Of a stretch of DNA of 64,000 bases, positions 1-64,000 are shown piece by piece. This DNA is from Robertmurraya massiliosenegalensis JC6. Its GTDB lineage: Bacteria > Bacillota > Bacilli > Bacillales > Cytobacillaceae. Below the pieces are notes generated by a model. It searched no databases. It had not been told where the DNA came from and saw only the letters and a list, made by a program, of their open reading frames with translations. Location of the stretch: positions 15,707 through 79,706 of the forward strand of contig NZ_HE978517.1 of the NCBI RefSeq assembly GCF_000311725.1, in the 5' to 3' direction. A program made the translations under genes and the position numbers. How positions within the stretch are numbered: the stretch's first letter is position 1; every line of letters starts with the position of its first letter.

Positions 1-18
1 TAAGGCTTCTTGCTTCCT

Positions 19-51
19 ACTTGTCCGAATACCCTTCCGATTCGGACAAGT
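19..51. repeat. Perfect 12-bp inverted repeat (hairpin)
   Basis: The arms at 19-30 and 40-51 (ACTTGTCCGAAT and its exact complement) are separated by 9 bases. Neither side has a T-run, so it is not a typical intrinsic terminator. It lies downstream of the ydcC-like gene's own terminator, near the window edge. I see no gene in 1-200. Confidence 0.6.
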
Positions 52-162
52 CTAAGGTACCAAAAATCGCGTGTGTCGACTAAAGGGTCCATAACGACAG
101 ATGTGGTGGAAAATTAAAAGATGATAGACAAGCTCAATGCATATGTGTTCAACTACAAACAA

Positions 163-190
163 AAAGACTCTTCATCAAAGAAGAGCCTTG
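163..190 (-). terminator. Intrinsic terminator of the ydcC-like gene
   Basis: On the minus strand a stem AAGGCTCTTC / GAAGAGTCTT with a short loop is followed by TTTTTG. It begins about 13 bases after the stop codon of the lipoprotein gene. Confidence 0.85.
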
Positions 191-202
191 TTTAAGTTTC
201 CT

Positions 203-1222
203 TTATTTCACCATGTCACCTTGAACTTCAACAGAACGGGCAAGCATTAGCATTTCTTCCTCTGCTAAGTCTTTAGAAGCAATTGTATAATCGACACCTT
301 GGTAGGTCCATGACAATGAATTTGAGGACATTGCTCCAATCGTGAAACCTAGATCGGTTGGTTCTCCACTTACTGTTGTCGCTACCATTGTTGTAGGAAC
401 AACACTTGCTTTTTCTTGAATAAGTGTAAAGGATTTTTCCCCATCATATGTTAGAATAACTCTTTTTCCGTTTTCTGTTTCCATTGGTTTTTCTTCAATA
501 AGTTCTACACCTGGAAGTTCGGCTGTAGGATATTTAACCGTGAATTCTTCATCCCCAAGATCCGCCATTACAGGTACTTCCAACTGTGCTCCAGTCATAT
601 TCTTCGCCATATCAAAGTCTTTTTTCTCAAAGGTCGCATTAAAGTCAGCGTCAGAGAATTCAACTGTGACAAGTGCTTTACGATCCGTATCCATCACTTT
701 CACTGATACAGGAGTTAGATTCTTTTTATCTAGAGTAATTTCTTGAAGCGGAAGCATCTTATTGTTTTGGTAACGGGTTTTGGTTTCGAAGACATAATGC
801 TCTTTTGTTGAAGTGAACTTTGCTTCCTTGTCCTCAATAATATCTTCAATTAGCGACTCATATAAATAAGCTTGGCTGCTATTTTCTGGCCAATCACTTT
901 GGAATCGGAAGCTCTTATTAAGTGCCGGTGTTAACACAAAAACACCATCATCATTACGAAGAATCATTTGACTTTGATCCTTTTGAGCATTTTTTAAATC
1001 TACGCGATAGTAGGTAGGTTCCTTATGCCAAATTTCCACTTCATAGCTTTGAGGCTCAGTCCCCATTTGCAAAGTCATTTTTGCCTTAACCTTGTACCCT
1101 TTTAATTGTTGAAGCTTGCCATTCAAATCCTTTACAACATCTTCCTGCGATTTCGTACCACAGGCAGACAATACTAGCATTACCATCAGACCAGCGAGAA
1201 GCAGTACAACCCATTTCTTCAT
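203..1222 (-). CDS. ydcC: LolA-like outer-surface lipoprotein, YdcC type
   Basis: A 339-residue secreted lipoprotein. The N-terminus has two lysines, a hydrophobic segment and the lipobox LSAC, so the mature protein starts at Cys21 and is lipid-anchored to the outer face of the membrane. The body has the beta-strand-rich layout of LolA/LppX-type lipoprotein carrier folds, and its length matches Bacillus YdcC. The gene follows acpS on the same strand, as in B. subtilis (acpS-ydcC-alr). The molecular role of YdcC is not established; lipid or lipoprotein binding is inferred from the fold. A terminator follows directly, so it is the last gene of its transcript here and any alr gene beyond it would need its own promoter. 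Confidence 0.8.
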   Translation of the reverse strand: MKKWVVLLLAGLMVMLVLSACGTKSQEDVVKDLNGKLQQLKGYKVKAKMTLQMGTEPQSYEVEIWHKEPTYYRVDLKNAQKDQSQMILRNDDGVFVLTPALNKSFRFQSDWPENSSQAYLYESLIEDIIEDKEAKFTSTKEHYVFETKTRYQNNKMLPLQEITLDKKNLTPVSVKVMDTDRKALVTVEFSDADFNATFEKKDFDMAKNMTGAQLEVPVMADLGDEEFTVKYPTAELPGVELIEEKPMETENGKRVILTYDGEKSFTLIQEKASVVPTTMVATTVSGEPTDLGFTIGAMSSNSLSWTYQGVDYTIASKDLAEEEMLMLARSVEVQGDMVK

Positions 1223-1375
1223 CCTTTCAACCCCTTTGTCTCATTTAAGCGTAGTTAGCTTCAGTGTTTGGAGAGAAAAAGACAGGCATTGGTTCTCGCC
1301 TACTTGTCTCCCCTATCGCACTATGAATATATGAGACAACCTTCGGGAATATGACGAGCCTTATGAGATTGGATG

Positions 1376-1729
1376 TTAAATTTTTTCGATTACAATCTGA
1401 GCAACCGCATACTCTTCACTATGTGAAATCGACAAATGAACCCCTTCACTAAACGGTTTTTGAATGATCGGCTTACCTTTTTCATCGCTAACCACTTCAA
1501 TATCAAGAAAGGATAAATTTTTACCAATTCCTGAACCAATTGCTTTTGAAAAAGCTTCTTTTGCCGCAAATCTACCTGCTAAATATTCTACCTTGCGTTT
1601 TCCTTCGAGCATTTCGTAGCGTTCCTTTTCAAAAGGAGTTAAAATTCGCTCAGAAAACCGTGGCTGTCTTGCAATTATTTTTCCGATCCGTTTTAATTCC
1701 ACAATATCGATCCCAATTCCCGTAATCAT
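1376..1729 (-). CDS. acpS: Holo-[acyl-carrier-protein] synthase
   Basis: AcpS transfers 4'-phosphopantetheine from CoA to the serine of apo-ACP in the cytoplasm, which activates fatty acid synthesis. The family metal/CoA residues are at the canonical positions: Asp8 in GIGIDIVEL and Glu58 in RFAAKEAFSKA. The 117-residue length fits the family. I chose the ATG at 1729 because AGAAGGA lies 7-8 bases upstream; the ATG six codons earlier has no such site. It lies between ydcC and the divergent rhomboid gene, as in B. subtilis. The spacer to ydcC (1223-1375) has no clear terminator, so the two genes may be co-transcribed. Confidence 0.95.
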   Translation of the reverse strand: MITGIGIDIVELKRIGKIIARQPRFSERILTPFEKERYEMLEGKRKVEYLAGRFAAKEAFSKAIGSGIGKNLSFLDIEVVSDEKGKPIIQKPFSEGVHLSISHSEEYAVAQIVIEKI

Positions 1730-1886
1730 AAACATCTTCCTTCTCATTTTTCTATGTGGACAAACATAGTATGGTTGTGACTATGTAAATTTTTTTCAAA
1801 AAAGAACGTACATCAAGCTCATTTTTAGTTAATCACTTATAATGAATGTACATCCTCAAATTTTTTCTAACTAAGGAGGTTTTACT

Positions 1887-2615
1887 TTGTTTATTCGAAC
1901 GGAAAGCTTTAAAGAGTTTCTCCGCTTCTATCCTGTCGTATCTTTTATTATCTTTTTACACATCTTAATATTCGTGCTCGTTTCCATCCCTTCCATCTTT
2001 CCTTCTGCATGGATTTTTGAAAGCATGATGGGAGTGAATTTGTATATTGTTCAAGGTGAATATTGGCGTTTAGTCACCCCTATTTTTGTTCATAGCGGGA
2101 TTACACATATGTTATTTAACAGCTTTTCACTTGTTCTATTCGGTCCTGGTTTAGAAAGAATTCTCGGAAAGTCTCGTTTCATCCTTCTTTATTTAGCAAC
2201 AGGGGTATTAGCCAATGTAGCAACTCTCATATTAAAGCCCCTTACTTACACACATGTTGGTTCAAGCGGAGCCATTTTCGGGATATTCGGTATTTATCTT
2301 GCCATCGTTTTCTTAAGAAAAGATATGATGTCTCGAGAGAATTCTCAGGTGATTTTAACAATTGCTATAATCGGAGTCATTATGACCTTTCTTCAACCAA
2401 ATATCAATATTACTGCCCATCTCTTCGGATTACTAACAGGCTTTATTTTAGGCGCCATTCAAATCGGAAGAGGCAAAGCATTAACGGAATCTCTTCGAAA
2501 TATCTCTTTTCAACGTCCTAACTACTCAACAGGCAGACCAAAATTCAATTCAAAAAATCTCATTTGGATCGCAATTGCCTTACTTGCGATTCTGGGGTTG
2601 TTAGGACGATTTTAA
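1887..2615 (+). CDS. Rhomboid family intramembrane serine protease
   Basis: A 242-residue polytopic membrane protein with the rhomboid catalytic dyad: Ser127 in GSSG (family GxSG) and His178 in NITAHLFG. Asn78 in the HMLFN segment is in the usual oxyanion-hole position. About six to seven hydrophobic segments are seen. It would cleave membrane-spanning substrates within the bilayer; the substrate is unknown. The start is TTG at 1887, preceded by AAGGAGG at 1873-1880. Position and orientation match B. subtilis ydcA, which also lies divergent from acpS and convergent with ydbT. It ends in a terminator shared with the convergent ydbT gene. Confidence 0.88.
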   Translation: MFIRTESFKEFLRFYPVVSFIIFLHILIFVLVSIPSIFPSAWIFESMMGVNLYIVQGEYWRLVTPIFVHSGITHMLFNSFSLVLFGPGLERILGKSRFILLYLATGVLANVATLILKPLTYTHVGSSGAIFGIFGIYLAIVFLRKDMMSRENSQVILTIAIIGVIMTFLQPNINITAHLFGLLTGFILGAIQIGRGKALTESLRNISFQRPNYSTGRPKFNSKNLIWIAIALLAILGLLGRF

Positions 2616-2647
2616 GAAAAAAGCGCCATTTTATTCGGCGCTTTTTT
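2616..2647. terminator. Bidirectional terminator between convergent genes
   Basis: The stem AGCGCC / GGCGCT is flanked by A-run and T-run on both sides, so it serves both the rhomboid gene (plus) and ydbT (minus). The ydbT stop codon lies in the loop, so the last codons of ydbT form one arm. Confidence 0.9.
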
Positions 2648-4085
2648 CATTCCTTGAATACCAATGATAAATCTGTAACACCTCTTCTTCTTCGAGATCA
2701 ACTACCCTACCACCAGCTCCAGCAAATCCTGACATGATAGTTGCTTCAACGGAAGCCAAATCTTCCTTTTTCTGAAAAACACTTTCCTTCATCGATAATG
2801 ACTGTATTTTATTTCTTTGCATAAGCACTGTATTTTTCCCGATCGTTCGAAAAGATAGCTTCAATTGGTTATCTTCCTGCTTCCATCCAGCATCGCGGTA
2901 GCATAAATAGGCCCATCCCGCAAAAATCGGGAGTAGAATTAACGTCAACAACCCCCATAATTGAAAGAAGAAAAGAAAAATAACGAGAATCGGAACGACA
3001 ATAATCGTCCCTCTAAATAAATATCTTTTCAGTGCTCTTTTTGGCGCTGGCGTAATCTCATCGGTAAAGATATAACCTGGTATATTATTTTCAATAATCT
3101 CACGTATGCGGTTCTTTTTTATAAAAGGGAGAATGTTTGCGGAAGCTCCGTCTGTATCTCCTACAGAACCTCCTGCACTTTCAATAAACACACTAGCATA
3201 GCCTAATGGCTGCCTAATCAAGTTTTCACTTATTCGGATACCTTGAATGCGTTTAAGCGGGATCGTCAATTGTCTTTTCTCTAACAAGCCCCTTGTCACA
3301 ATTAAATCATCGTCCACTTTTTTCAACGTAAAGTTCCCATATTTCAATAACATTCCCAATACTGCAACAAGCCAAGCAAGGACGAAACCTATAAAAATAA
3401 GAATACTTACCAAAATAACTCCACTTGAAATGATTTCTTCGATTTCATGGAAAACCGTTTCATACGGAATCAGCTCTTCAAACTGCACAATAAATGCAAA
3501 TACGGCTGAAATAACTACTCCTATCCCACCTGATGTTGAAGCGAGTAAAATTAATTCTTTCATGGTGATTTTATAAATAATTTCTTCTTTTCGCTCAGGG
3601 AATTCTTCCGTTTCCATTTCAGAGTTAGGGCGCCCACTTGCTCGATTTTTCTGGAGAATATCTTGAATCTCACTTGCTGCCTCTTTTGTGATCGCTGTTA
3701 ATACCGCTTCAGCCTCAAGTCCGCTTGAACCTGCTGTTTCTACCTTCACTTTTACCAGTCCAAATGGACGATGGATGATCCCTTCTGACAAATCTAAGCT
3801 TTGAATCCGTTCAAAAGGAATGTATCGTTTGTTTCGCACAAATAGCCCATGTTCGATTCGAAGTTCCCCTTCTTCAATTCTATATGTATAACGAAACCAA
3901 CTAATGATTGCAGAAACGATAATAAGTAGAACTACAACTCCTGCAATTAGAAAGGGGAGCAGTTCAAAACTGAATCCTTTACTACCAAATACAACAAAAA
4001 GTAAGAACGGGATAATTAATTCTTTAAGAATTTTAAGGACATTCAAAATGGCTGCGATCGGATGAAGTCGTTTTGGTTCAGACAT
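2631..4085 (-). CDS. ydbT: PH-domain membrane protein YdbT
   Basis: A 484-residue membrane protein with repeated bacterial PH-like (bPH2, formerly DUF304) modules alternating with pairs of transmembrane segments. Each module starts around a motif such as YRIEEGELRIEHGLF (near residue 70), with related copies near residues 260 and 390. The B. subtilis homologue is similar in length. YdbS and YdbT are reported in Bacillus to protect against other strains' antimicrobial compounds; the mechanism is not known to me. The start is the ATG at 4085, which overlaps the end of ydbS by 8 bases, so translation is probably coupled. The C-terminal codons form half of the shared terminator. Confidence 0.85.
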   Translation of the reverse strand: MSEPKRLHPIAAILNVLKILKELIIPFLLFVVFGSKGFSFELLPFLIAGVVVLLIIVSAIISWFRYTYRIEEGELRIEHGLFVRNKRYIPFERIQSLDLSEGIIHRPFGLVKVKVETAGSSGLEAEAVLTAITKEAASEIQDILQKNRASGRPNSEMETEEFPERKEEIIYKITMKELILLASTSGGIGVVISAVFAFIVQFEELIPYETVFHEIEEIISSGVILVSILIFIGFVLAWLVAVLGMLLKYGNFTLKKVDDDLIVTRGLLEKRQLTIPLKRIQGIRISENLIRQPLGYASVFIESAGGSVGDTDGASANILPFIKKNRIREIIENNIPGYIFTDEITPAPKRALKRYLFRGTIIVVPILVIFLFFFQLWGLLTLILLPIFAGWAYLCYRDAGWKQEDNQLKLSFRTIGKNTVLMQRNKIQSLSMKESVFQKKEDLASVEATIMSGFAGAGGRVVDLEEEEVLQIYHWYSRNEKSAE

Positions 4086-4557
4086 CCTCATCCGCCACCC
4101 TTGCAAGCCTGGAAATGAACACTCTTAATTCTTCAGCCTCTTCTAATTCTAAGGCAGGGATTTCATGAGTAGTTGCTGCTGTCGATATATTTACCGTTGC
4201 TAACTTATACTTTCTTAAAATCGGACCTTGCTGTGTATCGACATGCTGAACACGAATCATTGGCACCAATGTTCTACGAACGATCACAATCCCCCGCTGA
4301 AGTTCAATCTCCTGTTCTCTTACTTCATATCGCCAACGTTTCCATCTTAAAGTTGGAAACAAAAAGATGATTAAGTAGGAAAAAATTAAAAATATAAGTG
4401 CAGCAATCACAATGATCCATTTCGGCCAATCAAAACTAATTGTTAAACCTATGATTCCTCCACATAGCAATAACATAAAGAAACTGTAGATAGCTCCTGT
4501 TATTCGCCATACTGGCAATGCTCGTTCTGAAATTCTTTTTTGTGGTTGTAATAGCAT
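4078..4557 (-). CDS. ydbS: PH-domain membrane protein YdbS
   Basis: A 159-residue protein with two hydrophobic segments (about residues 22-70) followed by one bPH2 module (YEVREQEIELQRGIVIVRRT...). It has the same architecture as B. subtilis YdbS, always paired with YdbT. AGGAGGAG lies 7 bases before the ATG at 4557. It overlaps ydbT by 8 bases and forms a two-gene operon with it. The upstream spacer to cshA holds a cshA terminator and a short repeat array. Both proteins are probably membrane-bound partners; the exact function is unknown. Confidence 0.85.
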   Translation of the reverse strand: MLLQPQKRISERALPVWRITGAIYSFFMLLLCGGIIGLTISFDWPKWIIVIAALIFLIFSYLIIFLFPTLRWKRWRYEVREQEIELQRGIVIVRRTLVPMIRVQHVDTQQGPILRKYKLATVNISTAATTHEIPALELEEAEELRVFISRLARVADEDV

Positions 4558-4751
4558 TACGTGCTCCTCCTAAAAAATACAATAAGTCCATTTTCACCAT
4601 GTTGCGTTAGTAGCAACCTTCTATTTTACGAAAACTTCAGGGCATTAGTTTCAAATTCTATCTCAATTTTTAAAATTATCAGCTGATATATTAAAATTTA
4701 CACCAAAATCAAGGATTTAACGTGTGGATATGGACGCATAGATTGTAATTA

Positions 4752-4801
4752 TATCGGTCTAAATCAATATTTCGGTCAAATCGACCATGTTATCGGTCTA
4801 A
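4752..4801 (+). repeat. Short array of TATCGGTCTAA-like units
   Basis: Three units start at 4752 (TATCGGTCTAA), 4770 (degenerate, TTTCGGTCAAA) and 4791 (TATCGGTCTAA). They lie in the ydbS-cshA spacer. The same unit forms a regular 20-bp-period array at 55395-55474. The function is unknown. Confidence 0.6.
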
Positions 4802-4832
4802 CCCCATTTTACCCGATTTCAACAAGCATATA

Positions 4833-4858
4833 AGAAAAAGAGCACATCACTGTGCTCT
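4833..4858 (-). terminator. Intrinsic terminator of cshA
   Basis: The stem AGAGCACA / TGTGCTCT with a 4-base loop is followed on the minus strand by TTTTTCTT, just after the cshA stop codon. Confidence 0.9.
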
Positions 4859-4865
4859 CCTCTAC

Positions 4866-6356
4866 TTACTTGAAACTATTTGATCTTGATTTATTGTTAT
4901 TGTTGCTTTGACGTCTTCCACCTTGACCCTGACCTTGGCCTTGTCTTGGTTTGTAAGAACCTCTCTTACGGTCGCGAGAGTCAAACTTACCACCGCCACG
5001 ACGATCGCCTCCGCCTGAACGTCTCTCTCTCTTATTCGGAAGAGGTTTTTCTTCTGTAAGTTTTACAGGTGTTGTATCCGGCTCTTTTGTTAACATTTTC
5101 AAAACAGCTGCCACAACAGTTGTTGCGTCCTGTTGCTCTAATAATTCCTCAGCAGCTTGCTTGTAAAATTGAAGATTATTGGCATCGATCGATTGAAGAA
5201 TTTTCTCCAGTACAGCTTTTTGCTGTCCTTCTAAAGCCTCATCTAATGTTGGTGGCTTCATCTTATCCATTTTTCTCTTCGTTGTTCTTTCCACAACGCC
5301 CAAGTAAGATTTTTCACGAGGCGTGATGAATGTCATCGCTACGCCTTCCTTACCAGCACGACCAGTACGTCCAATACGGTGAACATAGCTTTCTGGATCC
5401 TGTGGAATATCGAAATTATACACATGAGTGACACCGGAAATATCTAAACCACGCGCTGCCACATCGGTAGCGACTAACACATCAATAGATCCTTCCTTAA
5501 ACTTGCGCAGAACGGATAAACGTTTTGCTTGGCTTAAATCCCCATGAATGCCTTCGGCCATATAACCGCGAAGGTTTAGGGCTTCTGATAGCTCATCAAC
5601 TCTTCTTTTCGTACGACCAAAGACAATTGCTAACTCTGGTGTTTGAATGTCAAGAAGTCTTGTCAAAATATCAAATTTGCTCTTCTCTTGTACTTCTATA
5701 TAATATTGCTCAATTAAAGGAACCGTCATTTCTTTAGTTTTAACACGTACAATTTGTGGGTTCTTCATGAACTTTTCAGCCATTCTTTGGATAGGAGCCG
5801 GCATCGTTGCAGAGAACAACAATGTTTGACGCTCTTCAGGTGTTTTTGAAAGAATCGCTTCAATATCTTCAATGAAGCCCATATTTAACATTTCATCTGC
5901 TTCGTCTAGAACAACGGTATGAATGTTTTCTAAGCGAATTGTTTTACGATTAATATGGTCTAAAATACGTCCTGGAGTTCCGACAATAATCTGTGGATGA
6001 TTCTTCAACGCTCTGATTTGGCGATTAATATCTTGACCACCATAGATAGCAAGAACTCTTGCTCTTTTTCCGTAGCCAATTTTATAAAGCTCTTCTGAAA
6101 CCTGAACAGCTAATTCACGAGTTGGAGCAATAACAATTCCTTGAATCACATTCGAATCCTTATCAATTTTATCAATCATAGGAATACCAAATGCAGCTGT
6201 TTTTCCTGTACCCGTTTGTGCTTGCCCAATTAGATCCTTATTTTCTAAGCTCAATGGAATCGTTTCTGACTGTACTGGAGTTGCCTCCTCAAATCCCATT
6301 CTCTTTAATGATTTCATCGTTGCCGAGCTAATTCCTAAATCTTCAAACTTCGTCAA
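4866..6356 (-). CDS. cshA: DEAD-box RNA helicase CshA
   Basis: A 496-residue ATP-dependent RNA helicase. The motifs are in order: Q motif near residue 29, AQTGTGKT (46-53), PTREL (78-82), DEAD (151-154), SAT, and [10 protein letters not shown] in the second RecA-like domain. The tail from about residue 420 is rich in Gly, Arg, Asn and Ser and is probably an RNA-binding region, as in other CshA proteins. CshA is known in Bacillus as a partner of the RNA degradosome and in ribosome assembly. The start is TTG at 6356; AAGGAG lies 11 bases before it and the nearby ATG is out of frame. The gene is monocistronic, with a terminator directly after it. Confidence 0.95.
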
Positions 6357-6867
6357 TGTTTTTCATTCTCCTTCTTCTTTAGAAAACTGCGTAGCGCCTT
6401 CAAACTATTCTAACATCCTTCATGATAATTAGAAAAAATCAACCAATCATCCAACTTACAGAGAGAAGTAGGGAATTTGCGGTGGATAGCATTCTTCCCT
6501 TAAAAAGAGCATCTACATATTCAGCCGAACGTAGACTTTCCACTCTCTCATAAACATTTTATCGAGATTCCAACCTGTTATCTAAATTCATTTAGAAACA
6601 AAAATGGAGCTAACAGTTTTCTTTATTTATAATTTTTATTTCTGAATCCTTTTCATATGCAAGCAAAGGAAAAAACGAATATTTATGCAGACTTTCACTA
6701 GTTTCTTCATCTGCCTATAATGTGAAATGGACTCTTTAAAAATAACATCCCGTTCTTATCTTTCACCAATCGAAAAAAACTTATTTCATGAATCTCTATA
6801 ATCTAAGTCATGGAAATAATATCTCTGTTTTGCCAAGGGGTTAGCAAATCAAACCTGCTTTAAAGTG
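6357..6867. other. Non-coding spacer upstream of cshA
   Basis: About 500 bases without a supported gene. It should contain the cshA promoter and a leader. I see no T-box, riboswitch core or convincing paired -35/-10 boxes. The cshA ribosome binding site is at its left end. Confidence 0.5.
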
Positions 6868-6898
6868 AAAAAAAGACATTCTCCAGTTGGAGTATGTC
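6868..6898 (-). terminator. Intrinsic terminator of the esterase gene
   Basis: On the minus strand GACATACTCCA / TGGAGAATGTC (one mismatch) is followed by eight T residues. It lies about 105 bases after the esterase stop codon. Confidence 0.85.
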
Positions 6899-7001
6899 CG
6901 AAATGAAATTCTCGTTGACACTTTGAATTAAGTTTATCACTTTAAAGAGTTGAATGCAATGCAAGGGAGCGATCGCACACGAATATTTTTAATTCGAGAG
7001 G

Positions 7002-7691
7002 TCAGTGTCTCTCCAAAAAATCAACAATTTCACAGAAAAGCTTATCACTTTCGTTGCAGTGACATATAAGATGCTTCGATTCTTTAAGGTAAATCAACTT
7101 CTTTTCTGGGGCTGCAATGTTTTCGTATAAGTATTGCGCACTCCTCGGCGGAACAACCCCATCACTTTCCCCTTGGGCAATTAAAGTCGGAATCGTGACT
7201 CGATTGATCAATGGTTTTATACTTGCTACAAGCTTTCTAAATTGTAGAGTAGCTGCAATCGGGGTTTCTTTTACCTTTCGAGAATAGCGAATGAACAGCT
7301 CATTCTCTTTTAAACGCCCTTTTAACGTATCTTTAAACATATCAGCAACATCCACCATTAATTGCTTCGGATTCACATAATATGCCGCTGCACTAAGGAG
7401 AATTAATTTATCGATCGGATAGTGAACTGCTAAATAGCTTGCAATCAAGCCACCCATCGAGAATCCAATCACATACACCGTATCACATGTTTTTAAAAGG
7501 GTTTTTAACTCCTCTTCAGCATGCTCAATCCATTGATTATAACTTATCCCTTTGAGTGTTAGGTGCTCTCCATGTCCCGGAAGTGTCGGAACCACAATAT
7601 TCCAATCGGTATATTTTTTAAAATGATGAACGAGAGGTTCTACCTCAGTAGGATTACCTGTGAATCCATGTATACATAAGCAGCCAATCAA
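7002..7691 (-). CDS. Alpha/beta-hydrolase, Est30-like carboxylesterase
   Basis: A 229-residue alpha/beta-hydrolase that resembles the carboxylesterase Est30 of Geobacillus and YvaK of B. subtilis. The oxyanion motif HGFTGNP is near the N-terminus, the nucleophile Ser is in GFSMGG near residue 92, the acid Asp is in GESDGVV and the His is in ESKHLICH near the C-terminus. It is expected to hydrolyse short acyl esters or monoacylglycerols in the cytoplasm; the natural substrate is unknown. The start is uncertain: the GTG at 7703 overlaps the only Shine-Dalgarno-like sequence (GAGG, 7703-7706), so I prefer TTG at 7691. The gene has its own terminator and lies between hemAT and cshA. Confidence 0.75.
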   Translation of the reverse strand: MIGCLCIHGFTGNPTEVEPLVHHFKKYTDWNIVVPTLPGHGEHLTLKGISYNQWIEHAEEELKTLLKTCDTVYVIGFSMGGLIASYLAVHYPIDKLILLSAAAYYVNPKQLMVDVADMFKDTLKGRLKENELFIRYSRKVKETPIAATLQFRKLVASIKPLINRVTIPTLIAQGESDGVVPPRSAQYLYENIAAPEKKLIYLKESKHLICHCNESDKLFCEIVDFLERH

Positions 7692-7792
7692 TTCAAACAC
7701 CACCTCACTCTAAAAGTGTCGCTCAAAATGGGGATCTACCTATATTTTACACCTTATTCAAGAAATGATACTAGTGATACACTTTTCCAAAT

Positions 7793-9160
7793 TTAGCTTT
7801 GAAATTTATCCGTTAAATCCGTATTTAAATAACTTAATTGCTCTGCCATTTCCGCAATTTGATAAGAGGCTTCTGCTATTTCATCAAATGTCTTCTTAAA
7901 TTCACGAATAAATGCTCTGAAATGGTGGATTCGTCCATCGTTTGATTTAACATTGTCCACTGACTCTTCAAGCAATTGAATAATACCCCGATTCGTTTCT
8001 CGAAAAAGGCTCGCTTCCTCTGCCATTTGTAAAAAACTGTGCTCAAACTTATCGATCGTCTCTTGAACCGCACCAATTTGCCCTTGAATATGATCAAGCG
8101 CTTGTTCTGTTTGGCTTGCTAACTTTCTTACCTCTTGGGCAACAATTGAGAAACCTTTCCCATGCTCTCCAGCTCTTGCGGCTTCAATTCCAGCATTCAA
8201 CGACAAGATATTCGTTTGATTTGATATTCCTCTAATCGTTTTCACAACCTGGCCGATATTTTTTTGACTAACACTCATCTCTTCTGTGAGTGCTTTCGTT
8301 CTTTCAATTAGATCAACTACCTTATCGACCTTCGTTAACGCTTCAGACACATTCTCTTTTCCTCGGTCAACGGTTTCTATCATCACTTTTGATGAGGATG
8401 TTATGCTCTCGATTTCCGATAACATTTCCTTCACCAGTTCTTCTTTATCAGATATGGAGGATGTTGTTTCCTCCGCGGTAGCTGCCAATGTCGTCGATGA
8501 TTCATTCAATCGACTTTGGAGTTCTTTAATTTCATTGAGTTTCATCATCGAGGATGTGTAGGACTCAATATACGTTTGAATTCCGATTTGCATATCAAAA
8601 GAGCACAGCCTTTGGAAGGATAAATAATACTTCATCACCTCTTCCCAAGTATTTAACTCCCTCGTTAATATTTGCAACATTTCATTTTGAATCAGCGTAT
8701 AAGCCCCAATATACCACTCTGGAAAAAGGCCAATTCGGTTATGAACCTGACCAATTATTTTACGGCTGCGAATATATTCTTCCCCGATTTCTCCAGAAAC
8801 CATATCCAGTAGATACTGTGTTAATGTTTTCTTTAATTTTTCGATCGTTGAATATTTATTTATAATTTCCATTAAATTCGGCATATCCTGAAGCTTGCTA
8901 TAAAATGCGTCAACAATTGTCGGAGCATGTTTCTCAAGAATTGGTTTTAAGTTCACTAAGTTATTCACGTCTACTTCTGATAGTCCAACAAATTGTATTT
9001 GTCTTCCTACACTCTGACTCTTATGCAAGTGAAACGATTGTGAAGAATGGCTGGATGGATCGCCCTTTTCCACCACATCACTATTCAACTTACCCTTTGC
9101 AAATAAACGAATTGCCCCAACCTGACTATCTAATAACCCTTTGAATGGACATCCACTCAT
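7793..9160 (-). CDS. hemAT: Heme-based aerotaxis transducer HemAT
   Basis: A soluble chemoreceptor of 455 residues. The N-terminal globin-coupled sensor domain (about 50-220) binds heme through a proximal His, here His140 in [14 protein letters not shown]. The C-terminal methyl-accepting signalling domain contains the conserved hairpin [20 protein letters not shown], which contacts CheA/CheW. The protein senses oxygen and steers swimming in related bacilli. The start is ATG at 9160 with AGGAGG just upstream; the longer frame lacks a site. It stands alone between the murF terminator and the esterase gene. I looked for a sigma-D promoter in 9161-9275 and did not find a convincing one. Confidence 0.92.
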
Positions 9161-9274
9161 ATTCTTCCTCCTACCTCTCACGCAACTAAAGTCCTATATG
9201 AAGTCAGTATATATGAACCTGTCCCCTGAATCGCTAAGACATATTACAAAATGATGAATATTGTTTAGGAGAAC

Positions 9275-9310
9275 GAAAAAAGAAACCTAATATAGTCAGG
9301 TTTCTTTCTT
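9275..9310 (-). terminator. Intrinsic terminator of ddl-murF
   Basis: GAAACCTGA...TTAGGTTTC followed by TTTTTTCG on the minus strand, about 80 bases past the murF stop codon. Confidence 0.8.
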
Positions 9311-9392
9311 CAAATGGTTAGTTTGCCATTTATCGTAATGATTGTGGTTTATTCGCAAATGATTAAAAAGAAGAATGTTTGCGACAGAGCCT

Positions 9393-10769
9393 TTATTTTT
9401 GAAGCTTTTGCACAATTTCCTCCAGCTTCATGCCTCGGGATCCTTTTACTAAAATTAATGTTTGTGCATTTGTAACTTTCTTCAGTTTCTGCAACAATAC
9501 ATCTTTATCTAAAAAGGAGTGGACACGATCTTCAGGAAAGTTTCCCTTTGCCCCATCGGCAATGTACTCACCTAGTTTGCCATAGGTAAAAACATAATCG
9601 ATCTGGTCTGGGTTAATCTCTTGTCCCACGCCATAATGAAAGGAATTCTCTTCTGGTCCTAATTCCAACATATCTCCAAGGACAAGGATTTTCTGTTCAT
9701 ACCCTGATAAACTTGTGACTAATTCGATCGCTGCTTTCATAGAAGTTGGACTAGCATTATATGCATCGTTTATAACCTTTTCTCCGTTGCTGCCCTCGAC
9801 AAGTTCCATCCGCATATTCGTCACCTTTAACGTCGAGAAGGCTTCATTCATCTTTTCATAAGGAATGCCAAAATAATGAGCAACAAGCATACCAGCTAAC
9901 GCATTAAGAATATTATGGGTACCTAACACCGGAAGTTCAAACTCATATGGCAAACCATTTACTTTAAAATGGCTACCTGTATCTGTTTGCACAATGTCCA
10001 TCGGGTATAACGTATTATAGTCAAAGCGCCCAAATGTACTTTGTTGCGCATTCCCCTCAAAGCTCTTCAATCTTTCAAATAAAAGCGGCTCATCCCCATG
10101 ATAGACAATTAGACCATTATCCATTAACCCTTTAACGATCTCGAGCTTAGCATCGGCAATCCTTTCCCGTGAACCTAAATCTTGAAGATGCGCTTCTCCG
10201 ATATTCGTAATAATCACCGCAGATGGGCGCGCAAGTTTCGTTAAAAACTCGATTTCGCCAATGCTGCTCATACCCATTTCAAGAACTGCAATTTCCGTAT
10301 CTCCTTCTAGTCCCAGTATCGTTAATGGTAAGCCGATATGGTTGTTGAAATTCCCCTCGGTTTTTTGCACTTTGTACTTAAGTCCTAGAAGAGATGCTGT
10401 AATATCTTTTGTCGTTGTTTTTCCATTACTACCAGTAATGCCTACCACTTTAACATCCAGATCTGAACGATAGCTGCGCGCAAGCTCCTGTAGTGCTATA
10501 AGGGTATCTTCAACAACAATAATAGGTAAACCAAGAGGAGGGTTGGGCACATCTTTTTGCCACAACGCCGCTGCCGCTCCCTTGTTCAAAGCTTCTTCTA
10601 CAAAACGGTGACCATCAACCTGTTCCCCTTTAAATGGGACGAACAAGTTTCCCTTTTCTATTTTCCTTGTGTCAATCGTAACCCCATTGAACTCAACATG
10701 GGCAAACTGCTCAGGGTAATGGTCAATCCTTATCATTTTTTCTATCTGTTTAATCGTATTCCTGATCAC
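9393..10769 (-). CDS. murF: UDP-MurNAc-tripeptide--D-Ala-D-Ala ligase
   Basis: MurF adds the D-Ala-D-Ala dipeptide to UDP-MurNAc-tripeptide, the last cytoplasmic step of peptidoglycan precursor synthesis. It has the Mur ligase three-domain layout: an N-terminal UDP-binding domain, a central ATPase with GITGSNGKTTTKD, and a C-terminal domain starting near VINDAYNASPTS. The length of 458 residues is typical. I place the start at GTG 10769: GGAGG lies 9 bases upstream, while the TTG at 10778 directly abuts the site. ddl, which makes the substrate, lies 26 bases upstream on the same strand, so the two form an operon. Confidence 0.95.
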   Translation of the reverse strand: MIRNTIKQIEKMIRIDHYPEQFAHVEFNGVTIDTRKIEKGNLFVPFKGEQVDGHRFVEEALNKGAAAALWQKDVPNPPLGLPIIVVEDTLIALQELARSYRSDLDVKVVGITGSNGKTTTKDITASLLGLKYKVQKTEGNFNNHIGLPLTILGLEGDTEIAVLEMGMSSIGEIEFLTKLARPSAVIITNIGEAHLQDLGSRERIADAKLEIVKGLMDNGLIVYHGDEPLLFERLKSFEGNAQQSTFGRFDYNTLYPMDIVQTDTGSHFKVNGLPYEFELPVLGTHNILNALAGMLVAHYFGIPYEKMNEAFSTLKVTNMRMELVEGSNGEKVINDAYNASPTSMKAAIELVTSLSGYEQKILVLGDMLELGPEENSFHYGVGQEINPDQIDYVFTYGKLGEYIADGAKGNFPEDRVHSFLDKDVLLQKLKKVTNAQTLILVKGSRGMKLEEIVQKLQK

Positions 10770-10795
10770 AGACCGCAACCTCCAAATATTTTCAC

Positions 10796-11872
10796 TTAAA
10801 AGGAATATTTAATCTTTTGCTTTTCCTCGTATCTTTCTAATCCGAGCTCAACGAGACGTTCAATTAGCTGTGGATAGTCTACCCCTGTATGCTTCCATAG
10901 GAGCGGGAACATGCTAAAAGGTGTAAATCCCGGCATTGTATTCACTTCGTTAATGTACGCTTTGCCATCTTTTGTTAGGAAGAAGTCGGCCCGTACTAAC
11001 CCTGAACAATCAAGAGCTTTAAAAGCACGAATCGCTAGTTCTTGTAGCATTGCATACTCACTTTCTGTTAGTTCAGCAGGAATGACTAGTGCTGTATTGC
11101 CATCTTCATACTTGGCTTTATAATCATAGAATTCAACCTTTGGAATAATTTCACCAGCCACCGAACATATTGGTTTATCATTTCCTAAAACACCAAGCTC
11201 TACTTCTCTCGCTACGATGCCTTGTTCAATAATAATTTTTCGGTCAAACTGAAAAGCTTCTTCGAATGCCGCTGCCAACTGCTCACGATTGGAACATTTG
11301 CTAATCCCCACGCTTGAACCAAGATTAGCAGGCTTTACGAAACAAGGATAATCAATCTCTTCTTCAACAAGTGTATACGCTTTTTCCTGGTTGCTTTCCC
11401 ATTCGCTCCGGATAAACCAAACATAATTCACCTGCGGAAGCCCTGCCTGCGCAAAAATGTTTTTCATAATGACTTTATCCATTCCCGCTGAAGATGCCAG
11501 AACCCCATTTCCAACGTAAGGAAGATTTAATAATTCCAACAGCCCTTGAACAGTGCCATCTTCCCCATTTGGTCCGTGGAGGAGTGGAAAAACGACATCA
11601 TAAGAACCTTCATTTTGCTCAGCTTGAAAAAGAGTGGGTGCTAACGCGGTCGGTGGCAATGCTTCTCCTTGAGTAAATTGAAGCGAAGCTACATTTTCGA
11701 CCTTTCCAGTTAATAATGGTCCTTTAATCCATTCCCCATTTTCAGCAATATAGATTGGATGAATATCGAATTTATCATGATCTAACGCATTTATAACGGC
11801 AAGTGCTGTTTGTAAGGAAACCTTATGCTCTGCGGATTTCCCACCATACAATAACCCTAATTTTGTCTTCAT
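10796..11872 (-). CDS. ddl: D-alanine--D-alanine ligase
   Basis: An ATP-grasp ligase of 358 residues that joins two D-alanines. Family features are the N-terminal [15 protein letters not shown], the central glycine-rich [17 protein letters not shown] and the C-terminal EVNTMPGFT metal/phosphate site. Its product feeds MurF, encoded 26 bases downstream. The start is ATG at 11872, with GGAGG 8 bases before it; the ATG five codons upstream overlaps that site. 11873-12132 contains no other supported gene. Confidence 0.95.
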
Positions 11873-12132
11873 CGGACGTTCCTCCATTTTTGAGCTTAAA
11901 CTTTAGCCCTTCTTTACTTATATCTTCTACAAACCCTTCTCTATTTTATCACTTAATCGAAAAAGGACGAGGGTAAGAAGAAATATTTTTAAGCGTTTTT
12001 TATCTTCATTCTTATATGTATGAAAACAAGTGCTTGCTTTAAACCAATTATACAATCTTCTAGGGCCCAGAACCTTATACAATAGTTCGAATACATTGAA
12101 TAATTTAATTTTACTGAAATAATATTTTCCTC

Positions 12133-12161
12133 TTAACAGATCAAATAAAAGCATGTATAAT
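12133..12161 (+). promoter_or_regulatory. Sigma-A promoter of the DAACS symporter gene
   Basis: TTAACA (12133-12138), a 17-base spacer and TATAAT (12156-12161), 44 bases before the ATG. Five of six -35 bases and all six -10 bases match. Confidence 0.8.
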
Positions 12162-12204
12162 CAATCCATCTTACAAAAACATTTGTATTTCTAAGGAGGA
12201 CACA

Positions 12205-13395
12205 ATGAAAAAGCTCGGACTTTTACCCCGGATTATTCTCGCCATCGGTCTTGGTATAGGAATTGGCTTCATCTCACCTGAATGGCTTATTAAGACTTTT
12301 GCCACTTTTAATGGTTTATTTGGCAACTTTCTCGGCTTTGCTATTCCCTTAATCATCATTGGTTTCATCGCTCCTGGTATTGGTACGATGGGTCGGGGAG
12401 CAGGGAAACTTCTTGGCACGACTGCCGGATTGGCATATGGTTCTACTATTTTAGCTGGTTTCTTAGCCTTTTTAGCTGCTACAAATCTTTATCCAAGCCT
12501 TTTAAAAAACCAGTCCTTAACAGCATTTGAAAATCCTGAAGAGGCTTTATTGTCTGGCTATTTCCAAGTTGAAATGCCACCCATTATGGGTGTTATGACC
12601 GCATTGCTACTCGCCTTCGTCCTAGGACTGGGAATGGCTGCGATTAAAAATAATTCATTGCTTCATGTCATGAACGACTTCCGCTCTATTGTTGAAAAAC
12701 TAATTGAAAAAGTTATTATTCCATTGCTTCCAATTCACATTTTCGGGATTTTTGCCAATATGACTTATGGAGGTCAGGTTGGCGCAATTATGAGTGTGTT
12801 TGCAAAAGTGTTTGTCATGATCATTGCGCTTCATATTATTTACTTATTGATACAATATTCAGTAGCAGGTACGGTCTCTAAACAAAATCCTTTAAGATTA
12901 TTAAAAGAAATGACGCCTGCCTATTTTACAGCACTTGGAACACAATCTTCAGCTTCAACGATTCCCGTCACCTTAATGCATGCCAAAAAAATAGGTGCAC
13001 GTTCAAAAATTGCTGATTTTTCTATACCATTGCTGGCAACGATTCATTTATCTGGGAGCACGATCACCCTTGTTAGCTGCGCAATTGCTGTCATGATGCT
13101 CCAAGGACAAGTAATTACTTTTGCAGCAATCCTTCCATTTATTTTAATGCTGGGGGTCACAATGATCGCTGCTCCAGGAGTTCCTGGGGGAGCCGTTATG
13201 GCTGCACTTGGCTTATTAGAAACGATGCTAGGCTTCGATTCCATGATGCTCTCTCTCATGATCGCTCTATATTTAGCGCAAGACAGTTTTGGTACAGCAT
13301 GTAATGTCACTGGGGACGGTGCTTTAACTGTCATTGCTGATAAAATGTCAGGTAAACACGACTCGCTTGGACAAACAGTAGAAAAAGCTAGCTAA
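12205..13395 (+). CDS. Dicarboxylate/amino acid:cation symporter (DAACS)
   Basis: A 396-residue inner-membrane symporter of the glutamate transporter fold. Several hydrophobic helices are followed by the serine-rich hairpin region (TQSSASTIPVT, near residue 248), the ATIHLSGSTIT segment and the C-terminal AAPGVPGGA and DSFGTACNVTGDGA motifs that form the substrate and cation site. These proteins couple uptake of glutamate, aspartate, C4-dicarboxylates or serine/threonine to Na+ or H+. The substrate cannot be told from the sequence. AAGGAGG lies 6-7 bases before the ATG. The gene is monocistronic, with a good promoter and a strong terminator. Confidence 0.9.
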   Translation: MKKLGLLPRIILAIGLGIGIGFISPEWLIKTFATFNGLFGNFLGFAIPLIIIGFIAPGIGTMGRGAGKLLGTTAGLAYGSTILAGFLAFLAATNLYPSLLKNQSLTAFENPEEALLSGYFQVEMPPIMGVMTALLLAFVLGLGMAAIKNNSLLHVMNDFRSIVEKLIEKVIIPLLPIHIFGIFANMTYGGQVGAIMSVFAKVFVMIIALHIIYLLIQYSVAGTVSKQNPLRLLKEMTPAYFTALGTQSSASTIPVTLMHAKKIGARSKIADFSIPLLATIHLSGSTITLVSCAIAVMMLQGQVITFAAILPFILMLGVTMIAAPGVPGGAVMAALGLLETMLGFDSMMLSLMIALYLAQDSFGTACNVTGDGALTVIADKMSGKHDSLGQTVEKAS

Positions 13396-13408
13396 TAAAA
13401 ACGCAGGC

Positions 13409-13465
13409 GATACACGATAACGATCGGTTCAAACCGTTATCGTGTATCAGATCTGTGTTTTTTTT
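13409..13465 (+). terminator. Strong intrinsic terminator of the DAACS gene
   Basis: A perfect 14-bp stem (GATACACGATAACG, 13409-13422, with 13435-13448) is followed by ATCTGTG and eight T residues. Confidence 0.92.
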
Positions 13466-13551
13466 GCATATTAAAAAATCAATATTCTTGAGTTTTATGT
13501 TACATAATTATATAATTAAACTAGATTGTGTAACATTAGAGAAAGGAAGAA

Positions 13552-14115
13552 ATGATGAATACCGTTGATGCGATTAAAAATCTTTCTCAAATTAACAAGA
13601 TGAAAGAATATTTAAAAACTCGCTCCACTCGCGATTACTGCCTATTCCTACTCGGAATCAATACAGGAATTCGAATTAATGAGTTGATACATCTTCGTGT
13701 CAGTGATGTCATGACCGCAGACGAAAAGGTGCGTGATTTCCTCGATTCCGCTGCTTATGCAAATCCTCCTGTCTATTTTAATAGAATGGTGCGTGAAGCC
13801 ATTCAAGATTGCATTCACTCAGAAGGACTCGAACATGATGATTATCTGTTTAAATCAAAAAAAACAATGAGTCCTATTTCGCGACAACAAGCCTATCGAA
13901 TTATTAGTGAGGCGGCGAGGTATTCTGGAATAGAGGGCGCAATTGGCACCACCACTTTGAGAAAAACGTTTGGATATCATGCCTATCAAAAAGGGATTGC
14001 GATCTCATTGATTCAAAAAAGACTACAACAATCTACCCCTTCTGAGACGATTCAATTTATCGGATTGGCGAATGAAAGACATTCCCTTCCTATTATTCTC
14101 GATGTAAATCTTTAA
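13552..14115 (+). CDS. Degenerate tyrosine recombinase-like protein
   Basis: A 187-residue protein made only of a tyrosine-recombinase catalytic-type domain, without the arm-binding N-terminus. Arg I is present in the NTGIRINELIHLRVSDV segment (near residue 45) and Arg II in TTTLRKTFGYHAYQKG (near 145), where the usual preceding His is Thr. At the position of the nucleophilic Tyr (family pattern TxxYxx) the sequence is ETIQFIG, so Tyr is replaced by Phe (TTT; TAT would be one base away). The beta-hairpin with the catalytic Lys is also poorly conserved. It probably cannot cleave DNA in the normal way and may be a decayed or repurposed binding protein. A weak AAAGGAAG site precedes the ATG. Confidence 0.75.
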   Translation: MMNTVDAIKNLSQINKMKEYLKTRSTRDYCLFLLGINTGIRINELIHLRVSDVMTADEKVRDFLDSAAYANPPVYFNRMVREAIQDCIHSEGLEHDDYLFKSKKTMSPISRQQAYRIISEAARYSGIEGAIGTTTLRKTFGYHAYQKGIAISLIQKRLQQSTPSETIQFIGLANERHSLPIILDVNL

Positions 14116-14162
14116 CATAACTCTAATATAATTTAGATTCGCTTAGAAAGAGAGCTGATATT

Positions 14163-15659
14163 ATGACAATAACGGATTCATTTGTACTACTTGCAGCTAC
14201 CTTTTTGATTGTCGGTGTGTTAACGACGAAGTTCTCCTCCCGTCTAGGTGTTCCTTCCCTCGTGCTCTTTATTATGGTTGGGATTATTATGGGCAGTGAT
14301 GTATTAGGAATTATTTATTTTGATAACGCTCAAATTGCCCAAATGATCGGAATTTTAGCTCTTATTATTATCCTATTTGAGGGCGGAATTCAAACCAGTT
14401 GGAAATCTGTAAAAAGCGTGATGGTCCCATCCCTTTCCCTTGCAACTTTAGGGGTTTTGCTCACATCGGGAATTGTTGCTGTTGCAGCAAAGTTCATTCT
14501 AGACATCGGATGGCTACAATCGATCCTCTTTGGTGCTATCGTCGGTTCAACTGATGCAGCTGCTGTATTTGCTGTCTTAAAAGGACAAAATATTAAACCA
14601 AAAATCTCTGCTACATTAGAAGCAGAGTCTGGCTCCAACGATCCAATGGCCGTACTATTAACCATCTCTGCAATCGAACTAATTATGAACCCAAATGCGA
14701 ATGTTTTTGGCATGATCGGTCTATTTATCGTACAGATTGTCGTTGGTCTTCTCCTTGGATTGGTTTTTGGAAAACTAGCTGTTTTTGCCCTAAATCGGAT
14801 TAACCTCGATTCCAGTGGACTGTATCCGGTGTTTGCCATCGCCTTCGCCTTACTAACATACGGATTTACCGCCTTTTTAAATGGAAGTGGCTTACTTGCC
14901 GTTTATATCGCAGCCATTATAATTGGGAATGCAGAAACAATCGCTTATAAGCATTCGATTTTTCGTTTTTCAGAAGGGTTTGCTTGGATGATGCAAATCT
15001 TAATGTTTGTCATCTTAGGATTACTCGTATTCCCTTCCCATCTTTTCACATGGGATATCCTTTTTAAAGGATTGATTATGTCGCTCATTCTCATGTTGGT
15101 TGCAAGACCCATCGCCGTGTATCTCTCCACATTAAAAATGGGATACACTAGAAATGAAGTCATTTTTCTGTCTTGGGCAGGACTAAAAGGTGCTGTACCA
15201 ATCGTGTTAGCAACATATCCTCTTTTAGCTGAAGTGGATGGAAGCAGCCTCATTTTTAACGTCGTATTCTTCGTTGTGTTAACAAGCTGTCTTATTCACG
15301 GCTCAACGATTACAATCTTAGCGAAAAAGCTAGGACTAACCGGTCCGAAAAAGACGACCCCAATGCATACGTTAGAGCTTGTATCACTTGGAAAAGCTGA
15401 CGCAGAAATGTTGGAGTACGAGATTGAGGATGACGCAGAAGTAGTAGGAGAGACTCTAATTGACATTCCTTTCCCAGAAGGTGCACTCGTCAATGCCATT
15501 ATTCGTAATGATAAGCTTGTTACGCCTACAGGAAATACCGTTATTGAAGCTGGAGATTTCTTATATGTATTAACCTCAAGGAAAAACACGAATAAAATAA
15601 AGAAACTATTAGAAAAGAAAAAAATACAAGAAAAAGTAATCGAAATTGAAACGGTTTAA
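14163..15659 (+). CDS. CPA1 family K+(Na+)/H+ antiporter with TrkA-C domain
   Basis: A 498-residue antiporter. About 12-13 transmembrane helices (residues 5-390) contain the conserved GAIVGSTDAAAVFA and ESGSNDP motifs of NhaP/CvrA-type exchangers, whose acidic residues carry the ions. From about residue 405 there is a cytoplasmic TrkA-C (RCK_C) domain, which usually binds nucleotides or other regulators. It most resembles the NhaP2/CvrA subgroup, which exchanges K+ or Na+ for H+; the ion preference is inferred. The ribosome site (AGAAAGAGAG) is weak. It is separated from the recombinase-like gene by 47 bases and may be co-transcribed with it. Confidence 0.88.
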   Translation: MTITDSFVLLAATFLIVGVLTTKFSSRLGVPSLVLFIMVGIIMGSDVLGIIYFDNAQIAQMIGILALIIILFEGGIQTSWKSVKSVMVPSLSLATLGVLLTSGIVAVAAKFILDIGWLQSILFGAIVGSTDAAAVFAVLKGQNIKPKISATLEAESGSNDPMAVLLTISAIELIMNPNANVFGMIGLFIVQIVVGLLLGLVFGKLAVFALNRINLDSSGLYPVFAIAFALLTYGFTAFLNGSGLLAVYIAAIIIGNAETIAYKHSIFRFSEGFAWMMQILMFVILGLLVFPSHLFTWDILFKGLIMSLILMLVARPIAVYLSTLKMGYTRNEVIFLSWAGLKGAVPIVLATYPLLAEVDGSSLIFNVVFFVVLTSCLIHGSTITILAKKLGLTGPKKTTPMHTLELVSLGKADAEMLEYEIEDDAEVVGETLIDIPFPEGALVNAIIRNDKLVTPTGNTVIEAGDFLYVLTSRKNTNKIKKLLEKKKIQEKVIEIETV

Positions 15660-15667
15660 GAATTAAA

Positions 15668-15718
15668 AAATCCTCTATGAAAAATGTTCATCCAACCAAT
15701 ATTTTTCATAGAGGATTT
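15668..15718. terminator. Bidirectional terminator (antiporter / B12 operon)
   Basis: A perfect 18-bp stem: AAATCCTCTATGAAAAAT at 15668-15685 with its complement at 15701-15718. It closes the antiporter gene (plus) and the long B12 operon (minus), whose last stop codon is 5 bases away. Confidence 0.9.
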
Positions 15719-15722
15719 CCAT

Positions 15723-16349
15723 TTATTTTTCATCAAGACGAACTGCTTCTTTATGAGTAATATCCCCCTCAAGCACTAATGACCTTTTACCTTCAACCAG
15801 TTTGACTATACTTAAGCTTGTTCCCTCAATATAAGGAGGTTCCCAAACACGATCTAATGAGCGTTCTTTCAAGATGGTCTGCAGCACTTTAATCACGACG
15901 CCATGTGTGACAATGAGTATATGACCAGTTGGATGCTTTAACTCCAGATCCATTAACACAGACTCTATCCTTCTCTTTACATTTTCAAAAGATTCACCCG
16001 TCCCTTTGAAAAGAGTTGGCTTCTCTTGATAGAAATGAAAAAGCTCGGGCTCAGACTGTTGAATTTCGAGAGTTGTTCGACCTTCCCAAGATCCCAAATG
16101 AATTTCCATTAGCCTTTCATCTGTCTTTAAAGGTACCATCCTATCTTCCATAATCAATTTTGCAGTCTCAACAGTGCGCTTACTCGGACTTGCATAGACG
16201 ACATCAAAATCTATAGTAGAAAGCCTTTTTCCTAACAGTTTCGCATCGCGAATTCCATTTTCGGTTAAATCGGAGTTCAGTCTCCCCTGTAAACGATTTT
16301 CCACATTCCATCTTGTTTCCCCATGTCTTGTAAAAAATAATTGTAGCAC
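15723..16349 (-). CDS. Histidine phosphatase, last gene of the B12 operon
   Basis: A 208-residue member of the histidine phosphatase (phosphoglycerate mutase-like) superfamily. The phospho-acceptor His is in FTRHGETRWN near the N-terminus, the acid Glu in the segment MEIHLGSWEGR, and the second His in IVTHGVVIK. It is the distal gene of the cobalamin operon, 12 bases after cblS. Either it is a second alpha-ribazole-phosphate phosphatase besides CobC, or a general phosphatase similar to Bacillus PhoE. The operon context supports a role in nucleotide-loop salvage; that is inference. The adjacent terminator ends the operon. Confidence 0.8.
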   Translation of the reverse strand: MLQLFFTRHGETRWNVENRLQGRLNSDLTENGIRDAKLLGKRLSTIDFDVVYASPSKRTVETAKLIMEDRMVPLKTDERLMEIHLGSWEGRTTLEIQQSEPELFHFYQEKPTLFKGTGESFENVKRRIESVLMDLELKHPTGHILIVTHGVVIKVLQTILKERSLDRVWEPPYIEGTSLSIVKLVEGKRSLVLEGDITHKEAVRLDEK

Positions 16350-16361
16350 TCTTTCTCCTCC

Positions 16362-17039
16362 TCATTGTAAAGGATGAAAATATCCTCCGGACAATTGTGC
16401 AAGTTCGCTTTCTTTTTCTTTTCGATAAAGGAGCAAAAAGCTTGTCGCAGGACCTCCTGATTTCTGAAAATCAATGTCACGAGATGCTTTTATTAGATTC
16501 AATCTTTGTAGTTCGTAAGCAATCCCTTTCGAACCAACTGGCCAAACCGTAACATCCTCTCTCAAACTTAGCTGGTAAAAAAGAGAGAGTGGAGCCACTT
16601 GATGAGCAAAAACCATGACTTCATTTCCTACTAACGGGAGACCTATTAAAGCAACCTCTGGGGATTCTATCATTCTATTCGTACTTGTTCTCATGCCAAT
16701 AACGTTCAAACCAACAGCTGATTGCAGCAGAGGAAAATTACTTTCTGTGCTCCCAGTTATGTTCATATCAGCCATTTTTAATTCATCGATCCCCTTTTGA
16801 ACGCCAGATACGAGCCCATCCCATTCTTGTTCACCACAAAAATTTTGTATCGTCACAGCAATCGGTCTAGCTCCAGCAGCCAAGCAGTCCATCACTGCTA
16901 CTCGAAAAGAAAAATAGCCGACTGTATCATAGCTAACTTTCACATGATCTCGTTCTTTCAAACCAATCCCACCACTATTATCGGTTGTGATCACAAGGGA
17001 GTCTTTATCATCAATGGGAATGATCAGCGCATCCCTCAT
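16362..17039 (-). CDS. cblS: Alpha-ribazole kinase CblS
   Basis: A 225-residue protein of the PurM/AIR-synthase-like ATP-binding type (NSGGIGLKERD near the N-terminus, VMDCLAAGARPIAVT near residue 55). This combination next to an ECF-type S component in a B12 operon matches CblS, described in Listeria and Geobacillus as the kinase that converts alpha-ribazole to alpha-ribazole phosphate, the substrate of CobS. It overlaps cblT by 4 bases, so translation is coupled. No cobT-type phosphoribosyltransferase gene is seen in the operon, so salvage of the preformed nucleoside is the likely source of the lower ligand. Identification rests on motif and context. Confidence 0.8.
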   Translation of the reverse strand: MRDALIIPIDDKDSLVITTDNSGGIGLKERDHVKVSYDTVGYFSFRVAVMDCLAAGARPIAVTIQNFCGEQEWDGLVSGVQKGIDELKMADMNITGSTESNFPLLQSAVGLNVIGMRTSTNRMIESPEVALIGLPLVGNEVMVFAHQVAPLSLFYQLSLREDVTVWPVGSKGIAYELQRLNLIKASRDIDFQKSGGPATSFLLLYRKEKESELAQLSGGYFHPLQ

Positions 17040-17524
17040 CCCTTCACCGTTCCTTTTTCATATGCCCCTTTAAAGATGGGACTTAATCTAGGGATGAGTA
17101 ATAGAGCCACCACTGTATTGATGACAGACCCGATCAATAAAGAAGGAAGGAGTGCCGTGTAAAATGGGATTCCGTAGAAATATATAAATGGCAACGGTGC
17201 AAGAATCGCGTTACCAAAGACAAAAAAGGCACTAGCTAACCACTTTCTTTTCCATAAATGAGCAAAACAAAAAACAAGAATCCCCATTTCTACGGCTACT
17301 ATGAAGTGGAGTGGCCCCATCATCATTCCTCCTAAAAGAGCGGAGACGATATGACCAAGTGCAGCTACAATCGCACCTGGAACCCCACCAAAAAAAGTAG
17401 CAGCTAGTAAAGCTGGAAAAGCATCTAACGCCACACTGCCAGTAATCGCAGGAATTTTTATACTCGCACCAACAACAGATAAACCAATAAAAACAGCGAG
17501 GAGACTAATCTTCCTTCCGTTCAT
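17036..17524 (-). CDS. cblT: Alpha-ribazole transporter CblT (ECF S component)
   Basis: A 162-residue membrane protein with about five to six helices and the layout of an ECF-transporter substrate-binding (S) component. CblT is known to import alpha-ribazole and is genetically linked to CblS, encoded next to it. I chose the ATG at 17524, with GAGGAGG upstream, rather than the longer frame. The gene overlaps pduO by 20 bases and cblS by 4 bases. Shared ECF energising subunits (EcfA/A'/T) would be encoded elsewhere. Confidence 0.8.
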   Translation of the reverse strand: MNGRKISLLAVFIGLSVVGASIKIPAITGSVALDAFPALLAATFFGGVPGAIVAALGHIVSALLGGMMMGPLHFIVAVEMGILVFCFAHLWKRKWLASAFFVFGNAILAPLPFIYFYGIPFYTALLPSLLIGSVINTVVALLLIPRLSPIFKGAYEKGTVKG

Positions 17525-18098
17525 CTTTTCGTTTTCCTCCTCTAAATACATTGGCACTTCGAATGTATTCCACATCCTTCACATTCAGGCGAAAATTAAT
17601 CACACGGGCTAAACCAAAGAAGTAATCGGAGAGACGATTTAAGTATTGGAGACATACGATCGGTGTCGTATCATCGGATTTCAGTAAACTAACGACTTGA
17701 CGCTCAGCTCTTCTCGTTACGGTTCTGGCAATGTGGATCGTCGCAGAAGCTTTCGCCCCACCTGGTAAAATAAACCGTTCAAGTTCAGGTGCCTCATCAA
17801 TTAGTTCATCAATTCTGCTTTCTAAATACGTAATTGCTTCCTCGGTTAATTTTGGTTGACGCTTTTTTGTTATGTTGGCTAAGTCGCCACCGCAATCAAA
17901 TAATTCATGCTGTATTTTCTCTAAATCTGCGAGAACATCTTTAAACAACTCTTCATCCAATTCCGTTACAGCCTGCCCAACAAAGCAATTTACTTCATCT
18001 ACTGTTCCATATGCTTCAACACGAATATCATCCTTATCCACTCTGCCACCAATAATACTGGTTTGCCCTTTATCACCTGTTTTCGTATACAGTCTCAT
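17505..18098 (-). CDS. pduO: ATP:cob(I)alamin adenosyltransferase, PduO type
   Basis: A 197-residue PduO/MMAB-type enzyme that transfers the 5'-deoxyadenosyl group of ATP to cob(I)alamin or cobinamide. The N-terminal ATP-binding segment KTGDKGQTSIIGG and the helix region RRAERQVVSLL with Asn/Arg residues are characteristic. The B. subtilis equivalent is YvqK. It starts 4 bases inside the end of the CobU-like gene and overlaps cblT. In this operon it adenosylates imported corrinoids before the CobU step. Confidence 0.92.
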   Translation of the reverse strand: MRLYTKTGDKGQTSIIGGRVDKDDIRVEAYGTVDEVNCFVGQAVTELDEELFKDVLADLEKIQHELFDCGGDLANITKKRQPKLTEEAITYLESRIDELIDEAPELERFILPGGAKASATIHIARTVTRRAERQVVSLLKSDDTTPIVCLQYLNRLSDYFFGLARVINFRLNVKDVEYIRSANVFRGGKRKDERKED

Positions 18099-18511
18099 TG
18101 TACTTCCTCCTTAATCGTTTGATTAATGCCGTACCAAATCACATCTACTTGCTTACATAAAGCCACCAAATCTTGATACACCCAACCTGTTCGGTCACGC
18201 CAATCGCGATGTTCTTTTTCAATCGGAACAATTCCTTTCGAAATATCTGTTCCGATGAAAATGACATAGCGGGATGAGTCTACTTGCTCCCACTCTAACC
18301 ACTTCTCAAGTACTTTCGTCCATTCTTCTCGACTATTAGCACTTGCCTTTACCCACTGCTCCATTCCTTCTAAAACAACGACTGGTGCCTCAGCTTCCTC
18401 GGGGAATGATTCTGATTCTCCGCTGTATGCTGAAATCCATTTTGCTTCAGGGAATTTGGTTCTTACCCATTTGCTTTTTCCGTTAAAGGCACCTCCCGTA
18501 ACGAAATGCAT
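18095..18511 (-). CDS. Short CobU-like P-loop protein
   Basis: A 138-residue protein with a P-loop GGAFNGKS at the N-terminus and a C-terminal segment (GTDISKGIVP... then RDWRDRTGWVYQDL) that resembles the EVGxGIVP...RxFRDxxGxxNQ motif of CobU. Compared with full CobU (about 180 residues) the middle is shorter and the segment with the guanylyl-accepting His is absent. The complete CobU at 21336-21881 keeps that His but has a degenerate version of the C-terminal motif. It may therefore be a partner or a kinase-only version; this is inference. AGGAGGGG lies upstream of the ATG. It overlaps cobC by 49 bases. Confidence 0.7.
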   Translation of the reverse strand: MHFVTGGAFNGKSKWVRTKFPEAKWISAYSGESESFPEEAEAPVVVLEGMEQWVKASANSREEWTKVLEKWLEWEQVDSSRYVIFIGTDISKGIVPIEKEHRDWRDRTGWVYQDLVALCKQVDVIWYGINQTIKEEVQ

Positions 18512-19089
18512 CGGTCTCCCCTCCTTAACTGTTCCAAATCAAATAACAACTCATAACCATTACCATGGACGATAGACCAATCCCAAAACTCTCTTTCTTC
18601 AGGGGCAAATCGACTTAATAAATATTTAATTACGCCGCCATGGGTAACGATCAAGGGTCGAGTAACATTTTTCTCCATTACGAAATGACAAACACGCTCC
18701 CACCCTTTATCGATTCGATTAGCAAATTCAGTGAACGATTCCCCATTTGGCGGTGAATAGACAACCGGATCGTTAAGCCAATTCTGGTAACTCCTATCTC
18801 CTTGTAATTGCTCATATGTTTTTCCTTGAAAAACCCCAAATTGCATTTCTCTCAATTCCGTTACCGTTTCTGGAACAATTGCAGGAAAGAGAAGCTTCAT
18901 CGTATGTAAACAACGGTGAAGATCGCTACTTACAAAAAAGTCATAGTTATCCGGCTTTAATTGATAAGAGGATAACTTTGAAATCGCTTCAGCTGTTAAT
19001 GGTGAATCATTCCATCCCATATATTGCTTTCTTTTATTCCCTTCTGTTAAACCATGGCGAAATAATGTAATAACCACAGCGTCATCCAT
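18463..19089 (-). CDS. cobC: Histidine phosphatase, probable alpha-ribazole phosphatase
   Basis: A 208-residue histidine phosphatase: His acceptor in LFRHGLTEGN, Glu in LREMQFGVFQGK, second His in IVTHGGVIK. Its place between cobS and the cobU-like gene makes it the likely CobC, which removes the phosphate from alpha-ribazole phosphate or from cobalamin phosphate, the product of CobS. The start is uncertain: the ATG at 19089 lies inside the end of cobS and the nearest Shine-Dalgarno-like sequence (AGAAGGGA) is 15 bases away. A GTG four codons later is an alternative. Confidence 0.82.
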   Translation of the reverse strand: MDDAVVITLFRHGLTEGNKRKQYMGWNDSPLTAEAISKLSSYQLKPDNYDFFVSSDLHRCLHTMKLLFPAIVPETVTELREMQFGVFQGKTYEQLQGDRSYQNWLNDPVVYSPPNGESFTEFANRIDKGWERVCHFVMEKNVTRPLIVTHGGVIKYLLSRFAPEEREFWDWSIVHGNGYELLFDLEQLRRGDRCISLREVPLTEKANG

Positions 19090-19838
19090 AATATAATTTC
19101 AGTCCCTTCTACCGATGCTCCTAGTATATCTCCCGTTATGCCACCAAACCATTTCTTCGTTTTTGCACGGACGAACCAATAACAAAGAAGTGCTACTCCT
19201 ATAAAAATGAGCAATGGCCAGAAGAAATCTTCCCACCAATTAAGAAGAATAGCTGAAAAAAGAAGCAAATAAAATGGATATACGACTAAAGATTTCCTAC
19301 TTCCTGCTTCCTGAAAAAGAGCAGCGAGACCATCCTTTTTGGCAGAAGGAATGGTTACTAACACCAATCCCATGACACTTTTTCCAAGAAAAGGGATGAA
19401 CATAATCATAAAATAGCTTACAAAAGTCATTGAGCTAATGATTTCATAGATAAATAAAAACCTACTACTCAATAGAACAATTACTGATATAACACCAAAT
19501 GCTCCACTCCTAGGATCTTTCATAATCTCTAATCTCTTCGCCTGATCCTGGTAAGAAAAGTAAGCGTCACTTGCATCCATCCATCCATCTAGATGAATGC
19601 CCCCTGTTATAATAATCATGACAAGCCAAATCAAGAAAGCCATTGCTAAAACAGAAAATGGCGACCACTCATTTAATAGGTACAATAACGTACTGTACAC
19701 TACCCCTTGCAGTAATCCGACTAATGGAAACGTTTTGATACTACTCCTGAGATGTTGTTGATCCATAGGGAGAGCAGAGCGAATCGGTACCGCAGTAAAA
19801 AATTGCAGGTTCAATAAGAATCCTTTTATAATATTCAC
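19047..19838 (-). CDS. cobS: Adenosylcobinamide-GDP ribazoletransferase CobS
   Basis: An integral membrane enzyme of 263 residues that joins adenosylcobinamide-GDP and alpha-ribazole (phosphate) to make cobalamin (phosphate). The Mg-binding motif GGIHLDGWMDASDA is near residue 80, followed by MKDPRSGAFGVI; several hydrophobic helices follow. It starts 4 bases after cobQ and overlaps cobC by 43 bases. It brings together the CobU product and the CblS product made by neighbouring genes. Confidence 0.93.
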   Translation of the reverse strand: MNIIKGFLLNLQFFTAVPIRSALPMDQQHLRSSIKTFPLVGLLQGVVYSTLLYLLNEWSPFSVLAMAFLIWLVMIIITGGIHLDGWMDASDAYFSYQDQAKRLEIMKDPRSGAFGVISVIVLLSSRFLFIYEIISSMTFVSYFMIMFIPFLGKSVMGLVLVTIPSAKKDGLAALFQEAGSRKSLVVYPFYLLLFSAILLNWWEDFFWPLLIFIGVALLCYWFVRAKTKKWFGGITGDILGASVEGTEIILWMTLWLLHYFAMV

Positions 19839-19842
19839 GGTT

Positions 19843-21339
19843 TTAAGTCCCCCAGCTATGGACGATTTCCTTTACTCTTTCCCAATCCATATGTTGTTTC
19901 AATGTAAGACTGAGCTCATCGTATTTCTCTTCCTTCAAATCTTGGCGATAGACTACTTCTTTAGTAGGAAGTTGCTTCTCTTCACGAATTCTATTTAACC
20001 AGTAATTCCGAAATTCATCATTATGGAAAAGATGGTGCACATATGTTCCAATTATTTTTCCTTCATGCCCATAATACCCTTCTTCTTTGCCATCATCCAA
20101 AATTAAAAACGGACTTCCGTTTTCTATTGGTTCTGTTACACCAAGGTGAATTTCATACCCTGCAATCGGACGGTTCCCACTTACCTGGACAGATGGGGCA
20201 TATCGTCCATTGAAACGCACTGTCTTCTTTTCAGCAGTAAACACGGTTGTACTTGGGATCAATTGCAATCCTTTTAAGCGATTGCCAACAATACCTGTGT
20301 CAGAGCCAGCGACATCGACAATTTCTTGACCTAACATTTGATATCCACCACAGAGCCCGACGATACGTCCACCCTTTTTCACATAATCGTTCAATCGCAT
20401 CGCAAGTCCCGATTCAATGATGTAGCTTAGATCATGAATCGTACTTTTTGTTCCTGGGATGATGACCGCATCAGGCTGACCGAATTGGGAAGGGTTTTTT
20501 ATAAAGCGAATGCTGACATCCTCTTCATCATAAAATGGTTCAATGTCACTGTAATTAGAAATGAATGGTAAATGAATGACCGCAATATCGATATCCCCAT
20601 TCCCTTTTCGATTCGTTTGGATCGATAAAGAATCCTCACCATCAATCATATGATCATGAACATACGGTAATACGCCTAATACTGGAACTCCGGTTCTTTC
20701 CTCTAACCACTTCGCTCCATCTTCAAAGAGGCTCATGTCCCCGCGGAATTTATTAATAAATATCCCTTTTACTCTTTTTCTCTCATCTGGATCGAGAAGT
20801 TCTAACGTGCCGACCACATTCGCAAAAACCCCGCCTCGGTCAATGTCAGCAACGAGAATAACAGGAACGTCTGCAAGTTCAGCAACTTTCATATTGACAA
20901 GCTCCCGCTCTTTTAAATTGATTTCTGCTGGACTTCCTGCTCCTTCAATCACTAAGACGTCAAAGTTTGCTTCCAATTTATGCAACGCCTCTTTGATCAC
21001 CTTTAACCCTTCATCATAAAAATGAGCACGATACCCTTTTCCTGATAATGTTTGGACGGCCTTTCCTAGCAATACGACCTCTGATTGCATATCCGATCTT
21101 GGCTTCAGTAAAATCGGATTCATCCAAACTGATGCTTCGATTTTAGCAGCCTCTGCTTGGATTCCTTGCGCTCGTCCAATTTCCTTACCATCTGCGGTTA
21201 CGTATGAATTATTGGACATATTTTGTGATTTAAAAGGAGCGACCTTCACATCTTCTAAAGCGAAGAGACGACAAAGCGCTGTAACAACCAGGCTCTTTCC
21301 CACATCTGAAGCCGTCCCTTGAATCATCACGCCTTTCAT
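19843..21339 (-). CDS. cobQ: Cobyric acid synthase
   Basis: A 498-residue glutamine-dependent amidase that converts adenosylcobyrinic acid a,c-diamide to cobyric acid by four amidations. The N-terminal dethiobiotin-synthetase-like ATPase domain contains MIQGTASDVGKS, and the C-terminal class I glutaminase-like domain has the nucleophile Cys in VGLCGGYQMLG and His in YVHHLFHN. A CobQ in a salvage operon that lacks the early corrin ring genes probably works on corrinoids hydrolysed by CbiZ to cobyric acid-level intermediates or on partly amidated precursors; that is inference. It overlaps cobU by 4 bases. Confidence 0.93.
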   Translation of the reverse strand: MKGVMIQGTASDVGKSLVVTALCRLFALEDVKVAPFKSQNMSNNSYVTADGKEIGRAQGIQAEAAKIEASVWMNPILLKPRSDMQSEVVLLGKAVQTLSGKGYRAHFYDEGLKVIKEALHKLEANFDVLVIEGAGSPAEINLKERELVNMKVAELADVPVILVADIDRGGVFANVVGTLELLDPDERKRVKGIFINKFRGDMSLFEDGAKWLEERTGVPVLGVLPYVHDHMIDGEDSLSIQTNRKGNGDIDIAVIHLPFISNYSDIEPFYDEEDVSIRFIKNPSQFGQPDAVIIPGTKSTIHDLSYIIESGLAMRLNDYVKKGGRIVGLCGGYQMLGQEIVDVAGSDTGIVGNRLKGLQLIPSTTVFTAEKKTVRFNGRYAPSVQVSGNRPIAGYEIHLGVTEPIENGSPFLILDDGKEEGYYGHEGKIIGTYVHHLFHNDEFRNYWLNRIREEKQLPTKEVVYRQDLKEEKYDELSLTLKQHMDWERVKEIVHSWGT

Positions 21340-21881
21340 ACATTTTCCTCCTTCATAGCTATCGGGATGCCCGCTTCCACTAAATAAGCAATTCTTGAGC
21401 GAGCAACAAGTTCTTGATGTAAGTTCCCAATGATTTTGCTATAGTTCAAAACGAGCGCATTCTCATGACTAATCCCTTCCCACAATACTTCATTGCTCAC
21501 CAATATCAACTCTGCACAATTTGCTTGAACGGCGTCAATTCCACGTAGTAACTTTTCTAAAATATGCGGATCCCATTTATCTTGAGAAAACAACTCATTA
21601 TTTAATAACGTTGTGACACAATCAAGAAGGACAATATCGCTCTTCGAGAAAGATGTAGCGATCGCCTCAACTCCTGTCGATTGCTCCCATGTCGTCCAAG
21701 GGAATTCACTTTCTTGCCTTTCTTCTTGATGCCGTTTAATCCTTTGTTCCATTTCCTTATCACTCGCCACACCAGTTGCGAGATAATGAAGATTGCCGCC
21801 TAACTCCCTTGTTCTTTCCTTTGCTAGCTTTTCGGCAAATGTACTTTTCCCACTTCTAACTCCACCTGTAATAAAAATCAT
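21336..21881 (-). CDS. cobU: Adenosylcobinamide kinase/guanylyltransferase CobU
   Basis: A 181-residue CobU: P-loop GGVRSGKS at the N-terminus and the guanylyl-accepting His in RIKRHQEERQ near residue 50, then DCVTTLLNNELF. The enzyme phosphorylates adenosylcobinamide and transfers GMP to it. The C-terminal motif normally written EVGxGIVP is changed to EVLWEGIS, so this region is divergent. The short paralogue at 18095-18511 keeps a better copy of that motif. I chose the ATG at 21881, because AAAGGA lies 9 bases upstream; the earlier ATG abuts the site. It overlaps cobD by ATGA. Confidence 0.88.
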   Translation of the reverse strand: MIFITGGVRSGKSTFAEKLAKERTRELGGNLHYLATGVASDKEMEQRIKRHQEERQESEFPWTTWEQSTGVEAIATSFSKSDIVLLDCVTTLLNNELFSQDKWDPHILEKLLRGIDAVQANCAELILVSNEVLWEGISHENALVLNYSKIIGNLHQELVARSRIAYLVEAGIPIAMKEENV

Positions 21882-22939
21882 CTTGTCCATTCCTTTAAAG
21901 CTTTACATAATTGGTCGTTTTCCTCTTCTCTCTTAATGGCAAATCGGAGCCATCGCCCCTCTAAGCCTGGGAAATTCATCGTATGGCGAGGGACAATTCC
22001 TTGTTCTAACAAATAGTGGAATAACGGGAGTTGTGATTCGATATGGGGCCATCGCAAGAGATAAAAATTGGTTTCTGATGGCGATATCTCAAACCCTTCC
22101 TCTTTCAAAAAAGAGAAAAGCCTCTCTCGTTCTTTCTTTATGTAATGGTGTGTTTGCTCGATAAAGGACTCTTCCTGTAAACAAATTTCACCGGCACGAA
22201 TCGCAATACCGTTGACACTCCAATGAGATTGATAACTTTTCAGCTTCCTGGTTACTTTCTCATTTGCTAACAAATAGCCAAGTCTTAAGCTAGGGATTGC
22301 AAACATTTTCGTCATTGAACGTAGAAGAAGCACATTCGAGAAGTTTTCCATAATTGGTACAAGAGATTGATAGCTTTCCCAAAAATCAAAAAAGGCTTCA
22401 TCAATGACAAGATACGCATTCCTCTCTTTGCATAACTTAGCTAATGCCAGCATCTGTTCATAAGAAAAGCAAATGCCAGTAGGGTTATTCGGATTACATA
22501 AAAACATCGCTTCAACTTCATGCAATGGAAGTCTTTCTAAGTTCAACTGCCAGCTTTCATCTAAGAACTCATAGACAATATCACATCCATTCGCCCGACA
22601 AGCCTTCTCATATTCTGAAAAAGTCGGTTGGATAATGAGTACTCTTTTTCCAGCGAAAAATCTTCCTAACAATGAAATAAGCTCTGCTCCCCCATTTCCA
22701 ACCATGACCATTTCCTCTTCAATTTTCTCCTTTGATGCGATCCGCTTCTTCAAAGAGGTGGCCTCAGGATCGGGGTATTCCCCAATGTCTGTGAAGAAAT
22801 TCATCCAGTTATCTCGCAATGCCTTCGGTGGTCCAAGCGGATTGATATTTGCACTTAAATCCATCCTTTTTTCAGGCATTGGCAAATTCATAGCTTCATA
22901 GATATAATGCGGATTCGCTCCATGTGACGGCCAGTTCAA
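21878..22939 (-). CDS. cobD: Threonine-phosphate decarboxylase CobD
   Basis: A 353-residue fold-type I PLP enzyme related to histidinol-phosphate aminotransferase. The PLP lysine is in the segment LLRSMTKMFAIPSLRLGY (near residue 215), with LCNPNNPTG and VIDEAFFDF before it. In a cobalamin operon it is expected to decarboxylate L-threonine-phosphate to (R)-1-aminopropan-2-ol phosphate, which CbiB attaches to cobyric acid. The start is TTG at 22939 with GGAGG 8-9 bases upstream. It overlaps cbiB by 44 bases. A HisC role is less likely from the context. Confidence 0.88.
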   Translation of the reverse strand: MNWPSHGANPHYIYEAMNLPMPEKRMDLSANINPLGPPKALRDNWMNFFTDIGEYPDPEATSLKKRIASKEKIEEEMVMVGNGGAELISLLGRFFAGKRVLIIQPTFSEYEKACRANGCDIVYEFLDESWQLNLERLPLHEVEAMFLCNPNNPTGICFSYEQMLALAKLCKERNAYLVIDEAFFDFWESYQSLVPIMENFSNVLLLRSMTKMFAIPSLRLGYLLANEKVTRKLKSYQSHWSVNGIAIRAGEICLQEESFIEQTHHYIKKERERLFSFLKEEGFEISPSETNFYLLRWPHIESQLPLFHYLLEQGIVPRHTMNFPGLEGRWLRFAIKREEENDQLCKALKEWTR

Positions 22940-23876
22940 TTAGGATTCCTCCAATCCAAAGCAGCAATGTAAATAGCATTGTCGTTCTCGTTAAAATTTG
23001 ATTTGTGAGGAGAATATGTTTTTTTTCCAATGGGATAAGGGGCATACCCATTCGTGCTCGATCGGACACCAGTCCATTATAGTAATTCACGCCTCCAAGT
23101 TGTACTCCTAACAGAGCGGCTACTGCTGCTTCAAGCCAGCCACTATTTGGGCTTGGGTGCTTTTTAGCATCTCGTAAAAAGAGTTTCCAAGCTTCTGCTC
23201 TCCTAATCATCAACGGCTGATGACCTATTAAGATAAGATACCCTGAAAGGCGACTAGGGAGCCAGTTAACGAGATCATCAAGCTTGGCTGATGCCCAGCC
23301 AAATTGTAAATATCGTTCATTTTTGTAGCCAACCATGGAGTCACATGTGTTAATCGCTCGGTAAATCATGGCGAAAGGAGCACCTCCAATTAGGGCCCAA
23401 AATAACGGTGCAGTTACTCCGTCGCTCGTATTTTCAGCAACCGTTTCAACGGTCCCTCTAACAATATCACTTTCACCAAGCTGTTCTGTATCTCTTCCAA
23501 CAATATAGGAGAGCTTTAATCGTGCCTGCTCCAGGTCTCCTTTCTGTAATGGCTGATACACTTCGAGTGCAGCCTCTTGTAAGTTTCTTCGTGCAATCGT
23601 AGTTGCGATTAAGATGCTTTCCACAAAAACCCCAAAGAAAACATGCGCTTCATAGCTAAGCCAGACAACGAGGGACGTAGTGATAAATGCGATTAGTACA
23701 ACTAGTGAAACCATCGCTATGCCCTTTAACCGTCGAGCACCCTTTTTATTTAAGTATTTTTCCAACATGGTGATAAGTGATCCAATCCATTTCACAGGAT
23801 GAGGCCATTTCGGTGGGTCCCCTATCACAGCATCAATAAGAATAGCAATCGTAAGAGCAATCAAGTGAGGAATCAT
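22896..23876 (-). CDS. cbiB: Adenosylcobinamide-phosphate synthase CbiB
   Basis: A 326-residue membrane protein of the CbiB/CobD family. It has LIDAVIGDPPKWPHPVKWIG near the N-terminus, the RDTEQLGESDIVRGTVET segment and ENTSDGVTAPLFW, all typical. It joins aminopropanol phosphate (from CobD) to adenosylcobyric acid. The start is ATG at 23876, overlapping the btuD-cbiZ stop by ATGA, with AGGAAGAG upstream. Close coupling with cbiZ makes sense: CbiZ cleaves the aminopropanol amide bond and CbiB re-forms it. Confidence 0.92.
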   Translation of the reverse strand: MIPHLIALTIAILIDAVIGDPPKWPHPVKWIGSLITMLEKYLNKKGARRLKGIAMVSLVVLIAFITTSLVVWLSYEAHVFFGVFVESILIATTIARRNLQEAALEVYQPLQKGDLEQARLKLSYIVGRDTEQLGESDIVRGTVETVAENTSDGVTAPLFWALIGGAPFAMIYRAINTCDSMVGYKNERYLQFGWASAKLDDLVNWLPSRLSGYLILIGHQPLMIRRAEAWKLFLRDAKKHPSPNSGWLEAAVAALLGVQLGGVNYYNGLVSDRARMGMPLIPLEKKHILLTNQILTRTTMLFTLLLWIGGILIELAVTWSESALYL

Positions 23877-25342
23877 TGTTGTCTCTTCCTTTGACGACTT
23901 TTTTTGATCGCCTCTGTTGTACATTCGAAGACCCCTTGACTAACAAGTTTCCCAAGAGGAGTAATCGTTCCAGCATACTCTAATTTTTTCCCCATTTGCG
24001 TTGCTGCAATAAGAATGCTATCTGTGGAAGTCCCTGTTGCTACTGTACCGGTTACCGAATCCAATACTTTTAGATTATCCATCACCTTTACCTTCGCTTC
24101 TGTTGCCGTCATAATGCTTTGAATAAAAGCCTCTTCCGTCAGCTCCCCATTGACGAAGATCCATGTGTTAATTGTACCTGGGACAAGTTCGAAGGAGTGC
24201 TCAACACTTCTAGAAGCATCGACAGCATTTCCTACTCCTGCTGTCACGATGACCAATGCAGAAAAGCCTTCTGCTTTTAAAACTTTGTAGGCAACATCTT
24301 CTACATATACTGCCGTCATCATTCCAATTGTTTCCGAAGGTTCGAAGCCTTGGTCTTTTAAAAATGTGAGCATTTCCTGACGGTGATCATCGCAATCATA
24401 ACTTTTATCGACATGACGATTGACGAATGTGCGATGCCAACCTAATCCAGAACCTACAACTCCTGAAGACATCGTCCGCAACGGAACTGGTGAATGAAGG
24501 GAAATGTACTCCTCTGTAATATTCATGTATCGCGGTTCAATTTCCACACTCACTTCATCGGTTTCATATTTCGGCAGGAGGACCATTTGCGGAACTGGAA
24601 TACTAGGATGTGGGTGCTTCTCCACATCCGTACGGTAAACCTCTTTTATTTTCTCTACTTTCACTACTTCATTCGGAACATCATTCGTATGGACAGCTCC
24701 ATCTTCAAGCAGTAATAGACGATCACAGTATAGACTTGCTAAATTTAGATCGTGAAAAATCGAGATAACCGTTAAGCCCTTCTCCTTTGTCCAGCCCTTT
24801 AAAAGATCTAATAACTCCTTTTGATAAGACAGATCAAGATGATTAGTCGGTTCATCTAATAAAAGAATTTCTGGCTCTTGTACAAGTGCTTGCGCAAGAA
24901 AGACCCGTTGACGCTCGCCCCCAGAAAGATCTTGAATGCTCTTATTCTGAAATAGCGCAATTCCAGTTTGTCCCATCGCTTCCTGAACAATTCGTTCATC
25001 TTCATCACTCCACGAACGAAACCAGCCATCTTGGTGGGCATAACGACCAAGGGAGACCGTCTCCTTTACAGTATAGGAAAAGGCCTGTGAAGAATGCTGA
25101 GAAAGCACAGCGATCATCTTTGCCAGCTCTTTCATTGAATATTTCTTGATCGACTTGCCTTTAATCCTAATACTGCCTTGCTGAAAGGAAAGGATTCCAG
25201 AAATCATTTTTAACAAAGTTGTTTTGCCACTGCCGTTTGGCCCTAATACTCCGAAAAGCTCTCCTTCGGCAACTTGAAAAGAAACATTCTTTACGATCAG
25301 CTCTTTTGCGTACCCACCTGAAAGTTGTTCAACCTTAAGCAT
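23873..25342 (-). CDS. Fusion: corrinoid ABC ATPase (BtuD) + CbiZ amidohydrolase
   Basis: A 489-residue two-domain protein. Residues 1-250 are an ABC ATPase (Walker A GPNGSGKTT, signature LSGGERQRV, Walker B LLLDEPTNHLD), the motor for BtuC. Residues 280-489 are a CbiZ adenosylcobinamide amidohydrolase domain (LRTMSSGVVGSGLGWHRTF, VTAGVGNAVDASR, GTSTDSILIAAT). CbiZ removes the nucleotide loop side so that foreign corrinoids can be rebuilt. B. subtilis YvrA has the same fusion. I chose the ATG at 25342; the Shine-Dalgarno sequence GTGGAG is close to it. It overlaps btuC by 8 bases. Confidence 0.9.
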   Translation of the reverse strand: MLKVEQLSGGYAKELIVKNVSFQVAEGELFGVLGPNGSGKTTLLKMISGILSFQQGSIRIKGKSIKKYSMKELAKMIAVLSQHSSQAFSYTVKETVSLGRYAHQDGWFRSWSDEDERIVQEAMGQTGIALFQNKSIQDLSGGERQRVFLAQALVQEPEILLLDEPTNHLDLSYQKELLDLLKGWTKEKGLTVISIFHDLNLASLYCDRLLLLEDGAVHTNDVPNEVVKVEKIKEVYRTDVEKHPHPSIPVPQMVLLPKYETDEVSVEIEPRYMNITEEYISLHSPVPLRTMSSGVVGSGLGWHRTFVNRHVDKSYDCDDHRQEMLTFLKDQGFEPSETIGMMTAVYVEDVAYKVLKAEGFSALVIVTAGVGNAVDASRSVEHSFELVPGTINTWIFVNGELTEEAFIQSIMTATEAKVKVMDNLKVLDSVTGTVATGTSTDSILIAATQMGKKLEYAGTITPLGKLVSQGVFECTTEAIKKSRQRKRQQ

Positions 25343-26387
25343 CTGCTCCACTTCTTTCCGCACTTCGTCTTTTCATCAAAATCATCCCAAATGCTGGAGC
25401 TCCAATTATTGCTGTTATGACTCCTATTGGGAGCTCAACCGGAGAAATGATCGTTCGGGAAACTAAATCTGCTAATATAAGGAATCCACTCCCTGTCAAA
25501 ATAGATAATGGAAGTAAATGAGTATGATCTGGTCCCCATAGCATTCTTGTTAAATGAGGAATCACGAGACCGACGAAACCGATCGTCCCTGAAACAGCAA
25601 CGGCTGCTCCTGTTAAAATCGAACCTGCAATTAAGATCACCATTTTCCTTCTCTGTACATTAACGCCTAAATGCTGAGCACGTTCTTCTCCAAAGGACAT
25701 CGCATTTAGTTCCTTACTGTTGGCGATCAAAATAATGGAACCGAGTATAAAGAATGGGAGAATGATCTGAACATAGCTCCATCCTCTCATGGATACACTT
25801 CCAAGAAGCCAGCCGATAATCTGTCTTAACTCTTCTCCTGTTAAAGCGATGATTAAAGAGATAAAAGCACCTAAAAATGAGCTAAAGATAATACCTGTTA
25901 AAATAATCGTTTCAACTTTCATCCCCTTATCAATTTTCCGCGCAAAGCCTAAGACAAAAAAGATCGTTAAAAAAGCAAAAAGAATACTAAGCAGCGGCAA
26001 CGTAAAGGAGCCTACAAAAGGAATCGAGAATTGAAAAAATAAAGTGAGAACAGCACCTACTGATGCTCCTGACGACACGCCTAATGTGTATGGATCCGCT
26101 AACGGATTCCGTAAAAGACCTTGAAAGGCCGCTCCCGCAATTGCGAGTGCCGCCCCTACTAGTCCTGCCAAAATCACTCTTGGTAACCGAATACTTAAAA
26201 CAATATTTGCTTGCATTGGGTCGATGTGATCAATTGAAATAAAACGGAAAATTTCAGCACCGATAATTTGTATGATATTTCCGATCGGGACTGAGACTGT
26301 CCCGATCGAAATACCTAATAAACATGCAATAAGCAAAAATGCGATTGCAATCATATAGGCAAAAGCTTGATGACCCATTTTTTTCAT
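25335..26387 (-). CDS. btuC: Corrinoid ABC transporter permease BtuC
   Basis: A 350-residue FecCD-family permease with about ten hydrophobic helices. The conserved NPLADPYTLGVSSGA and GFVGLVIPHLTRMLWG (the coupling helix for the ATPase) are both present. B12 rather than siderophore uptake is inferred from the riboswitch upstream and the corrinoid genes downstream. GGAGAGG lies before the ATG. The 25-base gap to btuF has no terminator. Confidence 0.9.
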   Translation of the reverse strand: MKKMGHQAFAYMIAIAFLLIACLLGISIGTVSVPIGNIIQIIGAEIFRFISIDHIDPMQANIVLSIRLPRVILAGLVGAALAIAGAAFQGLLRNPLADPYTLGVSSGASVGAVLTLFFQFSIPFVGSFTLPLLSILFAFLTIFFVLGFARKIDKGMKVETIILTGIIFSSFLGAFISLIIALTGEELRQIIGWLLGSVSMRGWSYVQIILPFFILGSIILIANSKELNAMSFGEERAQHLGVNVQRRKMVILIAGSILTGAAVAVSGTIGFVGLVIPHLTRMLWGPDHTHLLPLSILTGSGFLILADLVSRTIISPVELPIGVITAIIGAPAFGMILMKRRSAERSGADA

Positions 26388-26412
26388 CGTTACCTCTCCA
26401 AACTAAGTAGTA

Positions 26413-27381
26413 TTACTCAAAAATTTCTGGATAGACCGCTTTTGCCAATTCTTCTAATCCATCTGCAAGCCTTGGACCTGAACGAGTCACAAGATCGGAG
26501 TGAACATCAATGACCTGCTTATTTTTTACAGCCGTTACATCTTGCCAGCCTTCTCGTGCAAGAACTAAATCTACCGCATTTTCAGTGTAATATCCATAAG
26601 TCGTAATAATAACATCGGGATTCCGCTCAATAAAAGATTCCTCGTCTAAGTTGAGCCATCCATCTAAATCCCCTACTCCATTTTCCGCATGAATAAGTGA
26701 CAACATCTCATCCATAAAGGTGTTTTTCCCTGCTACAAAAATATCTGGAGCTGGGCTAATTTCAAAAATTACCGATTTCGGTTCTGTAATCCCTGCCGTT
26801 TTCTCTTCTATCTCGGCTATTTTTGTTTTCATTCCATTTATGATTTCTTCTGCCTTTTCTTTTTCACCTGTAGCTGTACCGATCATTTCAATTGATTCAT
26901 ATACTTCGTTAAAGCTTGCTGCTTGATTGACAACAAGAACTGTAATTCCTGCGTCTTTTATTTGTTGTAATCCTTCAGTAGAATTGTGCGCACTAGATGC
27001 GTGGGCTAGGACCAAATCTGGTGCCAGAGAAATAATCTTCTCTACATTCATTTCCATACCACCGATTATTTCCTTTTCCATTACTTCTTCCGGATAATTA
27101 TCATGTTCGGATACACCGACAATTTCATCTCCCAGACCGAGAGCATAAGCGACTTCCGTATTACTTGGAATCAAGGAGACAATTTTTGCTGGTTTCTCCT
27201 CAATGACGACTTCATCCCCAAGGGCATCGGTGATCGTTACTGGGAATGCAGGCTCTTCTGCTGGCTCTTGTACTTCTTCACCTGCGTTATTTTCCTCGAC
27301 TGGTGATTCGGTCTCACCGCAGCCCGCTAAAATTCCTATTGATAATAATAGTGCGAATAAAATTGAAACCCATTTCTTCAT
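26413..27381 (-). CDS. btuF: Corrinoid-binding lipoprotein BtuF
   Basis: A 322-residue substrate-binding protein anchored by a lipobox (ILAGC, Cys21), followed by an acidic Glu/Pro-rich linker and a periplasmic-binding fold of the FepB/BtuF type (KIVSLIPSNTEVAYALG near residue 65). Two acidic patches usually contact the BtuC arginines. It is the first gene of the B12 operon, directly after the riboswitch and its terminator. GGAGG lies before the ATG. Confidence 0.9.
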   Translation of the reverse strand: MKKWVSILFALLLSIGILAGCGETESPVEENNAGEEVQEPAEEPAFPVTITDALGDEVVIEEKPAKIVSLIPSNTEVAYALGLGDEIVGVSEHDNYPEEVMEKEIIGGMEMNVEKIISLAPDLVLAHASSAHNSTEGLQQIKDAGITVLVVNQAASFNEVYESIEMIGTATGEKEKAEEIINGMKTKIAEIEEKTAGITEPKSVIFEISPAPDIFVAGKNTFMDEMLSLIHAENGVGDLDGWLNLDEESFIERNPDVIITTYGYYTENAVDLVLAREGWQDVTAVKNKQVIDVHSDLVTRSGPRLADGLEELAKAVYPEIFE

Positions 27382-27423
27382 CTGTTATTGCCTCCATAAA
27401 TTAAGTGATGTTGTGGAGAATAT

Positions 27424-27460
27424 AAAAAAACATCTCCACTATGAAGAAATGGAGATGTTG
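27424..27460 (-). terminator. Riboswitch-controlled terminator before btuF
   Basis: On the minus strand AACATCTCCA / TGGAGATGTT with an 11-base loop is followed by seven T residues. It lies between the aptamer and btuF, so ligand binding most likely favours termination. A second TGGAGA copy nearby could take part in an alternative pairing. Confidence 0.88.
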
Positions 27461-27525
27461 GATTAGCAATTACTATAGAAATAGCTTCCAAACACCTCCC
27501 TATCCTCGTAGGTTTGTGGTGCACT

Positions 27526-27752
27526 AGAATTAGGCAGGTCTCCTGGCTCATGGTCTTTGCAAGACTGCTCCTTCCCATACCATATGTACAGTGGTATTTG
27601 CAGCTTACTCCCATTAACAGTGGCGGGACCGCGTTGGATTTTCACCAACTTCCCTTTTAAGTCTACTGAAAAAGTTTCAGGAATGTTCAAACCCGTAAAC
27701 GAGCCTTTTGCTAGAACACCCTTCTCTTTCTCTTACAGACACCTAATACTTC
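27526..27752 (-). ncRNA. Cobalamin (B12) riboswitch aptamer
   Basis: On the minus strand the 5' part reads TTAGGTGTCTG, then AAAAGGGAAGTTGGTGAAAA, the highly conserved CGCGGTCCCGCCACTG and, at the 3' end, the B12 box GAGCCAGGAGACCTGCC (27533-27549). These are the core elements of the AdoCbl riboswitch family. It heads the 14-gene B12 salvage operon and should repress it when cobalamin is plentiful. Confidence 0.95.
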
Positions 27753-27821
27753 ATGTATGAAATTTTCCGTTGTCCTCAGTATACACTATTTTTTCTCCCG
27801 GAAAAGTTAACAATTTTCGAA

Positions 27822-28553
27822 TTATTGCAATCGTACTGGAATAGAATCTCCGATCTCGATCCCATCAACCGTTATGCAACAACTTCTTGCGAAAAGTTTC
27901 ACCCCAGCTACCTGAGCTTCTTTTAAGGCCCTATCAAACTTAGGATCTATATGCTTCGCTGTCGTGACAAATGAAACATCCTCTCTTTGAACGATAAAAA
28001 GGATGGCTGTTGTATAATCGGAAGATCGTTTCGCAAGCTCTTCCACATGCTTCGTTCCTCTTGCGGTCACAGCATCTGGGAACATCCCTTTTCCCCCTTC
28101 AGCTAATGTCACACTTTTGACCTCTAAAAGAAGCTCCTTTCCTTTATCATTTTCTAACAAAAAGTCCCAGCGTGAATTTCCAAGTGTATATTCCGATTTT
28201 TTATAATGCCAGCCAGCAAATTCACTGAGCGTGCCAGCCTTAAGAGCTTTTTCCACAAGTTTGTTCGGTAGAGCAGTATTAATAGAAACAAGGCCACTAT
28301 TCGTGTCATTTTCACACAAAATAGCGGTCCACTTCGTTTTTCTAGAAGCATTATCATGGTCCATTAACCAAACCGTCTTGCCAGGCAAAAGAAGTTCTTT
28401 TAATCTCCCAGGGTCAGCTAAGTGAGCAACAGCTATTTCATCCGTTTCAGCTATTTGACAGTGGATAATAAATCGGTTTGGCCTTTCGATAAATATAGCT
28501 TTTGTCAATGCTCTCGGGAATGGCAGTCTTAACTCTTTTGTATCATCCTTCAT
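27822..28553 (-). CDS. sfsA: SfsA family nuclease-like protein
   Basis: A 243-residue SfsA protein. It has an N-terminal OB-like part followed by a PD-(D/E)xK-type core: WDFLLEN, then LLEVKSVTLAEGGKGMFPDA, then RGTKHVEEL. The family was named for a maltose-metabolism effect in E. coli and has nuclease features; its role in bacilli is unclear. The start is ATG at 28553 with AGGAGGG upstream, and this avoids most of the overlap with the next gene; the two stay overlapped or nearly so in the same direction. No terminator separates them, so they are probably co-transcribed. Confidence 0.88.
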   Translation of the reverse strand: MKDDTKELRLPFPRALTKAIFIERPNRFIIHCQIAETDEIAVAHLADPGRLKELLLPGKTVWLMDHDNASRKTKWTAILCENDTNSGLVSINTALPNKLVEKALKAGTLSEFAGWHYKKSEYTLGNSRWDFLLENDKGKELLLEVKSVTLAEGGKGMFPDAVTARGTKHVEELAKRSSDYTTAILFIVQREDVSFVTTAKHIDPKFDRALKEAQVAGVKLFARSCCITVDGIEIGDSIPVRLQ

Positions 28554-28569
28554 GATTAGAAGAGCCCTC

Positions 28570-29439
28570 CTAGTTTGTAACCATTTTCCATTCACTTGTT
28601 TTCTTATCAAAAATCAGCTTTGCATCTGGCTTCCCTTGAGCTACCTTTTCATACTCTTCATACATATCATCCATATTATCAAAATCCCCCAGAACCCAAA
28701 TCGGAATCTCTATCGCTATTCTCGTTTGTACATTATCGCGGATGGAGATGAGGATTCCTTCTTTCATCATCATTTTCATATTCAGAATTAGTTCCATTTG
28801 AATAGAAGGAATTGGACGCTTCTTTTTAATCCCCAATAGATTCTTCACAAGCTTACTCTCTGTCATTTTCCCTCCTAGGACATCTCCAAACATGCGATAA
28901 AAATCTGTCATATTGCGATAATACGTTTTATTCCACCAGCCATCATCATGAGCTAAATAAACAAAGCGATTACGAAGTTGCTGATAGAAAGGCTTTCTTA
29001 AGTCATCCTTCATGTGTCCAAGGAAAAGAAGTTCTGCAAGTTCATGACCTGATAATTCATTGAGTGCATCCTCATCTTCAAAGTCAATCCAGCAGAAATC
29101 CCCATAGCCGTAAACATCATCCTTAATAAGCTTATTCAATTGTTCACGAGGGACATATTCTAAAAGTGTATGTAGATTAAATTCTCCGTCATCAAAATGA
29201 TGCTTCAGTAGGAGGACATTGTTCAGAAGGTCTGAGAGAGAGCTGGCAAACTCCTCAAATTCAATCCCATATGATAAAACGTAGTGCTTTGTTTCATTTA
29301 AATGAACATAGACAAGATCCTGTTGATTGCCATTATGTTTTTTCAAAAGAATAACCTCCGAACCTTTTGATAAGACTGATGATGAACCTAAAGTCATTAA
29401 TCCCAGTTTAAATCGATTCCAATATCCGAAAAAGAACAT
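28570..29439 (-). CDS. Uncharacterised 289-residue protein
   Basis: I do not recognise this protein by name. It is soluble, rich in aromatic and acidic residues, and contains SGHELAELLFLGHMKDD followed by VYLAHDDGWWNKTYYRNM. The segment from about residue 200 has several Met and Lys residues. The coding looks real: codon use fits the neighbours, and the gene is placed 16 bases before sfsA. The start is uncertain: the ATG at 29439 lacks a good ribosome site, and ATG at 29397 (MTLGSSSV) is an alternative. It is the first gene of the sfsA transcript. Confidence 0.65.
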   Translation of the reverse strand: MFFFGYWNRFKLGLMTLGSSSVLSKGSEVILLKKHNGNQQDLVYVHLNETKHYVLSYGIEFEEFASSLSDLLNNVLLLKHHFDDGEFNLHTLLEYVPREQLNKLIKDDVYGYGDFCWIDFEDEDALNELSGHELAELLFLGHMKDDLRKPFYQQLRNRFVYLAHDDGWWNKTYYRNMTDFYRMFGDVLGGKMTESKLVKNLLGIKKKRPIPSIQMELILNMKMMMKEGILISIRDNVQTRIAIEIPIWVLGDFDNMDDMYEEYEKVAQGKPDAKLIFDKKTSEWKMVTN

Positions 29440-29866
29440 GGTTTAATTAAAACCGTTTATTCCTAGTATTTAAATACAGATTACAACAAATTTTTAGAAA
29501 AGAGTCGAATTGTTTAACTAGATTTTAACAAACTTTCCGGATAAAATCTTACTTTATCCACATAATTTCCAATTCTCCCACCAAGAAAATATTTCCTTTT
29601 CTAATCGCAAATGTCCAATAAAGGTTTTAGGAACTTTTTTTGTGGTACTACTAAGAGAAAGACTGATCCCAAAATAACTCTACTTAAATCATTTTATACA
29701 ACAACTTGACAATAAAAAAATGATTTAATCGTATCAATTCTCCTCAACTTTTCTTATAATAGTCACGAGAGTTGACAGTACTTCGAATTTTTTTTGGATC
29801 TACCCAGTAGAAATCGATTCTAGTACTATCTTCATCAAGCATTTTCCGGTAAAGGAGCGTGATCTC
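29440..29866. other. Non-coding spacer before mgtE
   Basis: A 427-base intergenic region that must contain the promoters of the divergent 28570-29439 gene and mgtE. I see a TTGACA at 29706 and a TATAAT at 29754-29759, but no well-spaced pair. No M-box Mg2+ riboswitch core is visible, although the mgtE gene of B. subtilis has one. Confidence 0.5.
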
Positions 29867-31225
29867 ATGTTTCAAAATATGACAGAAGATCAAATCACCC
29901 TATATGTAATCAAGGCATTAAAAGAGAATAAACGCAAAGAATTTGAAGCAATCGTCGATGAGCTTCAGCCTTACGATATTGCTCAAATTTATGAAGATTT
30001 GCCGGAAAAGCATCGAACGCGCTTTTTATTTTTTCTTAATATTAATGCACTGGCCGATTTAATCCAAGAACTAAATAGCGAAGAGCAGCTCGATGTATTA
30101 AATCGCCTCGGAATTGAAAAATCTGGTAAGGTTCTCGATATGATGGATAATGACGACCTTGCTTCCCTTCTTGAAGACCTATCTCCTGAAAAAATTGAGT
30201 CTCTCTTATCAGGAATGAAAAAAGAAGAGTCGCAAATTGTTCAAGATATCATGAATTATCCACCAGAAACAGCCGGTCGATTAATGACCAATCGATTCGT
30301 TTGGATCCGTGATTATTATACCGTTCGGGAAGCGGTCGATAAGCTTAAATCTTTCGCAGGGCTTGCTGAAACGATAAACTATTTATATGTTATTGACCAG
30401 AATCGAAAGCTTGTCGGAGTCGTATCCTATCGAGATTTATTAATAGCAGAGTTGCAGGAAAAGATTCGCGATATTATGTATGAACGGGTCATCTATTGCT
30501 TAGAGGACACCGACCAGGAAGAGGTAGCTCGCCTGATCGAGCGCTATGACTTCCTTGCCATTCCAGTTGTCGATCAAGAGCATATTCTGATTGGAATCAT
30601 CACCGTCGATGATATTATCGATGTCGTGATTCGTGAAGCAAATGAAGATATTGAGAAATTATCCGCTTCTGGTAAATCAATTGATTTTGAAACAAAATCT
30701 TTTGTTGCTGCATACAGGCGACTTCCGTGGCTTGTCCTCCTTCTTTTTATTGGGCTTATATCTGGAAGCATCATCAGTTCCTATGAAGAAACCCTTGAAA
30801 AAGTCGTTGCGCTAGCCTTCTTCATGCCAATGATTTCAGGGATGACTGGAAATACAGGAACCCAATCATTAGCTGTTGTGGTCAGAGGTCTTGTTTCTAA
30901 CGATATTGACAAAAGGGTCATTACGAAGCTGATTATGAGAGAATTAAGTGTTGGCGTGATTATTGGAGTAACATGTGGAATTCTGATTTCGATCATTGCC
31001 CTGATTTGGCAAGGAAACTTCATTCTCGGTCTTGTGGTAGGAAGCTCCCTATTGCTTACCCTTATTATTGGTACACTTGCAGGTACGGTTATCCCGTTAA
31101 TTTTATATCGATTAAACGTTGACCCAGCCATCGCATCGGGACCACTAATCACAACCTTAAATGATATCTTCTCCTTAATTACCTATTTCGGTATTGCAAC
31201 CATGTTTATTAATTACTTGTTATAA
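29867..31225 (+). CDS. mgtE: Magnesium transporter MgtE
   Basis: A 452-residue Mg2+ channel. The cytoplasmic N domain (1-130) is followed by a pair of CBS domains (about 135-255), a plug helix and five transmembrane helices. The pore segment near PMISGMTGNTGTQSLAVVVRG (helix 2 and adjacent loop) and the conserved NDIFSLITYF of the last helix are present. Mg2+ binding to the N and CBS domains is known to close the channel. AAAGGAG lies upstream of the ATG. It is monocistronic with a terminator after it. Confidence 0.95.
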   Translation: MFQNMTEDQITLYVIKALKENKRKEFEAIVDELQPYDIAQIYEDLPEKHRTRFLFFLNINALADLIQELNSEEQLDVLNRLGIEKSGKVLDMMDNDDLASLLEDLSPEKIESLLSGMKKEESQIVQDIMNYPPETAGRLMTNRFVWIRDYYTVREAVDKLKSFAGLAETINYLYVIDQNRKLVGVVSYRDLLIAELQEKIRDIMYERVIYCLEDTDQEEVARLIERYDFLAIPVVDQEHILIGIITVDDIIDVVIREANEDIEKLSASGKSIDFETKSFVAAYRRLPWLVLLLFIGLISGSIISSYEETLEKVVALAFFMPMISGMTGNTGTQSLAVVVRGLVSNDIDKRVITKLIMRELSVGVIIGVTCGILISIIALIWQGNFILGLVVGSSLLLTLIIGTLAGTVIPLILYRLNVDPAIASGPLITTLNDIFSLITYFGIATMFINYLL

Positions 31226-31233
31226 TGGAACAG

Positions 31234-31270
31234 TAAAAATCACGAAGACTTTTGCTCTTCGTGATTTTTA
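31234..31270 (+). terminator. Intrinsic terminator of mgtE
   Basis: A 15-bp stem (TAAAAATCACGAAGA, 31234-31248, with 31256-31270) has a T-rich distal arm. Confidence 0.88.
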
Positions 31271-31399
31271 TTGGAAATTTAGAAACCATTGCCCCTGTAA
31301 ATACGTCTTATTACATGTGGCTATTTTAAAGTTATCTCTGTTAATATGAAAGAATAGAAATGAAATTAGGGAGATTAAAAGAGACTAGGTGTTGGAACA

Positions 31400-32566
31400 A
31401 TGGATAAAAAGAATAAAGTTGCTGAAAAGTTTGACTGGACATTAAGCTTCATTTTGCTATTGTTCTTTCTTACTAGCTGCGCTGCCATTTATAGCGCTCA
31501 AACAACCGAACAATACAATGAAAATTATTTTTTACGACAAATTATGTATTATGTGGTCGGAATAATCATCGTTGCAGTGGTGATGTTCTTTGACAATTAT
31601 CAATATCGAAAGCTTAGCTGGTATTTATATGGATTTGGCATATTGCTCCTAGTTGTACTATACCTGTTACCTGCTTCAGATTTCACTCCAATTCGAAACG
31701 GAGCAAAAAGTTGGTTTGTCTTACCTGGAATCGGCTCAATTCAGCCATCGGAATTCATGAAGATCTTTTTAATCCTTACATTAAGTAAGCTAATTGCCGA
31801 TCATCACGAAAAAAATCCACTTAAAACTACTAAAACAGATTTTATTTTGCTGATAAAACTTGGAGTGGCTACCTTACCGCCGCTCGGCCTTATCGCTGAA
31901 CAGGATTTAGGAACCGGATTAGTCATTATCGCCATTTTCGTAGGGATGATTCTTGTTTCTGGAATGAAATGGAAAATTCTTTTGCCTGTTTTTTCAGCAG
32001 GTGCCGCTCTCGCAGGAGCAATATTTTACATCGTCATCCATTACCCAGAGCTACTTGAGAAACATATTGATACTTATCAATATAATCGAATTTACTCTTG
32101 GCTAGACCCAGAAAGTTATCAAAGTGGTGCAGGCTACCACTTATATAAATCACTGCAAGCGATTGGCTCTGGGCTGATATCGGGGAAGGGCTTTGGTGAA
32201 AGAGTCGTTTATATTCCAGAGAGTCATACCGATTTCATTTTCAGTGTCATAGGTGAAGAATATGGCTTTGCAGGGGCAAGTCTTGTGATTGGACTATTTT
32301 TCATTCTCATTTATCACCTAACAAAAACAGCTCTTGATACAAACGATCCTTTTAATACGTATATTTGCGTAGGCGTTATTAGTATGATTACGTTCCACGT
32401 CTTCCAAAATATCGGCATGACCATTCAAGTACTACCAATTACAGGAATACCCCTACCTTTCATTAGCTATGGTGGTAGTTCCCTTATGTCTAACATGTTT
32501 GCGATGGGACTTATATTCAGTATAAGATATCACCATAAAACCTATATGTTTAGTTCTGGGAAGTAA
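31400..32566 (+). CDS. rodA: RodA/FtsW family peptidoglycan polymerase
   Basis: A 388-residue SEDS-family protein with ten hydrophobic helices. The catalytic Asp lies in the extracellular loop IPESHTDFIFSVIGEEYGFAG, and the conserved GAKSWF, QPSEFMK and LPFISYGGSSL motifs are present. SEDS proteins polymerise glycan strands with a class B PBP. It resembles RodA and its paralogues more than FtsW; bacilli have several, so the exact member is uncertain. The ATG at 31400 has a weak ribosome site. The following DedA gene is 66 bases downstream and may be co-transcribed. Confidence 0.88.
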   Translation: MDKKNKVAEKFDWTLSFILLLFFLTSCAAIYSAQTTEQYNENYFLRQIMYYVVGIIIVAVVMFFDNYQYRKLSWYLYGFGILLLVVLYLLPASDFTPIRNGAKSWFVLPGIGSIQPSEFMKIFLILTLSKLIADHHEKNPLKTTKTDFILLIKLGVATLPPLGLIAEQDLGTGLVIIAIFVGMILVSGMKWKILLPVFSAGAALAGAIFYIVIHYPELLEKHIDTYQYNRIYSWLDPESYQSGAGYHLYKSLQAIGSGLISGKGFGERVVYIPESHTDFIFSVIGEEYGFAGASLVIGLFFILIYHLTKTALDTNDPFNTYICVGVISMITFHVFQNIGMTIQVLPITGIPLPFISYGGSSLMSNMFAMGLIFSIRYHHKTYMFSSGK

Positions 32567-32632
32567 GTAATCAATCGCCACAGAAAAAAATACAACCAAA
32601 CACAATAAACATACAACTAAAGGAGTTAAATT

Positions 32633-33220
32633 ATGTCTGAATTGATTCATACGATAGAGGAATGGCTTATGGAATACGGGGTGTGGGGGCTTGCCCTCGT
32701 GTCTTTTGCTGACTCTTCCTTTTTTCCCATTCCTCCAGACGTTCTACTTATTCCAATGGGAATTTCAAATCCAGATAGTGTCCTTTTTTATGCCTTTATC
32801 ACAACAGCCACTTCTGTATTAGGGGCATTATTAGGATGGTTCATTGGAAAAAAGCTAGGGCGACCTGTATTAACCTATCTTTTCAAGGAAGATAAGGTTC
32901 AAAAAGTAGAGTATTACTTTACAAAATACGGATCCATGGCGATTTTGATGGCTGCATTAACCCCGGTCCCTTATAAGATATTTACAATTTTCGCCGGGAT
33001 CTCTCGCATCCGACTTCGCACGCTTGTCATTTGGTCTATTATTGGCAGAGGTGCTCGCTTTTTCGCCGAAGCTTTACTCATCCTTTTCCTCGGTGCTCAA
33101 GCAAAGAACTTTATTGATAACAATTTTGCTCTCATCACCATTATTGGAGCCGTTATAATTGTTGGTTCTTACCTTGTTTATATGTACATTAGAAAAAGAA
33201 GAAACCCAAAAAACCCTTAA
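32633..33220 (+). CDS. DedA/VTT-family membrane protein (YqaA-like)
   Basis: A 195-residue membrane protein of the DedA/SNARE-associated (VTT) superfamily. It has the hallmark DSSFFPIPPDVLLIPMG re-entrant motif near residue 25, and GALLGWFIGKKLGR and ALTPVPYKIFTIFAG segments. Related proteins flip undecaprenyl phosphate or phospholipids and support membrane potential; the YqaA branch is less well known. AAGGAG precedes the ATG. The stop codon is inside the terminator stem. Confidence 0.85.
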   Translation: MSELIHTIEEWLMEYGVWGLALVSFADSSFFPIPPDVLLIPMGISNPDSVLFYAFITTATSVLGALLGWFIGKKLGRPVLTYLFKEDKVQKVEYYFTKYGSMAILMAALTPVPYKIFTIFAGISRIRLRTLVIWSIIGRGARFFAEALLILFLGAQAKNFIDNNFALITIIGAVIIVGSYLVYMYIRKRRNPKNP

Positions 33221-33246
33221 GTGAACACACTTAAGGGTTTTATTTA
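33211..33246 (+). terminator. Intrinsic terminator of the DedA gene
   Basis: A perfect 13-bp stem (AAACCCTTAAGTG, 33211-33223, with 33228-33240) and a T-rich tail. It includes the stop codon of the DedA gene, and its tail overlaps the PerR box of dps. Confidence 0.9.
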
Positions 33247-33258
33247 TAATAATTATAA
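33244..33258. promoter_or_regulatory. Perfect PerR box upstream of dps
   Basis: TTATAATAATTATAA is an exact 7-1-7 match to the Bacillus PerR consensus TTATAATnATTATAA. It lies 24 bases upstream of the dps -35 box. A weaker half-site occurs at 33304-33320 over the -10 box. Confidence 0.85.
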
Positions 33259-33282
33259 ATAAATAATTAATATAAAAAAGTA

Positions 33283-33310
33283 TTGATTTTAATTTAAAAT
33301 TTGTTATAAT
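33283..33310 (+). promoter_or_regulatory. Sigma-A promoter of dps
   Basis: TTGATT (33283-33288), a 16-base spacer and TATAAT (33305-33310), 32 bases before the start codon. Confidence 0.75.
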
Positions 33311-33341
33311 TAACATATAAATGATATAGGAGGAATGTTAA

Positions 33342-33776
33342 ATGAATTTACAAACTGCTTTAAACGTACAAATTTCTAACTGGAGTATTTTATATACTAA
33401 ACTCCATCGTTATCACTGGTATGTAAAAGGACCTTTATTCTTTACCCTCCATGAAAAGTTTGAAGAGCTATACAATGAAGCGGCACTTACTGTCGATGAA
33501 GTGGCAGAACGCCTACTTGCTATCGGTGGACAACCTGTTGCAACAATGAAAGAATACTTAGAAACTGCAACACTTTCAGAATCAGGAAATGAAACAAAGG
33601 CAAGCGAGATGGTTGCATCTCTCGTCAATGATTACAAAGCGATTAAAGAACAATTAGTTGAACTCGCTGATTTAGCTGATGAAAAAAATGATGTTAACAC
33701 TAACGACCTAGCCGTTGGACTAATTGAAAAAATTGACACCCATATTTGGATGTTAAATGCTTACTTAGGAGAATAA
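33342..33776 (+). CDS. dps: Dps/MrgA-type DNA-protecting ferritin
   Basis: A 144-residue four-helix Dps protein that forms a 12-subunit shell, oxidises Fe2+ with peroxide and protects DNA. The ferroxidase ligands fit the family spacing exactly: His25, His37, Asp52 and Glu56. AGGAGG lies just upstream of the ATG at 33342. The perfect PerR box in the promoter region indicates peroxide and metal control, as with mrgA in B. subtilis. It is monocistronic, closed by a 36-base palindromic terminator. Confidence 0.95.
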
Positions 33777-33786
33777 CGCAATAAAG

Positions 33787-33822
33787 AAAAAGAGTCAGTG
33801 AGTTAACTCACTGACTCTTTTT
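33787..33822. terminator. 36-base perfectly palindromic terminator after dps
   Basis: The segment AAAAAGAGTCAGTGAGTT pairs fully with its complement at 33805-33822 and ends in TTTTT. It can act on both strands. Confidence 0.9.
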
Positions 33823-33993
33823 AGGCTTTGACAAACGCTCGCTTTCTTTAGCACTTCCCCTTATCCAAATGCTCATTTCCTTACTAGGGTAACTCCGCTC
33901 CTCCCAAGGGTTCGTTTCTCGAAATCAAACGTTTCCAATCAACTTAAAAAACAGCCATCTACTATTTGAGGATTTTGTCAAAACGTTGACTCT

Positions 33994-34854
33994 TTATTTT
34001 TTATCAATTTGAGGATTCTCTTTTTTCAAACCATCATAAATGAGTCTTTTGTAAAATTCGGACATCCCGATCATAAATATATGAATAATAACGTTTAAAT
34101 ACGGGATCGAATAGTTTCTTTTAACAATCCGAAAACGAAAAAGTACCCAATCTACCATTAAACCAAAAAGAAGAATGCCTACCCTCGCTAACCATTTACC
34201 TTTCCGAATAACCCATGCTGAAAATAAGGATAAAACTACACTATACAATGGTGCATAAACAAAATGCTCCCCGAGACGATGTATGAGCCCTCTACCAAAA
34301 CGAAAATTCCCCGTAAGTGCAGCAAAATAAACAGCATTAAATCCTGTACCCATAATCGCCAAAAATAACGAAACAAACAGGATAAACGGATTCCTCTTCT
34401 GTAATTGTTCATACCATTTATCGCTCAGGAAAAAATATATTGGTAATAAAAATGTCGTAATAATCGGATTCCACCATCTCGTCTTATAAATTTTCAAATG
34501 TAAGAATAATCGTTCCACCAGATGGAAATAGAAAATAAATAGTGATTTTATTTTCCAATTCAGCTTAAAAGCTGATAAGAATACTCCTGTAAAAGGGATA
34601 TAAATCGCTTGTGATAAGATCGCTCCAAAAAAATTGTCAAAGTAATTGTTTTTCATTATCTTCGGTTTATAGCGATAAGCTCCGAATAAATGGAGAACAA
34701 AATACTCAAAAATAAAAGCCATCCCCATATTTACCATCAGCAAGACACTAATCGTCCTTCTCTCCTTTTTCTTTAAGAACGTATAAATTAGGAGAGTCGA
34801 ATGGATAACTAATAGCAAAATAAATGGATATTTATTTCTTCTTTTTCGTTTCAT
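33994..34854 (-). CDS. Uncharacterised membrane protein
   Basis: A 286-residue protein with about eight hydrophobic segments and strongly basic loops (KRKRRNK at the N-terminus, KKKERR, KRNY). No catalytic motif is recognised. GGAGGG precedes the ATG at 34854. It is a single gene between dps and catE. Similar membrane proteins are common in bacilli without known function. 33823-33993 contains nothing I can identify. Confidence 0.65.
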   Translation of the reverse strand: MKRKRRNKYPFILLLVIHSTLLIYTFLKKKERRTISVLLMVNMGMAFIFEYFVLHLFGAYRYKPKIMKNNYFDNFFGAILSQAIYIPFTGVFLSAFKLNWKIKSLFIFYFHLVERLFLHLKIYKTRWWNPIITTFLLPIYFFLSDKWYEQLQKRNPFILFVSLFLAIMGTGFNAVYFAALTGNFRFGRGLIHRLGEHFVYAPLYSVVLSLFSAWVIRKGKWLARVGILLFGLMVDWVLFRFRIVKRNYSIPYLNVIIHIFMIGMSEFYKRLIYDGLKKENPQIDKK

Positions 34855-34946
34855 TCATATCCCTCCACTAGGTCTGTACTGATTATTCTTTGAAAATGGA
34901 GGGACATTATACTATTACTCACTGAACTAACAAATCAAACATACGA

Positions 34947-35801
34947 TCATACAACAATTCTTATTCGAGATGGATCCATCAACTTTATGTTATCGCCATC
35001 AATTTCTACTGGATAACCTAGATTCTTTAAGCGTTCTAATACTTTTTTCTTTTCTTCTTGATTCGGATACTTCAATGTGAAATATTGTAAGCCAGCACTT
35101 TCTTCTGATGGTGATGGCGCACCCCTTCCATTCCATGTATTCAATCCAATATGGTGATGATATTTTCCGCTCGAAACAAATAGGGCTTGATCACCATATC
35201 GTGCAACCACTTCGAATCCTAACGTATCACAATAAAATTCCTCAGCAGCACGTAAATCTGCAACATGCAAATGAATATGCCCCATAACTGTTCCCTTTGG
35301 AAGACCTGCCCAATCCTTTCCATTCCATTCCTTCAATAAATCCTCTACATCTAAAGGCACTGTATCCATTTGTACCAATTCACCTGACCATTGCCAATTT
35401 TCAGATGGGCGATCCGCATAAATTTCAATTCCGTTCCCATCAGGATCTGCTAAATAAATCGCTTCACTGACGACATGATCAGATGCACCTTGAAGTGGAT
35501 AACGACTTTCAACTAAATGCTTTAAGCACGCTGCTAATTCTGCCCTCGTTGGCAGCAATAGCGCAAAATGATATAGTCCCGTCCTTCGTGGTTCTTTTGC
35601 TGTCACATTATCTGGCTCAACAATCGTTAATAACGGTCTTTTACCATCCGCTGTAAAAACCGTGGTTGTAGAAGTCTCCTTTAAAATCTGGAGTCCTAAA
35701 ATATTTTGATAAAAGGATACCGCTCTCTTTTTATCCGTTACCTTTAAACACACTTCATCAACGTATACATTTGGTGATTTATGAAATGTCAACTCGATCA
35801 T
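34947..35801 (-). CDS. catE: VOC-family extradiol dioxygenase, CatE-like
   Basis: A 284-residue protein with two vicinal oxygen chelate (VOC) modules, the layout of catechol 2,3-dioxygenase CatE (YfiE) of B. subtilis. Module 1 (about 10-125) begins EVCLKVTDKKRAVSFYQNILGL; module 2 (about 170-284) has metal-ligand histidines in GHIHLHVADL and HHHIGLN. The third ligand of the family, a Glu in the last strand, is not seen at the end (RIRIVV), so activity is uncertain. GGAAGGG precedes the ATG at 35801. It lies divergent from a small gene. Confidence 0.82.
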   Translation of the reverse strand: MIELTFHKSPNVYVDEVCLKVTDKKRAVSFYQNILGLQILKETSTTTVFTADGKRPLLTIVEPDNVTAKEPRRTGLYHFALLLPTRAELAACLKHLVESRYPLQGASDHVVSEAIYLADPDGNGIEIYADRPSENWQWSGELVQMDTVPLDVEDLLKEWNGKDWAGLPKGTVMGHIHLHVADLRAAEEFYCDTLGFEVVARYGDQALFVSSGKYHHHIGLNTWNGRGAPSPSEESAGLQYFTLKYPNQEEKKKVLERLKNLGYPVEIDGDNIKLMDPSRIRIVV

Positions 35802-35877
35802 CCCTTCCTTTTTTTTATTGATGTGTTCCTTTAGGATTAGTATACTAGTTATAATAAAAAGTAAGGAGTGATCTGTC

Positions 35878-36084
35878 TTGTCCAAATCAAATGCCCGAAA
35901 GCATCGTGATAAAATAGCCCGTGAAGGAAAAAGAAACCCTGAAATGAATCGAAGTCCCTTTGCATTTATTGATATGTCTACACGAAAAACAAAAACAAAA
36001 AAAGACTATTTATATAGGAGTAAACATAAGAACCAATCATTTATCGATAATAATGATGGTTCTTTTTTATGTTCTGTTTGCTGA
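35878..36084 (+). CDS. Small basic protein, conserved in bacilli
   Basis: A 68-residue protein rich in Lys and Arg (SKSNARKHRDKIAREGKRNPEMNRSP), with a C-terminus SFLCSVC. It starts at TTG 35878 with AAGGAG 11 bases upstream. The N-terminal part resembles small basic proteins of Bacillaceae of unknown function. A hairpin terminator (36028-36068) lies within its last 19 codons, so the 3' end of the CDS is also an RNA structure. No function can be stated. Confidence 0.7.
   Translation: MSKSNARKHRDKIAREGKRNPEMNRSPFAFIDMSTRKTKTKKDYLYRSKHKNQSFIDNNDGSFLCSVC
36028..36068 (+). terminator. Terminator inside the end of the small gene
   Basis: AAGAACCAATCAT (36028-36040) pairs with ATGATGGTTCTT (36053-36064) with one bulged base, followed by T residues. 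The stop codon of the gene is downstream, at 36082-36084. Confidence 0.75.
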
Positions 36085-36198
36085 ATTACCAATGTAACAC
36101 CAATGTCTTTTATTATATAAATATAATAATTCATCGATTATTTTGTTAGCTCAACTTATCCATCTATTTGTATTCGCTTACATTTTAAAATTCAAAGT

Positions 36199-36216
36199 TT
36201 GTTCAATATTTCACAA
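36199..36216. promoter_or_regulatory. Rex-like operator 1
   Basis: TTGTTCAATATTTCACAA differs from the palindromic Rex consensus TTGTGAAATATTTCACAA at two bases; the right half is perfect. It lies 60 bases before the small gene that precedes adhE and overlaps a candidate -35 (TTCACA). Confidence 0.6.
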
Positions 36217-36275
36217 ACTACTATTTGAATAATATGGTATTCTACATGTAGATAAACAAATAAGGAGTGAGTACA

Positions 36276-36509
36276 ATGATCATTTGTGAATGGAGAGCCT
36301 TTTCTACAGATACTGAAACCTACACTCAAGCGTTATTTGAGAACCTGATGGAAGATAAATTTGAAGCGATGATGTTGAAAGACAATGACCCCATTCCTTC
36401 CTATATATGGACTAAAAACTATGTCATTCATATTCGCAAAAACTCCAAGATCTTGACCGATATCTCTTTTGAAAAAGTCCCAAGAAACCCAGATTGTGTA
36501 AATGCATGA
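36276..36509 (+). CDS. Uncharacterised 77-residue protein in front of adhE
   Basis: A small acidic/aromatic protein (MIICEWRAFSTDTETY...) that I do not recognise. The ATG at 36276 lies 9 bases after AAGGAG; a GTG three codons upstream overlaps the spacer. It lies 56 bases before adhE in the same direction and no terminator separates them, so they are probably one transcript under Rex-like control. Function is unknown. Confidence 0.65.
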   Translation: MIICEWRAFSTDTETYTQALFENLMEDKFEAMMLKDNDPIPSYIWTKNYVIHIRKNSKILTDISFEKVPRNPDCVNA

Positions 36510-36528
36510 TCTTTTTTTAAAAACTAAG

Positions 36529-36546
36529 TTGTGAAATAAATCACAT
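36529..36546. promoter_or_regulatory. Rex-like operator 2 in the adhE leader
   Basis: TTGTGAAATAAATCACAT has a perfect left half TTGTGAA and a 5/7 right half compared with the Rex consensus. It is just upstream of the adhE ribosome binding site (AGGAGGAG). Confidence 0.55.
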
Positions 36547-36565
36547 ATTTCAGGAGGAGAACAAG

Positions 36566-39160
36566 ATGGCTATTAAAGAAAGGGAGTTACCAAAAGTACA
36601 AACCGTTGCTGAAATGATTGACCAATTAGTGAAAAATGGTCGACGTGCTTTAAAGGAATTTCAAGAATTTGATCAAGAAATGATTGATGAAATCGTCAAG
36701 CAAATGGCTATAGCCGGGTTAGATCATCACATGCCATTAGCAAAACTTGCTGTTGAAGAAACAGGGAGAGGCGTATATGAGGACAAAATCATTAAAAATA
36801 TGTTTTCAACAGAGTACATCTATCACAATATTAAATACGATAAAACCGTTGGAATCATCAATGAAAATGAACATGAAGGAATGATCGAAATCGCTGAACC
36901 TGTTGGTGTCATTGCTGGCGTCACTCCCGTCACCAATCCAACATCGACGACGATGTTCAAAGCCCTTATTGCCATTAAAACGAGAAATCCGATCATTTTT
37001 GCCTTTCATCCTTCTGCCCAAAATTGCAGTAGTGAGGCTGCAAGAGTGTTGCGAGATGCCGCTGTTCTCGCAGGTGCACCTGAGCATTGTATTCAATGGA
37101 TTGAGAAACCATCATTGGATGCCACACAGCTATTGATGAACCATTCACAAGTATCCGTCATTTTAGCCACTGGTGGTTCTGGAATGGTGAAATCAGCCTA
37201 TAGTTCTGGTAAACCCGCCCTTGGCGTTGGACCTGGAAATGTTCCATGTTATATCGAGAAATCAGCCAATGTTTTACGTTCTGTTAACGACCTTATTTTA
37301 TCAAAAACATTCGATAATGGGATGATCTGTGCTTCTGAACAAGCGGTCATACTTGACGAAGAAATTTACGACGAAGCTAAGCAAGAATTACTTTCACACG
37401 GTTGTTATTTTTTAAATGAAGCTGAGAAATTCAAAATTGAAAAGTTAGCGATTCGCGAACTTGCTGGAACCGTTAATCCGGATATAGTGGGAAGACCAGC
37501 ATTTAAAATTGCCAAAATGGCTGGTGTAGATATTCCGAAAGATACAAAAATCCTGATTGCTGAACTTGAAGGAGTAGGCCCACAAGAACCCCTTTCTAGG
37601 GAGAAATTAAGTCCTATTCTTGCCTGCTATAAGGTAAAAAGTCTTGAGGAAGGGTTAACAAGATGTGAGGAAATGCTTGAATTTGGTGGCTTAGGCCATT
37701 CAGCCGTGATCCATTCAACAGATGATGAAGTCATTAAAAAGTTTGGTTTAAGAATGAAAGCGGGCCGAATTATTGTCAACGCCCCTTCTTCTCAAGGAGC
37801 CATCGGTGACATTTATAATGCATACATCCCTTCCCTTACGCTTGGTTGCGGGACTTATGGGGGAAATTCGGTCTCAACTAATGTTGGAACCATGCATTTA
37901 ATCAATATTAAAAAAGTAGCGAGAAGGAATGTAAATATGCAATGGTTCAAAGTTCCACCAAAGATTTATTTTGAAAAAAATTCAATTCAATATTTAGCGA
38001 AAATGCCAAATATCTCAAAAGCTTTGATTGTAACCGATCCAGGAATGGTGAAACTTGGTTATGTCGATAAAATACTTTATTACTTAAGAAAGCGTCCAGA
38101 CTATGTTCATTGCGAGATATTTTCGGATGTAGAGCCTGATCCATCGATTGAAACGGTGATGAAAGGTGCAGAATTAATGGCCTCTTTCCAGCCTGACGTG
38201 ATCATTGCCCTCGGTGGTGGTTCTGCTATGGATGCAGCGAAGGGCATGTGGTTATTCTACGAACACCCTGATACAGACTTCTTTGGCTTAAAGCAAAAGT
38301 TTCTTGATATTCGCAAACGGATCGTTAAGTATCCGAAACTAGGCGAGAAAGCTCAATTTGTCGCAATTCCAACCACTTCTGGTACAGGTTCAGAAGTCAC
38401 CTCCTTCTCCGTTATTACGGATAAGAGAGCAAATATTAAATATCCATTAGCCGACTATGAGTTAACACCAGATGTAGCCATCGTTGACCCACAGTTTGTC
38501 ATGACGGTTCCAAAGCACGTCACAGCAGATACTGGCATGGATGTACTGACACATGCGATCGAAGCCTATGTATCTGTTATGGCGAATGACTATACAGATG
38601 GGTTAGCGATCAAAGCCATTCAACTTGTATTTGAATATTTACCGAAAGCCTACCGGAACGGCAATGATGCGCTTGCTCGAGAAAAAATGCACAATGCTTC
38701 AACGATTGCCGGAATGGCTTTTGCCAATGCCTTCTTAGGAATTAACCATAGTCTTGCTCATAAGCTAGGTGGCGAATTCCATATTGCTCACGGTAGAGCG
38801 AATGCGATCTTACTGCCACACGTCATTCGTTATAATGCAACAAAGCCGAAAAAATTTGCTTCATTCCCTAAATATGAAAAATTTATTGCTGACAAGCGCT
38901 ATGCAGAAATCGCAATGGCTCTTGGACTTCCAGCGAGAACCACGGAAGAAGGTGTAGAAAGTCTCATTCAAGCAATTATTGAACTAGCTGAAGAGCTTTA
39001 TATTCCAATGAAGATAAGAGCAAATGGCGTAAACAAGAAAGAGTTTGAAAGTAAAGTAGATTTCTTAGCTGAAAAAGCTTTTGAAGATCAATGTACAACC
39101 GCCAATCCTAAACTACCACTCGTTACGGAATTAGCTGAAATCTATCGCAAAGCTTGGTAA
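36566..39160 (+). CDS. adhE: Bifunctional acetaldehyde-CoA/alcohol dehydrogenase
   Basis: An 864-residue fusion enzyme that reduces acetyl-CoA to ethanol with two NADH. Residues 1-440 are an aldehyde dehydrogenase domain with the catalytic Cys in FDNGMICASEQ (near residue 254). Residues 460-864 are an iron-dependent alcohol dehydrogenase with GGGSAMDAAKGMW and metal ligands in the HIAHGRANAILLPH region. AdhE forms helical polymers (spirosomes) in other bacteria. AGGAGGAG precedes the ATG. Two Rex-like sites upstream suggest induction at high NADH. The gene is a marker of fermentative growth. Confidence 0.95.
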   Translation: MAIKERELPKVQTVAEMIDQLVKNGRRALKEFQEFDQEMIDEIVKQMAIAGLDHHMPLAKLAVEETGRGVYEDKIIKNMFSTEYIYHNIKYDKTVGIINENEHEGMIEIAEPVGVIAGVTPVTNPTSTTMFKALIAIKTRNPIIFAFHPSAQNCSSEAARVLRDAAVLAGAPEHCIQWIEKPSLDATQLLMNHSQVSVILATGGSGMVKSAYSSGKPALGVGPGNVPCYIEKSANVLRSVNDLILSKTFDNGMICASEQAVILDEEIYDEAKQELLSHGCYFLNEAEKFKIEKLAIRELAGTVNPDIVGRPAFKIAKMAGVDIPKDTKILIAELEGVGPQEPLSREKLSPILACYKVKSLEEGLTRCEEMLEFGGLGHSAVIHSTDDEVIKKFGLRMKAGRIIVNAPSSQGAIGDIYNAYIPSLTLGCGTYGGNSVSTNVGTMHLINIKKVARRNVNMQWFKVPPKIYFEKNSIQYLAKMPNISKALIVTDPGMVKLGYVDKILYYLRKRPDYVHCEIFSDVEPDPSIETVMKGAELMASFQPDVIIALGGGSAMDAAKGMWLFYEHPDTDFFGLKQKFLDIRKRIVKYPKLGEKAQFVAIPTTSGTGSEVTSFSVITDKRANIKYPLADYELTPDVAIVDPQFVMTVPKHVTADTGMDVLTHAIEAYVSVMANDYTDGLAIKAIQLVFEYLPKAYRNGNDALAREKMHNASTIAGMAFANAFLGINHSLAHKLGGEFHIAHGRANAILLPHVIRYNATKPKKFASFPKYEKFIADKRYAEIAMALGLPARTTEEGVESLIQAIIELAEELYIPMKIRANGVNKKEFESKVDFLAEKAFEDQCTTANPKLPLVTELAEIYRKAW

Positions 39161-39166
39161 CTAATA

Positions 39167-39207
39167 AGAGAGAGGTCCCACTCTTGATGGGATTTCTCTC
39201 TTTTTTT
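39167..39207 (+). terminator. Intrinsic terminator of adhE
   Basis: AGAGAGAGGTCCCA (39167-39180) pairs with TGGGATTTCTCTCT (39187-39200) using two G-T pairs, then seven T residues. Confidence 0.88.
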
Positions 39208-39316
39208 CGTCAATCAATTCCTACCTTAAAGATACGAGCATATATTGGGTTATTTTTCTAATATTTTGTTAAAATTATGTATGAAGCAGTTTGACTACTA
39301 AAGGAGGAGTTCACAA

Positions 39317-39877
39317 ATGTATGATGTAGTAATTATCGGAGCAGGCCCAGCTGGTGCAAGTGCTGGAATCTTTACAGCAAAAGCCGGAAAGAAAACCATT
39401 ATTTTAGATAACGAAAAGAGCGTTACGAAGCGTGCTTGGTTAGAAAACCATTATGGGGCACCTGCCATCTCTGGACCTGATTTAGTAGAAACAGGCAAAG
39501 AGCAAGCGAAAAAATCTGGTGCTGAAATTGTAGAGGTTGATGCAACTGAAATTAAGAAATCAGGTGAACATTTAACTGTTGTTACAGCGAGCGGTGAATA
39601 CGAAGCAAAGCATGTTATTCTTGCTACTGGTATGGCGGTTGATCTTGGAGAGAAATCAGGGGTAACAACTAAACCTGGTACAGAGCCTCGAATTAAAGCC
39701 ATCTTTGATGTCGACCAATCTGGGAAAACAAATGTTGCAGGTGTTTGGGCTGCTGGTACTTGTGCCGGAGTTAGCATGCATACCATTATCACTGCTGGTG
39801 ACGGAGCAAAAGTAGCAATTAATATTATTAGTGAACTAAACGGCGAACGTTATGTTGACCACGATATTATGAAGTAA
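39317..39877 (+). CDS. Short FAD-dependent oxidoreductase (TrxR-like)
   Basis: A 186-residue flavoprotein with the FAD-binding GAGPAGAS motif at the N-terminus and the second FAD segment GVWAAGTCAGVSMHTIITAGDGAKVA near the C-terminus. Compared with thioredoxin reductase (about 310 residues) the NADPH domain with its CxxC is missing, so only the FAD domain is left. It is complete rather than truncated: start with GGAGGAG, stop and terminator are all present. The electron donor and substrate are unknown; it may need a partner. Confidence 0.8.
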   Translation: MYDVVIIGAGPAGASAGIFTAKAGKKTIILDNEKSVTKRAWLENHYGAPAISGPDLVETGKEQAKKSGAEIVEVDATEIKKSGEHLTVVTASGEYEAKHVILATGMAVDLGEKSGVTTKPGTEPRIKAIFDVDQSGKTNVAGVWAAGTCAGVSMHTIITAGDGAKVAINIISELNGERYVDHDIMK

Positions 39878-39881
39878 GAAA

Positions 39882-39928
39882 AAAGAAAAAGGACGCAAAG
39901 TGTGATTTAACACCTTTTGTGTCCTTTT
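39882..39928. terminator. Bidirectional terminator (flavoprotein / hmoA)
   Basis: AAAAGGACGCAAA (39887-39899) pairs with TTTTGTGTCCTTTT (39915-39928). The minus-strand side has a long T-rich tail and would end the hmoA transcript. Confidence 0.8.
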
Positions 39929-40000
39929 CCATATGCTAGATTTCCGCTAGCAGTCTCTATCATTTTGTTAGCTATTTGTTAGCTAGTATATAACCGTATG

Positions 40001-40321
40001 CTACTTAACAGCTTCCTTAACCGTTACCACTTCATATTTTCCGCCTTCTGTGCTGATGATATAGTCTGGTTTCGGTTGTCCTAGCTTTGCCTTATGTCCA
40101 GCAATGTGAGCGTCACTCTTCTCCCAGTTTTTCCAATCTTCTTCTGATTCCCAACGAATTTGCACGAGTACCTCTTCATCACCTCGTCGGACTTTTTTCA
40201 CCATCACTGTTAAATCAACAAAACCTGGTTGTTTTTCAATAATGCCTTCTTTGCTAAAACGCTCCAATACTTTATCGGCATTACCTTCCGTCACGATCGT
40301 TTTTCTCATTTGGACAAACAT
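40001..40321 (-). CDS. hmoA: Heme-degrading monooxygenase HmoA
   Basis: A 106-residue ABM/IsdG-like protein that opens the heme ring and frees iron. The sequence block RRGDEEVLVQIRWESEEDW...SDAHIAGHK closely follows B. subtilis HmoA (YetG), known to be controlled by Fur. AAGGGGAG precedes the ATG at 40321. The Fur box at 40375-40389 lies 54 bases upstream of the start. It is a single gene and ends in a shared terminator. Confidence 0.92.
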   Translation of the reverse strand: MFVQMRKTIVTEGNADKVLERFSKEGIIEKQPGFVDLTVMVKKVRRGDEEVLVQIRWESEEDWKNWEKSDAHIAGHKAKLGQPKPDYIISTEGGKYEVVTVKEAVK

Positions 40322-40374
40322 ATTTAAACTCCCCTTTTCGTCAAATCAGAATATGAAACTATCACCATTATAAA

Positions 40375-40389
40375 TGATAATCATTTTCA
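40375..40389. promoter_or_regulatory. Fur box of hmoA
   Basis: TGATAATCATTTTCA matches 14 of 15 bases of the 7-1-7 Fur consensus TGATAATnATTATCA. Confidence 0.85.
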
Positions 40390-40426
40390 ATTACAACAAA
40401 AAAAACTCCTACAAAATGTAGCAAGC

Positions 40427-40714
40427 TTCCGGTTTGTTTAATTCAATCCACACATCTCTCACCCTTAAGCGGAATTTTTCCTGTTATCTCCTCAAAGAAG
40501 TCCCTTTTAGAGGAAATAACGGAAGATTTTCCGCTTATAGAGGGCAAAAGCGTTTATTATGGCATTTTTTGAGGGAATAGCAGGAATTTTTCCTGTTATT
40601 TCGGCTCTTTTTCATGATGGTTAGTCATTAAGCGGAATTTTTCCTGTTATTTTTTCTTACCGATACTACTACCGTTTATACAAACCTTTATCCACAAGTC
40701 GAGGCAATTTATAG
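40427..40714. repeat. Non-coding repeat element, copy 1 (~288 bp)
   Basis: This stretch and 50113-50395 are close copies in the same direction. It starts TTCCGGTTTGT and ends near GAGGCAATTTATA. It has four imperfect palindromes of the type AAGCGGAATTTTTCCTGTTAT / ATAACGGAAGATTTTCCG centred near 40477, 40527, 40588 and 40639, alternating in orientation so that they can pair with each other. No ORF is inside. It lies between hmoA and the terminator of the selenoprotein gene. Confidence 0.85.
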
Positions 40715-40723
40715 ATTCCTGAC

Positions 40724-40757
40724 AACCAAAAAACATTGTGCCTCAGCACAATGTTTT
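40724..40757 (-). terminator. Intrinsic terminator of the HesB-like gene
   Basis: AAAACATTGTGC / GCACAATGTTTT with a four-base loop, followed by TTTTTTGG on the minus strand. It starts 6 bases after the stop codon. Confidence 0.9.
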
Positions 40758-40762
40758 CTATA

Positions 40763-41041
40763 TTAACAACAGTCGCTTTCGTTCCCGAGTAACACTAAAC
40801 CATTCGCTTCCTTATTAAAATCAAGGGTTAGCCCTTCTAAATAAGGAGCAATATCAGGATCAATCGCAACTTGAATATCATTCATGGTTTCCATCTTATC
40901 ATTTTCTTCTGGCTCTTCCAGAGACAGTCCTACTTGTGGGCCGCCTCAACCATAGCCGCCAAAATAGACACGAATATTGCGAATTCCATTTTCTTGGAAC
41001 ACATTCTGCAACATATCGCGTGCTTCGTTTGTAATATTCAC
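40763..41041 (-). CDS. HesB-like selenoprotein (in-frame TGA = Sec32)
   Basis: The minus-strand reading from GTG 41041 gives 31 residues (MNITNEARDMLQNV...VYFGGYG), then TGA at 40948-40946, then GGPQVGLSLEEPEEND... to a TAA at 40763-40765 after ...NESDCC. With Sec at codon 32 the product has 92 residues. The GGxG-U-GGP site aligns with the conserved Cys of HesB-related iron-sulphur proteins, and a family of HesB-like selenoproteins is known (TIGR01911). AAGGA lies 9 bases before the GTG, and a terminator follows the TAA. A SECIS-like hairpin lies 18 bases after the TGA. The C-terminal CC pair fits a redox or metal role. The alternative, a nonsense mutation, is less likely because coding is intact on both sides. 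Confidence 0.85.
40909..40927 (-). promoter_or_regulatory. Candidate bacterial SECIS hairpin
   Basis: Downstream of the TGA, CUGUCUCU and AGAGCCAG pair (one U-C mismatch) with the loop GGA. The loop starts 27 bases after the TGA, and its first two bases are G, which fits the bacterial SECIS pattern for SelB binding. Confidence 0.7.
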
Positions 41042-41226
41042 TTACCTCATTCCTTTCTTTCATTAGCAATAACTTTTTACTTCACTTTATCATGTATCTA
41101 AATAAGAATAACAGCAATCTGTTTGGCAATCTATAGCCTGTCTACAAAATCCTCAACAGAAAAGGCATATTTCACCTAGACAAGCATATGAATCATTTTA
41201 GGACAAAGAAAAGAAAGGAAGTCATC

Positions 41227-42246
41227 ATGACAGGATTAATTTTCATTTTACTATTAGTGCTTTTTCTTCCTTTTTCAGTAAAGATCATTGAGAAGAATCT
41301 TGAAATCTTTTTGTTTTTAATGGGAATTAGTGCAGTTTGGGTTAGTGGAATATGGGAGCCCTCGTTAATCTTAAAGGCCCTCAAGGATCCTTTAAAGATT
41401 ACAATAGCTGTTTTCGTTGCTGGACTCATATTCAAATGGATGAAAGTTCCGCTCGAAAAAATGATTAAAAGAGTCAGCGAATCGATGCCCTATCCGTTAT
41501 TTTTTGCTCTTGTTGTCATTATTCTTGGGCTTCTTTCAAGCATTATCACAGCAATCATCGCTTCTCTCGTACTCGTCATCATCGTCGCCGTGCTTCGACT
41601 CGAGAGAAAATCCGAGGTCAAACTCGTCATTATTACCTGTTTCTCTATTGGACTTGGGGCCGCATTAACCCCAATTGGAGAACCGCTATCCACGATTATT
41701 GTAAGCAAATTGAATGAAGATATGTTCTTTCTATCAAAATTGATTGGTCGAGAAGTCATTCTTGGGATCATCATGATGGGAATTGTTGCCGCACTATTTG
41801 TGCAGCCTCACTTTAAAAAAACTCGTTTAGTCGCTGATAACGAGTCTGAAACCTATCAGGAAATTTTCCTTCGCACTGGTAAAATATATGTATTTGTGAT
41901 GGGACTAACCTTGCTAGGTGCTGGATTTCAGCCATTAATTGATGCCTATATTCTTGGACTTCATGAAAACATCCTATACTGGATTAATATTATTTCGGCT
42001 GTTTTAGACAATGCGACCCTTGCTGCGGCAGAAATCAGCCCCTCCATGAGCCATGAAACGATCAAAGCGATTCTCCTTGGACTCATTATTAGTGGCGGAA
42101 TGCTTATCCCAGGGAACATCCCAAATATTATCTCATCTGGAAAATTAAAGATTACCAGTTCTGAATGGGCAAAATTTGGTTTACCCTTTGGGCTCATTAC
42201 AATGACGATTTACTTTTTTGCCATTCTTGGGGATAAATATTTTTAA
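41227..42246 (+). CDS. DUF1646 family putative ion transporter
   Basis: A 339-residue membrane protein with about nine to ten helices, of the DUF1646 family in the ion-transporter (arsenite/citrate permease-like) group. Conserved segments include GLGAALTPIGEPLSTIIVSKL (near residue 155) and AVLDNATLAAAEISPSMS, the latter like the Asn/Asp pair of NhaD/ArsB-type carriers. The cargo is unknown; a cation or anion antiporter is the best guess. The start is ATG at 41227 with AAAGGAAG upstream. It lies divergent from the selenoprotein gene. Confidence 0.8.
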   Translation: MTGLIFILLLVLFLPFSVKIIEKNLEIFLFLMGISAVWVSGIWEPSLILKALKDPLKITIAVFVAGLIFKWMKVPLEKMIKRVSESMPYPLFFALVVIILGLLSSIITAIIASLVLVIIVAVLRLERKSEVKLVIITCFSIGLGAALTPIGEPLSTIIVSKLNEDMFFLSKLIGREVILGIIMMGIVAALFVQPHFKKTRLVADNESETYQEIFLRTGKIYVFVMGLTLLGAGFQPLIDAYILGLHENILYWINIISAVLDNATLAAAEISPSMSHETIKAILLGLIISGGMLIPGNIPNIISSGKLKITSSEWAKFGLPFGLITMTIYFFAILGDKYF

Positions 42247-42253
42247 AAATATA

Positions 42254-42273
42254 AGGGGAGTACACACTCCCCT
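42254..42273 (+). terminator. Hairpin after the DUF1646 gene
   Basis: AGGGGAGT / ACTCCCCT with a four-base loop, followed only by CTTTACT. A weak terminator. The rest of 42274-42395 shows nothing. Confidence 0.5.
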
Positions 42274-42395
42274 CTTTACTCAACACGTGGAATCCTACCA
42301 CGTTCAGACTGTTTTTCAAGTTTTAATATCCATTTGAAATAGGCTAATCCAATCAAACGTAACAAAACCTTTACTCTATTATTGGTTCCTCTTCT

Positions 42396-43199
42396 CTACG
42401 TTCTTAAAATAGGCAAGGTACAACAACGAAAAGCCCCTCCGAATTTAATCATTTCTGTAAAATCTACTTCAATGATTTCATATCCACGTCGCCTCAGCTC
42501 TTTGTTCAATTCTTTATTAACAGGAAGGCTAATCACCATTTTGTTTCCTAATGAAAGTACGTTTGTTGCCAGGGTTGCTTGCTCTTCTTTTGACACAGAT
42601 ATTAGATCATATCGTTTTTTCAAAAGCTCTATTTTTTCCCCATGAATTTCCTCTGGATAAATAATAGCTTCATTCGGAGAAAGGATATTAAAAATACAAT
42701 CTAAATGAAGATAAGCGTCTGAAAATGGAACTTCAACAACATTAAAGTTTGGAAGCAAGCTCTGTAATTGGTTAGCCGCCTCCCGATTCGTCCGATTGCT
42801 AATTCCCACAAAAACGGTATCTCCATCAACGATGACGTCCCCACCCTCAATTTTGCCTTGAGGAATCGTTTGATACGGGAGTGATATTTTTTCAAGCTGT
42901 CCTCTTAAATATTCTTCCTCCCCTTGGCGAATATAATTTTGAACATTTGCTATAAAAAGCGTATCTCCTAATACAAACCCTGTATCACGGGTAAAAACTT
43001 GCTCAGGAAACTGCTTTGCTGGAGGAATAGAAACAACTTCAACGCCGTAGTCTTTTAATGTTGAGACAAAGTGATGGTGCTCCTTTATCGCTATATCAAT
43101 GCTTACCGTCATTGACTGTGGCTCTATCAGAAATCGCGGATCACTAACGAGAACTTTTGTTAACGAAGCGTACTCATTTATACACCTTATTTTAGACAT
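42396..43199 (-). CDS. DDAH-type amidinohydrolase
   Basis: A 267-residue guanidino-group-modifying enzyme of the dimethylarginine dimethylaminohydrolase / arginine deiminase superfamily. The catalytic residues are visible: Glu in IEGGDVIVDG, His in YLHLDCIFN and the nucleophilic Cys near the C-terminus in FGGAFRCCTLP. It hydrolyses methylated arginine or a related amidine to citrulline; B. subtilis YkgA is a relative. Its ribosome site AAAGGGG is inside the stem of a terminator-like hairpin (43208-43249), which may reduce its translation. Confidence 0.85.
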   Translation of the reverse strand: MSKIRCINEYASLTKVLVSDPRFLIEPQSMTVSIDIAIKEHHHFVSTLKDYGVEVVSIPPAKQFPEQVFTRDTGFVLGDTLFIANVQNYIRQGEEEYLRGQLEKISLPYQTIPQGKIEGGDVIVDGDTVFVGISNRTNREAANQLQSLLPNFNVVEVPFSDAYLHLDCIFNILSPNEAIIYPEEIHGEKIELLKKRYDLISVSKEEQATLATNVLSLGNKMVISLPVNKELNKELRRRGYEIIEVDFTEMIKFGGAFRCCTLPILRT

Positions 43200-43207
43200 A
43201 AAAAAAC

Positions 43208-43249
43208 CCCTTTGTAGTTCGTGATACTAATTTAACCAAACTACAAAGG
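43208..43249 (-). terminator. Terminator that contains the DDAH gene's ribosome site
   Basis: On the minus strand CCTTTGTAGTT...AACTACAAAGG then GGTTTTTTT directly before the ATG at 43199. It ends the mscS transcript. The AAAGGGG of the DDAH gene forms part of the 3' arm. Confidence 0.8.
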
Positions 43250-43265
43250 AGTTATGAAAATATGG

Positions 43266-44372
43266 TTAATTCGAACTTTCTTTTGATAAAAGGGATTCGC
43301 TCGAACTGCTGCTATTCTCTGAATCTACATACAATTTTCTACTTGGGATCGAAAGCATGACTTGTTCTCTTTCAAGGATTTCTAATATCGCAAAATTGAT
43401 TTCTTCCTTTACGGTGAGAAACTCTCCCCAAACCGTCGTATTGGTGAAAAAATAGAGAAAAATACCTAATCCACTTTCCGAGTACTGATCAAACTTCACA
43501 AAGATTGTTTCTTTATGCACACCATCATGGTTCCTAAGATACTCTTCAATATTGTTCACAACGACTTGAAGCTTTTCCCTAGGCGTATCATGCATGACCC
43601 GTAACTGGAAGGTAATTTGACGTTTCCCCATTTCACTCCAATTCGTAATATTTTCATTAGCCAAAGTAGCATTTGGAACGGTCACCACTGCTTGAGCAAA
43701 GGTCCGCACACGTGTACTTCGAAAAGTGATCTCTTCAACAGTCCCCTCTACACTCGGAGTCATAATCCAATCACCAATTGAAAAAGGCTTCTCCGTAATA
43801 ATGACAATGCCGCCAAAGAGATTCGCTAGAGCATCCTTAGCCGCAAGAGAAAAGGCGAGTCCTCCTAATCCTAGACCAGCCACTAAACCACTAATTTCAT
43901 AGTCAAATACTTGAGCAATAATACTAAAGCTAATGACGACAATTACGACTCGGATGGCTTTTGATAAAAATGGAATTAAAATCTCATCAATTTCCATATT
44001 CAATTGCTTGTTCATTTTCGTCAGCACTAATGAAGAACTTGAGGACAGATTATACAATCCCCAGCTTAAGAAAAAAATGATCGAAGCTTGAATAATTTTT
44101 GGAAACAGACCTCGGTCCACATTTAAATATGGAAAGATATCCACCGCAACGTAAATACCTATAATTATAAATAACCACTGAATAGGCTTCTCAAATGCAA
44201 GAAATACACGTGAAAGAAACTCTGTTGGTGCCTTTCTGCTAAGCTTTAAGAGAAGCGAAAATACATACTTGGCAAAAAGCTTTCGAAAGATAAGAAAGAG
44301 TAGAAAAATCCCAATGGATATCCCTAAATCTAATAAAAATTCATATTCTAAAAATTGTTTCCAACGCATCAC
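43266..44372 (-). CDS. MscS family mechanosensitive channel
   Basis: A 368-residue channel protein. Several N-terminal helices are followed by the pore helix and the MscS beta domain: LVAGLGLGGLAFSLAAKDALANLFGG (pore-lining, residues about 165-190) and FSIGDWIMTPSVEGTVEEITFRSTRVRTF. It resembles YhdY of B. subtilis. It releases solutes on hypo-osmotic shock. The start is GTG 44372 or ATG 44369; GAGG lies 10-13 bases upstream. A Ser-rich tail (SSSSESLLSKES) ends the protein. Confidence 0.9.
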   Translation of the reverse strand: MMRWKQFLEYEFLLDLGISIGIFLLFLIFRKLFAKYVFSLLLKLSRKAPTEFLSRVFLAFEKPIQWLFIIIGIYVAVDIFPYLNVDRGLFPKIIQASIIFFLSWGLYNLSSSSSLVLTKMNKQLNMEIDEILIPFLSKAIRVVIVVISFSIIAQVFDYEISGLVAGLGLGGLAFSLAAKDALANLFGGIVIITEKPFSIGDWIMTPSVEGTVEEITFRSTRVRTFAQAVVTVPNATLANENITNWSEMGKRQITFQLRVMHDTPREKLQVVVNNIEEYLRNHDGVHKETIFVKFDQYSESGLGIFLYFFTNTTVWGEFLTVKEEINFAILEILEREQVMLSIPSRKLYVDSENSSSSSESLLSKESSN

Positions 44373-44447
44373 TCATCAACATCCTCGCCATCTTTGAGTT
44401 CATCCATTTATTTTATCGTATGTGGGCGTGGCTGTCGAAAAAAATGT

Positions 44448-45104
44448 TTATTCAAGTTCGTCGGTGAAAATGAAATCTATCGTAGAATCACCTTTCACTT
44501 CAAGGCTATGAGGGATGCGTATATAAATTATTGGTCCATCTGTTTGGAAATCAGAATCCATTTTTGATTCTCCAGTAAATTGATTAATGGTAAATTCATT
44601 CATAACGACAGAAGCATTCAATTCTTGATCTTTGCCATAGACGATCAATAATTTTTCTTTTTCCATACGAATGACTGGGAGTTCACGCTCCTCTGATACG
44701 TCTATTCCGGCAATTATAATATTCCCATAATGATAGACCTCAACCTGGTTATTATCTTCTGCTTTCCTTTCAACATATATGTTAGCATTTGTATTTGAAG
44801 GGTTAACAGACGAAATTTGCAACGTGTCTCCTTCTACCACATAACTATTCTCTTCAAGTAAAAAATCAGAGCCTTTTGATAGAAGTTCACCTGAGGATAC
44901 AAGCCCGTATAAATCCGTCATTTTGCCGTTACTCACTTTCGGCGCTTCCGTTTTAATAAAAAACGTGGCTACAACAGCTAGAAGCAAGAGCCCTATATAG
45001 GCAACAAGAAGCCAATGTGTGATTTTCTTTTTTGACCGAACAAGAAAGAACAATAACGGCAAAATGACTATCATCCCAATTTGGAAAAGTACTTCTATGT
45101 TCAT
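44448..45104 (-). CDS. Membrane-anchored protein of the GntR/ABC operon
   Basis: A 218-residue protein with two N-terminal hydrophobic segments (about 4-22 and 32-50) and a beta-strand-rich extracytoplasmic part. I do not recognise a domain. It overlaps the permease gene by 4 bases and is the last gene of a four-gene operon (GntR, ATPase, permease, this). It may be an accessory component or sensor of the ABC system; that is inference from position. Confidence 0.65.
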   Translation of the reverse strand: MNIEVLFQIGMIVILPLLFFLVRSKKKITHWLLVAYIGLLLLAVVATFFIKTEAPKVSNGKMTDLYGLVSSGELLSKGSDFLLEENSYVVEGDTLQISSVNPSNTNANIYVERKAEDNNQVEVYHYGNIIIAGIDVSEERELPVIRMEKEKLLIVYGKDQELNASVVMNEFTINQFTGESKMDSDFQTDGPIIYIRIPHSLEVKGDSTIDFIFTDELE

Positions 45105-45847
45105 CGTCTTACCTCCATTCGATTCAAAATACTCATCGATGCAAGATAAAATAGTGCTGTTGTTACAAGTACTTTAATGGCAAACAGGGCTAATGAAGAC
45201 TCAAAAAAGTAAAATTGAAACAAACCAATTAACGTCGCATCTCTTTGCATGAAGCCATCATAAAACAAGGATCCGACTACAATAACAGGGACTAGAACGG
45301 CAAACATTTTATGAACTTGAACTAAAGCACCAATGAAATAACCAATAGAGCTAATCCAAAAAATATAGAGCAGGCTTGCGACAATTCCGATCATTATCTC
45401 ACTTGTTACGAGTGGCGTCGCATAAAGTTGTTCTTTGAATAAAAAGTATGCAATACATTGAATAAGAAAACGTGACATTACAGCAGTAATTGCTCCAAGT
45501 ATGCTTGCAGCTAACAAAAAGAAAATATTGGAAAGACTGCTGCTCAAACGGTTGGTTACAAAAGTAAACTCTTGATTTCGATAAGGCTTCGTCGTAATCG
45601 TAATGGAGGTCACAAGAATCCAAATGAACGTAAAGACAATGACAAGGTCAGCTGAGTAATTCTTTATGTGGAAAATGAACCCACTTGATGATCCTCCAGA
45701 AGAACCACCATTCCCAGCGAGGGAAAATAAAATAGCGATAAACTGAATTCCCACAAGTGAGCTAAAGGCATCAATATAAGCTTTCATTTTAAATTGAAAT
45801 TGTTTTTTCACCGTTTCCATTAAACTAACGTTCGCTAAAGACATCAT
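45101..45847 (-). CDS. ABC transporter permease, YtrC/D-like
   Basis: A 248-residue permease with about six helices (ETVKKQFQFKMKAYIDAFSSLVGIQFI at the start). The loop has a Gly/Ser-rich stretch (NGGSSGGSSSGF). No type 1 or type 2 importer motif is seen, so it resembles ABC-2-type or ytr-type export permeases. The ATG at 45847 has AGGGGG 6 bases upstream. It overlaps the ATPase gene by 23 bases and the membrane protein gene by 4 bases. Confidence 0.75.
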   Translation of the reverse strand: MMSLANVSLMETVKKQFQFKMKAYIDAFSSLVGIQFIAILFSLAGNGGSSGGSSSGFIFHIKNYSADLVIVFTFIWILVTSITITTKPYRNQEFTFVTNRLSSSLSNIFFLLAASILGAITAVMSRFLIQCIAYFLFKEQLYATPLVTSEIMIGIVASLLYIFWISSIGYFIGALVQVHKMFAVLVPVIVVGSLFYDGFMQRDATLIGLFQFYFFESSLALFAIKVLVTTALFYLASMSILNRMEVRR

Positions 45848-46727
45848 CGATTCCCCCTTTCGTCTCATTCGTGAGATAAACGCATAAATTACTTGCCCTT
45901 ACTGGTGAAAATTCCACCCCTGACAAAGCAGCTTCTTTTTGCTCCACTTTAGAAAAATTATTTTGCACAACGATGTACAACGTGTCTACGCCGATAAACT
46001 GTTCATAAATACTGTCACGACTGTCCACCCACTTTCGTACGAGCGATGAAGGACCTTGAAGACCAATTGCCCACTCTTTCAAATCAGAAATCGATTGATG
46101 GAGCAACACCTTTCCATCTTTGATCAAAAGCACATCCTCAAGGATGTCCTCGATTTCATTTAAATGATGACTTGAAAGTAAAATCGTACGGGGATGGGCA
46201 ATATAATCCTTCATTAGCGCACGATAAAAATCCTTTCTGACCGCTTCATCCATTCCTGTCGTTGGCTCATCAAAAATCGTTAAGGGACATCTCGACGCTA
46301 ATCCGACAATCATATTAAACGTACTTGTTCTCCCTTTAGAAAGCGTATTATGATAATGGCTAGGATCAAAACCAAAGTATTGGAAAAGGCCACTTGCCAG
46401 TTCCATATCCCAATTTGGGTAAAAACTTTCTGCTGCCTCTAGTAGCTCTTGTAGCTGCAAGGCAGGAGGGAATCCCATTTGGTCATCCACAAATATCGTA
46501 TTCGCTGAAGTATGCAGATTATTAAATGGATGCTGTTCGAACACCCTCACATTACCGGATGTTTCCTTTATGAATCCAGCAAGAATTTTTAGCAACGTTG
46601 TTTTCCCGACTCCATTTCTCCCTATTAAACCTGTAATCTTATTTTCTTCAATTGAAAAAGAAAGTCCGTCTAGCACATTTTTACGAAAATACGCTTTCGT
46701 TACGCCGGTACATTCGATTACATTCAT
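45825..46727 (-). CDS. ABC transporter ATPase, YtrB-like
   Basis: A 300-residue ATPase. Walker A is GRNGVGKTT, the signature is LSKGRTS rather than LSGGQ, and Walker B is LTIFDEPTTGMDE with HH (switch) in SSHHLNEIED. The variant signature LSKGR and the GntR regulator are typical of the YtrB type, which is induced by cell-wall antibiotics in Bacillus. From residue 220 on there is a C-terminal extension. It overlaps gntR by 4 bases. Confidence 0.85.
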   Translation of the reverse strand: MNVIECTGVTKAYFRKNVLDGLSFSIEENKITGLIGRNGVGKTTLLKILAGFIKETSGNVRVFEQHPFNNLHTSANTIFVDDQMGFPPALQLQELLEAAESFYPNWDMELASGLFQYFGFDPSHYHNTLSKGRTSTFNMIVGLASRCPLTIFDEPTTGMDEAVRKDFYRALMKDYIAHPRTILLSSHHLNEIEDILEDVLLIKDGKVLLHQSISDLKEWAIGLQGPSSLVRKWVDSRDSIYEQFIGVDTLYIVVQNNFSKVEQKEAALSGVEFSPVRASNLCVYLTNETKGGIDDVFSER

Positions 46728-47104
46728 TGACTTTCCTCCTTATATCGTGCGGCTTTTATCATTTCCATTAACTCGGTTTCACTGATATCCAAACGCTCTG
46801 CCTCTAATACAAGCTCCTCAACGAGCTGTTTTAACGTACCATTTCTTCGCTTTTGAGCAATTCTTTCCTTTGCATTCTCCGTAACAAACATCCCTAACCC
46901 TCGCTTTTTATAAAGAATTTGGTCATCCGCTAAAAGATTGAGCCCTTTCGCTGCTGTCGCTGGATTGATGGTAAACATCTCTGCTAACTGATATTGAGAG
47001 TACACTTTTTGGTTGTTTTCAAAATGGCCGTTCAATATTTCTGTTTCGATCCATTCGGCAATTTGTACATAAATGGGCTTCGAACCATCTGGGTTAAAAA
47101 TCAT
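46724..47104 (-). CDS. GntR family repressor, YtrA-like
   Basis: A 126-residue GntR regulator of the short YtrA subgroup. The winged HTH is at residues 10-75 (PIYVQIAEWIETEILNGHF, then QYQLAEMFTINPATAAKGLNLL); a short helical tail replaces a ligand domain. It is the first gene of the operon and probably represses it through the palindrome AGTACATTA-n6-TAATGTACT at 47125-47148, next to the promoter. GGAGG lies before the ATG. Confidence 0.88.
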   Translation of the reverse strand: MIFNPDGSKPIYVQIAEWIETEILNGHFENNQKVYSQYQLAEMFTINPATAAKGLNLLADDQILYKKRGLGMFVTENAKERIAQKRRNGTLKQLVEELVLEAERLDISETELMEMIKAARYKEESQ

Positions 47105-47124
47105 GGCCGCCTCCTTTCTAACTT

Positions 47125-47148
47125 AGTACATTACTGATGTAATGTACT
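47125..47148. promoter_or_regulatory. GntR operator palindrome
   Basis: AGTACATTA (47125-47133) and TAATGTACT (47140-47148) form a perfect 9-6-9 palindrome that covers the start site and -10 box of the gntR promoter. Confidence 0.85.
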
Positions 47149-47174
47149 ATATTCCATTTTGGCAATAAATTCAA
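47146..47174 (-). promoter_or_regulatory. Sigma-A promoter of the GntR/ABC operon
   Basis: On the minus strand TTGAAT (47169-47174), a 17-base spacer and TATAGT (47146-47151). Confidence 0.75.
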
Positions 47175-47344
47175 GCAAATCTTAAAAAATTTACGAAATT
47201 AGACAAAAGTTTCCTTTCATTTTTCCTCAAAATAACGGAATCGTATGGAAATCTTAAAAATGCTTTATATTATAGGAGAACGTAATGGCTCACTGGACGA
47301 TTTAGTGGTAAAGTGGAGAAATATTAGAACAAGTAGGTGAAAAC

Positions 47345-47722
47345 ATGATTGAAATAAAATCATCTCTCATTAGCAATGGGGAATTCAATAGAGGCGTATT
47401 TGCTACACGTGATATCAAAAAAGGGGAGCTTCTCCATGAAGCACCTGTCATTGCTTATCCAAACGAGCAACATGAACATATTGAAAAAACACTTCTTGCT
47501 GATTATGCGTTTGAATATGGAAAAAACCATACAGCCATTCTACTTGGCTATGGGATGTTATTTAACCATTCTTATGAACCGAACGCCACGTATGAAATTA
47601 ATTTTGATAACCACACATTTGACTTCTATGCTTATAAAGACATTAAAGCTGGAGAGGAAATCTTTATTAATTACAACGGTGATGAAGATGACAAAGAACT
47701 ACTATGGTTTGACAAGGAATAG
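47345..47722 (+). CDS. SET domain protein
   Basis: A 125-residue protein that is a bare SET domain: RGVFATRDIKKGELLHEAP at the N-terminus, NHSYEPNATYEI (family NHSxxPN) and GEEIFINYNGDED (family GEELxxxY). SET domains transfer a methyl group from S-adenosylmethionine to lysines. Targets in bacteria are mostly unknown. An AGGTG site precedes the ATG at 47345. A gene for a small zinc-binding protein follows after 11 bases. Confidence 0.88.
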   Translation: MIEIKSSLISNGEFNRGVFATRDIKKGELLHEAPVIAYPNEQHEHIEKTLLADYAFEYGKNHTAILLGYGMLFNHSYEPNATYEINFDNHTFDFYAYKDIKAGEEIFINYNGDEDDKELLWFDKE

Positions 47723-47733
47723 AGGTGTAATAA

Positions 47734-47943
47734 GTGAATAAACGATGGACCATCAATGATATCCAAAAATATGTGCAGAACAACTCAGAAAGCACTTTGC
47801 TTTCAACCGAATTTCACGGATTTTCTCAAAAATTACAATTCAAGTGCGCATGCGGGAATGAGTTCGAGAAAAGTTTTACGAAATTCAAAAATAATAACCA
47901 ACGGAAATGCGATGTGTGCCAACCGCCAAAACCCTCACGCTAA
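47734..47943 (+). CDS. Small zinc-ribbon-like protein
   Basis: A 69-residue protein. Residues 35-62 contain CACGNEF...CDVC, a probable four-Cys zinc site. The start is GTG at 47734 with AGAGGTG upstream. It follows the SET gene directly and is probably in one transcript with it. Function is not known. Confidence 0.7.
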   Translation: MNKRWTINDIQKYVQNNSESTLLSTEFHGFSQKLQFKCACGNEFEKSFTKFKNNNQRKCDVCQPPKPSR

Positions 47944-47963
47944 TAAAGAATGGAGTGGAGCCG

Positions 47964-48110
47964 ATGAGTAAAGCAAAAGGAAAAGGCGGCACCGGCAGAG
48001 GAACCGGCAAAAAAGGCTGGAATCGTTGGCAGGCCAGTGCAAACAAAGCGAAAAGCGCTAAGCCTTATAAAAGCAAAGGAACTAAAATAAAAAAAGACAC
48101 AACGGATTGA
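47964..48110 (+). CDS. Small Gly/Lys-rich protein, DUF3934-like
   Basis: A 48-residue protein with the pattern MSKAKGKGGTGRGTGKKGWNR followed by Lys/Ala/Ser-rich sequence. It closely resembles, from memory, the small DUF3934 proteins of Bacillus. Function unknown. GTGGAG lies before the ATG at 47964. Its stop codon is inside the -35 box of the next promoter. Confidence 0.7.
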   Translation: MSKAKGKGGTGRGTGKKGWNRWQASANKAKSAKPYKSKGTKIKKDTTD

Positions 48111-48135
48111 CAGGATTTAGAAAATCCATTATCGT
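48107..48135 (+). promoter_or_regulatory. Promoter of the ABC-F gene leader
   Basis: TTGACA (48107-48112), a 17-base spacer and TATCGT (48130-48135). It overlaps the end of the preceding CDS. Confidence 0.65.
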
Positions 48136-48170
48136 AAAAGTACAAATAGTGAAAGGGTGACCCAATAAAC

Positions 48171-48182
48171 ATGAAGTTTTAA
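48171..48182 (+). CDS. Leader peptide Met-Lys-Phe (uORF)
   Basis: ATG AAG TTT TAA, with AAAGGGTG as a ribosome site 10-12 bases upstream. Its stop codon overlaps the 5' arm of the next hairpin, so ribosomes stalled there would change the RNA fold. Such short leader ORFs precede antibiotic-inducible ABC-F genes. Confidence 0.6.
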   Translation: MKF

Positions 48183-48290
48183 TCCTATTTTTCGAAAATA
48201 CAAATTGAAGATTTCTAAAAACACAGCTGATAACGGCTCTTTTTGTGTTGTCTTCAATTTCATTTTTCAGGATAGGATTGGATTTCTTTG
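48181..48290 (+). ncRNA. Structured ABC-F leader (attenuator candidate)
   Basis: Nested complementary pairs: AATCCTAT (48181-48188) with ATAGGATT (48272-48279); AAATTGAAGA with TCTTCAATTT; AACACA with TGTGTT. They could form one long hairpin that competes with the terminator at 48330-48364. Confidence 0.6.
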
Positions 48291-48329
48291 TTGTTGTCGC
48301 CACAATGACAGCTTCTTTGCTGCAGCCAT

Positions 48330-48364
48330 GCGCCTCCTATTCTGAATATAGGAGGCGCTTTTTG
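48330..48364 (+). terminator. Leader terminator before the ABC-F gene
   Basis: GCGCCTCCTAT (48330-48340) pairs perfectly with ATAGGAGGCGC (48348-48358), followed by T residues. It lies 30-60 bases upstream of the ABC-F start codon, so expression needs readthrough. Confidence 0.88.
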
Positions 48365-48396
48365 TCTCCTTAACCTTATAACATGGAGATGATCAT

Positions 48397-49947
48397 ATGC
48401 TTTTAGAGGCCATTGGAATTAAACTTTTTATAAAAGAACGACAGTTGCTCGATATCGCTCGCATTCAAATTCACAAAGGCGATCGAATCGGTTTAATTGG
48501 AAAAAACGGAACAGGAAAAACGACCTTGTTAGACATTCTTGCAGGGAAAAGAACGGTTGATGAAGGTACGGTTCTTCAGCACGCTACATGCGAACTCCTT
48601 CCCCAACTCAAGAGAAGCGACACGACCAAAAGTGGTGGTGAGGTGACACAAGAATTTATTATTGAAGCATTAACGCAAAATCCAGAAATATTACTGGCAG
48701 ATGAGCCCACTACCCATTTGGATACAGATCATATTGAGTGGTTAGAGAAAAAATTAGCGAACTGGCAAGGGGCCATCCTTCTAGTCTCCCATGACAGAAC
48801 CTTTTTGGATGCCCTTTGTACATCTATTTGGGAGCTTGATAACGGTCATGTGAAAGAATACAAAGGAAATTATTCTGCGTACTTAGAGCAAAAGGATCGA
48901 GAAATACGCAGTCATGAAGCCGCCTATGAAAAATATGTGAAAACGAAAAAACAGTTAGAAGAAGCCATCGTTATGAAGGAAAAGAAAGCTGCCCGAGTTA
49001 CTAAAGCACCTAAAAAAGGGATTGAAGTAAAAATCTCAAAGCCTCATTATGCGAAAAAGCAAAAGAAGCTACAAACCGTTGCAAAATCAATTGAAACTCG
49101 TTTAGAAAAGCTCGATAAGGTAGAAAAAATAAAAGAAAGTCCTGCCATCCAGATGGAATTGCCAAACGAAGACGCATTTACGGGTAGAACCATTCTTCGT
49201 GCTCACAACGTTACAGGAGGATTCGGAAAACGTGTTCTCTGGGGAAAAGCGAGTTTTGAAGTGCGGGGTGGAGACAAACTTGCGATCATTGGCGCCAACG
49301 GAAGTGGGAAAACGACATTACTGAAGAAAATCATCAATCAAGATCCCAGTATAACTCTGTCTCCTGCAGTTAAGTATGGCTATTTTAGCCAGACCATCGA
49401 TTTACTGGACCTTGAAAAAACAATCTTGGAGAATGTGCAAGCTTCATCGAACCACACAGAAACTTTGATCCGCATCGTATTAGCGAGACTCCACTTTTTC
49501 CGAGAAGATGTCTATAAAGAAGTCAAGGTCCTTAGTGGTGGTGAGCGTGTCAAAGTCGCTCTTGCTAAATTATTCGTCGGTGATATGAACACGCTCATAC
49601 TTGACGAACCAACTAATTTCCTTGATATTGAGGCAGTTGAAGCATTGGAATCCTTGTTAACGGACTATAAAGGAACGATCATCTTTGTATCTCATGACCG
49701 CCGCTTCATTGAAAAGATTGCCACCCGAATCCTGACCATCGAGAAGGAGGAATTACAAATATTTGAAGGAAGCTACGGAGAATATAAAAATTATGAGCCC
49801 CGCTCTCGCTCAGATGAAGAAGATAATCTCCTAGTCCTTGAGACAAAAATAACCGAAGTGTTGAGTAGATTAAGCATCGAACCGACAGAAGAACTCGAAC
49901 AGGAATTCCAGAGGTTATTGGCAGTAAAAAGGAAATGGATGAAATAG
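48397..49947 (+). CDS. ABC-F ribosome protection protein, VmlR-like
   Basis: A 516-residue soluble protein with two ABC modules and no membrane part. Walker A motifs are GKNGTGKTT (near residue 37) and GANGSGKTT (near 303); signatures are KSGGEVTQ and LSGGERVKVAL; Walker B motifs are LLADEPTTHLD and LILDEPTNFLD. A charged linker (about 165-260) would reach the peptidyl-transferase centre, as in VmlR/Vga proteins that displace lincosamide, streptogramin A or pleuromutilin drugs. The drug range is not predictable from the sequence. GGAG precedes the ATG. A leader with uORF and terminator controls it. Confidence 0.85.
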   Translation: MLLEAIGIKLFIKERQLLDIARIQIHKGDRIGLIGKNGTGKTTLLDILAGKRTVDEGTVLQHATCELLPQLKRSDTTKSGGEVTQEFIIEALTQNPEILLADEPTTHLDTDHIEWLEKKLANWQGAILLVSHDRTFLDALCTSIWELDNGHVKEYKGNYSAYLEQKDREIRSHEAAYEKYVKTKKQLEEAIVMKEKKAARVTKAPKKGIEVKISKPHYAKKQKKLQTVAKSIETRLEKLDKVEKIKESPAIQMELPNEDAFTGRTILRAHNVTGGFGKRVLWGKASFEVRGGDKLAIIGANGSGKTTLLKKIINQDPSITLSPAVKYGYFSQTIDLLDLEKTILENVQASSNHTETLIRIVLARLHFFREDVYKEVKVLSGGERVKVALAKLFVGDMNTLILDEPTNFLDIEAVEALESLLTDYKGTIIFVSHDRRFIEKIATRILTIEKEELQIFEGSYGEYKNYEPRSRSDEEDNLLVLETKITEVLSRLSIEPTEELEQEFQRLLAVKRKWMK

Positions 49948-49983
49948 AAAAAAGAGGCTCGGACATAACTAGCTTTAAATCAT

Positions 49984-50030
49984 GAGAAAGGTGAATTTGA
50001 GGGGACTCAAATTCACCTTTCTCTATTTTT
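49984..50030 (+). terminator. Intrinsic terminator of the ABC-F gene
   Basis: A perfect 18-bp stem (49984-50001 with 50006-50023), loop GGGA, then TATTTTT. Confidence 0.93.
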
Positions 50031-50112
50031 GTATTAACGCAAGACCCATATCGTTTTCTATCTTCGATTTTCCTCGTACCGCAAACTAGCCTTCAAGAAT
50101 CATCCAATCGAT

Positions 50113-50395
50113 TTCCGGTTTGTCTATATTTCTACTAAAAAACCCTATTTTGCTCCAACCTTCTCTCACCCTTAAGCGGAATTTTTCCTGTTATATCCCC
50201 AATGGAGTCCCTTTTAGGGAAAATAACGGAAGATTTTCCGCTTATGGAGGGCAAAATCGTTTGTTTTGGCATTTTTTGAGGGAATAGCAGGAAATTTTCC
50301 TGTTATTTCGCCTCTTTTTCATGATATCTGCTCATTAAGCGGAATTTTTCCTGTTATTTTTTCATAGCGATCCGCCAACTGCGAGGGAATTTATA
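50113..50395. repeat. Non-coding repeat element, copy 2 (~283 bp)
   Basis: A close copy of 40427-40714, in the same direction. It starts TTCCGG and ends near GCGAGGGAATTTATA. Palindromes are at 50172-50194, 50223-50245, 50283-50306 and 50334-50357. The single-copy sequence between the palindromes is also conserved (for example the segment around AGTCCCTTTTAG), so the whole element is duplicated. Confidence 0.85.
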
Positions 50396-50444
50396 CACGC
50401 CAAACTAGAAGAACAAAAAGTCGTTACCATCGATTCTTTTTCTA

Positions 50445-50942
50445 TTACGATATTGCTGCAACCGCTTCATCTGTCCATCCTTTACATACATCGACCCACT
50501 CTTTCGCTCCAGCATATTCTTGAATTTCTTCACAAGAAAGTTCAATCGCTGAGTTCGTGCTCCCACACGCTGGGAAAAGGGTATCAAAACGTTTCATCGA
50601 AACATCGAGATAAACATCCAAATGATTCGCCAATCCGAACGGGCAAACGCCGCCGATCATATGTCCCGTTTGTTCCAGTACCTCATCTGGTGATAGCATG
50701 CGAGCCTTGAAGCCAAAAGTATGGCGAAATTTCTTATTGTCTATTTTAGCATCACCAGCAGCGACAACAAGGATCGCTTGCTCTCCATCACCACGAAAAG
50801 AAAGGGTTTTCGCAATTCTTGCTGGAATCACCCCAATTGCTTCTGCTGCCATGTCGACGGTAGCACTCGATTGCTCAAAAACGAGGACATCTTTTTCCCG
50901 GTTCCATTTCTTAAAATGATCCAATACACTTTCTAATGACAT
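50445..50942 (-). CDS. YbaK/EbsC family aminoacyl-tRNA deacylase-like protein
   Basis: A 165-residue protein of the YbaK/ProX superfamily, which removes wrong amino acids (for example Cys from tRNA-Pro) in trans. Typical features are the AKTLSFRGDGEQAILVVAAGDAKID strand region and the GGVCPFGL motif with AxGSTNSAIELS near the C-terminus. The start is ATG at 50942 with GGGAGG 8 bases upstream. It is a single gene. Its tRNA target is not known. Confidence 0.85.
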   Translation of the reverse strand: MSLESVLDHFKKWNREKDVLVFEQSSATVDMAAEAIGVIPARIAKTLSFRGDGEQAILVVAAGDAKIDNKKFRHTFGFKARMLSPDEVLEQTGHMIGGVCPFGLANHLDVYLDVSMKRFDTLFPACGSTNSAIELSCEEIQEYAGAKEWVDVCKGWTDEAVAAIS

Positions 50943-51024
50943 CCGAGCCCCTCCCATCTTTTGACAATATGATAACAAACTTTAATGCGGTGAAGCAACT
51001 ATTATTGGCATATTTTGTTTAAAG

Positions 51025-51783
51025 CTATCTGTTGAAGAGTCTGCTCCAAAATCCCTTTTTTTCTTTTGATCGTGGCTGATCTACCACGGCTATTTCTTGT
51101 AGTACTTCCTCTTTTTCTATTAAAACACCTTTTTCCTTTGCTTCCTTAATCCAGCTTGGAAACTCGTTAAGGAGCATATCATAGAGTTGCTCATCAGAGA
51201 TGGCATCAACATCTTCAATGTGAATAAAATTAGCGTTATCTACAAAACGGCCTTCGAGATGATCGATTTTTCGTAAAAAGTCAAAATTACCGTTGCCAAT
51301 TCCGACAAATTGCCAAAATAATGGTTTAATAGACGTCCCTTCAATAATAGGCTTGATCGATTTCTTACATCCTCCATCATTGATAAACACAATGAAAGCA
51401 GGATCGTCACTTATCTCTTCCTTCGTATATTTCTTTACGACATCCCTCATGACAGGCGGTTCGTCATTTCTCCCAAACTTATGTATTAAGTCATTCTCAA
51501 GAATTTGACGATCCACATACCCTTCGAAATCTCTTTCTGTTACAGGCTTTAATCTCGAAAACTCGTTATCGTACACCCAAATATCGAGAGATCCATCATC
51601 ATCAAATTGAGATGCAACCGCAAGTATTCGCTCTACTACTTTTTGAACCGTCCCATTTTTGTATAAGGTTCGCATTGATCCTGTAATATCCAAAACCAAT
51701 CCGACTCTGGCCTTTACGGTCGTCAATTTCTTTTTTTCCAGAACAATTTTTACCGTTTTCTTCTGTAGATCTATTGTCGCCAT
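51025..51783 (-). CDS. VWA-domain protein, TerF-like
   Basis: A 252-residue protein. An N-terminal helix (residues 1-25, Lys-rich) is followed by a von Willebrand A domain with the metal-adhesion motif DITGSM (family DxSxS) and a second Asp/Thr set (FINDGG). The arrangement matches the TerF-like vWA proteins of tellurite-resistance (ter) gene clusters. No other ter gene is in the window, so this is an orphan; its function is unclear. RBS GAGGAGG precedes the ATG. Confidence 0.75.
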   Translation of the reverse strand: MATIDLQKKTVKIVLEKKKLTTVKARVGLVLDITGSMRTLYKNGTVQKVVERILAVASQFDDDGSLDIWVYDNEFSRLKPVTERDFEGYVDRQILENDLIHKFGRNDEPPVMRDVVKKYTKEEISDDPAFIVFINDGGCKKSIKPIIEGTSIKPLFWQFVGIGNGNFDFLRKIDHLEGRFVDNANFIHIEDVDAISDEQLYDMLLNEFPSWIKEAKEKGVLIEKEEVLQEIAVVDQPRSKEKKGFWSRLFNR

Positions 51784-51877
51784 TTTATTCCTCCTCTCTC
51801 ATTTCTTCTATCATAGCGTAAAGTGATATGATGTAAAGTTAAGGAATGCCATTCAAAGCAAACATGGTTCTTTTTTC

Positions 51878-52066
51878 CTACAACCAGCTTTCCGGAGTCA
51901 AAAACACAACAACAACGACACAAATAAAGATAAGGGCTAGTAAAATTAATAGCTTCGTAAGTCCTTTCTTACTTAAACCATTGTTTTCAGTCGAGTCCTT
52001 TCTTGTTATCACGAGTCCAATAAAAATTCCAATAATGACAATTGCTAATAGAAAGTAACCTCCCAT
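51878..52066 (-). CDS. Small membrane protein, two helices
   Basis: A 62-residue protein with hydrophobic segments at about 4-22 and 40-58 separated by a charged linker (TRKDSTENNGLSKKG). The ATG at 52066 (MGGYF) lies 9 bases after GGAGGG; the ATG three codons earlier is too close to it. It follows the Xre-linked membrane protein gene by 18 bases on the same strand and may be in its operon. Unknown function. Confidence 0.65.
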   Translation of the reverse strand: MGGYFLLAIVIIGIFIGLVITRKDSTENNGLSKKGLTKLLILLALIFICVVVVVFLTPESWL

Positions 52067-52083
52067 TTGCAACATCCCTCCAA

Positions 52084-52461
52084 TTAGTAGATTTTTGAGT
52101 ATACAACGAATGAGATAAATACTGTACAGATGATTAACGTGGTTAAAATATGTAGCAACTCAGTTGCAGTTAATGTAAATAATTCAACTTGCAAACCTAT
52201 ATTAAAAATAAGCAAGTAAACCATCAATGCCATGCCAGAGAAAAACATGCCTTTTTCCCGAATCCGTTTCATCCGTTCATCTTTTTGCTGAAATTGTGGG
52301 TAAAGATAGCTTAAACAAAAACTCATAATTCCCATAGAAAACATCATTAAAAAACTTGTATTTATTGAAGCTTTTGCCATAAAGCTCACGAATAATAAGA
52401 AGCCTCCCATAGCAAAAAAGAATATTCCAAAGATAAAAAATATGATCTGATTGTTTTTCAT
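52084..52461 (-). CDS. Membrane protein paired with an Xre regulator
   Basis: A 125-residue protein with four hydrophobic segments (about 5-28, 35-55, 70-92 and 100-122) and a charged loop QKDERMKRIREKG. This pairing, an Xre regulator gene followed by a small membrane protein gene with an ATGA overlap, is common in bacilli and probably forms a regulatory pair. Function unknown. Confidence 0.7.
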   Translation of the reverse strand: MKNNQIIFFIFGIFFFAMGGFLLFVSFMAKASINTSFLMMFSMGIMSFCLSYLYPQFQQKDERMKRIREKGMFFSGMALMVYLLIFNIGLQVELFTLTATELLHILTTLIICTVFISFVVYSKIY

Positions 52462-52673
52462 TCCTTTTTCCCCTCCTTATCTTCTTCATAAACGAATAAC
52501 TCCTCTATCGTGGTGTTAAACGTTTTAGCAAGTAGAAACGCTAGTGGAAGTGAGGGCGAATACTTTCCTTTTTCAATTGAAATAACCGTTTGTCGTGAGA
52601 CTCCTAATCTTTCAGCTAATCGATCTTGAGATAGCCCATGTTTTTTTCGATACTCCACGATATGATTTTTCAA
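52458..52673 (-). CDS. Small Xre-family transcription regulator
   Basis: A 71-residue single-domain Cro/CI-type HTH (DRLAERLGVSRQTVISIEKGKYSPSL). The start is TTG at 52673 with GGGAGG 10 bases upstream. It overlaps the membrane protein gene by ATGA. The operator-like inverted repeat at 52706-52737 lies in its promoter, so autorepression is likely. Confidence 0.85.
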   Translation of the reverse strand: MKNHIVEYRKKHGLSQDRLAERLGVSRQTVISIEKGKYSPSLPLAFLLAKTFNTTIEELFVYEEDKEGKKE

Positions 52674-52705
52674 TAACGACCACCTCCCTTATTCTTAGTA
52701 TAAAT

Positions 52706-52737
52706 GTAAAAGAAACTTTACGTCAAGTTTCCTTTAC
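52706..52737. promoter_or_regulatory. Operator-like inverted repeat of the xre gene
   Basis: GTAAAAGAAACTT (52706-52718) and AAGTTTCCTTTAC (52725-52737) are inverted copies with one mismatch. On the minus strand it covers a TTGACG -35 with TATACT 18 bases downstream as -10. Confidence 0.7.
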
Positions 52738-52772
52738 AAAAAAAGTTCAGAGTTTAGTCACTCTGAACTTTT
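52738..52772 (-). terminator. Intrinsic terminator of yoaP
   Basis: AAAAGTTCAGAGT / ACTCTGAACTTTT, loop of 6, and then T residues on the minus strand, directly at the stop codon of the gene. Confidence 0.88.
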
Positions 52773-53533
52773 CAAATTAGCTCTTTTAAGCGTTTCATGA
52801 CGGAATGAACCGTTAACCTATGAAATGAAATAAGTTGTCCTTTAAAAACCACTGAAAATATCCCATAAGGCGTTGGCGCTAATTTCATCAATTCTTCTCT
52901 ATCCTTGATATCGATTATGGTTACTTCAAGTCCTAGTTTATTTGCTGCAGTCTCAATATTCTCAGTAGCAACTGCAACGTACGGACACTGGAAAGAGCGA
53001 AGAATCGTCAGATCATTGAAATTCCTCAATCTCTCATCCCAATTGGTCGGAAAGACAGGTAATGGAGTGTTGCTATCAAATTGGTAAACGAGCAGTTCAA
53101 AATTAAATGGTGCCTTGGCGACCACCTTGAAATGGTTTTTTAAGAAAATCTCCTTACTTGGCGTCCAAGATGTTTCAGAATTCGCCACTACAACTACACC
53201 ATGCTTGGACCTTTTTTTCGCATCTTGAAGACATTTTTCAATCAGCTTGCTCCCATATCCTTTTCCCGTTTCACTTACCCAAAGACAATGGATCACTAAA
53301 TAGTCTTCAGCGTGAACGACTCTAGATGAAAATTCTGCATCTGTATATTCTATAAAACCTACTTGTTTTGTGTTTTCAGTTAACTGAACATACTTTAATC
53401 CTTCTTCAAAGCGGTTATTCAACCACTTATTTTTGTTTATGTATCCGACGGATTTTTTCTTGCTTCTAAGACAGTAACTCCCCATTTTCTCTAGCATTTC
53501 TGTATTTGCTTCAAGCAATTGAAGATTTTCCAA
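52772..53533 (-). CDS. yoaP: GNAT acetyltransferase, YoaP-like
   Basis: A 253-residue protein. Residues 25-150 are a GNAT domain with the acetyl-CoA loop SETGKGYGSKLIEKC. The C-terminal part, from about 165, is the YoaP-specific region with TILRSFQCPYVAVATENIE and a thioredoxin-like strand order. The architecture matches B. subtilis YoaP, whose substrate is unknown. The gene overlaps its terminator and lies 23 bases after csaA in the same direction, so they may share a transcript. Confidence 0.82.
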   Translation of the reverse strand: MENLQLLEANTEMLEKMGSYCLRSKKKSVGYINKNKWLNNRFEEGLKYVQLTENTKQVGFIEYTDAEFSSRVVHAEDYLVIHCLWVSETGKGYGSKLIEKCLQDAKKRSKHGVVVVANSETSWTPSKEIFLKNHFKVVAKAPFNFELLVYQFDSNTPLPVFPTNWDERLRNFNDLTILRSFQCPYVAVATENIETAANKLGLEVTIIDIKDREELMKLAPTPYGIFSVVFKGQLISFHRLTVHSVMKRLKELI

Positions 53534-53556
53534 ATTAAGACTCCTTTACAGCGTTA

Positions 53557-53886
53557 TTAGGCAATTGGTGTGCCGTTCGGAACAGTTGCATCAATATTCA
53601 ATAACACGACATCATCTTCGCAAGGAACTCCCCCAAGCACCAATACCTCAGATTTAAAGCCTGCTATTCTTCTCGGTGGAAAGTTGACGACCGCCACAAC
53701 CTGACGTCCGATTAACTGTTCAGGTGTATAACGCTTCGTAATTTGTGCTGACGAGTTTTTAACTCCGAGTTCGCCAAAATCAATTTCCAATTTAATTGCT
53801 GGCTTTCTTGCTTCAGGAAATGGCTCTGCTTTTAATATGGTCCCCACACGCAAATCTAGCTTCAAAAAATCTTCGATCGTTGCCAT
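53557..53886 (-). CDS. csaA: CsaA, tRNA-binding-domain chaperone-like protein
   Basis: A 109-residue OB-fold protein consisting only of the tRNA-binding domain found in MetRS and Arc1p ([24 protein letters not shown], then [11 protein letters not shown]). It closely matches B. subtilis CsaA in length and sequence. CsaA has been linked to protein export and RNA binding. GGAGGAG precedes the ATG. Confidence 0.92.
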
Positions 53887-53993
53887 GAAAATCTCCTCCT
53901 CTTACACCACTATTATTTTTCATTTTAAAGAAGTGAGCAAAACGAAGCAATATTTTTACCATTTTATAGCATAATAGAGGGTGAGGTGAAAAC

Positions 53994-55178
53994 ATGTACA
54001 AGCTATTATCACATAATGATTTAGATGGGGTTGGATGTGGCATCCTGGCGAAGCTAGCATTCGGGAAGGATGTTCAAGTCCGCTACAACTCTATCGCTGG
54101 ATTAAACCGGGAAGTTGAATCGTTTTTTGAAAATGATGATCCCGAAACGTTTCTTTTTATTACTGACTTATCGGTTAATGAAGAAAATGAGAAAAGTTTA
54201 GAAGCCTTCCACCAATTAGGGGGCAAGGTGCAGCTCATTGACCATCATAAAACGGCCCTAAATTATAATCAGTATGCCTGGGGTAGAGTCATTGTTGAGG
54301 ATGAAGATGGGAAACTTACTTCAGCAACCTCTCTCCTTTATCACTATTTAGCTGAAAAAGGTCATTTAACTAAAACCGAAGCACTTGATGAATTCGTTGA
54401 TCTTGTCCGTCAATATGATACGTGGGAATGGGAAAAGAATCATAATCAGCAGGCTCAGCGTCTTAACGCACTTTTCTTTCTTATATCTATTGAGGAATTT
54501 GAAGAAAAAATGCTGGAACGACTTAGTACCTCAGCTCATTTTCACTTTGATGATTTTGAGAAGAAGATACTCGATCTGGAAGAAGAGAAAATTGAGCGCT
54601 ATATCCGTCGCAAAAGAAAAGAACTCGTTCAGGCGCAAATCAAAGATCATTTTGCTGGTGTTGTCTTTGCGGAATCCTATCATTCGGAGCTCGGAAATGA
54701 ATTAGGAAAGGAATACCCCCATTTAGATTATATCGCTATTCTTAATATGGGCGGGAGAAGAGTCGGATTTCGCACCATTCATGATCATGTCGATGTATCA
54801 GAGATTGCTGGAAAATTAGGGGGCGGCGGACATGCGAAGGCATCTGGTTGTTCGATGACGGAAAATGCCTATAAATTATATGTCGCAAATACCTTCCATC
54901 TTGAGCCTCTACGAGAGGATTCAAGACATAACCGTTACAACTTAAAGGACTCATCCTTTGGTGCTTTATATCTTAATCGCCGTGAAGACCACTTTCTGAT
55001 TCGGCCAAGTGATGGGTCAGAGTGGGTAATCGAAAAAAATCGGTTCAAGCTTGATAAAGTATTTCCGAGCTTTACAGAAGCAGAAAAATTTTTGAAACGA
55101 ACGGAAGCAGCTTGGTTAGCCCACGATGATCATTTTGTTGAATACTTAAAGGATGAAGTGGAAGAAGAAAGAAAATGA
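53994..55178 (+). CDS. nrnB: Nano-RNase NrnB (DHH family)
   Basis: A 394-residue DHH/DHHA1 phosphoesterase. The metal site motifs are in order: SHNDLDGVGC (near residue 6), DLSV (near 59), DHHKT (near 83) and RQYDTWEW (near 137); the DHHA1 domain has the GGGGHAKASG motif near residue 280. It matches NrnB (YngD) of B. subtilis, which degrades short RNA oligonucleotides and cyclic-dinucleotide breakdown products. GAGGTG precedes the ATG at 53994. Its 3' end is part of the terminator stem. Confidence 0.92.
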   Translation: MYKLLSHNDLDGVGCGILAKLAFGKDVQVRYNSIAGLNREVESFFENDDPETFLFITDLSVNEENEKSLEAFHQLGGKVQLIDHHKTALNYNQYAWGRVIVEDEDGKLTSATSLLYHYLAEKGHLTKTEALDEFVDLVRQYDTWEWEKNHNQQAQRLNALFFLISIEEFEEKMLERLSTSAHFHFDDFEKKILDLEEEKIERYIRRKRKELVQAQIKDHFAGVVFAESYHSELGNELGKEYPHLDYIAILNMGGRRVGFRTIHDHVDVSEIAGKLGGGGHAKASGCSMTENAYKLYVANTFHLEPLREDSRHNRYNLKDSSFGALYLNRREDHFLIRPSDGSEWVIEKNRFKLDKVFPSFTEAEKFLKRTEAAWLAHDDHFVEYLKDEVEEERK

Positions 55179-55210
55179 GGACTTCTCAATGGGAAGCCCT
55201 CATTTTCTTT
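55168..55210 (+). terminator. Intrinsic terminator overlapping the end of nrnB
   Basis: AAAGAAAATGAGG (55168-55180) pairs with CCTCATTTTCTTT (55198-55210), loop with internal CTTC/GAAG pairs. The stop codon is in the stem. Confidence 0.88.
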
Positions 55211-55299
55211 GTCTGTTTTAAATATCAATAGAAAAATGTGCGCCTTAAATCGGTCTAATGCACCAAAACCACCTGAAAAGGGCGGTCCCCAAGGGCTAC

Positions 55300-55327
55300 C
55301 CTTAACTAATTTAAGGCTTTTTTTGAA
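55300..55327 (+). terminator. Second hairpin with T-run downstream of nrnB
   Basis: CCTTAA (55300-55305) and TTAAGG (55311-55316), then CTTTTTTTG. It has no gene of its own; possibly a back-up terminator or remnant. Confidence 0.5.
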
Positions 55328-55394
55328 TTCTTAATTGAAAAATTACCCTTTTTTCAGAAGCTTAATTCCGTAATAGTGCATTGGAATTTACGAA

Positions 55395-55474
55395 TATCGG
55401 TCTAAAATAAAATATATCGCTCTAATTTCGGTTTTATCGGTCTAATTTCAAATATATCGGTCTAAAGCACCCAT
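55395..55474 (+). repeat. 20-bp-period array of TATCGGTCTAA
   Basis: Four units start at 55395, 55415, 55435 and 55455, exactly 20 bases apart: TATCGGTCTAA, TATCGCTCTAA, TATCGGTCTAA, TATCGGTCTAA, each followed by a 9-base AT-rich variable part. A single related unit (ATCGGTCTAA) is at 55249. The array lies between nrnB and the siderophore permease genes. Confidence 0.85.
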
Positions 55475-55477
55475 CCA

Positions 55478-56491
55478 TCATTTATCGTTCTTCAACAACA
55501 AATACATAAAGTACGGAGCTCCGATCAATGCAACCATAATTCCAGCCGGAATTCCATCTGGCTCGATCAGATTTCGACCAATCGTATCAGCGAGAACAAG
55601 GAGCCAGCCTCCAAGCATGATGGCGACCGGAATAAAAAGCTGATTTCTTGGTCCGACAAGCGCTTTTGCTATATGCGGAGCCATAAGACCAATAAAGGCA
55701 ATCCCTCCTGTCACAGAAACGGCAGCGGCTGCTAAAGCAACAGCAGCTAACAATAGGACAATTCGTTCCTTCTCTATAGATACTCCGACACCCACGGCCA
55801 CAGGTTCACTCATCCCTAATAGGTTCAAACGATTTGCTCGATAAAGAGTAAAAGGAATCAACACGATCAACCACGGGAGAATCGCCCAGATGAACGGCCA
55901 ATCAGATCCCCAAATATTTCCGTTCAACCATTTGGCGATAAAGTCGACTTTAAACGGATCCACCGATGAAAAAATGATAATCATTGCACCGGAAAATGCC
56001 ATTGAGAATCCGACCCCGATCAACACTAACCTCACTGGTTGTAATCCCGTTTTCCGATCGTAAGAAAAGAGATATAGCAGTGCTGCTGTCACCATGGCAC
56101 CAGCAAAAGCGACAACTGGAAGCAAATAAACAAACATGCCCCCATCTACAGGGAAAAAGAGATAAAATATCGCAACCCCGATTCCAGCACCTGAGTTGAT
56201 CCCAATGATTCCAGGATCGGCTAGATCATTACGAGTAATCCCTTGTAAAATCGAACCTGATAAAGCAAGAGCCATCCCTGCAAGTAAGGTGACCACGATT
56301 CTTGGCATCCGAACGGAAAAGACGACAAACTCTTCTTTGAACGTCCCCTGACCAAATAAAGTTGGGATAAGACGATCAAAAGATACAGACGAACTTCCGA
56401 TTCCCATACCAATGACCGCAGTGGCGATAATAAGGAGCAATAAAAATAACAAGGTTAATCTTTGTTTTTTGACAATACGAGGATGGATCAT
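55478..56491 (-). CDS. Siderophore ABC permease, FecCD family (distal)
   Basis: A 337-residue permease with about ten helices. Conserved NDLADPGIIGINSGAG and AFIGLMAPHIAKALVG segments are present, the latter being the ATPase-contact motif. It overlaps the other permease by 4 bases, forming a heterodimeric pair like YfiZ/YfhA or FhuB/G. It is the last gene of the siderophore operon; its 3' end is 13 bases from the repeat array. Confidence 0.88.
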   Translation of the reverse strand: MIHPRIVKKQRLTLLFLLLLIIATAVIGMGIGSSSVSFDRLIPTLFGQGTFKEEFVVFSVRMPRIVVTLLAGMALALSGSILQGITRNDLADPGIIGINSGAGIGVAIFYLFFPVDGGMFVYLLPVVAFAGAMVTAALLYLFSYDRKTGLQPVRLVLIGVGFSMAFSGAMIIIFSSVDPFKVDFIAKWLNGNIWGSDWPFIWAILPWLIVLIPFTLYRANRLNLLGMSEPVAVGVGVSIEKERIVLLLAAVALAAAAVSVTGGIAFIGLMAPHIAKALVGPRNQLFIPVAIMLGGWLLVLADTIGRNLIEPDGIPAGIMVALIGAPYFMYLLLKNDK

Positions 56492-57498
56492 GTGAATGCT
56501 TTCCCTCCTTTACGAACAATGAAAAGGAAGAATGGCAACCCTAAAATGGATACAATCGCAGCCACCGGTGTTTCATACGGAGCACTGATCGTCCTTCCAA
56601 GTGTATCCGCTAAAAGCATGAAGCCACCTCCGACAATCACCGACATCGGAATGATATAGCGATAATCAGTACCCACAATTGCTCGAACAATATGAGGGAC
56701 CATGAGACCAATAAAAGCCATATTTCCAATTAATGCAACCGCTGTTCCCGCAAGAATGATAATAACAATAAACAATATAGCTTTTATCTGAGTCGTTTTC
56801 TGTCCTAGACCAACTGCCACTTCTTCACTTAGACTTAAAATGGTAAGCTGCTTAGAAAGGAACAAGGCAATCAATAAACCAATGATGATAAAAGGTACGA
56901 CGACCTTTAATTGGCCCCAATTCGTTCCTACTAAACCACCGGCAGTCCACATGGAGACATTTTTTGAAATCTTAAAATACAGCCCTATTCCTTCGGCAAT
57001 CGCTGTTAAAAATGCCGATACAGCAGCACCGGCTAAAACGATCCGAAAAGGAGAAAAGCCCCCTTTTTTCAAAGCACCTAGACCTAAAACCATGACGGTT
57101 CCGACGCCGGCTCCAATAAAACAGGCGACCATAATGCTAAAATAATCGGCTGCAGGAACAAAGGCGATCGTTACAGCGAGTGCGACATTTGCCCCTGCTG
57201 TTAAACCGAGTAGCCCTGGATCAGCGAGCGGATTCCGGGTCACCCCTTGCATAATCGCACCAGCTACCGCCAGTGCTGCACCGACGAAGATCGCTCCAAC
57301 CTCACGAGGAATACGAATTTCTCGAAGCATTGAAAGGGTGTCACCAGTTTCATTGGTCATTAAGGCGAGCCAAATATCTTTTAATGTCGTGTCTGCTGCT
57401 CCCAAAACAAGTGCAGCGACAAAAACACCGATAAACAACACGATCCCTATTATGAGCTTGTATGTAAATGGTATAGAAGGTTTATGTTCTGTCGTCAT
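56488..57498 (-). CDS. Siderophore ABC permease, FecCD family (proximal)
   Basis: A 336-residue FecCD permease (NPLADPGLLGLTAGAN near residue 90; AFIGLMVPHIVRAIVG near 250). It works with the next permease and with the ATPase at 58538-59383. It begins 157 bases after the binding-protein gene and behind a hairpin terminator (57533-57572), so permeases are probably made at a lower level. The siderophore type (hydroxamate or carboxylate) is not predictable. Confidence 0.88.
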   Translation of the reverse strand: MTTEHKPSIPFTYKLIIGIVLFIGVFVAALVLGAADTTLKDIWLALMTNETGDTLSMLREIRIPREVGAIFVGAALAVAGAIMQGVTRNPLADPGLLGLTAGANVALAVTIAFVPAADYFSIMVACFIGAGVGTVMVLGLGALKKGGFSPFRIVLAGAAVSAFLTAIAEGIGLYFKISKNVSMWTAGGLVGTNWGQLKVVVPFIIIGLLIALFLSKQLTILSLSEEVAVGLGQKTTQIKAILFIVIIILAGTAVALIGNMAFIGLMVPHIVRAIVGTDYRYIIPMSVIVGGGFMLLADTLGRTISAPYETPVAAIVSILGLPFFLFIVRKGGKAFT

Positions 57499-57532
57499 AT
57501 GTCTCTCTTCTTTTCATATATTTGAACCTACA

Positions 57533-57572
57533 CAAAACAAGGAATTCTCGATTGAAGAATTCCTTGTTTTTC
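57533..57572. terminator. Intercistronic hairpin in the siderophore operon
   Basis: CAAGGAATTCT (57538-57548) and AGAATTCCTTG (57556-57566) with T residues on both sides. It separates the binding-protein gene from the permease genes. Confidence 0.75.
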
Positions 57573-57654
57573 TTTGTCAGTTCATTAAATCATTTCATCT
57601 TGCACACTTCAAGTTAAAAAGCGCCCTATTCGTACGTTTTTTAAGGCTATTTCA

Positions 57655-58587
57655 TTACTTGCTATTTAAAAAACTTTCCGTAAAGAATTTTAATTGGTAG
57701 TCTAATGTGATCGGGTCATTAAAATAGAATTCTGATGCACTTGCTTCAAACACGCGTTCATTTTTGACTGCCGGTATATTTTTATAGGTTTCCGTCTCTT
57801 TAAAAGAATTATCCACGCCATCAGAGCTTAAAATGATATAATCACCTGCATACTCTGGAATAACCTCTGTTGATAATGCGTAATACCCTTCTTTTAAGGC
57901 CATTTCTTTGACCTTTTCTGGCATGGCAAGCTTCATTTCTTGGTATAAAATTTCGGTTCCACGACCCCAGTTATCGCCGAAAACATATAATTGTTTATCA
58001 AAGTTTTCAAATACAGAAACCGTTGCATCTTCCCCAATTTTTGCTTTTACATCCTCACCAGCTTGTGCAGCACGTTTTTTAAAGTCATCGACCCAAGCTT
58101 GTGCCTCTTCTTCTTTATTTAAAAGCTTTCCGATTTCGATATGTTGAGTTAAATAATCAACATTTCCATACGTGTATGTCACTGTAGGAGCAATCGACGC
58201 TAATTTATCAAGATTATTATTTGTTGGAGCAGCGATAATTAAGTCTGGTTCCAATTCAATAATTTTTTCTAAGCTTTCATCTGTTACTTCTTCTGCATTT
58301 GTTAAATAAGACTCGTAACGTTTGTTCGCTTTCGCCCATGAATCCACTCCGACAATATTTACATCTAGAGCCATCACGCTACCAGCATTAAAGGAAGATA
58401 GTACGACAACACGCTTCGGATCAGCCGGTACTTCGATTGGTCCATTCTCCGATTCATACGTTCTCATTTCAGAGACTTTTTTATCGTCATCAGCATCCTT
58501 CTCTTCACCTGAGTTTGATTCATTGTTACCGCATGCGCTAATAACGAGTACCGCCAACAGCATAAATGGAATGAGTAGTTTCTTCAT
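57655..58587 (-). CDS. Siderophore-binding lipoprotein
   Basis: A 310-residue substrate-binding protein with lipobox VISAC and the FepB/YfiY-type fold (KRVVVLSSFNAGSVMALDVNIVGVD near residue 60; IIAAPTNNNLDKLASIAPTV). The start is ATG at 58587 with GAGGAGA upstream; the longer frame has no site. It overlaps the ATPase CDS by 50 bases. The gene order ATPase, binding protein, permease, permease recalls YusV plus YfiY-YfiZ-YfhA of B. subtilis, although in that species the ATPase is encoded elsewhere. Confidence 0.88.
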   Translation of the reverse strand: MKKLLIPFMLLAVLVISACGNNESNSGEEKDADDDKKVSEMRTYESENGPIEVPADPKRVVVLSSFNAGSVMALDVNIVGVDSWAKANKRYESYLTNAEEVTDESLEKIIELEPDLIIAAPTNNNLDKLASIAPTVTYTYGNVDYLTQHIEIGKLLNKEEEAQAWVDDFKKRAAQAGEDVKAKIGEDATVSVFENFDKQLYVFGDNWGRGTEILYQEMKLAMPEKVKEMALKEGYYALSTEVIPEYAGDYIILSSDGVDNSFKETETYKNIPAVKNERVFEASASEFYFNDPITLDYQLKFFTESFLNSK

Positions 58588-59383
58588 TAGTTTCTTCTCC
58601 TCTAAGTAAGTTATATGTGATACACATTGGTTTATTTGTACGTGGATCGCGGCCAATTTCAGCATCGATAGAAAATACCCTCTTTAACACCTCACGGTTA
58701 ATCACTTCTTCACAGTTTCCTGCTTTCACAATTTCTCCTGCCTTTAAGGCAATCATATAATCGGCAAAACGAGCTGCTTGATTTAAATCATGAAGTACCA
58801 TAACGATGGTCCGACCTTGTTCTACATTCAACTTTTGTAGCAATTCAAGAACTTCTAGTTGATGCGCCATATCAAGATAGGTTGTTGGTTCGTCTAGAAA
58901 GATGATTTCTGTTTCCTGTGCCAGTGCCATTGCAATCCAAACACGTTGCCTCTGTCCACCAGATAAGGAATCAACAGGACGATATTTAAAGTCTTTTGTA
59001 CCTGTCACCTCTAACGCCCAATCGATTGCTTCATAATCTTTCTTTGTTAGACGGCCAAATCCTTTTTGGTAAGGAAAACGCCCGTAAGATACTAGTTCAC
59101 CTACTGTTAAACCACTTGCACTCTCTGGAGTTTGTGGAAGGATAGCCATTTTCTTTGCTAATTCTTTTGTACTTCCTTTGACGATATTTTCTCCATCTAA
59201 TACTACTGTTCCAGATTGATGAGGGATAATCCGTGTAATCGCCTTCAAAAGGGTAGACTTCCCACACCCATTGGAACCGATAATTGTCGTAATCTGGTTA
59301 TCGGGAATTTCCACATTGAGCCCATTTACAATGATCCGTTCACCATAGCCAATGCTTAAATCTTTCGTTCTTAGGCGTGTCAT
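58538..59383 (-). CDS. Siderophore ABC ATPase, FhuC/YusV-like
   Basis: A 281-residue ATPase with Walker A GSNGCGKST, signature LSGGQRQRV, Walker B IIFLDEPTTYLD and switch His in VLHDLN. It energises the two FecCD permeases. It is the first gene of the operon; the Fur box at 59419-59433 lies 36 bases upstream of the ATG. Its last 50 bases overlap the start of the binding-protein gene. Confidence 0.9.
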   Translation of the reverse strand: MTRLRTKDLSIGYGERIIVNGLNVEIPDNQITTIIGSNGCGKSTLLKAITRIIPHQSGTVVLDGENIVKGSTKELAKKMAILPQTPESASGLTVGELVSYGRFPYQKGFGRLTKKDYEAIDWALEVTGTKDFKYRPVDSLSGGQRQRVWIAMALAQETEIIFLDEPTTYLDMAHQLEVLELLQKLNVEQGRTIVMVLHDLNQAARFADYMIALKAGEIVKAGNCEEVINREVLKRVFSIDAEIGRDPRTNKPMCITYNLLRGEETNEETTHSIYAVGGTRY

Positions 59384-59418
59384 TTCCCTACCTCCTTAAT
59401 TAAGCATATATTTCCAAT

Positions 59419-59433
59419 TGATAATGATTTTCA
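59419..59433. promoter_or_regulatory. Fur box of the siderophore operon
   Basis: TGATAATGATTTTCA matches the Fur 7-1-7 consensus at 14 of 15 bases. Confidence 0.85.
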
Positions 59434-59571
59434 TTTATGTTTATGAGGTAAATATAAAGGGAATTACACCATACGTCAATTATTTTTCTGAGTTATTCAA
59501 AAAAAATTCACTTTCATAAAAAGTTTCTAATTTATCTATTGCTAAAAATGAAAGGGACGTTTATAGTTAAA

Positions 59572-59586
59572 TGAGAATGATAATCA
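59572..59586. promoter_or_regulatory. Fur-like box of the ferredoxin-NADP reductase gene
   Basis: TGAGAATGATAATCA is a less perfect match (about 13 of 15) to the Fur consensus, 22 bases before the ATG. Confidence 0.65.
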
Positions 59587-59607
59587 ATAACATTTGAGGT
59601 GAACGGA

Positions 59608-60657
59608 ATGGATAAACAAGAGCTATATGATGTAACCATTGTTGGAGGCGGTCCAGCTGGACTCTATTCTGCTTTTTATAGTGGTCTAAGAGAAATGAAG
59701 ACAAAAATCATTGAATTTCAGCCACAACTTGGTGGAAAGCTTCATGTTTATCCAGAAAAAATGATCTGGGATGTAGGCGGGATAACCCCTACTTCTGGAG
59801 AAAACCTTATTAAACAGATCGTCCAACAAGGATTAACCTTTAACCCAACGGTTGTATTAAATGAAAAAATAGAAGGTATTAAGCAAGAGGAGAACGGAAT
59901 TTTCGTGCTACAGTCGCCTTCAGGTCAAAAGCATTACACGAAAACCGTGATTATGGCAATCGGTGGTGGGATTTTAAAACCACAGAAGTTGAATATAGAA
60001 GGTGCAGAAAGATTTGAAATCACAAATCTAAATTACACCGTTAAATCATTAAAAAGATTTAAAGACAAAACAATTCTCATTTCGGGTGGTGGCAATTCTG
60101 CGATCGATTGGGCGAACGAATTAGAGCCTATCGCTAAAAAAGTCTACCTCACCTATCGGAAAGACAATTTATCTGGCCACGAGGCACAAGTGAACCAGCT
60201 TCTAAACGGTACGGTTGACTGCTTCTTTAATTCTAATATTACAAAGCTAGTAGCTGATAAAAGTCATGAATACATCAATAGCGTAGAGCTAACTAATCAC
60301 GAAACTGGTGAGGTTAAATATGTAGAGGTTGATGAAGTCATTATCAATCATGGCTATGAACGCGACGCTGCTCTTTTAAAAGAAAGTCAGTTAAAAGTAG
60401 AGCTTGTGGATGACTATTATATTGCCGGTAACTCCACATGTGAATCGTCCATTCCTGGACTATATGCCGCAGGGGATATTGTTTCTTATGACGGAAAGGT
60501 TCACTTAATTGCTGGTGCGTTCCAGGATGCCGTAAATGCAGTCAATAAAGCGAAACAATTCATTCAACCTGATGCAACAAAGGGCGGAATGGTTTCCTCA
60601 CACAACGAACTTTTCAAAAAGCGTAATCGAGAGCTTGTCAAACAACTTGTCAAATAA
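59608..60657 (+). CDS. Ferredoxin--NADP+ reductase, TrxR-like (YcgT/YumC type)
   Basis: A 349-residue flavoprotein with FAD motif GGGPAGLYSAFY, NADPH motif ISGGGNSAIDWA (near 170) and the second FAD motif AAGDIVSYDGK. It lacks the CxxC of thioredoxin reductase, which defines the ferredoxin/flavodoxin reductase type (B. subtilis YumC and the iron-regulated YcgT). A Fur-like box before the gene suggests the YcgT role. The start is ATG at 59608, with GAGGTG 8 bases upstream; the GTG three codons before it is part of the site. Confidence 0.9.
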   Translation: MDKQELYDVTIVGGGPAGLYSAFYSGLREMKTKIIEFQPQLGGKLHVYPEKMIWDVGGITPTSGENLIKQIVQQGLTFNPTVVLNEKIEGIKQEENGIFVLQSPSGQKHYTKTVIMAIGGGILKPQKLNIEGAERFEITNLNYTVKSLKRFKDKTILISGGGNSAIDWANELEPIAKKVYLTYRKDNLSGHEAQVNQLLNGTVDCFFNSNITKLVADKSHEYINSVELTNHETGEVKYVEVDEVIINHGYERDAALLKESQLKVELVDDYYIAGNSTCESSIPGLYAAGDIVSYDGKVHLIAGAFQDAVNAVNKAKQFIQPDATKGGMVSSHNELFKKRNRELVKQLVK

Positions 60658-60670
60658 TATATATTATCCT

Positions 60671-60699
60671 AGTGGAGTCCAAGGGGCTCCACTTTTTTT
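60671..60699 (+). terminator. Intrinsic terminator of the reductase gene
   Basis: AGTGGAG (60671-60677) and CTCCACT (60687-60693), then seven T residues. Confidence 0.85.
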
Positions 60700-60728
60700 G
60701 CCGCTAAAATTTTACTTCAATCAAATTT

Positions 60729-60758
60729 TTGGAATTCCCTGAAAGAAATGTGCATAAT
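60729..60758 (+). promoter_or_regulatory. Candidate promoter of the aldo/keto reductase gene
   Basis: TTGGAA (60729-60734), an 18-base spacer and CATAAT (60753-60758). Confidence 0.45.
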
Positions 60759-60802
60759 AGAATGCGTAGTGATTACGTTTAAAATGATAGGAGGATAACA
60801 AA

Positions 60803-61648
60803 ATGCCAAAAAATCTACAGGATACAACTACATTGCATAACGGCGTGAAAATGCCTTGGTTTGGACTAGGTGTCTTCAAGGTAAAAGAAGGCTCTGAAGT
60901 GGTTGAAGCGGTGAAAGCTGCGATCAAAAATGGGTACATAAGCATTGATACAGCTGCCATCTACCAAAATGAAGAAGGTGTAGGGCAGGGAATAAAAGAA
61001 TCTGGTGTTCCAAGGGATTCCTTATTTGTTACCTCTAAAGTTTGGAATTCTGATCAAGGTTATGAATCCACACTTAACGCATTTGAAACAAGCCTCCAAA
61101 AGCTTGGAATGGATTATTTAGACTTATATCTCATTCATTGGCCAGGTAAAGATAGTGCCAAATATAAAGATACTTGGAGAGCATTAGAAAAGCTATACAA
61201 GGATGGCCGTGTACGTGCTATCGGAGTAAGTAACTTCCACGTTCACCACTTAGAAGATTTAATCGCAGATGCTGAAATCAAGCCAATGGTTAATCAAGTC
61301 GAATATCATCCACATCTTGCCCAATTGGAGCTTCGCGAATATTGCAAAAAGCAAGGAATCCAATTAGAAGCATGGTCACCACTCAAGCAAGGACAACTTT
61401 TAAGTGAGCCGACTATTATGGCTATTGCTGAAAAATATCAAAAATCCCCTGCGCAAATCATTTTACGCTGGGATCTCCAAAATGAAGTCGTGACGATTCC
61501 TAAATCCATTAAGGAGCACAGAATCATAGAAAATGCCGATATTTTTGATTTTGAACTTTCCACCGATGACATGGAGAAAATAAACGGTTTAAACAAAAAT
61601 GAGCGCGTTGGTTCTAATCCAGACGAATTTGAAGTTGGATTCCAATAA
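60803..61648 (+). CDS. Aldo/keto reductase, YvgN/YtbE-like
   Basis: A 281-residue NADPH-dependent (beta/alpha)8-barrel reductase. Catalytic residues in order: Asp in [11 protein letters not shown] together with Tyr in the same segment, Lys in FVTSKVW, and His in YLIHWPG. The NADPH site [10 protein letters not shown] is near residue 235. It is close to the glyoxal/methylglyoxal reductases YvgN and YtbE of Bacillus. AGGAGG lies before the ATG. It is a single gene with a shared hairpin after it. Confidence 0.92.
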
Positions 61649-61658
61649 GCATCAAAAA

Positions 61659-61698
61659 GAAGGTGATGGACTGAGCTCTTTGTTCAGTCCATCTTCCT
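61659..61698. terminator. Bidirectional hairpin (aldo/keto reductase / nitroreductase)
   Basis: GATGGACTGA (61665-61674) and TCAGTCCATC (61684-61693), with outer GAAGG/CCTTC pairs. It lies between two convergent genes. Confidence 0.75.
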
Positions 61699-61701
61699 TC
61701 T

Positions 61702-62382
61702 TCATTCATTTATCCATTGTACAATATCTTCCAGATTCTTCCTTGTTTTTGGACGCGGCTCCTTCGCTCGATAGCCAAATGCAACCATCACAGAAACACC
61801 CAGATGCCCTTCCTCCAATAATCCTGCTTCCTCTAGAATCGCTTGCACCTTATCAAAATCAAACCCTTCAATCGGACATGAATCAATTCCGATTTGCGCA
61901 GCTGCTGTCATCATATTGCCTAACGCTATATAGGTCTGTTTACAAGCCCAGTCGAAAATCGCTCTTTCGCTTTCCAGCAAATGCAAATCGTCCTCCTGAA
62001 AGCTTTTGTAACGCTCCTTGATCTGAGCAAATATTTCAGGTGGAAACTGTTTGACATTCAACATCTGGTCCTCTACATACTTACTATCGTACTTCGTATC
62101 CTTGATCGTTCTAGCAAGGATCAAAACGAAATGACTAGCTGTCGGAAGTTGCCCCTGAGCCCCCCACGAAACTTCTCGAAGTTTTTCTCGCAATTTGCGA
62201 TTTTGCACGACTAGAAATTTCCATGGTTCATAGCCAACAGAGCTTGGTGATAATCGTCCTGCTTCTAAAATAAATTCGAAGTCACTGTCCGTGATCTTTT
62301 TATTCGGGTCAAACTCCTTTGTCGCATGTCTAAATTGAAAGGCATCTAATATTTCCTGCTTCTTATCCTCATGGTTGCTCAT
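61702..62382 (-). CDS. Nitroreductase family FMN oxidoreductase
   Basis: A 226-residue NAD(P)H-dependent nitroreductase-like flavoprotein, similar to YfkO/YdgI of B. subtilis. Family features are the FMN-binding FQFRHATKEFD segment at the N-terminus, SPSSVGYEPWKFLVV and the C-terminal VSVMVAFGYRAKEP. The start is ATG at 62382, 9 bases after AAGGAG. It reduces nitroaromatics and quinones in related proteins; the natural role is unclear. The palindrome at 62486-62499 is about 100 bases upstream. Confidence 0.88.
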   Translation of the reverse strand: MSNHEDKKQEILDAFQFRHATKEFDPNKKITDSDFEFILEAGRLSPSSVGYEPWKFLVVQNRKLREKLREVSWGAQGQLPTASHFVLILARTIKDTKYDSKYVEDQMLNVKQFPPEIFAQIKERYKSFQEDDLHLLESERAIFDWACKQTYIALGNMMTAAAQIGIDSCPIEGFDFDKVQAILEEAGLLEEGHLGVSVMVAFGYRAKEPRPKTRKNLEDIVQWINE

Positions 62383-62485
62383 GAACAAATACTCCTTTAC
62401 ATGATGATTTTGTATAATGGCTCATTATAAGGGATAATATAGACCTCCGTACAACAAAAGGCACTCATTTTAGTTAAAAAAGTCA

Positions 62486-62499
62486 ATCAAACGTTTGAT
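62486..62499. promoter_or_regulatory. Perfect palindrome ATCAAACGTTTGAT, candidate operator
   Basis: A perfect 14-base palindrome in the spacer between the nitroreductase gene and the CBO0543-type gene. It looks like a dimeric repressor site, but no regulator gene is adjacent. The rest of 62383-62635 shows no gene. Confidence 0.55.
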
Positions 62500-62635
62500 C
62501 AAAAAAACTATGTTATCTGGCAAAACCGTTGATATGACAACTTTTTTTATCCCTTGTATAAATATCAAACCGCTAGCATCAAGCTAGGTTTTAGATAGCA
62601 GATTCATAGCAAAAGCTAGCATCAGTCCATATCCT

Positions 62636-63160
62636 CTATCTCTTTTCAATCGGAATATGGGTAGGGATATCAAATAACCACAGCCAAAACAAAGCCATCG
62701 GGATACTTAAAATGAACGTAAGCAAAGGTCTCTTTTGATGCAGGCGTAGAAACGGGAACATGATACAGTCAAAGGTGGCGCTCCAAGCAAGAGACCATCC
62801 ATATTTATAAACAATCGTCCCCTGTGCTTGCATGATAAATTCAATTCCTGCATATATTCCAATCCAACATAAATAATGTCTAATAATTCTCCAGAAACCT
62901 GCCCCTTCTGGATAACGAGATAAAAACATTAACGCAGTCGCAGGAAAGACAATGAATGTATAGCTCATTTCTAATAAAGTGAAGTTATACCAATCTATAT
63001 CAGGCGTCATCCGCCATAGCCAATGTGCTGCACATAAAAAATTATATGTAAGGTTACCGAGGGCGATATACTGCATCGTTGGATACAAAGGCTGCCAATT
63101 TTTATAATCTTTTCTGAGCCATACCGCAACAATGCTAATAATTGTAAGAAAAATGTGCAT
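62636..63160 (-). CDS. CBO0543-type membrane protein
   Basis: A 174-residue membrane protein with about five helices and conserved aromatic segments (KDYKNWQPLYPTMQYIALGNLTY near the N-terminus, FDCIMFPFL). It resembles the CBO0543 family of Firmicutes, of unknown function. ATG 63160 lies 8 bases after AAAGGG, and the ATG two codons earlier is too close to it. Confidence 0.72.
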   Translation of the reverse strand: MHIFLTIISIVAVWLRKDYKNWQPLYPTMQYIALGNLTYNFLCAAHWLWRMTPDIDWYNFTLLEMSYTFIVFPATALMFLSRYPEGAGFWRIIRHYLCWIGIYAGIEFIMQAQGTIVYKYGWSLAWSATFDCIMFPFLRLHQKRPLLTFILSIPMALFWLWLFDIPTHIPIEKR

Positions 63161-63228
63161 AGACATTACCCTTTATCCTTTTTTCTTTTAGTTTGCACGT
63201 TACAGCTGACTTTCTTGTATAAGGAATT

Positions 63229-63301
63229 AAAAAAAACTCTGTATATTATTTAGCCATCATCCAATACTTCCGATTATGGCTATTCTAATCTACAGAGTTT
63301 T
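63229..63301 (-). terminator. Intrinsic terminator of the alpha-glucosidase gene
   Basis: A long stem with AAAACTCTGTA and TACAGAGTTTT as the outer arms and an inner AGCCAT/ATGGCT pair, followed by eight T residues on the minus strand. Confidence 0.8.
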
Positions 63302-63313
63302 ACATCAAACTAG

Positions 63314-64000
63314 CTAGTTTAAACGATAGATTCGCGCTTCATATGGTGCCAATTCTAATGTTCTTGCTTTTTCATGAACGCCATCGTCAAGATTGGCTAA
63401 AATTAGGTTTTCCCACTCATATGTCACACCATTAATTGGCTCTACTTCAAACGAATCATTCGTTAAATTACATAAAATGATCACTTTTTCATCTCCATAA
63501 GTGCGTGTATACGCATACAGTGAAGGATGATTTTCTAATACTAAATCATATATTCCATAAGTGAAAACAGGATTCGATTTACGGAGTTGAATTATTTTTT
63601 TATAAAAATTTAAGACTGAATTAGGGTCATCCTTTTGAACCTCGACGTTAAGCTCTTTAAAATTCGGATTCACCCCTAACCACGGTTTACCCTTTGTAAA
63701 TCCAGCATTTTCATCAGCCGACCACTGCATCGGTGTTCTTGAATTATCACGGCTTGTTGCCCAAATGATCTCCATAATCTCATCTGGCGCTTTACCTCTT
63801 GCCAGTAGATCGGTATACAATCCTTTTGTAGAAACATCATCGTAATCTTCAAGCGATGGAAATTTCACATTCGTCATCCCTATTTCTTGGCCTTGATAAA
63901 TAAAAGGGGTTCCTTGCATGAAAAAATACATCATTGCTAACGAAGTCGCACTTTCTCTCCAATATTGTTGATCATTTCCCCATGTAGACACACTACGTGC
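63314..64000 (-). CDS. GH13 alpha-glucosidase, partial (3' part)
   Basis: The C-terminal part (about 228 residues) of a glycoside hydrolase family 13 protein, open at the right edge. The first residues (ARSVSTWGNDQQYW) follow the region with the third catalytic-site Asp; GTPFIYQGQEIGMTNV, the RTPMQWSADENAGF segment and the C-terminal beta-sandwich are typical of oligo-1,6-glucosidase / alpha-glucosidase (MalL-like). The 5' part is outside the window, so the exact substrate cannot be judged. No sugar transporter gene is near in this window. Confidence 0.88.
   Translation of the reverse strand, partial: ARSVSTWGNDQQYWRESATSLAMMYFFMQGTPFIYQGQEIGMTNVKFPSLEDYDDVSTKGLYTDLLARGKAPDEIMEIIWATSRDNSRTPMQWSADENAGFTKGKPWLGVNPNFKELNVEVQKDDPNSVLNFYKKIIQLRKSNPVFTYGIYDLVLENHPSLYAYTRTYGDEKVIILCNLTNDSFEVEPINGVTYEWENLILANLDDGVHEKARTLELAPYEARIYRLN

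Follow-up and report, generated by a model that had tools for sequence, protein, structure and literature searches.

The gene described here lies on the minus strand of the window, by which we mean the whole 64-kb stretch of DNA that was analyzed. Reading from 41041 to 40763, a GTG start codon opens a run of 31 codons (the GTG counted), which is followed by a TGA at 40948-40946, a further 60 codons, and a TAA at 40763. The original prediction had proposed this arrangement, preceded by an AAGGA-type ribosome binding site, and direct reading bears out its coordinates and codon counts; the strand, which had been left unstated, is the minus strand. The features of the locus are as follows.

40763..41041, minus strand: predicted selenoprotein coding sequence of 92 amino acids with an IscA/HesB fold, GTG start, TAA stop
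40946..40948, minus strand: UGA codon for predicted selenocysteine 32, which falls on the turn between predicted strands 22-31 and 34-40 of a beta hairpin
40909..40927, minus strand: putative SECIS hairpin CUGUCUC-UGGAA-GAGCCAG, beginning 18 nt past the UGA, with a U.C mismatch at pair four
40766..40771, minus strand: codons of the C-terminal Cys91-Cys92, read from the sequence
41051..41056, minus strand: ribosome binding site AAAGGA, 9 nt upstream of the GTG, read directly
41089..41117, minus strand: promoter-like TTGCTG-17 nt-CATGAT, found by eye on comparing the stretches upstream of the window gene and of its relative L031
40730..40757, minus strand: hairpin AAAACATTGTGC-TGAG-GCACAATGTTTT past the stop codon, a possible terminator, read directly
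40001..40321, minus strand: hmoA-like gene (PF03992), downstream neighbor
41188..42246, plus strand: DUF1646 membrane protein gene (PF07854), divergent neighbor

An in-frame TAA stands directly ahead of the GTG start, and the plus-strand reading of 40763..41041 is interrupted by other stops. The 60 codons past the TGA are free of stops in just 1.1% of 5000 shuffles of the gene's own letters. With the TGA read as selenocysteine (Sec), the protein is VNITNEARDMLQNVFQENGIRNIRVYFGGYG-U-GGPQVGLSLEEP...GNESDCC, whose sole chalcogen residues are Sec32 and the Cys91 and Cys92 of the terminal DCC. As had been anticipated for ORF callers, an ordinary list of open reading frames breaks the gene into pieces of 31 and 43 amino acids. 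A terminator had also been claimed, and a hairpin does follow the stop codon, but it is missing from the list produced by the terminator scan. The TTGCTG-17-CATGAT motif is likewise missing from the list of the consensus promoter scan. The hmoA gene named as a neighbor is present at a distance of 441 bases (442 in the earlier count), although the arsenic operons of relatives provide the more informative context.

A genome search for selA, selB, selD and tRNA-Sec had been suggested as a check on the selenocysteine reading, and all four were found in the host genome, which thus has complete Sec machinery. The tRNA-Sec carries the anticodon tca and scores 56.7 bits, above the gathering score of 47, and the host selD has its own in-frame TGA, read as KAGUGCK. 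Across the family of the host, selA exceeds the cut-off in 172 of 193 genomes. In the window gene the in-frame UGA occupies a conserved Cys position and the frame is kept beyond it, as expected of a bacterial selenoprotein. Judging from the sel genes, the intact frames of relatives and a conserved SECIS element, it is almost certain that selenocysteine is inserted at the UGA, as originally proposed.

A protein search at E 1e-6 gave matches in 136 of the 193 family genomes, Sec and Cys forms taken together; a scan of genome contigs with the single window protein yielded 3 loci only. We examined 142 loci and dropped 12 that lacked a tblastn hit. Among the 130 relatives that were counted, column 32 holds TGA in 115, TGC or TGT in 13, TAA in one and a gap in one, and this TGA share is no unbiased census because the loci were fetched mostly by similarity to the window protein. 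None of the 111 type-1 TGA relatives (including L056 and L057, which are other records of L030 and L050) has a stop within the 30 codons ahead of the UGA; their next stop falls 58-62 codons after it. Throughout the Bacilli, matches at E 1e-10 occur in 78 of 398 genomes, 75 of them outside the family of the host. Within these 75, 27 of 28 genomes with a TGA inside a match carry selA, versus 5 of 47 without one (p 2.8e-14); of the ten among the 28 in which the position of the TGA was read, nine have it at the Sec column and one, G558, elsewhere. G558 is the sole selA-less genome among the 28, and its relative (L213), of the Cys type, has Cys at the Sec site and the TGA elsewhere in frame; it is probably a damaged copy. 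In the five class-wide genomes that have selA and no TGA, the matches are all stop-free.

The family genomes without selA over the cut-off, 21 in all, show several outcomes. Seven of them (G064, G067, G166, G170, G173, G174 and G177) carry a full-length, stop-free type-1 relative. Another, G172, retains an eroded type-1 fragment with TGA (L064) in which the SECIS stem is intact. G172 and G176, neither of which has selA or tRNA-Sec hits (with RNA models, up to 150 first-look candidates were scored per genome), also keep an identical type-2 TGA HesB gene (L084 and L085). These genes and the eroded fragment have the appearance of relics from a Sec decoding system that was lost recently. In G180, a member of the host's genus whose assembly is 81% complete, tRNA-Sec is present and selA does not exceed the cut-off. 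A separate case is L039 (G010), which has TAA at the Sec position with the SECIS letters kept, while L044 (G009), from another species of that genus, has TGA. We considered whether UAA might serve as a Sec codon here and rejected the idea, since the tRNA-Sec has the anticodon tca in both genomes, which makes a nonsense mutation or a sequencing error the likelier cause.

In bacteria, a SECIS element is a hairpin that lies a short distance past the UGA and has a G near the start of its apical loop. The RNA of relatives conforms to CUGGCUC-UGGAU-GAGCCRG with a 7-bp stem, and all seven pairs are intact in 89 of 100 distinct sequences versus 0.7% of synonymous recodings. The mean MFE of the natural sequences is -13.8 kcal/mol, compared with -9.3 for the recodings. 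Two-sided changes are seen at five of the seven pairs, a number reached by none of 500 shuffles, and controls in which the stem was slid along the sequence are at most 45% paired; the alignment used for covariation comprised 38 rows, two of which (L085 and L086) are of the second HesB type. The apical loop reads UGGAN in 99 of the 100 distinct sequences. Thus, the subfamily possesses both the loop and a covarying stem expected of a SECIS element, and the window copy has one stem mismatch, the U.C at the fourth pair, which is also present in L107 and L154. Folded alone, the window element is given a different structure by ViennaRNA, and its z score against recodings is -1.3.

Conservation of the nucleotides themselves is also seen in a synonymous-site test on 47 representatives less than 85% identical. 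Synonymous identity is far over expectation at codons 38-41, 43 and 45 (GGA CTG GCT CTG ... GAG ... GAA) and at the slightly earlier codons 29, 31, 34 and 35, with most other codons near expectation. The same excess is seen at codon 14, which in type-1 relatives is TTG in 14 of 17 Leu codons, more uniform than expected.

These data bear directly on the possibility that the window gene is a pseudogene, a HesB-like gene disabled by a nonsense mutation. The standard code reads TGA as a stop, Sec-less relatives appear to include relics such as L064, and one sister gene, L039, has TAA. However, each of the 111 type-1 TGA relatives keeps an open frame on both sides of the UGA, the SECIS stem covaries, and it is near the UGA that synonymous conservation is strongest. 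Near relatives that keep a Cys codon, together with frame erosion around the TGA, had been named as the pattern that would indicate such a mutation; instead, near relatives keep the TGA, an intact frame and the conserved SECIS. We therefore reject a pseudogene origin, which the TGA column, open frames, synonymous conservation and covariation make exceedingly improbable. A phage or viral origin was rejected as well, as phages gave no match to the window gene and no match in viral contigs was confirmed.

A covariance model of the SECIS element, run with the same limit of 150 candidates per genome, matched eight of eight genomes with selA (five or more of these had contributed rows to it) and none of eight selA-less genomes. 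In the host genome the model recovers the window gene, which was among the rows it was built from, along with two TGA genes that belong to the second HesB type and were no part of it. The shared SECIS has thus led to two further HesB-type genes with TGA in the same genome. One of these (L244, C5:37765, minus strand) encodes GVGUGGPQLRLTLEES around its in-frame TGA, and the other (L248, C1:821109, minus strand) encodes GIGUEGPQLRLTLEES, both with the same SECIS core. The host genome therefore holds at least four UGA-Sec candidates: the window gene, selD, L244 and L248. A third type of small protein, with the in-frame TGA in YVDSUAGGEIRLTLDGS, gave a weak match to the SECIS model in another genome (L252 in G339, E 0.0015).

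The window protein scores 37 bits with PF01521 (Fe-S_biosyn), over the gathering score of 26.3. Its best two NCBIfam hits are the HesB-like selenoprotein models TIGR01911 (HesB_rel_seleno) and NF038090 (IscA_HesB_Se), with which it shares related sequence and Sec at a conserved Cys. The original assignment to TIGR01911 holds as far as relatedness is concerned, but the score of 56.9 bits (C for U) is below the curated cut-off of 66.35, so the protein is no member by that test. With NF038090 the score is 47.3 bits against a cut-off of 85, and seven of seven other type-1 sequences scanned are under both cut-offs (best TIGR01911 score, 63.7). HesB-like selenoproteins are listed in several reports (PMC1794560, PMC5029168, PMC9312934, PMC13188914), and in the passages seen from a 2026 review they are grouped with proteins of largely uncharacterized function (PMC13188914). 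Such passages make no mention of the ars linkage and the Cys-Cys-COOH tail found here.

Structure prediction, made from four sequences only, gave fold matches that are IscA-like, in agreement with an A-type carrier fold. The C-terminal tail has a pLDDT below 50, and hence the model lends no support to proximity between Sec32 and Cys91-Cys92. In IscA the cluster ligands follow a C-terminal CxC pattern, and the A-type carriers IscA, SufA and ErpA have CxC near the C-terminus, whereas the window protein has the adjacent Cys91-Cys92 and no other Cys. The tails of 113 distinct relatives end in Cys-Cys in 93 cases and have one tail Cys in 20. Two relatives, L203 (G086) and L204 (G072), end in Gly-Cys-TGA followed by a stop where most have Cys-Cys-stop, which is possibly a tandem stop or a second Sec. 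The same selenoprotein might act as an Fe-S carrier or insertion protein like IscA or ErpA, with the selenolate as one cluster ligand and the association with ars genes reflecting repair of arsenic-damaged Fe-S enzymes. We judge this rather unlikely, as the CxC of IscA is replaced by adjacent cysteines, 20 of 113 distinct relatives have one tail Cys only, and the scores of curated Fe-S carrier models are not reached.

The genomic context of relatives suggests what the ligand of the window protein might be, because many reside in arsenic-resistance operons. Among 22 matching plasmid records, ten regions were opened and in all ten the relative is inside an ars gene cluster. Sec forms occur in two regions from Cytobacillus, and Cys forms in Priestia, Sporosarcina, Niallia, Alicyclobacillus, Stenotrophomonas, Paenibacillus, B. 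arachidis and Planococcus. The plasmid Sec forms have no annotated feature, and the Cys forms are annotated as adhesin, iron-sulfur cluster biosynthesis family protein, or HesB. Indeed, five of five matched Cytobacillus plasmid records show no feature under the match in a gene table that is incomplete by design; the two that were read are both Sec forms.

Among the loci examined, ars genes lie within ~1.5 kb of 54 of 109 Sec loci, nine of nine Cys loci (two of which, L059 and L087, share the same protein), the one TAA locus, and none of 27 control loci, which were 22 host-genome and five tRNA-Sec loci rather than a random draw. This count omits L056 and L057 as other records of L030 and L050. 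Four IscA-like loci, three type-2 loci and one relic locus were counted apart and are all without ars genes, as is L152, which has a gap at column 32 and a TGA there by eye. Nearby ars genes are found for 52 of 90 Sec loci with Cys-Cys tails versus 2 of 20 with one tail Cys (p 1e-4, on related sequences). In the Cys forms, two Cys occupy the Sec site and the tail contributes one or two more; five of the eight opened plasmid Cys forms end in a single Cys although they are in ars operons. Wider stretches of 10-16 kb around relatives chosen for having no close ars genes were without them in 18 of 18 cases at the thresholds used. Contexts other than ars operons are also found repeatedly; for example, a gene that we take to be SpoVR-like adjoins relatives in 17 loci. 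The host genome contains two ars operons, each with a Cys paralogue at its end (L183 and L184), and the co-occurrence of Sec and Cys versions in one genome makes it a natural experiment.

An ars operon with a HesB-like gene has already been published for Bacillus sp. CDB3, in which orf7 of ars1 occurs together with a dual-specificity phosphatase gene (PMC4562236, PMC5481582), an arrangement also seen in several plasmid regions opened here. This similarity is by description; the window gene differs in lying outside an operon and in having Sec, and 'selen' is absent from the texts of both papers. Within the titles, abstract openings and passages of open-licence literature that we searched, no HesB-like selenoprotein tied to an ars operon was found.

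The window copy itself is outside any ars operon: no ars gene was found by tblastn in the 64 kb, and we therefore rejected the idea of an arsenic operon around it. Homology of the operon-borne HesB-like proteins to the window protein is nevertheless confirmed by a 50-row clade (SH-aLRT 99) that holds the window gene and L031 of the same genus, and in which 32 rows are ars-linked; the tree rests on 92 columns and many forks are open. The window gene and L031 have in common a downstream hmoA and a nearby DUF1646 gene. An hmoA-like copy 78% identical to that of the window begins ~1 kb past the start of L031, and a DUF1646 copy 75% identical lies ~4 kb from the relative in L185. By eye, the hexamers TTGCTG and CATGAT recur with the same spacing upstream of L031. 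We read this arrangement as a gene that left its operon and gained its own promoter.

Computational support was thus obtained for the gene, the Sec machinery, the SECIS, the fold and the operon linkage of relatives. Our best explanation, which taken whole we rate about as likely as not, is that the window gene encodes a selenoprotein of an ars-linked HesB-like subfamily whose ligand is probably a soft metal(loid), As(III) for instance; within it, Sec insertion is close to certain, whereas the ligand is inferred. SelB with tRNA-Sec would insert Sec32 under the guidance of the hairpin 18 nt past the UGA, and the product would be a small IscA-fold protein with Sec32 on the turn of a beta hairpin and Cys91-Cys92 on a flexible tail. 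The window gene would stand alone, in a subfamily whose members, in Sec or Cys form, are often the last gene of an arsenic-resistance operon. As(III) favors three soft ligands of the selenolate or thiolate kind, and in the mechanism we think most likely Se32, S91 and S92 would together give three-fold coordination to a soft metalloid or metal, with As(III) the best candidate. Cys forms, with two Cys at the Sec site and at least one in the tail, could also reach three ligands, a count noticed after the fact. In that case the protein might serve arsenic handling as a chaperone, a buffer or a reductant, and the window copy may have kept its arsenic role outside an ars operon.

Two known systems offer parallels. 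The arsenite metallochaperone ArsD is often encoded in the same operons as relatives of the window gene and binds As(III) through three thiol ligands; in its ligands it resembles the proposed Se32/S91/S92 set. SaoC, described as a 'Cys-Cys-COOH selenoprotein' (NF040734), has a Sec with a proposed role as metal ligand, according to passages of one review (PMC13188914). By its name, SaoC shares Sec and a Cys-Cys carboxy terminus with the window protein, but NF040734 is not among the NCBIfam hits of the latter at E 0.001.

Alternatively, the same selenoprotein could be a selenol oxidoreductase, in which Sec32 and a tail Cys form a selenenylsulphide that is recycled by thioredoxin reductase. The trxB gene is inside several ars operons, including L183 of the host, and passages of two papers express the view that the majority of prokaryotic selenoproteins are redox proteins (PMC9312934, PMC13188914). 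Against this, the protein has no CxxU or UxxC motif, its fold matches are IscA-like, and trxB is unlisted in other operons that carry a relative (plasmid gene tables being incomplete) and was not found in L184. We consider this function unlikely. Returning to metalloid binding, a more specific version, which we put forward only tentatively, is that As(III) or a similar metalloid has a site of its own, made of one selenolate and two vicinal thiolates, in a widespread subfamily of Bacilli IscA-fold selenoproteins that annotation has missed where it was looked up. Cys versions would replace Sec in Sec-less lineages, and the window copy would be the chromosomal stand-alone form.

Standard annotation appears to miss the window gene and its kin, and the subfamily provides a specific, testable role for HesB-like selenoproteins. 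If the metalloid-site reading is true, selenium biochemistry would have been recruited into arsenic-resistance operons. Between the window gene and hmoA, at 40465-40650, there are also three copies of TTAAGCGGAATTTTTCCTGTTAT (one at 83%), the first of which is overlapped by an inverted repeat.
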